A DNA stretch of 23,031 nt from a virus, in the IMG/VR virus record IMGVR_UViG_3300033149_002750, positions 1 through 23,031 of that record. One strand, 5' to 3'. This document shows positions 1 through 23,031 of this stretch, piece after piece (within the stretch, counting starts at the first letter, position 1; each line of letters opens with the position of its first letter). A program made the position numbers and the translations under genes. The notes beneath the pieces were generated by a model. That model was not told the DNA's origin, did not search any database, and saw only the letters and a program-made list of their open reading frames with translations.

Positions 1-2297
1 GTAGAGGCATCTACATACTTTATATTTAAAGCATGAGGAACTTCTACATAGGTTCTACTACTAGAAAAGCCCCAAGAGTTTCTAGGGGTAAATACTTGGA
101 TAGGTGTTGTAGTTCTCTTATCTATAAGAACGCCATACTTACCACTATATAAATTTAAGCTTGCTTGAGCAGCGCTTGAAACTTGATCTAAAAACTTAGA
201 GAGAGTTACTTTATAGTCTAATACAAAATTGGAAGTAAAGCGAACTGTAGAGAAGGGTTCTCCTGGAGGTGGGGTAGGTTCTTCATCACAAAAATCGGCC
301 CACTCTAAAAGAGAACTTGTTTCTAATCTGTTTTTATCTAGTGCTCTTTTATTAACTGATCCCGTTAAAGCATCTACAAAAATCCATGCGGGATTGTTTG
401 TAGGTTCTTTACTCCAAGAACTCCCGTCATAAACATCTAATACAGATGTTGCTACGGCAGACAAGTTTCGTATAGCGCCATTAAGTTGATCTGTTGCTTT
501 TATCTTTATTTCTAGAAAGGTGTGTCTTTTTTCTGTAATAATTGGAGGCCTAAAAAGCCTGGTGGTAAGTGTAGTCCAGGTAACATCTTCCCGTATAGTA
601 TAGGAGTGCCCGCCATAAGATCGAACTCTTTGAACTCTTATTTTTATTTGGTTTGTTGTAGTTGGTTTAAATGTAACCGAACCAAAGACAGGATTAGCAG
701 AATTTCCTGAAAGGAGAAAGACCCCTCCCGTTACGGGTTCTTCTTTTAGTACTCCACTACCCACCGGATTTTGATTTAAATGATCCCCATAATAGTGAAC
801 ATACCCTTCAAACTCCTCATGATCTCCGTGATCATCCCAACGCTGTACAACATATTCAGTAAAGGCGTGGATAGTGTAGGGAAACCCACTATACATAGTA
901 TATTTATAAAAACTACCCATATCTGTTCTAGCAGAAATTTGCCCTACTCTTGTGTCACCATGCGTGACATATGAATTTAAATTTAAATATTTTGCAGAGT
1001 AAAAAGAGGTAGACCCTTTGATGTACCCATAAGAAACTCTACGGGCCCTAAACTTATTTCTATAGCCCGTATCACCTCTAGACCAAGCAATATAAGCATA
1101 TGAAGTATTTCCTACTATCTTATATGCGTGTATCCAGTCACTATCTCCAACTACATCCCAATAAGAATAAAATATATTTGTAGTGTTTACCCAATAAGGG
1201 GTTATCGTTTGATTAGAAAGTTGTGCTCCTACTACACTGTGAAACTCAGTATCTGAAGGACTATTAAACGCCTTCCAGTCTTCTGTCCCTTCTTCAGCAA
1301 AAGCTACTGAAAACTCCACTTTTCTCTCTGCTCTATCCCCGTTTGTTGCATAGGTTGTTAGGCCTTGCGGGGCCACGAAGGTAATCGAAATCTCTTGTCC
1401 AAAGCCCTCTGTTTCATCGGCAGTTCTTGTTCCTTCATATTCTGAAGCTGGGGCACCATCCTCTTGATTTCCATTGAGAACAACAGAAACAGTATCTTGA
1501 TTAACATCCCCTTTGTAATAAACTAAATCAGAATTAAGCTCATCATCCCAAACCCCTTCTGAAACTTCAGGTCTGTTTGGGTCATATAGCCTATAAGTAG
1601 CATCATAAAATTCAGAAATAGGTGTTTCTCCTATTCGAACTTCTTCTATTACATTAGTGCCAAGGCCAAAGTCATATACACAATAAAAATACTGTACTAC
1701 TTCTCCCCCAAAGACACCTAGATCGGTGTATGGAGTAGCAGCTACGTTAGGAAAACATCTATGCCTTCCATATACTTTTTGAATTGTATTATATTTTTTG
1801 GCACTATTAGACTGGTTAGTTATGCTATAGGTTTGACTGTCCTGGGAGCTATATCCAATATTACCAATTGCCCCCATGTCGCCAATACCAGCAGGGGGTA
1901 TCAGTGCATTCATAATTAGGTTACCAGCAAAAGCCGCACCCATGCCTACCGCTGCTAGTCCCCAACCACTTGTTATTAGCGGAGTAGCACCACCACCAGT
2001 AAAATAAGTTGCAGCTATGACAATTGCCATAACCCCTAACTGTCTTAATATCCCGCCATCGCCACCTTTAGGGACAAGCGCTATTAGGATAGTAGATTGT
2101 TTGTTGGGTATCTTATCCCAATCTTTTCTTTCAACTATTGTTCCATCAACTAATATTTCAAAATAATCTTTTAGGTTTTCATTAACATCATATTCAATCA
2201 TTGCTCTTTCGAACATCTCTTCTAAGGTTTCACATTCTTTTCTTTGAAAGAATTTAACATTAGAGGAGTTTAGTGCATTTAATCTAATGTTTACCAT
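1..2297 (-). CDS. TipJ-like tail tip / host-specificity protein, 3' part outside window
   Basis: The frame starts with ATG at 2297 and stays open to the window edge, showing about 765 residues with no stop; the C-terminus is missing. It resembles TipJ/lambda gpJ-type central tail-tip proteins, which contact the host receptor. Visible marks: an N-terminal beta-grasp-like stretch (residues about 1-70, with ILVDG at 48-52 and a conserved-looking Trp at 60), then a Gly/Ala-rich hydrophobic segment ending NLIMNALIPP (126-135), a long beta-rich body, and near the edge FTPRNSWGF followed by PHALNIKYVDAS (from about 754), all usual for TipJ proteins. AAGGAG lies 9 nt before the ATG, and the start overlaps the NlpC/P60 gene by 14 nt. 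Family members often exceed 1,000 residues, so several hundred are probably missing. The family call is by motif recognition. Opposite-strand frames here are short and unconvincing. Confidence 0.85.
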   Translation of the reverse strand, partial: MVNIRLNALNSSNVKFFQRKECETLEEMFERAMIEYDVNENLKDYFEILVDGTIVERKDWDKIPNKQSTILIALVPKGGDGGILRQLGVMAIVIAATYFTGGGATPLITSGWGLAAVGMGAAFAGNLIMNALIPPAGIGDMGAIGNIGYSSQDSQTYSITNQSNSAKKYNTIQKVYGRHRCFPNVAATPYTDLGVFGGEVVQYFYCVYDFGLGTNVIEEVRIGETPISEFYDATYRLYDPNRPEVSEGVWDDELNSDLVYYKGDVNQDTVSVVLNGNQEDGAPASEYEGTRTADETEGFGQEISITFVAPQGLTTYATNGDRAERKVEFSVAFAEEGTEDWKAFNSPSDTEFHSVVGAQLSNQTITPYWVNTTNIFYSYWDVVGDSDWIHAYKIVGNTSYAYIAWSRGDTGYRNKFRARRVSYGYIKGSTSFYSAKYLNLNSYVTHGDTRVGQISARTDMGSFYKYTMYSGFPYTIHAFTEYVVQRWDDHGDHEEFEGYVHYYGDHLNQNPVGSGVLKEEPVTGGVFLLSGNSANPVFGSVTFKPTTTNQIKIRVQRVRSYGGHSYTIREDVTWTTLTTRLFRPPIITEKRHTFLEIKIKATDQLNGAIRNLSAVATSVLDVYDGSSWSKEPTNNPAWIFVDALTGSVNKRALDKNRLETSSLLEWADFCDEEPTPPPGEPFSTVRFTSNFVLDYKVTLSKFLDQVSSAAQASLNLYSGKYGVLIDKRTTTPIQVFTPRNSWGFSSSRTYVEVPHALNIKYVDAS

Positions 2298-2676
2298 AAC
2301 GATAAACTCCTTCTACCCTCTTGGCCCATTTAGTATAGGTGTCTAAAATACTTCCAGTACCTTTTTGGGTATGGAGTATCTTAGTATCATTTATATGAAT
2401 CCCTAGATGAGCAGCTTGGCCGTATATTCTAAGTACAAGAACGTCACCAAACTCAGGGGTATCTACTTTAGTAAATTGATTCTTTTCTATTTCTATTAAC
2501 CTAGAAACTTCTTCTCTATTGTTTGGATTTACATAGTAACCATCGAGTTTCATATCTATCGAGAATACTTTTAAATAAAAAAACTTAACTAACTCCCAGC
2601 AGTCATATGCCATGTAGGGTAAACCTATTAGACTAAGAGAACAGTCCTGGAAAGTTTGTTGGTGTATACTTTTCAC
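2284..2676 (-). CDS. NlpC/P60 family tail-tip cysteine peptidase
   Basis: A 130-residue protein with the NlpC/P60 papain-like pattern: Cys26 in YDCWELVKFFY, His90 in QAAHLGIHI and a third polar residue, probably His102, with PEFGDVLVL (74-82) before the His strand. Relatives in this position (the C-terminal half of lambda gpK) are tail-tip proteins thought to cut or remodel peptidoglycan during tip assembly or DNA entry. It lies between the DUF1833 protein and the TipJ-like protein, the standard tail-tip order. The start is uncertain: the frame opens at a GTG (2676) that overlaps the upstream gene by 44 nt, and an ATG at 2613 would give a form starting four residues before the catalytic Cys, removing the conserved-looking LIGLPY strand. 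I therefore prefer the longer form. Confidence 0.88.
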   Translation of the reverse strand: MKSIHQQTFQDCSLSLIGLPYMAYDCWELVKFFYLKVFSIDMKLDGYYVNPNNREEVSRLIEIEKNQFTKVDTPEFGDVLVLRIYGQAAHLGIHINDTKILHTQKGTGSILDTYTKWAKRVEGVYRYGKH

Positions 2677-3103
2677 TCGTTAATTCCGTGTTTAAAAAAT
2701 CATCCATAAAAAGGTTAGCAATAATTGTTGTCTTATTATACGTAATATTTTTTATCTTTAATTCTGAAAAGTCTATCTCTACTATATCTGGAGTAGACGC
2801 TAGAACCATCTCTATTTTAACATCTATTAAATCGGTAACAGATCTTATCTCTTCAATTAATTCTAAGGAAACATTATCAAACTCTAACGCTACTTGGCGC
2901 AAAGTTTCCCCATCATCTGTTGGAAGTGTTATCTTAACTGGAAACGCATCGAACACGTCGCCACGACTCGTTATATTTTCTACGTTATTTACTAACCTAA
3001 CTGTGGTAAAAGAACTGTGCTCCAAAGTGATCAGTGTTAGAAAGGGGTCATTGGATTCTTGTAGGTATAATTGATTTAGTAGGTTATTAGATAGGCTTCT
3101 CAC
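2633..3103 (-). CDS. DUF1833 family tail-tip protein
   Basis: About 156 residues, matching the DUF1833 pattern of small phage tail proteins: DPFLTLITLEH near the N-terminus, ITSRGDVFDAFPVKITLP, the central VALEFDNVSLELIEEIRS, and the closing YTPTNFPGLF. The family has no proven biochemical activity; its fixed place between a minor tail protein and the NlpC/P60 protein suggests a tail-tip (distal tail or hub) component. I place the start at GTG 3103, which overlaps the upstream TGA as GTGA and has GGGAAGAG just upstream; the frame could also open at a TTG five codons earlier (3118). The GTGA arrangement suggests translational coupling. Confidence 0.85.
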   Translation of the reverse strand: MRSLSNNLLNQLYLQESNDPFLTLITLEHSSFTTVRLVNNVENITSRGDVFDAFPVKITLPTDDGETLRQVALEFDNVSLELIEEIRSVTDLIDVKIEMVLASTPDIVEIDFSELKIKNITYNKTTIIANLFMDDFLNTELTSEKYTPTNFPGLFS

Positions 3104-3453
3104 GGCATCTCTTCCCAAGAAAGACCTACTTTAAACCACAGTCCACCAATGGGGGTAATGCTTGGAGGTTCTACAAATCTAAACTCTGACTCTACCCCTG
3201 TCATTGGATGATTATAATTAAATGTTCTGACTCCATTGTTCAAAGTTGTTTTATAAAAAGTAGATAAGATTGAGTAATCATCTTTTTCTAAATCAATTGA
3301 ACAACTAAACCTATCTATCTCTTTAGTAAATCGGCTTCTGATTTTTGCAGGCCCTACATCTACTGTACTTCTAATTGTTGTTTTACCAAACTGTTGAGTG
3401 AACCCAGCTTGATTTAATAAATCTTGTAACTCATTTGGAAATGATTCTGCCAT
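3100..3453 (-). CDS. minor tail protein (conserved tail-tip family)
   Basis: A 117-residue protein directly after the tape measure gene, where lambda has gpM. It shows a pattern I associate with a small siphophage tail family: a start near an FP motif, IRSTVDVGPAKIRSRFT in the first third, YSILSTFYKTTL in the middle, a HPMTG turn and FRFVEPPSI near the end. It probably joins the tube or tape measure to the tip, but this rests on position and family resemblance only. ATG overlaps the tape measure stop as TAATG, with GAGGG upstream. No signal peptide or membrane segment is apparent. Confidence 0.75.
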   Translation of the reverse strand: MAESFPNELQDLLNQAGFTQQFGKTTIRSTVDVGPAKIRSRFTKEIDRFSCSIDLEKDDYSILSTFYKTTLNNGVRTFNYNHPMTGVESEFRFVEPPSITPIGGLWFKVGLSWEEMP

Positions 3454-5900
3454 TATCGCCCTCTTCTGTTTAGTCCGTAAACTTCATTAAAAGTTCGATC
3501 AAGTTTACCTTCTCCAATAGCTCTTGAGACTTTATCAACTATTAATACTTCTATTTGATTTTCTCCACCAGGAGTCTTTGATTCTTTTGTTTCTATTTCT
3601 GCTGAAGAGTTATTAACAATGTTAACAACTGTTCCACCGCCTCTAACTCCAAGTCTACCCTGACTGTCACGGCCCAAAGGCATTATAGCCTCAGGGCCTT
3701 CCTCCGCCATTAAGCCCATTCCATTCTTCATAGGGAAAAAGGTAGGAGAACCAACAACACCGCCATTGGCAAACTGTTGGACACCATTATTCCAAACACC
3801 GCCTCTTGCTTGTAGATAAGGAGAACTATATGACAGAGAGCCTGAGCCCCCTGCTGCTGCTCCAGATGAAGCAGCTGTTCCAGACATTCCAAAAGCACTT
3901 AACAGTGGTTTTAGTATGGCCAATCTAATAGTTATTTTAGTTAGTTCATCAACAACAACTTGAGCAAAGTCTTTAAAAGCGAACTTACCTGTTTTTACAA
4001 AATTTAGTAATTGATCTTCTAAGCTACCCATAACTTTATTAATACCTCTAGCAATATTATTTGCCAGAGATCCAACACTCTTAATAGCGTTTTCAATCCC
4101 CACGGTAAAGCCTAACTCTATTTGGCCCATGTTAGTCATTTCATCCTGAAGTCCTTGAACTTTAGTTAATTGTTCGTAGTACTCCATTAAAGTTATTTTA
4201 CCGTTCTTAAATTTCTGATTTAAATCTGTTTGTTTAGTTTTAGCAATTGCATCTCTGTATTCTTCCATAGAGATAGCGCCTTTTATAACTTGAGCATTAA
4301 GAGCAGCAAAAGCTCCTGTAGCCGCATTAAGCAGGCTTTTCATCTTTGACAACTTCTTTCCTGCACCAATTATTCTATCTATTGCATTTTTTTTATTTTC
4401 TTTACTTGGCGCTTGAAGTTTTTTTATTTCTTTATTTATTTCTTGTATCTCTTTTTTTGCAGTACCACCGACACCTTTTAATTTCTTTTCTAGAGCGTCT
4501 AGCCCTGCTGCACTAGAGACACCCGCACCGAACTCGTTAACCATTTTCTTAACAGATGTCCCTGCGGTATTGGCCGTTTCTATTACAGCTTTGCCTACAT
4601 CTTTGTATTTCTCTACTATAGTGTCTGCTGCTTCTATTATTACTTTTTTGGGCAACAGCTTTTCTATTTTATCAAGTATCTTTTTTAATCCAACTTTATC
4701 TGCAAAGTTATCAAAAACTTCTTTAGCTTCTTCAACTATTGTTTCCCAAAGCTTTTTAAAGTTTGAGGTGAGCGTTACGTGAAGTTCTGTAAAACCTTTT
4801 TTAACTAAGTTCCACCCAATTAAGACCTTAAACCATTTAGCAATAACTTCTCCCATGTGCTCAACGGTTGTTGTGTATTTTTCATATAGTATTTGAGAAG
4901 ATAAAAGTATCTTTTGTATTTCAAGTAAGCTTATCCTCCAATTATATATTTTCTCAGAAAGAGTAACAATTGCTTGTGCTTGCCATCCTAGAGGATTTCT
5001 TGGGTCCATCATAAAATCATAAAACTTAACAACTGCCTCACCAGCAAACTTAAATACTTCTAAAACCTTTTTTGTATGGTGAACTATAACGGGAATATTT
5101 TCTGAAACAGAAACTGCCCATGCCCCAAAAATATTAGAAAGGCCTAACTCTTGGTTTATTTCGTGCACTACTCGTTTAACAACATCTAAAAGAATATTAG
5201 CACCTTGTTCGAAGGTAGTTCCAAGACCGGATGCCATCTTCTCTAGATTGCCCATACCTTTACCAAGTGCTCTAAAGACAACATCACTAGTAATCTTTCC
5301 AGACTCAGCAAATTTAATTAATTGTCCTCTAGCTATCCCTAATTCTTTAGCAAGCATTCCTGCGAATATGGTGTTTTGTTCCATGACGCTGCGCAACTCT
5401 TGTCCACGAAGTTGACCCGATGATAAACCTTGTGAAAGCTGTATAGTAGCGGCTGTAGCCTCTGCAATAGTTGAACCCGATATTCTAAACGTTTGTTGTA
5501 GTGCTAGAGAAGTTGCTAGTATCTCGTCCTGACTTAATCCAAGTTCTTGAGTAGCAAGTGCTATTCTGTTATAGGATGTTGCAAGAGATTCAATACTAGT
5601 TCTGGTGTGTCTAGCTACAGCAGTTAGGTCGTTAAAAACACCCTTGGCGGTTTCTGCATCACCAGTAAAAACAGTTATTCTATCGCTTAGTAACTGGAAA
5701 GAGTCTGCCATTCGAGTAACTACTCCAATGGAACGTATAGCAATAAATGCTGCGAACAAACCTTTCAGTTTAAAAAGAGTACTACCAAAGCCTTTTACTG
5801 TTTTATTTAGTTTGGTAAATTGGGTATTAAGCATCTTTAGCGCTTTATCCCCTCCTACCTTAACCATTACAATGATTTTTCTAATTTTTGTCTCTGCCAT
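3453..5900 (-). CDS. tail tape measure protein (lambda gpH-like)
   Basis: An 815-residue protein, the longest complete gene here. It sets tail length and occupies the tube lumen before DNA ejection. Visible parts: a hydrophobic patch around residues 41-63, a tape-measure domain at about 65-240 (ELRSVMEQNTIFAGMLAKEL, then KITSDVVFRALGKGMG), a long helical Lys/Glu-rich middle, Gly/Ser/Ala-rich stretches, and near 730-752 the EEGPEAIMPLGRDSQGRLGV signature typical of lambda-like tape measures. At about 1.5 angstrom per residue it predicts a tail near 120 nm. I chose ATG 5900 because GAGGA lies six bases upstream; the frame also opens at a GTG ten codons earlier (5930) without a comparable site. 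It overlaps the chaperone T segment by 20 nt. Confidence 0.95.
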   Translation of the reverse strand: MAETKIRKIIVMVKVGGDKALKMLNTQFTKLNKTVKGFGSTLFKLKGLFAAFIAIRSIGVVTRMADSFQLLSDRITVFTGDAETAKGVFNDLTAVARHTRTSIESLATSYNRIALATQELGLSQDEILATSLALQQTFRISGSTIAEATAATIQLSQGLSSGQLRGQELRSVMEQNTIFAGMLAKELGIARGQLIKFAESGKITSDVVFRALGKGMGNLEKMASGLGTTFEQGANILLDVVKRVVHEINQELGLSNIFGAWAVSVSENIPVIVHHTKKVLEVFKFAGEAVVKFYDFMMDPRNPLGWQAQAIVTLSEKIYNWRISLLEIQKILLSSQILYEKYTTTVEHMGEVIAKWFKVLIGWNLVKKGFTELHVTLTSNFKKLWETIVEEAKEVFDNFADKVGLKKILDKIEKLLPKKVIIEAADTIVEKYKDVGKAVIETANTAGTSVKKMVNEFGAGVSSAAGLDALEKKLKGVGGTAKKEIQEINKEIKKLQAPSKENKKNAIDRIIGAGKKLSKMKSLLNAATGAFAALNAQVIKGAISMEEYRDAIAKTKQTDLNQKFKNGKITLMEYYEQLTKVQGLQDEMTNMGQIELGFTVGIENAIKSVGSLANNIARGINKVMGSLEDQLLNFVKTGKFAFKDFAQVVVDELTKITIRLAILKPLLSAFGMSGTAASSGAAAGGSGSLSYSSPYLQARGGVWNNGVQQFANGGVVGSPTFFPMKNGMGLMAEEGPEAIMPLGRDSQGRLGVRGGGTVVNIVNNSSAEIETKESKTPGGENQIEVLIVDKVSRAIGEGKLDRTFNEVYGLNRRGR

Positions 5901-6201
5901 TTTGTTCCTCACTGAACTCAATGTACACACTGTCTAACAATCGAACTATAGAGATGAAGTCCTCAGTGTCTTCTATATCGTATAGTTTAACATACTCTAT
6001 GATAGCGGTAAAAGGAATAGGTGACAAACTCATTGTACTCCTACAAGTACTGAGATCAGAAAAGCATTCTAGGTACCAACTAAAAGGGCCTAGAAAAGGT
6101 TCTTTATCTTCTTCCTTTAAACTGCCTTTAGATAAAAGCATATCATAACTGTCTAACTTACTGCGCCATTTGAGTGACCATTTCAGCCACCGCGCTAGGA
6201 G
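5881..6201 (-). CDS. tail assembly chaperone, T-like segment made by -1 frameshift (GT fusion)
   Basis: This frame has no convincing start of its own. Read from the slippery heptamer at 6207-6201 in the -1 frame it stays open to the stop at 5881, adding about 106 residues (beginning LLARWLKWSLKW) to the first 130 residues of the G-like protein, for a GT fusion of about 236 residues. In lambda-type tails G and GT coat the tape measure and bring tube subunits to it; T is not made alone. Placement just before the tape measure gene is exactly as in lambda. An internal ATG at 6141 would give an 86-residue stand-alone form, but I see no good ribosome site for it and the continuous open frame upstream argues for the fusion. 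Confidence 0.85.
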   Translation of the reverse strand, partial: LLARWLKWSLKWRSKLDSYDMLLSKGSLKEEDKEPFLGPFSWYLECFSDLSTCRSTMSLSPIPFTAIIEYVKLYDIEDTEDFISIVRLLDSVYIEFSEEQNGRDKN

Positions 6202-6590
6202 TTTCCCAAGTCTTCAGTATAGCTATTAACATCTTGAGCATATTCAATAAGCATATCAGCAAGATCTGGCAAGTGAACTAAAAGCTTTATAGCTTCTTCT
6301 TTTGAGAAAGGAACCACCTGTCCTTCTACCTCAACACCTTCCCAATCTTTTAAACAAGCATCTACAAATACTTTAATGTAGATCTTTCTTTCAGCATCTT
6401 CTGGATAAAGACCCTTCTCTATTAATCGAGCATAAGGTTTATAATGTTTTGCTAGTGCTTTTTTAATTAATGGTGAATTCATTCCACCAAAACGTTTCGT
6501 CAAAAAGCGAACACCTTCTGAAGCTTCAAACCAAACTCCCTCTAGCTCATCTACAGTATTAGCTTTGAATTTGTCTAAATTAGTTTTCAT
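6195..6590 (-). CDS. tail assembly chaperone, G-like
   Basis: A 131-residue mostly helical acidic protein between the tail tube and tape measure genes, the conserved position of lambda gpG. It most likely binds the tape measure during tail assembly and is absent from the finished virion. The call rests on position, size and the frameshift site at its 3' end more than on sequence motifs. ATG 6590 has GGAG seven bases upstream. The frame extends 16 codons further, to an ATG at 6638, but those codons lie in a tandem repeat and have no ribosome site, so I reject the longer form. The ATG overlaps the stop of a possible 26-codon leader as ATGA. Confidence 0.85.
   Translation of the reverse strand: MKTNLDKFKANTVDELEGVWFEASEGVRFLTKRFGGMNSPLIKKALAKHYKPYARLIEKGLYPEDAERKIYIKVFVDACLKDWEGVEVEGQVVPFSKEEAIKLLVHLPDLADMLIEYAQDVNSYTEDLGNS
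6201..6207 (-). promoter_or_regulatory. programmed -1 ribosomal frameshift site GGGAAAC
   Basis: On the minus strand the zero frame reads TTG GGA AAC TCC TAG, containing the X XXY YYZ heptamer G GGA AAC two codons before the G stop (6197-6195). Slippage by one base gives GGG AAA CTC and enters the open T frame. Lambda uses G GGA AAG at the same place between G and T. I see no strong downstream stem; a short GCGC/GCGC pairing (6195-6192 with 6166-6163) is possible but unproven. Confidence 0.85.
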
Positions 6591-6667
6591 TGTTTTCTCC
6601 TGGTAACAAACGGTAGCACAAAAAAAGGGGAAAAACATAACGGTAGCACAAAAAAAGGGGTTGACAT
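6587..6667 (-). CDS. possible 26-residue leader peptide before the chaperone gene
   Basis: ATG at 6667 opens a 26-residue frame whose TGA overlaps the chaperone ATG as ATGA. AGGAGG sits directly against the ATG with no spacer, closer than usual, which weakens the case, although GAGAGG slightly upstream could also pair with 16S rRNA. The peptide is hydrophobic and duplicated (TPFFVLPLCF, then SPFFVLPF) because the 30-nt tandem repeat runs through it. It may be a translational coupling device rather than a functional protein, or an accident of the repeat. Confidence 0.25.
   Translation of the reverse strand: MSTPFFVLPLCFSPFFVLPFVTRRKQ
6611..6660. repeat. two tandem copies of a 20-nt repeat, 30-nt period
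   Basis: cggtagcacaaaaaaagggg occurs exactly at 6611-6630 and 6641-6660. Its last ten bases (aaaaaagggg) occur a third time at 6681-6690, again 30 nt on, where they form one arm and the T-tract of the terminator. On the minus strand this gives three CCCCTTTTTT units spaced 30 nt apart. Only one AAGGGGAT partner is present, within the terminator. Confidence 0.9.
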
Positions 6668-6680
6668 CCTCCTCTCATAT

Positions 6681-6708
6681 AAAAAAGGGGATAAATCAAT
6701 ATCCCCTT
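6681..6708 (-). terminator. rho-independent terminator after the tail tube gene
   Basis: On the minus strand AAGGGGAT and ATCCCCTT (6708-6701 and 6692-6685) form an 8-bp stem around an 8-nt loop, followed by a T-tract. It lies 36 nt past the tail tube stop and before the chaperone gene, so it would reduce transcription of the low-copy chaperone and tip genes relative to the tube protein. Confidence 0.85.
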
Positions 6709-6743
6709 AAACAACCTTTACAAAGAAACCCTTCTGTAGGGAA

Positions 6744-7928
6744 TTAAGATTTAAATATAGTTAGAGCAGATTCTCCACTAGCTCCAACTTTTGCAACACC
6801 AGACATAGTAATCATAACATCTGAGTTTTGCCCAGCACTTGCAGGGTCGTCAAAAGATACCTGGACTGCTGGTAAAAAGAAACCGTAATATCCATCATCG
6901 TTCTTAACCTGGAAACCAAGAGAGAAAGATTCCTGACTTATTTTCTTGGCCATTGTTGCCCATGAATCATCTGAAAGATAAGCAGTGATTGTTACACCAA
7001 TCTGTGCTGTTCCTTCAGAATAATCTTTGGGGGCTATTCTTCCAACACAATTTTGCGCTGTTAAATTATTTGAAAAAGTTAAATCAACACCTTGAATACA
7101 GAAAACTGCATTTTCAAATGTTCCAGATGCGCTTGAAGCAATGAAAGGCATATCAACAGATCCGTTCATTGAATTGCTTGTAGCTGCTGCATCTATTGTT
7201 CTAGTATCAGTCATGAAATCACCAGCAGACTCAACTGCTTCATAACCATTACCAGAAAATGTAAAACTACCAGTTATGATACTTCCATAAGCAGCGTTAA
7301 TAGCTCCTTCAGAAACAATCATTCCATTGTAGTTAATACCTTTTGTAGTTAAATCTAAAAAAGCTTTTTCCATAGCGAAAGAAGTTTTTGCTATTCCAAT
7401 ATCAATATTATCAGAAACCTCAAAAGATGTTCCACTTCCAACTTCATCAACTATTGTTGTAGGCCCTATAAAAGAAACAACCGTTGCACTATCAATTGAA
7501 GCAATCATAACTTGAGTGTTATTAACTGAGTTTGCCATACCAGCAAGAGTTATTAAATCTCCTACTTCAGAATCAGTATTCCAATCACCAGCACCCCTAG
7601 TAAGTGTTTTTGCTCCTGCTGCTATTGTAATGTCTACAGTAACTGTTGAAGGAGTATTCCAAGTACTATACATCATTGATTTAAAAAAACTATCAATAGC
7701 TGTTTCTTTAGCTAACTCTATATTTAAAGCACCACCTACAGTTAAACCTGTAACGACTTGCCCACTGCTCATTCGATCTGTTCTGATCTGTGCAGACTCA
7801 GCTGTTTCAGGAGAACCCGAAAGCGAATCACTTGTAAATCTTGCTGTTGAAAAATTTCCCGCTGGTGGAACAATTCCATAATCGACCTCTTCAATGAATG
7901 CTACTCTGACTAAATTTGAACTCGACAT
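6744..7928 (-). CDS. major tail tube protein
   Basis: A 394-residue Ser/Thr/Gly/Ala-rich beta protein. Its N-terminus (VRVAFIEEVDYGIVPPAGNF, then RFTSDSLSG and RTDRMSSGQ) and the FSFSGNGY-type middle resemble the siphophage tail tube family that includes Phage_tube_2. It would form stacked hexamer rings of the tube. A middle segment (about residues 96-170) has a separate beta-rich composition and may be an added Ig-like domain, as in many tube proteins. It follows the tail terminator gene and is followed at once by a strong terminator, fitting a high-copy product. ATG 7928 has AAGGAG upstream. Confidence 0.9.
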   Translation of the reverse strand: MSSSNLVRVAFIEEVDYGIVPPAGNFSTARFTSDSLSGSPETAESAQIRTDRMSSGQVVTGLTVGGALNIELAKETAIDSFFKSMMYSTWNTPSTVTVDITIAAGAKTLTRGAGDWNTDSEVGDLITLAGMANSVNNTQVMIASIDSATVVSFIGPTTIVDEVGSGTSFEVSDNIDIGIAKTSFAMEKAFLDLTTKGINYNGMIVSEGAINAAYGSIITGSFTFSGNGYEAVESAGDFMTDTRTIDAAATSNSMNGSVDMPFIASSASGTFENAVFCIQGVDLTFSNNLTAQNCVGRIAPKDYSEGTAQIGVTITAYLSDDSWATMAKKISQESFSLGFQVKNDDGYYGFFLPAVQVSFDDPASAGQNSDVMITMSGVAKVGASGESALTIFKS

Positions 7929-7939
7929 TATTTATCTCC

Positions 7940-8395
7940 TTATAAGTTTAAATCTCGATAATATGAAACTATAAATGAACCTGACGTAAAGCCTGATTCA
8001 AATTCTAGCGTACTACCAGACTGTGTAGTTACTGGTGTTACGCTTTCTATCACTATATCATTAATACGCATTCCTCTCAAACCACTTCTTAAAGTTTCAG
8101 AACGACTAACAATATTATTAGCTGCTGTACTTTTAACCGCTGGTTCTACAATATGGAAAAAAAGGCTTCCCGTTTCTCGGTAAAGGCCTTGCGTATTTCC
8201 TGCTCCAACGTTTATTGGTTGTTCATCACTACCTATAAACTGTAAACCTAACCAAGCATCTCGTCCAGTAATTCCGTTATGCGCAAGAAAGTCTCTTATG
8301 TTTTCAAACTCTGCTGTTAAATCAATAAGAGTTTCACCTGGAAACGTTGTTGCCATAAAGCTCTTTATTTCTGTCCTAACATATGAACTACTCAT
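7940..8395 (-). CDS. tail terminator protein (gpU-like position)
   Basis: A 151-residue protein just before the tail tube gene, the usual place of the tail terminator that caps the tube and docks it to the head. The pattern AWLGLQFIGSDEQPINVG, then LYRETGSLFFHIVEP and the closing SYYRDLNL is typical of the siphophage terminator-like family. The ATG overlaps the upstream stop as ATGA, suggesting coupling. The exact family is assigned from recall and position. Confidence 0.75.
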   Translation of the reverse strand: MSSSYVRTEIKSFMATTFPGETLIDLTAEFENIRDFLAHNGITGRDAWLGLQFIGSDEQPINVGAGNTQGLYRETGSLFFHIVEPAVKSTAANNIVSRSETLRSGLRGMRINDIVIESVTPVTTQSGSTLEFESGFTSGSFIVSYYRDLNL

Positions 8396-9135
8396 TGCGT
8401 TATCCCTGTAGCAAAAGGTTTAATTCTAATTGAAGGATATACATAAGGCCGTCCATCGGTAGCTCTATGTGTTCTCATCCCTCTTGGAGGTTTTGGTAAA
8501 CTAATACCGGCCTGACCGTTAGCAAAGTTAACGTAATCTATAAACCCAATCTGTCCCGCTAAAGATTTAGCAGATCTAGCTGCCATTGCATAAGCGCCAT
8601 TAGGCTTAAGTGCTCCAGGCCCTCTACCTTTTCTACGCTTTCTAGAAGCATCTGCTGTATTCGAACCAAATACCTTAGCATGCCTTTCTAATTTTCTAGC
8701 ATAGGGCATAGAATTGATAAACCAAATTTCTTTGTTAGCTTCTATCTCTGTTGTCTTTAAATAAACCGCTAACTGGCCATAAGTTTTAGCTACTAGTTTT
8801 CCACCAACATAAACTAAGTTATGTCTCATGTATAAACCAGTATCAATTGGGGAGTGTTTAATAATATTTATATATATCTTTTTTAATACCTCAGTTGGTA
8901 TCGCTCTTGATGTCCACTCAACTTTACCAAAAGGTTTAATCTGACTTAATGGTTTATACCACCTGTTGTCTGTCCTAATAACAGCCTTCTTATCTAGGCC
9001 GTCACGTTCTGCTCTATCGTGCTCTTCTATTGCTATTGATATTAAAGATCTTTGTGCAAAATGCAACATCTCTTTAACATCTTTAGCTGAATTATATGGT
9101 GTATCCCAAACAACACCAACACGACTTTCTGGCAT
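8392..9135 (-). CDS. neck / tail-completion protein (HK97 gp10 or gpZ-like)
   Basis: A 247-residue basic protein between the putative stopper and tail terminator genes. The segment SPIDTGLYMRHNLVYV (around residues 114-129) matches the P-(V/I)-DTG signature of HK97 gp10/gpZ-like tail-completion proteins, and PYARKLERHAK in the middle fits the same family. A Lys/Arg/Gly-rich stretch (SRKRRKGRGPG) follows. It is longer than typical HK97 gp10 proteins (usually well under 200 residues). Its ATG overlaps the upstream stop as TAATG. Confidence 0.7.
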   Translation of the reverse strand: MPESRVGVVWDTPYNSAKDVKEMLHFAQRSLISIAIEEHDRAERDGLDKKAVIRTDNRWYKPLSQIKPFGKVEWTSRAIPTEVLKKIYINIIKHSPIDTGLYMRHNLVYVGGKLVAKTYGQLAVYLKTTEIEANKEIWFINSMPYARKLERHAKVFGSNTADASRKRRKGRGPGALKPNGAYAMAARSAKSLAGQIGFIDYVNFANGQAGISLPKPPRGMRTHRATDGRPYVYPSIRIKPFATGITQ

Positions 9136-9461
9136 TATCCCGTCCTTACTCTATATCCAATTATTTTTCCCATAGTTATCATTGGCTTTACATAAGTTAT
9201 TGTTTCTTCTCCCATACCAGCATCTGTTATTCTAACACCTCTTTTTAAAGTAGGTGCTGAAACCGATTCTAGTTCTCTTACAGAAAAAACAAACTCCTTT
9301 CCCTCAACAACCATTTCTTCTGGGCCATTCATATTTCTAAAGTAGTTAGAAGAAGCAGCTGTTACTTGAGCAGAAACAGCTGTATCTAAATCTTCCAAGG
9401 TAACTGTTCTTCCTTGAAGATGTATTAAAGTATTAAATGCGTTTTCCAAACTAGCTAACAT
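9135..9461 (-). CDS. probable head-tail joining (stopper) protein
   Basis: A 108-residue protein following the connector gene, where siphophages keep the small head-closure or stopper protein. The C-terminal half is beta-strand rich (KEFVFSVRELES, TLKRGVRITDAGM, IGYRVRTG), like the small barrel of lambda FII-type joining proteins, but I recognise no signature. Assignment is by order, size and predicted strands. ATG 9461 has AAGGAG upstream and overlaps the connector gene by 11 nt. Confidence 0.55.
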   Translation of the reverse strand: MLASLENAFNTLIHLQGRTVTLEDLDTAVSAQVTAASSNYFRNMNGPEEMVVEGKEFVFSVRELESVSAPTLKRGVRITDAGMGEETITYVKPMITMGKIIGYRVRTG

Positions 9462-10113
9462 AGTGCTCCTTTATAGAACCTATAACTGCTCTTTCACTTC
9501 TATGAAAATCTAAAACATTTACGTAATTACCAAGTATCATTCCAAAGGCAACTTTTCTTTCATTGGCCTGAAGAGAGTAATCAAAGTCTAAAGACATTGT
9601 TCCTGGAATAGATATTCTTTGAACATCGTTTCCAAAATTAAGTCCTACTCCGTTTACTTTTTTATTATAACTTTCTTCTACTAAACTTTTTACCACTGAT
9701 TGAATCTCATAAGGAACTATTGCATAACCAGCTGAATAGGTAACAACTATTGTGTTGTCCGCTGTATAGTCTGTAAACCAATGTCTCTTATATCCACTAT
9801 CAATTCTATACATCATTCCCGATGGGTCATGTATTCTGTATACTGAAGCATCTAAAACAGTTCCACTATCACTAACAGAAACAATAGCAGTAAGAGGGAA
9901 GTGATAAAGTAATAGTCCATAGCTTCTATACTCCGTTAAATAATCATCGCCATAAAACGTTTGCACATAAGAAGTTTCATTAAATTTTCTCCCGCAGTAA
10001 TTCTCTATAGCAGAACTTACTATATTTAATTGCTCCGTAAGAAAATCATCATAGGTAGTATCTATAAGAGGGATACCAAGGTAGGTTTTCATTTCATCGA
10101 GAGTCACTAACAT
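9451..10113 (-). CDS. head-tail connector protein (HK97 gp6-like)
   Basis: A 220-residue protein with the connector start LVTLDEMKTYLGIP, the helix pair LTEQLNIVSSAIENYCGRKF, the strand pattern FPLTAIVSVSD and VYRIHDPSGMMYRI, and VTYSAGYAIVPYEIQSVVKSLVEESYNKK. This is the usual layout of gp6/phiE125 gp8-type adaptor proteins, which form a ring under the portal. Such genes usually sit right after the capsid or portal gene; here about 6.5 kb of fibre genes separate it from the portal. AGAGG lies before the ATG. Confidence 0.85.
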   Translation of the reverse strand: MLVTLDEMKTYLGIPLIDTTYDDFLTEQLNIVSSAIENYCGRKFNETSYVQTFYGDDYLTEYRSYGLLLYHFPLTAIVSVSDSGTVLDASVYRIHDPSGMMYRIDSGYKRHWFTDYTADNTIVVTYSAGYAIVPYEIQSVVKSLVEESYNKKVNGVGLNFGNDVQRISIPGTMSLDFDYSLQANERKVAFGMILGNYVNVLDFHRSERAVIGSIKEHYVS

Positions 10114-10114
10114 C

Positions 10115-10660
10115 TTATACCTCTACTTCTTTTACAATTTCCCAGTTTACTTTATCTTCATAAATTTCTTCAGGATGAATCATCTTCCCATACTCAAACT
10201 TTATACTAGGGATTATCTCTTTTACAATAGCTGTTGCTGCTTCAGTGCAATACCAACTATCAGTACTTTTTAAACTAAGTTCAAAATCATATCTAATATT
10301 TTCTTTAGAATATTTAATCGCTAGGTTAGCAATCGCATGCCTTTGTTCTTCTGTTACATTTCTAAGTCTTAAAATAGCATACTTAGAACTTCTCTCTAAA
10401 ACATAATGAACTGCTCTAGCTAAAAACCCATCTCGTCTAGCAGAACACATTGTATCTGGGCCTACTATGATCTCCATATGTTTATATTTACCTTTAATTC
10501 CCCAATTGCTTAAACACCAGGGAGTAAACGTAAGTAAAGCATAAGCTGCATAATCTTCGTTTCTAAACTCATGTAGTTCTTGAGCAGATACTTTTCGCTT
10601 CCAAGGAATATATAAATAAACTAAAACTTTTTTTATAAACCAAGCCGATAGCTTTCTCAT
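10115..10660 (-). CDS. YiiX-like permuted papain-fold (NlpC/P60 superfamily) hydrolase
   Basis: A 181-residue protein with a circularly permuted papain-like layout: the His comes first (His61 in GKYKHMEIIVG) and the Cys later (Cys138 in WYCTEAATAIV), with SARRDGF (73-79) and NIRYDFEL (121-128) between, as in YiiX/YebB-type permuted NlpC/P60 proteins. Those families act on amide or ester bonds in cell-wall or lipid substrates; the substrate here is unknown. It ends the fibre cassette, so a role on cell-surface material or peptidoglycan is possible. The N-terminal 24 residues are basic and hydrophobic (KKVLVYLYIPWKRK) and could touch membrane. Its ATG overlaps the upstream stop as ATGA. A second, unpermuted NlpC/P60 protein is encoded at 2676-2284. 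Confidence 0.7.
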   Translation of the reverse strand: MRKLSAWFIKKVLVYLYIPWKRKVSAQELHEFRNEDYAAYALLTFTPWCLSNWGIKGKYKHMEIIVGPDTMCSARRDGFLARAVHYVLERSSKYAILRLRNVTEEQRHAIANLAIKYSKENIRYDFELSLKSTDSWYCTEAATAIVKEIIPSIKFEYGKMIHPEEIYEDKVNWEIVKEVEV

Positions 10661-11526
10661 ATATCAAACTCACTTACTAAATATTGTCTAATAGTAACTA
10701 GGCCGCCCATAGATGCTGGCGCTTTGTCTAACCACTCTGTATAAGTTACTCGGGCTTCCTCTTCTAGCTTAACCGCTACTGTTTTTTTACCAAAGTTAGG
10801 ATCAGCAGGATCAGTTATAGATGAACTATTATTTATAAATCTATCAAACTCTTCTTCATACTCATCTAAAAATTCTCTACCTCTTAACAAGACAGCATCT
10901 TGAGAATATCCAAGTGGCATTAGCGCCTCTACCATCATAGACAACACTGGCATCTGTATGCTTCTAACAAGAAGACTTCTTCTTCTAATACCTTCTATGA
11001 TCTGGTCTACGTGGTTGATGTTATAATATTTTTTAGTTGTTTTAGTTACTTCATTCTCGGTACCATCTTTATTAATCCAAGTTCTAACTGTATCTCTATA
11101 CCCAGCAAAACCTGTTGCCTCTCTGGTATAGTTAATATCTACTTTAAGTATTAGATTAGTTAACTCCACATCAGCGTACCAGTCCACTCTTGTAACTTCA
11201 CCTTTAGCTACTGTACGCTTAGGAAATAGAGAAGTTGTTAACTCCATCTTATAATCAATTGCTGCAAAATGTTTACCATTTAAAGAAGGACAAACATAAT
11301 CATAGATCTTTGGTTCTTTTTGTTCTAAATCAGTATCAACAAAAGCAGCTACTGTACTATCTACCAGGTCTGTAAAGTAAAGCGTTAACTCTTCTGAAGT
11401 AAACACGGTTACATGTTCATTAATCTTCATGATAGATACCGCACTTGGTATAACCGCAAGTACTTCTGTTTGAAGTTTGTTTATATCTTGATGCGTACAT
11501 GGTGTAGTATATTTAAAATATCTCAC
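10657..11526 (-). CDS. unknown cassette protein, 289 residues
   Basis: I do not recognise this protein. It is mixed alpha/beta with a charged C-terminal half; a Ser/Asp/Pro-rich turn region (NNSSSITDPADPNFGKK) precedes a helical EEEARVTYTEWLDK end. No signal peptide, membrane segment or nuclease motif is visible. It sits between a collagen-like fibre gene and the YiiX-like hydrolase with overlapping codons, so it probably belongs to the same virion structure. I choose GTG 11526, which overlaps the upstream TGA as GTGA and has GGAGGG close upstream; a TTG four codons earlier (11538) is the other option. Confidence 0.6.
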   Translation of the reverse strand: MRYFKYTTPCTHQDINKLQTEVLAVIPSAVSIMKINEHVTVFTSEELTLYFTDLVDSTVAAFVDTDLEQKEPKIYDYVCPSLNGKHFAAIDYKMELTTSLFPKRTVAKGEVTRVDWYADVELTNLILKVDINYTREATGFAGYRDTVRTWINKDGTENEVTKTTKKYYNINHVDQIIEGIRRRSLLVRSIQMPVLSMMVEALMPLGYSQDAVLLRGREFLDEYEEEFDRFINNSSSITDPADPNFGKKTVAVKLEEEARVTYTEWLDKAPASMGGLVTIRQYLVSEFDI

Positions 11527-12266
11527 GCTACCCTCCAAACAAAAAGACTTATATAATGCAATCGAGCAGTACCGCCTGTTGCTTCTTTAGAGAAATATAG
11601 ATCAAAGTTCTTTGTACCTGTAGTTTGAGTACCTAAGTCAAATTGCCAAGACCTAATATTTCTTGCATCACTATTAGTATCTTTCATTTCTTCTACAAAC
11701 TCTGGACCTACTACTGTACTGTTTAATCTCCAATCAAATTCCATATCATTACCAGTACTATGCCCTTTCATACTTAAAGTACATGTTGCTACATAGTCAC
11801 CATTTGCAGGAAAACTTACGTCAAATTCCTTTACAGAAGTTTTTGAATTTGTATCTGGTAAAGTAATTGTACTTGTATCAGTACCCACAAAGATTAAATC
11901 AACTGGTCCTGCTGGCCCGGTAGGCCCTGCAACACCCGCTGGCCCTATAGCCCCGTCTAAACCTTGTATACCTTGTGGGCCTTCAGGCCCTATTAAACTT
12001 GTAGGACTTCCCCAGTTAGTTCCTGTCTTAGGCCCATAGATATGATGATTAGATATATCAATATAAAAATCACCTTCCGAACCTACACCAGAACTTGGAA
12101 CCCCTGCTCCGTTTAATAAATCTCTTGTAAAATATTGTAAAACTCTGTCCTCATCCATTAGAGTAGCAAAGTCGTTATTATCTGAATTTAAAAAGAATGC
12201 TTTGTATCCCGCAGGAGGAGTTTGTATAGAAGCTGCTGGCACAGGATATTTATTAATTTGACTCAT
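11523..12266 (-). CDS. collagen-like fibre protein with C-terminal beta domain
   Basis: A 247-residue protein with three parts: an N-terminal region (1-92) ending near GDFYIDISNHHIYGPKTG, common in phage fibres; ten uninterrupted Gly-X-Y triplets (93-122, starting GPEGPQGIQG); and a C-terminal beta-rich domain (about 123-247) that looks like a trimeric, jelly-roll-type head. Collagen triplets form triple helices, so the product is probably a trimeric fibre or spike. The ATG overlaps the upstream stop as ATGA. Whether it decorates the head, neck or tail cannot be read from sequence. Confidence 0.75.
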   Translation of the reverse strand: MSQINKYPVPAASIQTPPAGYKAFFLNSDNNDFATLMDEDRVLQYFTRDLLNGAGVPSSGVGSEGDFYIDISNHHIYGPKTGTNWGSPTSLIGPEGPQGIQGLDGAIGPAGVAGPTGPAGPVDLIFVGTDTSTITLPDTNSKTSVKEFDVSFPANGDYVATCTLSMKGHSTGNDMEFDWRLNSTVVGPEFVEEMKDTNSDARNIRSWQFDLGTQTTGTKNFDLYFSKEATGGTARLHYISLFVWRVA

Positions 12267-12544
12267 AAGCAGTGCATCTCCCCAGTTTGAGCTATAGTCA
12301 AAACAACGTTAGCTTCTAAAACCGGATTACGAAACATTATCGTTTCCTCTATTTGAATTTGTAAGTCATTAGTTAACCTACGAATGACTCCCCCGATTTC
12401 GAGAGAGTCAATTTTTTCTTTTAATGTAACTGAAGACGGAGAATCTTCATAAGGAACATTCTCCGCTTTCAATAAGTATTCTCTTTTATAAACAAGGTCT
12501 ACATTATTTAATTCACTAATGTAGACCTTTACTTTATCAACCAT
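12263..12544 (-). CDS. small unknown protein in the fibre cassette
   Basis: A 93-residue protein that I do not recognise. It begins with a strand-rich stretch (DKVKVYISELNNVDLVYKR) and has a middle helix with LKEKIDSLEIGGVIRRL. The ATG has AAGGA upstream, 2 nt after the preceding stop, and the stop overlaps the next fibre gene as ATGA. Tight packing between two fibre genes suggests a linker, attachment or assembly role, but nothing in the sequence proves it. Confidence 0.55.
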   Translation of the reverse strand: MVDKVKVYISELNNVDLVYKREYLLKAENVPYEDSPSSVTLKEKIDSLEIGGVIRRLTNDLQIQIEETIMFRNPVLEANVVLTIAQTGEMHCL

Positions 12545-12546
12545 TA

Positions 12547-14052
12547 TTATCCTTGAACTCCTAAGAACTCTTTTTCAATATCTATAGTTGTTGCATTTTT
12601 AGCAGTTCCACCAATCCATCTATAATCTCCTGTACCGAATGAACCAAAGTTAGCAGTCCAACCTGTTCCAGTCCAGTAGTAGCGAGTACCAGCAGTTAGT
12701 CCGCTGAAACCATCAAGAGTAGCATTAGAAGTTAAAACCTTTACTGACTGTCCATTAGAAACAGTAGTTGCAGCAATACCTATAACCCACTCACCAGAAG
12801 CAATTGTTCCATAAGTAGATACGCTATCATTTGCAGAAACATAAACTGCATCGCCTTTTGCGATTGCTCCGCTGGCAGTATACATAATACCTTGTTGAAC
12901 GATACTTCCATAAAGCTCAGTAAGAGCAGCTTCAACGTTAGTAGCAACAAAGTTATCAGCACTGTCTTCAATGCCAATAATACTTGCACCTTCACCATTA
13001 GTAGAAGAGTTTAGATCTTCAGCTTTAACAGGAAGAGCATTATTAAAAGTTGTTGAGAAAATTACATCCACAGTTTGATCGTCACCACCTACTGTTCCAC
13101 CTACTGTAATAGTAGCATTAGGAGAAGTAAGAGTGTTATCTTCTAAAGCATCAACAGCTGCCCTGTTTTCTACCAAAGCACCTTTAACGGTTGTTGCTGT
13201 AATTGAAGCATGACTAACACCAATATTAGAAGCGCCATACCCATCAACAGTAGATGCCATGTCACTAGCTTTAACTGGCTTAGCATCATTAAATGCTGTA
13301 GACCAATCAAGAGCTATGTTATCAGAACCATCATCTTTTACACCTTCGCCTGCAAAATCATTTGGTTCAATACCAACTTCATTTCCAGTTAGCTTTAAAC
13401 CGCCACCTGAAAGTAAATCTAGTCTGATATCCATACCACTTTTTTCACAACCTAAAGATGCTGTAGTCGCTTCATAAGATTGTTTTGCCCATGCACTTCC
13501 TGTATACATATAGATGCCATCTGTCTCATCATCAATGGCAACTTTCATACCTGTAGTTGGAGAAGTATAAGACCATGCAGCACCATCACTCTCTGCTATT
13601 TGATCTTCATGTCCTGCCCAGTCACCTGTAGCAGTAGCAATAACTAAATATCTTTCGCCTGCCGCATGTACTGGTGGTGTTGTTCTTCTATCAATACAAG
13701 AATCTTGCCATTCTGTCCCAGCAACTAAATCATCTGCATACTTTTTAGTAATTAGTTCATTAGGGCCAGTAAAACTAAAAGCTGTGTTGTACTCAATTTT
13801 ACCAGAAAAATCTCTAGTTCCATCTGCTAAAGTATACTGTGTGTGATCATCATCGCCTTTACCTGAAAGGGCACCGTGATCAATTGCTCCAACATTTACA
13901 AGAGAACTATCTAGCAGTCCTGCTGCATCCAATTTTATTACTTTCCCAGCATCGGCCACGCCTGCTGAACTAGCAATATAATCACTTTCCTCATATGCAC
14001 TTGATTCAGTTTCCCAACCAGATGCATTAATGTACTTAAATTTTTGACTCAT
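12547..14052 (-). CDS. large fibre-like structural protein with DUF2793-like region
   Basis: A 501-residue beta-rich, acidic protein. In order: an N-terminal LDAAGLLD/HGALSGKGDDDHTQY motif (41-73), of a kind frequent in trimeric phage fibres; a DUF2793-like segment (about 112-192, with AGERYLVIATATGDWAGHED and GIYMYTGSAWAK); two imperfect copies of an approximately 50-residue module (about 251-300 and 333-384, KPVKASD..GYGASNIG and LPVKAED..GEGASIIG); and a C-terminal beta domain (385-501) resembling those of two upstream proteins. It is probably a homotrimeric virion fibre. AGGAG lies upstream of the ATG, which overlaps the coiled-coil gene by 17 nt. Confidence 0.75.
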   Translation of the reverse strand: MSQKFKYINASGWETESSAYEESDYIASSAGVADAGKVIKLDAAGLLDSSLVNVGAIDHGALSGKGDDDHTQYTLADGTRDFSGKIEYNTAFSFTGPNELITKKYADDLVAGTEWQDSCIDRRTTPPVHAAGERYLVIATATGDWAGHEDQIAESDGAAWSYTSPTTGMKVAIDDETDGIYMYTGSAWAKQSYEATTASLGCEKSGMDIRLDLLSGGGLKLTGNEVGIEPNDFAGEGVKDDGSDNIALDWSTAFNDAKPVKASDMASTVDGYGASNIGVSHASITATTVKGALVENRAAVDALEDNTLTSPNATITVGGTVGGDDQTVDVIFSTTFNNALPVKAEDLNSSTNGEGASIIGIEDSADNFVATNVEAALTELYGSIVQQGIMYTASGAIAKGDAVYVSANDSVSTYGTIASGEWVIGIAATTVSNGQSVKVLTSNATLDGFSGLTAGTRYYWTGTGWTANFGSFGTGDYRWIGGTAKNATTIDIEKEFLGVQG

Positions 14053-14389
14053 TTTTTACTTCTCCTGTCCATGGGTTAAATGAAAAATCTTCCATATTGA
14101 TTCTCTTTTTTATTTTATTAAAAGAGATCATATATGTTTCTTCTTCTAGTATATATTCTCTTTGTCTTTTTTGCTTTAATAATTCATTCAAAGTTCTATC
14201 TTTTTCTAGTAAAGCAATTTGTTGAGCTAAAAGCCTGTCTTCCAGTTGTAAAACTTTTTGCTCTAATATCCTTTCTTTCTTCTTAGCATTATTTAGTTCA
14301 ATAAGTTTCATTTCAGCAGATTTTAACACTATTGTTTCTTCTTTCTCTACCGTCTTGCTTGCCTTCTTAACTACTTTCTTTTTTGTCAT
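14036..14389 (-). CDS. coiled-coil protein, unknown role
   Basis: A 117-residue protein with a Lys-rich N-terminus (TKKKVVKKASK) and a long predicted coiled coil (about 25-95, LEQKVLQLEDRLLAQQIALL), ending in a short NPWTGEV tail. No enzymatic motif is visible. Placed between a beta-domain protein and a large fibre protein, it could be a fibre-trimerising or attachment protein or a dedicated chaperone; this is inference from position and coiled-coil form. AGAGGA lies before the ATG, which starts 1 nt after the preceding stop. Confidence 0.6.
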   Translation of the reverse strand: MTKKKVVKKASKTVEKEETIVLKSAEMKLIELNNAKKKERILEQKVLQLEDRLLAQQIALLEKDRTLNELLKQKRQREYILEEETYMISFNKIKKRINMEDFSFNPWTGEVKNESKI

Positions 14390-14390
14390 A

Positions 14391-14822
14391 TTATCCTCTT
14401 AATGTTCTTTCACCTTTAGCAACTAATAATGATACTGCGTCATAAGGTTGTCCAACTCTAATTTTTACTTGGCCTGTTACGCTAGGAGGAGTTACCGTCA
14501 TGTATCCTGCATTAGATGCGCTAAGAAAATATTCTTCAGTCTCATCTAGTCCAGAATATACTGTCCCTTCTGTTACTCCTGTTACTCTAATGTTGCATAC
14601 GGTAGAAGAAACTTTACTCTCTACAACACCAATCAAGTTGGCATTAGTCCAGGAGTTAGCAATAGCGTTTACTGCGGTTCCACTACTCATTCTAACCACT
14701 GCCCCAACAAAAACTGAAGTCTCACAAGGAACATTAGGTATGACAACGTTAGCTCCTCCAATGTCAGAACTAACCAACATTGTTTTACCATATTCATCTT
14801 GTGCTAATAGTTTATATGCCAT
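14391..14822 (-). CDS. small beta-domain virion protein (possible decoration protein)
   Basis: A 143-residue protein consisting almost wholly of the beta domain that also ends its two large neighbours: VFVGAVVRMSSG (38-49), NLIGVVES (62-69), YSGLDETEEYFLS (89-101), VTGQVKIRVGQPYDAVSLLV (115-134). The pattern resembles DUF2190-like phage decoration proteins, suggesting a surface protein of the head or a fibre head. The ATG overlaps the upstream stop as TAATG, so it is probably coupled to the collagen-like protein. Confidence 0.65.
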   Translation of the reverse strand: MAYKLLAQDEYGKTMLVSSDIGGANVVIPNVPCETSVFVGAVVRMSSGTAVNAIANSWTNANLIGVVESKVSSTVCNIRVTGVTEGTVYSGLDETEEYFLSASNAGYMTVTPPSVTGQVKIRVGQPYDAVSLLVAKGERTLRG

Positions 14823-16654
14823 TACGCAATTCCTATTGGTTCTTCAACTTTTATCATAATTGCACCAGTACCCAAAGAGTACCCAACATTAGTTCTGTAT
14901 TCTCCTGTAGTACTCGTAGGGGTTAGTCCCCACGTTCCATCACTTTGTAAAAACAAAGGTTCATTTATTGGGAAAGTAAAAGCGGGATCTTCAATTATCC
15001 CTAATAAAAGTATCCTAAAATCATTCCCCGTACTAGCATCATCAATTGCTACCCCTATTACTTTAGCATCTGTATAGCTAGAAACATTTGCCTTTGTCGC
15101 TGTAGTCATAGAGTCCAGTCTGATTAAATCATAAGCTGAAATATCGGTGGATGCTATTTTTGTTAATGCAAACTTAGAAGGAGAAGGAACTCTAACTTGA
15201 ACGTGTCCGGTATCAGTATATTCTTCACTGAGTGGATCTACATCTGAAAGGAGAACCCAATCTCCCATAGTCGTTTGTACCCAAACCTCTACACCGTCTC
15301 CAATAAAGTTAAAATCTTTTACACACGCGGTTACTTCTACGCCTTCATCCATTACTGGAATACAAGTAGATGTTCCACCTGTAGAAGTTACTGTGGCAGT
15401 TTTAGTTAAATCGTCCCAAGTAACATCAAGTCCAGTATCAAAATCTATCTTCTCTGCTAAACCTACTGTAGTTCCATCATCAAGAACTTCTAGTTCAAAT
15501 TGATCAACAGTTACTGTAGATTTTTTATTAATATCATCCCAAGCAACAGAGATATTATCCCCTTCAAAATTAAGTTGCTCAGATGCTCCAACTAAAACAT
15601 CATCTTTTAATACTTCGAGTGGGTCAGCAGTTCCACCACCGCCTCCTCCTCCACCAGAACTATAAAAGTTTTGTATTATCTTTTCAGCTGAAGGAAGATC
15701 TATTTTATTTGTCTCTATTGCAGTTCCATCACTGAAATAAAAAACTAAACAAAAAGTTTCCCCTACTGTTTCTATTTCTACTGAAACAATTTCAGCAGCA
15801 TCTAGCCCACTGAAACCTTGAGAACCTGGCAGGCCCTGTAGTCCTGCTTTTCCATCAAGACCTGGCAAACCTTGCCTACCCTTGATAGTTTCTTTTTCTT
15901 TAGAAGTTAAGTCCGAGAACTTCAGTTTAAGATTATCTCTTTCATCTGAAATAACTTCTTTTATGTTTTCTTCATTCTCACTAAACTTAAACCCTTTTCC
16001 TCTTTGACCTCTTGGCCCACGTTCTCCTGGAAGTCCCTGAAGGTCTTCTTTGTTTTCTAGGGTTAAGTCTTGGAATTTTAATTTAAGTGAATCTGTTTCT
16101 TCTTCTGTTAAATCTGAAAAGTTTAGCTTTAGGTCTGTCTTTTGATCAGTAAATAGTTGAGCTAAAATATCAACTATCTTTTCTTGTTCTTCACTGAAAG
16201 AAAAACTCTGTCCTGGTTTACCTCTTTGACCTCTAGGTCCGCGTTCACCAGCATCTCCCTGTACACTTAAAGAGTCTTTGTTTTCAAGGATAAGGGACGC
16301 TATATCACCACTGTGCTCTGGAAAAGAAAAGTCCTTGGCCTTCTGGCCCTTAGGCCCCCGTTGTCCTTTTAAAGATACCTTCTCTTCCTGAGAAAGATCT
16401 ATAAACTTTAACTTTAGAGAATCTAACTCTTCCTTGGTTAGATCTTCTAACTTTAATTTTAAACTATCTTTTGACGATTCAAAAACATTATTTAAAATTT
16501 CTTGGATTTTTTCTTTATTATCTTCAAAACTAAAGTCATTTCCTGGTCTACCCTTTAGACCACGCTTACCTCTTTCAGCAGAAGGCTTTTCTATATCAGA
16601 AAATTTATTTTCAATAAGGGCATCTATCAATGCCAATAATGTTGCTTTATCCAT
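14822..16654 (-). CDS. modular collagen-like fibre protein
   Basis: A 610-residue protein. The N-terminal half alternates five short collagen-like blocks (about 29-38, 97-104, 133-148, 207-220, 259-285, e.g. GERGPRGQRG) with spacers that repeat an FSF-type strand, a helix and LKLKF..DLT..E units. Then come a beta segment (288-315), a polyglycine hinge (334-341), two to three beta repeats of about 43 residues (345-382, 388-424 and a partial copy from 432) with WDD..K..TVT, and a C-terminal beta domain (491-610) similar to the next protein downstream. It is most likely a trimeric fibre of the virion. Position next to the portal hints at a head or neck fibre. The ribosome site is weak (TAGG, 3 nt from ATG). 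Confidence 0.8.
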   Translation of the reverse strand: MDKATLLALIDALIENKFSDIEKPSAERGKRGLKGRPGNDFSFEDNKEKIQEILNNVFESSKDSLKLKLEDLTKEELDSLKLKFIDLSQEEKVSLKGQRGPKGQKAKDFSFPEHSGDIASLILENKDSLSVQGDAGERGPRGQRGKPGQSFSFSEEQEKIVDILAQLFTDQKTDLKLNFSDLTEEETDSLKLKFQDLTLENKEDLQGLPGERGPRGQRGKGFKFSENEENIKEVISDERDNLKLKFSDLTSKEKETIKGRQGLPGLDGKAGLQGLPGSQGFSGLDAAEIVSVEIETVGETFCLVFYFSDGTAIETNKIDLPSAEKIIQNFYSSGGGGGGGGTADPLEVLKDDVLVGASEQLNFEGDNISVAWDDINKKSTVTVDQFELEVLDDGTTVGLAEKIDFDTGLDVTWDDLTKTATVTSTGGTSTCIPVMDEGVEVTACVKDFNFIGDGVEVWVQTTMGDWVLLSDVDPLSEEYTDTGHVQVRVPSPSKFALTKIASTDISAYDLIRLDSMTTATKANVSSYTDAKVIGVAIDDASTGNDFRILLLGIIEDPAFTFPINEPLFLQSDGTWGLTPTSTTGEYRTNVGYSLGTGAIMIKVEEPIGIA

Positions 16655-16677
16655 AAACCTACTGCGCTTTTAGCGAG

Positions 16678-17943
16678 TTAGTCTTTAGTTCGCTCTTTTA
16701 AATAGTTTACTACTACGTTATCTACACTTTCAGTATTCTCAGTCTTTTCAGAACCCGTTGATACTTGCTTGTCTACTAACTCGTCTAGCCTATCAACAGG
16801 ACTAAAGTTATTAGTAGCAATATAGTATCTATCTCCATCTTTATATGGCGCAAGTCCTTCTTTCTCTCTCATTTCATTTGGTGTCATAGCTGCATTTTGC
16901 ATCATACGAGAAAAGTATTGTGATCGAGTATCCATGTCTCCACGAAAAACTGCGTATAAATCCATTTCAGTATGTCTTCCACTATGAGAGTTTCCTAATA
17001 ACTTAATATCAGCTTCACTCTCTAGGTTCTTGGCCCATGCATCTAAAGTATCCGTTGCTACTTCTAAATTAGATTGCTCTATATTTTTAAACTTTGCTGT
17101 ATCAGCATCATAAAGCTTAGTTGGTGGTACTCTTAAATATCTAGCGATTTCTAAAACAGAAAACTTTCTACTGTCTAGAAACTGAAGGATACTTGGAGAA
17201 TAAGAAATAGGTTTAAAAGCTGCTCCCTCTTCAAGAACTGCTGTTCCTCCTACCTTCCTTCCAGAATGATTCTCCCCCCAAGAGTCCTGTAATCTTTTAG
17301 CTGCATCTGTACTTAGCCTACCAGGAACTTCTAAAACTCCTGAAGGTAAACCACCGTTGCTATAAATACCACTAGCTAGTTTATCAGAACTAATAGCAAT
17401 ACCAAGAACTTCACTTCCATATTCTATTAAACCTTGGCCGGTAATTCCGTCCTTAGTATAGAAGTTCTTTGCGTGAAAGATATCTTTAGGGAATAAAAAA
17501 ACATCGCCTGTACCCTGTAAAGATCCATTAACAATTCTGTAAACCAATCTGCCATCTTCTAGCCTCATTGGTTCAACAGCAGAATTAGGAATAGGATAAA
17601 GCTCAGTAACTCTTCCCGCAGTATCTCTAACTATCTCTGCATATCCGTTGCCCTTTATTATTGCCTCTTGTAACAAGAAACACTTCAACTGGAATGCAGA
17701 CATTTCGTTATTAGGTCTTAAGTTTAATATCTTACTTATTTGGTCTTTTATTATTTTATTATTTTCGTCTTTAACTAACCACGGGAGCTTTGCTATTTGC
17801 GTGGAGACATATATTACTCCAGAATAGAAGGCAGATGCCTTCATAGCAGTGTCCGCAGTTACTACTGCTTTATTACTATATGAAAGAAGCCTAGTTGTTG
17901 TAGGCGAATCCGGTTTATAACTCTTGTTCTTGAACGGCCACAT
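16678..17943 (-). CDS. portal protein (HK97 family)
   Basis: A 421-residue portal of the HK97/phage portal family. The dodecameric ring forms the DNA gateway at one vertex and docks terminase and connector. Recognisable parts: the start MWPFKNK, AMKASAFYSGVIYVSTQIAKLPW (33-55), LLQEAIIKGNGYAEIVRD, GLIEYGSEVLGIA, SNGGLPSGVLEVPG, FSVLEIARYLRVPPTKLYD, and the C-terminal MTPNEMREKEGLAPYKDGD, all classic for the family; length is normal. It lies after protease and capsid genes, whereas HK97 has it before them. AGAGG precedes the ATG, which overlaps the upstream gene by 29 nt. Confidence 0.96.
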   Translation of the reverse strand: MWPFKNKSYKPDSPTTTRLLSYSNKAVVTADTAMKASAFYSGVIYVSTQIAKLPWLVKDENNKIIKDQISKILNLRPNNEMSAFQLKCFLLQEAIIKGNGYAEIVRDTAGRVTELYPIPNSAVEPMRLEDGRLVYRIVNGSLQGTGDVFLFPKDIFHAKNFYTKDGITGQGLIEYGSEVLGIAISSDKLASGIYSNGGLPSGVLEVPGRLSTDAAKRLQDSWGENHSGRKVGGTAVLEEGAAFKPISYSPSILQFLDSRKFSVLEIARYLRVPPTKLYDADTAKFKNIEQSNLEVATDTLDAWAKNLESEADIKLLGNSHSGRHTEMDLYAVFRGDMDTRSQYFSRMMQNAAMTPNEMREKEGLAPYKDGDRYYIATNNFSPVDRLDELVDKQVSTGSEKTENTESVDNVVVNYLKERTKD

Positions 17944-18241
17944 CTTTAGCCTCTACTTTCTTTGAAGGTTTTTTCTTAATTACTTTTTTTGGTTTAACTA
18001 CTTCAACTATCTTTTCTTCAACTGCTTTAACAGTTTCTTTTATAACTTTTTTTATTTTCTCAATTGGAAAACGTGGATCGGCCAATACTTCTGCTTCTCC
18101 CGAAACAGGTGTACACCCTCTCTTTAACCACCGTCCAACAAACCCATCTGGGGTGTCTACTAGTTCATAGGCCTTTCCACCTAAGAACGTTATTTTATTA
18201 TACGATTTATTTTCAGGAAAATAGATTGCTACTTTTTTCAT
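17915..18241 (-). CDS. small protein with Lys/Val-rich tail, unknown
   Basis: A 108-residue protein that I do not assign. The first 60 residues look like a small folded domain (KVAIYFPENKSYNKITFLGG, then GFVGRWLKRGCTPV); the rest is a Lys/Val/Glu-rich tail (VVKPKKVIKKKPSKK) that is probably helical or disordered. Small genes of this kind occur near portal and capsid genes in HK97-like phages without a known function. It follows a strong terminator and has GAGG five bases before the ATG; its 3' end overlaps the portal gene by 29 nt. Confidence 0.6.
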   Translation of the reverse strand: MKKVAIYFPENKSYNKITFLGGKAYELVDTPDGFVGRWLKRGCTPVSGEAEVLADPRFPIEKIKKVIKETVKAVEEKIVEVVKPKKVIKKKPSKKVEAKDVAVQEQEL

Positions 18242-18250
18242 CGTTACCTC

Positions 18251-18286
18251 AAAAAATAAGGCCCTCTACGTATTTATAGAGGGCCT
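18251..18286 (-). terminator. rho-independent terminator after the capsid gene pair
   Basis: On the minus strand AGGCCCTCTA pairs with TAGAGGGCCT (10-bp stem, 8-nt loop, 18286-18259), followed by TATTTTTT. It lies 16 nt after the head-associated protein's stop and just before the next gene, whose ribosome site directly follows the T-tract. Incomplete termination here would leave the abundant capsid products at higher level than portal and fibres. Confidence 0.9.
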
Positions 18287-18301
18287 AATATTAGCAAATT
18301 A

Positions 18302-18763
18302 TTAAAGTGCTATTTCATAAGAAGGTTTGTGCTCCATATCGTGTGAAAGATATAAAACATCAATAACCTTAGCAGCAGTCCCAGCAGCTACATCAGCAGA
18401 AATGTGAGTGTATCCACCATTTCTGTCTAACTCTTCAGCTAGGATTTCAAAAACGATAACACCTTTAACAGCATTAACTTCAGTTCCTGCAAAAGTAGTA
18501 ACTTTTGTAAAAACAGTCTCAGCATCTTTTTTAAGAAAGATAGGGCTTACGTGAGTAAACGCTTTACTATCTCCAGCAGCAGCAGCAGTGTGCTCCTGAA
18601 AAGAAACAACAACGTCTTCAGATCCGGCATCACAAGATACTACGATCGCAACTCTCTGCATTGGAGCAAGAGATATTCTTTCACCAGCAAAAGCAGAAGC
18701 ATTGATGTCCTTTGGTACACCAGCTTGCTTGATTCCTGTACATTCAGCAAATAAACATTCCAT
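18302..18763 (-). CDS. probable head-associated (decoration-like) protein
   Basis: A 153-residue, Ala/Val-rich protein with predicted strands (SLAPMQRVAIVVSCDAGSED, VVVSFQEHTAAAAGDSKAF), directly after the major capsid gene and ahead of a strong terminator. Small beta-sandwich proteins in this position often decorate the capsid or stabilise the shell; position and the shared terminator suggest a high-copy virion component. I cannot name the family with certainty. ATG 18763 has AAGGAG upstream. Confidence 0.6.
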   Translation of the reverse strand: MECLFAECTGIKQAGVPKDINASAFAGERISLAPMQRVAIVVSCDAGSEDVVVSFQEHTAAAAGDSKAFTHVSPIFLKKDAETVFTKVTTFAGTEVNAVKGVIVFEILAEELDRNGGYTHISADVAAGTAAKVIDVLYLSHDMEHKPSYEIAL

Positions 18764-18783
18764 TATATTCTCCTTATAATGTA

Positions 18784-18805
18784 TGGGGCAGCGTTAGCTA
18801 CCCCA
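18784..18805. other. hairpin between capsid and head-associated genes
   Basis: TGGGG and CCCCA arms, with a second AGC/GCT stem and a GTTA loop, form an interrupted hairpin 15 nt after the capsid stop. There is no T-tract on the minus strand, so I do not call it a terminator; RNA processing or mRNA protection is possible. Confidence 0.5.
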
Positions 18806-18820
18806 ATAAACTTAATCTAA

Positions 18821-20065
18821 TTATCTAGCTTCTAAAGTAATAATACCACTCATTTCATAAGCACCATACTGTGTAGTAACTGGTGTCTTGAAAGGGACAG
18901 AACCATTCATTCTTAAAGTAAACTTAAAAGCAGTAATGTCTCTATCAAAATATAAGTGAGTAGACATTGTGTTCTTAATCCCACTTACCTTTAAAATAGA
19001 ATAAAAATAAGAAAGATCAGCAAAAACAATATCACCTTCGTCACCTAGTGCTGGCATACTTCCCAACATTGGGATTACAGGTCTACCAAGTAACACTCCG
19101 TAAGGAGTTTGATTCATTTGAGAACCTGGAGCTAGATAGATATAGTTTCCGTTTGCGTCTTTTAAAAGTCTTAACTCTTCTTCAATACCAGCATTAATAT
19201 ACCAAGCGCTTTTTACTCTTGATTTTGGAAGCATTCTTGAATACATTTTAATCACGTTAGCAGCTAAAATTGTATCAGCAGATTGAGCATTTTCTTTAGC
19301 AACAACTACTCTAAAACCTGAGCTTAAAATACCTGTTGGCTTCATAACACCGTCACCAGCAATAATTGCCTCATTAACTTTTTGAAGAATAGCTTCTGGA
19401 GCATTTGTCTTAATATGACTTTCCATAGCAGCTGCATCTTCAAGTAGCTCTTCAGATGCTTTAACAAGAGCACCGACTTTTGCTAGTCTTTCAGACCACT
19501 GAGCAAACTTTGGTTTAGATTCTGTATACTGCTCACCTTCACCAATCCAGTAACCAACAACTCCACCATTCCATGGGTTGTTCTCATCAATTGGAAGAGT
19601 TAAAGAGTTACCATTTAATCTATATTGTTTTGTTTTAGCTAGAAGAGACTCATCCCCTTCCATCTTTTTTTGAATTTCACTCATAAATTCTTCAGGAACT
19701 AAAAATCCACCGTCTTCTCCATACTTCTCATATGCAGTGTTAGTAAATCTCTCGTCAATATTTCCATGAGCAGCTTTTTTAACTGACATGAAAAATTCAC
19801 CAGCGCTTTTAAATCCGTTTGCCTTTGGAGCTTTAACTTCAATTCTAGCAACTGTTTTAGAAACTTTTGGTTCTGACTTTAAAATGTCTGCTTTCATTGC
19901 AGCAACTTTCTCACCAGTTTCAATTTTTGCTTTAAGTCCTAAATACTCATCATTAAGAGCATTAACATTAGTAATGTTCTCATCACTATAGTTTTCTACT
20001 TCTCCTAACTCACTAATCAGATTAACAATCTCTGCTAATCGCTTTCTCATTTCTTCAAGATTCAT
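18821..20065 (-). CDS. major capsid protein (HK97 fold)
   Basis: A 414-residue capsid protein of the HK97 family. The N-terminal region (1-about 100) is charged and helical, like the HK97 delta (scaffolding) domain; the mature fold starts near GEDGGFLVPEEF (117-127), a typical capsid entry motif. Further family signs are SLTLPIDENNPW, AKVGALVKASEELLEDAA, VNEAIIAGDGVMKPTGIL and the ending beta-rich half. The ClpP-like protease just upstream probably removes the N-terminal part during maturation. Whether HK97-type covalent crosslinks form cannot be judged. ATG 20065 has AAGGAG upstream. Confidence 0.95.
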   Translation of the reverse strand: MNLEEMRKRLAEIVNLISELGEVENYSDENITNVNALNDEYLGLKAKIETGEKVAAMKADILKSEPKVSKTVARIEVKAPKANGFKSAGEFFMSVKKAAHGNIDERFTNTAYEKYGEDGGFLVPEEFMSEIQKKMEGDESLLAKTKQYRLNGNSLTLPIDENNPWNGGVVGYWIGEGEQYTESKPKFAQWSERLAKVGALVKASEELLEDAAAMESHIKTNAPEAILQKVNEAIIAGDGVMKPTGILSSGFRVVVAKENAQSADTILAANVIKMYSRMLPKSRVKSAWYINAGIEEELRLLKDANGNYIYLAPGSQMNQTPYGVLLGRPVIPMLGSMPALGDEGDIVFADLSYFYSILKVSGIKNTMSTHLYFDRDITAFKFTLRMNGSVPFKTPVTTQYGAYEMSGIITLEAR

Positions 20066-20117
20066 CGTTATCTCCTTAAATCATCTTGTTTATATTAAAA
20101 ACAGAGGCCGCTGCGCT

Positions 20118-20837
20118 TTAGCGAGCTAAGAAATCCTCAACATCTTTTTTTAAATTTTTAAGTTGTGCTTTTACCGCTTCATCCTTGGTAGTAATAGCGG
20201 GTTTGTGTGCTAACCATTTTGCATTCTCCATCAATGAAGCTGCTAGTTGGAGTCCTTCAGACTTACCAACAATTTTATCTACTAGTCCAAAAGCTAATGC
20301 CTCTTCTGAAGTTAACCAAGTTCCGTCACCTGAAAGTATTTTAGTTACATCAAGGTAAGTGGCTTTAGTTCTCTTCATGTAAAGGCCTATCATTTGGTCT
20401 TCAATCTTATCTAAAATCTCAATTAGCTTTTCTAATTCATTTGTGTTTCCAAAAGCACCCGCCATTGGTTTATGTACCATCATCATTGCGCCTTCTCCAA
20501 TAACTATCTCGTCACCAGCTAGTGCGATGATAGAAGCTATTGATGCTGCAATGCCGTCTATGTGCGTAATTACTTTTGCTTTATGTTGTTTCAGTCTCTC
20601 ATAAATAGTTATGCCGTCAAAAACATCTCCACCTGGAGAATTAATTCTTAAATTAATTGCTTTGATTGATTTAGGTAAAGCAGAAAGCTCTTTAGAAAAG
20701 CTCTTGGCCGTTATGGCATCTTCATCCCAAAAATCTGCTCCAATAGTTCCGTATATAATAATTTCAGCTTCTGTCTCTGTGGCATTTTTAATAGACCACT
20801 TAGGCTTACTGTTTTTAAAACTTATTAAATCACCCAT
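20118..20837 (-). CDS. ClpP-like prohead (capsid maturation) protease
   Basis: A 239-residue serine peptidase of the ClpP/S14 superfamily, without ATPase partner genes nearby. Ser99 lies in GIAAS (95-99) and His122 in MVHKPMAG, preceded by RINSPGGDVFDGI (64-76). These are the ClpP landmarks; an Asp later in the chain completes the triad in relatives. In HK97-like phages the enzyme cuts scaffold and capsid delta domains during head maturation, and the gene lies directly before the major capsid gene, as here. GAGGAG is close before the ATG. The C-terminal helix with KKDVEDFL is typical of phage family members. Confidence 0.93.
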   Translation of the reverse strand: MGDLISFKNSKPKWSIKNATETEAEIIIYGTIGADFWDEDAITAKSFSKELSALPKSIKAINLRINSPGGDVFDGITIYERLKQHKAKVITHIDGIAASIASIIALAGDEIVIGEGAMMMVHKPMAGAFGNTNELEKLIEILDKIEDQMIGLYMKRTKATYLDVTKILSGDGTWLTSEEALAFGLVDKIVGKSEGLQLAASLMENAKWLAHKPAITTKDEAVKAQLKNLKKDVEDFLAR

Positions 20838-20857
20838 GATTAGATTCTCCTCTACGT

Positions 20858-20887
20858 ATAGTATTGCATATATGGGGGGCGTGTCAA
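20858..20887 (-). promoter_or_regulatory. possible sigma-70-type promoter before the protease gene
   Basis: On the minus strand a perfect TTGACA (20887-20882) is followed after 18 bp by TACTAT (20863-20858), a four-of-six match to the -10 box. It lies in the short gap between the large terminase and protease genes and could give extra transcription of the capsid block. AT-rich DNA makes chance matches common, so this is tentative. Confidence 0.35.
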
Positions 20888-20899
20888 AGATAAATTTTT

Positions 20900-22573
20900 T
20901 TAGAGGATAAGTACACCGCGATCTTCGTAGACGGATTCTTTTTGTTCTTCGTTAATCCAACCCGCTAGAGCGAGTACTGTTGCTACTGCTAAATCGATTT
21001 TAAATTTAGCATGAGACTTTCTAAAATAGATGTTACTGTTGTGGTCTTCTTTTGCCATTACGTTTGAGAAACACCACTTCATAACAGGACTACCATTATG
21101 TCTAACACGGCCTTCCCTAATTAAAGCATCAAGAGCTTTTAGAACTTCAGACACATTCCCCACATTCATCCTAAACTCAGTCATTTCAATTTGGTTTCTG
21201 GCCATGTTCTGTGCGAACTGACTTGCTGCCCAGGGGTCAAAGAAGGCTTCTAGCACGTCATATTGACGGTTTGTCTCTAGAAAATCTTCTTCAATTTGAG
21301 GATAATTTATTGCTTCGCCTTTCGTTGCTGTAATGAAACCTTGATCTACCCATCCTTTATAAGAAGCGTTCATGCTGTTTTCAATTGCAGCTTCTGGAAG
21401 ATAGGTTCTGTCAAAAATATAATAAATATTGTCTCTTTTAAAAATACTAATAATTGCAGTCAAGTCAATTTTGGATGAAAGGTCTATCCCACAATAAGCG
21501 CTTTCACCAACAAACATTTCTACTTTAAGAGAAGTGTCTTCACACTCATCCCATTTTAACATATCGAATAAATTCTCTGAAGCGGTACACCAAACATTAA
21601 AGTGCTTGGTCATAACATTGTTTTTATTTCCAGGTTGTCTTATCGCTTTATCTACCATTCCTCTTATATATTCTCGACTAACTGAAATATCTAAATTAGG
21701 GTTTGCCTTTATCCAGATATCTTCATTTCTAAAATCATCTTCTTTATCAATTGTATAAATTAAACCAAACTGAGACTCATCATCATATTCTTGCTTAAGG
21801 ACTTTCTCCAGATCCGTTTGCAATTCATAGCAGATACCTGTTGTATCAAAACCAGCTGTTGAGATGGCCCATAATATCGGTTGTGTTCTAGAACCAATAG
21901 CAGTTTCCATAACTCCATAAATATTTCTATCTTTAAAACTGTGAACTTCATCAAAAATAGTACAGTGTGGATTTAACCCATCAAGAGAGTTTGAATCACT
22001 CGAAAGAGGTTTATAAACAGAAGCAGTTTTAGCTTGTTCAATATGATGCCTATAGGTTTCAACACCTGTACTTTTAAGAAAAGATTTAGATCTATTAACC
22101 TGTTCTCTAGCAGAATCAAAAACAATTCTTGCTTGATCTTTTTTAGAAGCAATACTAAAAACTTCTGCTCCTTCTTCATCATCAAGCGCCATCATGTATG
22201 GGCCTAGACCGGAAGATACAGCTGTCTTCCCATTCTTCCTTGCGCACAACACAAGAACTTTTGTAAACCTTCTATGTTTTGTATGCTTCCACATAAAACC
22301 AAAAACATTCGCATAAAGAAATAATTGCCATCCCTCAAAATCAATAGGTGTGTTAGCTAAAGGCCCTTTAATATGTGGGAATTTTTGGATAAGTTTTAAG
22401 GCCCTTTCTGCTTTATCTAAATCAAAATAAAATCGTTTATCCTCCAGATCTCTTTCAAACCTTTCACACGCTGCTTTTATCTGCCAACAAGAAATAATTT
22501 TTCCTGAAAGGATATCTTTAGAATACTGAAAGGCATTAAAGCAATTCGGATATTTTTTTAGATTTACATCCAC
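20900..22573 (-). CDS. terminase large subunit
   Basis: A 557-residue packaging motor with both domains. ATPase: adenine-pocket region FEGWQLFLY (79-87), P-loop ARKNGKT (111-117), Walker B with catalytic Glu in IFDEV (206-210), and a coupling motif AISTAGFD. Nuclease: Asp364 in YCGIDLSS, Asp446 in FFDPW and Asp527 in KFKIDLAVA, which would hold the metal ions that cut the concatemer. Layout and length match HK97-like large terminases that pair with P27-type small subunits. The start is GTG at 22573, with AAGGAAG upstream; it overlaps the small-subunit gene by 10 nt, and no in-frame ATG lies nearer. Confidence 0.96.
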   Translation of the reverse strand: MDVNLKKYPNCFNAFQYSKDILSGKIISCWQIKAACERFERDLEDKRFYFDLDKAERALKLIQKFPHIKGPLANTPIDFEGWQLFLYANVFGFMWKHTKHRRFTKVLVLCARKNGKTAVSSGLGPYMMALDDEEGAEVFSIASKKDQARIVFDSAREQVNRSKSFLKSTGVETYRHHIEQAKTASVYKPLSSDSNSLDGLNPHCTIFDEVHSFKDRNIYGVMETAIGSRTQPILWAISTAGFDTTGICYELQTDLEKVLKQEYDDESQFGLIYTIDKEDDFRNEDIWIKANPNLDISVSREYIRGMVDKAIRQPGNKNNVMTKHFNVWCTASENLFDMLKWDECEDTSLKVEMFVGESAYCGIDLSSKIDLTAIISIFKRDNIYYIFDRTYLPEAAIENSMNASYKGWVDQGFITATKGEAINYPQIEEDFLETNRQYDVLEAFFDPWAASQFAQNMARNQIEMTEFRMNVGNVSEVLKALDALIREGRVRHNGSPVMKWCFSNVMAKEDHNSNIYFRKSHAKFKIDLAVATVLALAGWINEEQKESVYEDRGVLIL

Positions 22574-22932
22574 TCATCTTCCTTCTTTTCTGCTAATTCT
22601 TTGTCTGGTGCTAAAACAAGGCCAAGAAGTTTACTATAATTTATAATTGAAGTGGTTAATTTTTGCCGTTCTCCTACAAGAGGATATGGTTTTATTTGCA
22701 GACCATTTCTAGACTCTACGCGGTATGTATAACCATTATCTTCTATCTCTTTTGTATATTCATCAAAAGTTACGTATAAAATACACAAAATTTCTAAGTT
22801 TTTCAGATAACCATCGTTAAAATTCTCCCTTTTCACGACATTTTCTATGTTCAAATACCAGTATTTTTTAAATTTTTTGCCTTTTCTTGGTGGTTTTGGT
22901 GGTTTTTCTTGCATTTTTACTCTTTTTTCCAT
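22564..22932 (-). CDS. terminase small subunit (P27 family)
   Basis: A 122-residue small terminase subunit. The central LEILCILYVTFDEYTKEIED (46-65), the strand LQIKPYPLVGERQKLTTSII (78-97) and the closing KLLGLVLAPDKE fit the P27/Terminase_4 pattern. Such proteins recognise the packaging site and activate the large subunit. The N-terminus is short and basic (EKPPKPPRKGKKFKKYW), likely for DNA contact. ATG 22932 has no clear ribosome site; an ATG six codons in (22914) has only a weak GAG upstream. A 20-nt segment of the coding start is duplicated just upstream. Confidence 0.85.
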   Translation of the reverse strand: MEKRVKMQEKPPKPPRKGKKFKKYWYLNIENVVKRENFNDGYLKNLEILCILYVTFDEYTKEIEDNGYTYRVESRNGLQIKPYPLVGERQKLTTSIINYSKLLGLVLAPDKELAEKKEDEWM

Positions 22933-22976
22933 TGGGGTTTCAGTTTATTTATACTAGTGGTTTTGGTGGTTTTTCT
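22890..22976. repeat. 20-bp direct repeat flanking the small terminase start
   Basis: gtggttttggtggtttttct occurs exactly at 22890-22909 (inside the small terminase gene, coding part of EKPPKPP) and at 22957-22976 (upstream, non-coding), 67 bp apart and so in a different reading frame. It may be a duplication; a binding site for packaging proteins is also possible. Confidence 0.85.
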
Positions 22977-23031
22977 AGGGACAACGCAGCAGGGGTTTAT
23001 TTTTCAAAGTTATAACGCGCACAAGCGTGAC
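22977..23031. other. upstream leader without visible gene
   Basis: The right-hand end of the window holds no open frame of useful length. It contains a small inverted repeat (acgc/gcgt around 23015-23028). In P27-type phages the packaging site often lies just upstream of the small terminase gene, so cos or pac sequence could be here, but I see nothing that identifies it. Confidence 0.3.

Follow-up and report, generated by a model that had tools for sequence, protein, structure and literature searches.

A collagen-like fibre protein with a repeated spacer module, encoded behind the portal gene of uncultured phages, as a candidate neck fibre

Does a protein in which short collagen blocks alternate with a repeated non-collagen spacer represent a defined fibre architecture, and at which site of the virion would such a fibre be carried? 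These questions are raised by a 610-residue protein encoded on the IMG/VR virus record IMGVR_UViG_3300033149_002750, which was analysed over its whole length of 23,031 bases (termed “the window” hereafter) and is probably a genome fragment. The minus strand of the window encodes a large terminase, a ClpP-type protease, an HK97-type capsid protein, the portal protein, the fibre protein and several small structural proteins, as well as a gp6-like head-tail connector, a tail tube protein, a tape measure protein and an NlpC/P60 protein. Judged by its gene content, this set is a siphophage-like structural module. Since the best match of the capsid protein among 50,697 phage records reaches only 33% identity at good coverage, the phage belongs to a group without close isolates in these records.

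Table 1. Features of the fibre gene and its neighbours in the window, listed in the direction of transcription
Feature	Position	Strand	Basis or remark
Portal protein, immediate upstream neighbour of fibre gene	16678..17943	-	PF04860 4.8e-83
610-aa modular collagen fibre protein	14822..16654	-	ORF; stop codon 14822-14824
N-terminal helix MDKATLLALIDALIENKFSDIE, putative anchor	16571..16654	-	Conserved M..(V/I)LLALI.K.(V/I)(D/E)ER
Collagen block 1, 4 triplets, residues 29-40	16535..16570	-	
Spacer 1 (S1), residues 41-96, 56 aa = 26 + 2 x 15	16367..16534	-	
Collagen block 2, 3 triplets, residues 97-105	16340..16366	-	
Spacer 2 (S2), residues 106-132, 27 aa; remnant, FSF entry, no LKLKF-DLT unit	16259..16339	-	
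Collagen block 3, 6 triplets, residues 133-150	16205..16258	-	
Spacer 3 (S3), residues 151-206, 56 aa = 26 + 2 x 15	16037..16204	-	
Collagen block 4, 5 triplets, residues 207-221	15992..16036	-	
Spacer 4 (S4), residues 222-258, 37 aa, one unit, entry shortened by 4	15881..15991	-	
Collagen block 5, 9 triplets, residues 259-285	15800..15880	-	
Post-collagen beta domain AxxIV.VEIE...FYFSDGT.I.TN...LP	15656..15799	-	Conserved in family alignment; strands, pLDDT about 83
Gly-rich linker and about three beta repeats xVxDDGxxVGxAxxxDF...	15245..15655	-	Sequence; AlphaFold2 strands, low confidence
C-terminal bead domain, gp82C-like, decoration-protein fold	14843..15169	-	8KEG, phmmer, pLDDT about 93, Foldseek
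143-aa separate bead protein	14391..14822	-	gp81 phmmer E=0.002; iterated bead profile 2e-29
117-aa helical-looking protein	14036..14389	-	ORF only; no Pfam match above cut-off
501-aa probable distal fibre protein	12547..14052	-	gp81-like N-terminal hairpin motif, DUF2793, C-terminal bead domain
gp6-like head-tail connector	9451..10113	-	PF05135 7.8e-5, 23.4 bits vs cut-off 21.2

The Gly-X-Y repeats of the fibre protein exceed the Pfam threshold for Collagen (PF01391; 29.1 bits, cut-off 27.2), and no other fibre domain scored above cut-off in the same scan; weak matches to DotD, Matrixin, Fin and UIM were judged to be due to chance. The N-terminal motif, a helix-like segment, starts almost every relative's fibre. 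Five collagen blocks parted by four spacers had been described in an earlier note on this DNA, and this layout is confirmed in the 610-residue sequence (Table 1); the collagen pieces measure 9-27 residues, close to the 8-27 given there.

The spacers were compared with each other by local alignment, and each pair was set against 2000 shuffles. The pairs S1/S3, S1/S4 and S3/S4 scored 139, 85 and 87 (shuffled 34.6 ± 6.3, 30.5 ± 5.7 and 27.8 ± 5.2, respectively), values that none of the 2000 shuffles reached, and pairings with S2 were weaker, their scores being reached by 1 to 52 of 2000 shuffles. The LKLKF-x-DLT unit is present in two copies in S1 and S3, in one copy in S4, and is absent from S2. 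S1, S3 and S4 are clearly homologous repeats, and S2 is a remnant that keeps the FSF entry only. The self-alignment proposed in the earlier note has accordingly returned a significant repeat, and the doubling of the unit in two spacers is borne out; the common plan that it ascribed to all four spacers holds for three of them but shrinks to the entry in S2. With an identity of 54% at the protein and 55% at the DNA level, the duplication underlying S1 and S3 appears to be old. A recent in-frame duplication is shown in a relative (contig L011) by four in-register copies of a 99-nt repeat, spaced at 150 nt and up to 93% identical.

A profile search of viral contigs with a three-sequence spacer alignment returned 11 loci. 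A profile from a nine-row module alignment (A2) found 51 viral loci, and one from an alignment of the longest spacers (A5) found 40, many of them shared with the A2 set. After removal of copies, 47 distinct fibre reading frames on IMG/VR contigs were retained. By this sequence comparison the spacer is a real family, and genes of this kind are present in at least 40 related viruses. When the whole protein and the module were run by tblastn against 50,697 phage records, only weak matches covering at most 27% of the query were obtained, and a whole-protein scan of the viral contigs gave one weak locus without the spacer ladder. In a genome collection, profile A5 produced a single match, located on a phage-like contig (L070) of a MAG assigned to Candidatus Dependentiae. 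This phage structural contig (L070 1-16103; RXKB01000049.1) encodes this fibre system and could represent either a Dependentiae phage or a binning error; at the N-terminus of its large terminase frame (23-2035), a LAGLIDADG/homing-endonuclease stretch is probably what ends an intein. Tandem LKLKF-DLTEEE units also precede a coiled coil in other fibre-like proteins that lack collagen (L098, L100, L104).

The lengths of the spacers are strongly quantised. Lengths of 41, 33, 59 and 56 residues occur 48, 38, 20 and 18 times, and 29, 44 and 71 once each; these seven lengths cover 127 of 155 spacers and, once near-copies are removed by dereplication at 60% identity, still 81 of 105, fractions that are descriptive and not a p-value, as the preferred lengths were picked after the data had been seen. 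The lengths can be read as an entry of 14, 18 or 26 residues followed by one to three units of 15 (26+15n, 18+15 and 14+15n). Successive unit cores are most commonly 15 residues apart, and the distance from a unit core to the next collagen block is 13 in 83 of 99 cases. The order of spacer types is also kept along the protein, from 33 via 41 to 56/59, with the series 33,33,41,59 in eight fibres. A low-complexity drift of collagen and KE-rich helix, devoid of any selected architecture, could account for the biased composition and for the degenerate S2. Such drift is nevertheless very improbable, given the quantised lengths below 60% identity, the conserved order of spacer types and the self-alignment scores of S1, S3 and S4 beyond all shuffles.

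Is the architecture known from other systems? Searches of Pfam, PHROGs and PDB sequences with the spacer gave no convincing family match, the PDB searches did not retrieve T4 fibritin, and Foldseek of the module model found no match in the PDB; profile matches of the spacer to Cas2 and other PDB entries were dismissed as chance matches of about 20 residues. The profile search that the earlier note had named as a possible refutation thus places the spacer in none of these families, and its statement that the form was not a recognised one stands for the module. It does not stand for the principle, since published Tal proteins already alternate collagen with a repeated module, Escherichia coli prophage collagens do so in another form, and a staphylococcal tail fibre does so as well.

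In the lactococcal BK5-T Tal, a collagen linker and a 3-beta domain are repeated ten times (PMC9692632, PMC9437275). The Tal proteins of BK5-T and of streptococcal phages share with the present fibre the alternation of short collagen linkers with a repeated non-collagen module, which there builds a long trimeric extension (PMC9692632, PMC9437275). However, the Tal module comprises about 60 residues and three beta strands and belongs to a tail-tip protein, whereas the spacer spans 33-71 residues in 15-residue steps, is predicted to be helical and is encoded in the head module. The AlphaFold2 monomer model did not contain a Tal-type three-stranded beta module, and instead of a gp27-like N-terminus and a tail-tip location there is a short helix-like segment before the collagen and a gene behind the portal gene. 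The E. coli prophage proteins EPclA and EPclB likewise combine collagen with a trimeric alpha-helical PCoil in a phage fibre; their lengths vary in multiples of 3 (Col) and 7 (PCoil), and EPclB has two Col domains around Pf2 (PMC3368898). Yet, they contain one or two long collagen domains rather than a ladder of short repeated modules, and their helix consists of Ala/Ser-rich heptads and not of a 15-residue DLTxEE unit. In the tail fibre of Staphylococcus phage IME1323_01 (ARM67884.1), collagen blocks are parted by single 15-residue units (FTYDDFTPEQLESLK, FRYENFTADQLESLK), but there are only two such spacers, an entry helix is absent, and the gene lies between lysis genes.

The AlphaFold2 model of the module (monomer, 42 module sequences, pLDDT 85) has extended collagen ends and a long entry helix (12-34), and for each 15-residue unit it shows KLK in extended form, then a short turn at FSD and a short helix that is N-capped at LT. 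The model is a monomer of a presumed oligomer, trimerisation being suggested by the collagen blocks; the module is predicted to be helical, and the strand part that the earlier note had attributed to the spacer is not found in it. Triple beta-spiral shafts are built from a 15-residue beta repeat and were considered in view of the spacer period; the period fits, but the predicted monomer consists of helices.

The position of the gene narrows the possible attachment sites. Loci had been picked by the spacer alone and were then checked for a portal gene. The portal family PF04860 was detected in 35 of 36 contigs tested, and the fibre frame starts between -7 and +40 nt from the portal stop codon in all 34 contigs measured; on L070 the fibre frame also overlaps the portal gene. 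As the fibre lies directly behind the portal in every measured contig, the protein probably forms a fibre of adjustable length on the neck or the head. The earlier note had mentioned neither this strict linkage nor the kinship to neck-fibre bead proteins outlined below. A tail or side-tail fibre stalk of the ordinary kind, serving host recognition and encoded in the head module by chance, is improbable: the PHROGs tail-fibre families matched by the collagen blocks are matches driven by collagen, and the portal adjacency holds in all 34 measured contigs, whereas the tail genes are several kilobases away (in the window, tape measure at 3453-5930 and tail tube at 6744-7928). Tail Collar or tail-repeat domains on the distal proteins of some relatives, and the 15-residue units in the staphylococcal tail fibre, would nonetheless agree with a tail location.

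The C-terminal 110 residues are firmly related to the neck-fibre protein gp82 of Anabaena phage A-1(L) (PDB 8KEG, E=3.4e-6; phmmer of gp82, 1.5e-7), in an alignment that spans only residues 112-240 of the 8KEG chain and does not match the neck-binding domain gp82N. In A-1(L), gp82 is fixed to the neck and anchors a fibre, the chain of which consists of gp81 beads and a gp80 tip (PMC10966104). Homologues of gp81 are encoded just downstream of the fibre on contigs L026 (2e-41) and L012 (2e-33), and the one behind the L070 fibre is 40% identical to gp81. The 143-residue protein of the window matches gp81 with E=0.002 in a single direct search and with 2e-29 after iteration, where iterated bead-profile values derive from a small database of related loci. 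A gp80 homologue was sought and not found. In many contigs, including the window, a bead domain is encoded not only by the fibre gene but also by the next and the third gene; in the window, residues 395-493 of the 501-residue protein match the bead profile (E about 1e-21) in addition to a Pfam DUF2793 match (50.0 bits, cut-off 27). The N-terminus of this protein, KVIKLDAAGLLDSSLV, resembles the N-terminal segment KIIMTDSSGKIDSTLM of gp81. Roughly a third of the tabulated contigs have no bead domain near the fibre and encode other distal proteins instead, which is what an exchange of distal parts would lead one to expect. The likeness to A-1(L) comprises the gp82C-homologous bead, the downstream bead genes, with gp81 homologues in relatives, and the hairpin-like N-terminus on the distal protein. 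In contrast, the gp82N anchor is replaced here by an N-terminal helix and a collagen/helix rod, and the neck-fibre genes of A-1(L) have neighbours other than the portal gene.

In Foldseek, the model of the bead (pLDDT about 93) is similar to decoration proteins and to the head fibre of phi29; because this fold is common to capsid decoration proteins and phi29 head fibres, it fits the neck and the head surface alike. A head-surface fibre, present in many copies and bound to the capsid shell by its bead or its N-terminal helix, would be comparable to phi29 gp8.5 or SPP1 gp12. Capsid and portal-capsid entries among the Foldseek matches (phi29 prohead chain 6qvk_1f, 6e-4) and the place of the gene in the head module are in line with such a fibre, as is the description of SPP1 gp12 as a collagen-like decoration protein and of the gp8.5 beta-tulip base (PMC7602432). 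The phi29 fibre further has a trimeric helical spike, but this is a coiled coil without collagen, and its base is N-terminal, whereas the present bead is C-terminal (PMC7602432). A weak match to Phage_cement_2 (PF09956) points to the head surface as well but remains below the cut-off of 24 bits (18.1 bits; best relative, 22.4). Moreover, the fibre gene always adjoins the portal gene and not the capsid gene, and gp82, the nearest sequence match of known position, is a neck fibre. We consider a head-surface fibre possible but rather unlikely, and favour attachment to the neck with moderate confidence over the head surface and the tail, although gp82N is not shared with the fibre, about a third of the tabulated contigs lack a nearby bead domain, and S2 breaks the spacer pattern.

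The protein is thus best pictured, with due reserve, as a homotrimeric virion fibre at the portal/neck end of the head, in which a jointed collagen rod ends in a bead with further fibre proteins attached to it. The conserved N-terminal helix would anchor the fibre, and residues 29-285 would form the rod. Its individual collagen triple helices are probably too short for stability on their own and may be kept in register by alpha-helical trimer modules, which would consist of the entry helix and 15-residue helix-capping units ending exactly at the next collagen block. The beta domains after the last collagen block would lead to the C-terminal bead, which has the fold of decoration proteins; the 143-residue bead and the 501-residue distal protein, the latter with a putative docking hairpin, may be added to it in analogy to gp82-gp81-gp80. 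Such a fibre might mediate a first, loose host contact or hold parts of the tail. The length of the rod would be set by the number of modules and units in the gene, which may be gained or lost through in-frame duplication. The earlier note had proposed a jointed rod scaling with module number, and a comparison of this number among related phages. The number does vary as the scaling needs, from 2 to 6 modules per complete fibre by a strict count; the bending we infer from the junctions.

More tentatively, these phages may encode an undescribed family of portal-linked collagen neck fibres in uncultured siphophages, which combine gene-coded fixed length steps, of one triplet for collagen and of n x 15 residues on an entry of 14, 18 or 26 for the helical joints, with module duplication and swappable distal bead or receptor proteins. 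A literature search on collagen neck or head fibres, carried out largely outside subscription journals, found no such protein described. The architecture of the fibre includes a module that Pfam, PHROGs and PDB do not contain, its length steps can be read from the sequence, and in this group of uncultured phages it is tied to a single gene position behind the portal. Collagen blocks as short as 3-6 triplets, which helical trimer modules of small size appear to hold, are natural examples useful for collagen design, and the protein can be tested as a candidate collagen-based neck fibre.

The window encodes a second collagen-like protein in the same operon (11523-12266; 247 residues, a single block, Pfam Collagen below cut-off). 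A 181-residue protein (10115-10660) without a Pfam match looks by eye like a YiiX-type permuted NlpC/P60 peptidase, and a similar-looking gene occupies the corresponding place on L070 (12223-12966). Finally, homologues of the gp81 bead, annotated as hypothetical proteins, are found in Silicibacter phage DSS3phi2 (gp34; L105 6001-6507) and Pseudomonas phage KPP25, and bead-chain fibres may also be present in the N4-like roseophages and the KPP25-like phages.
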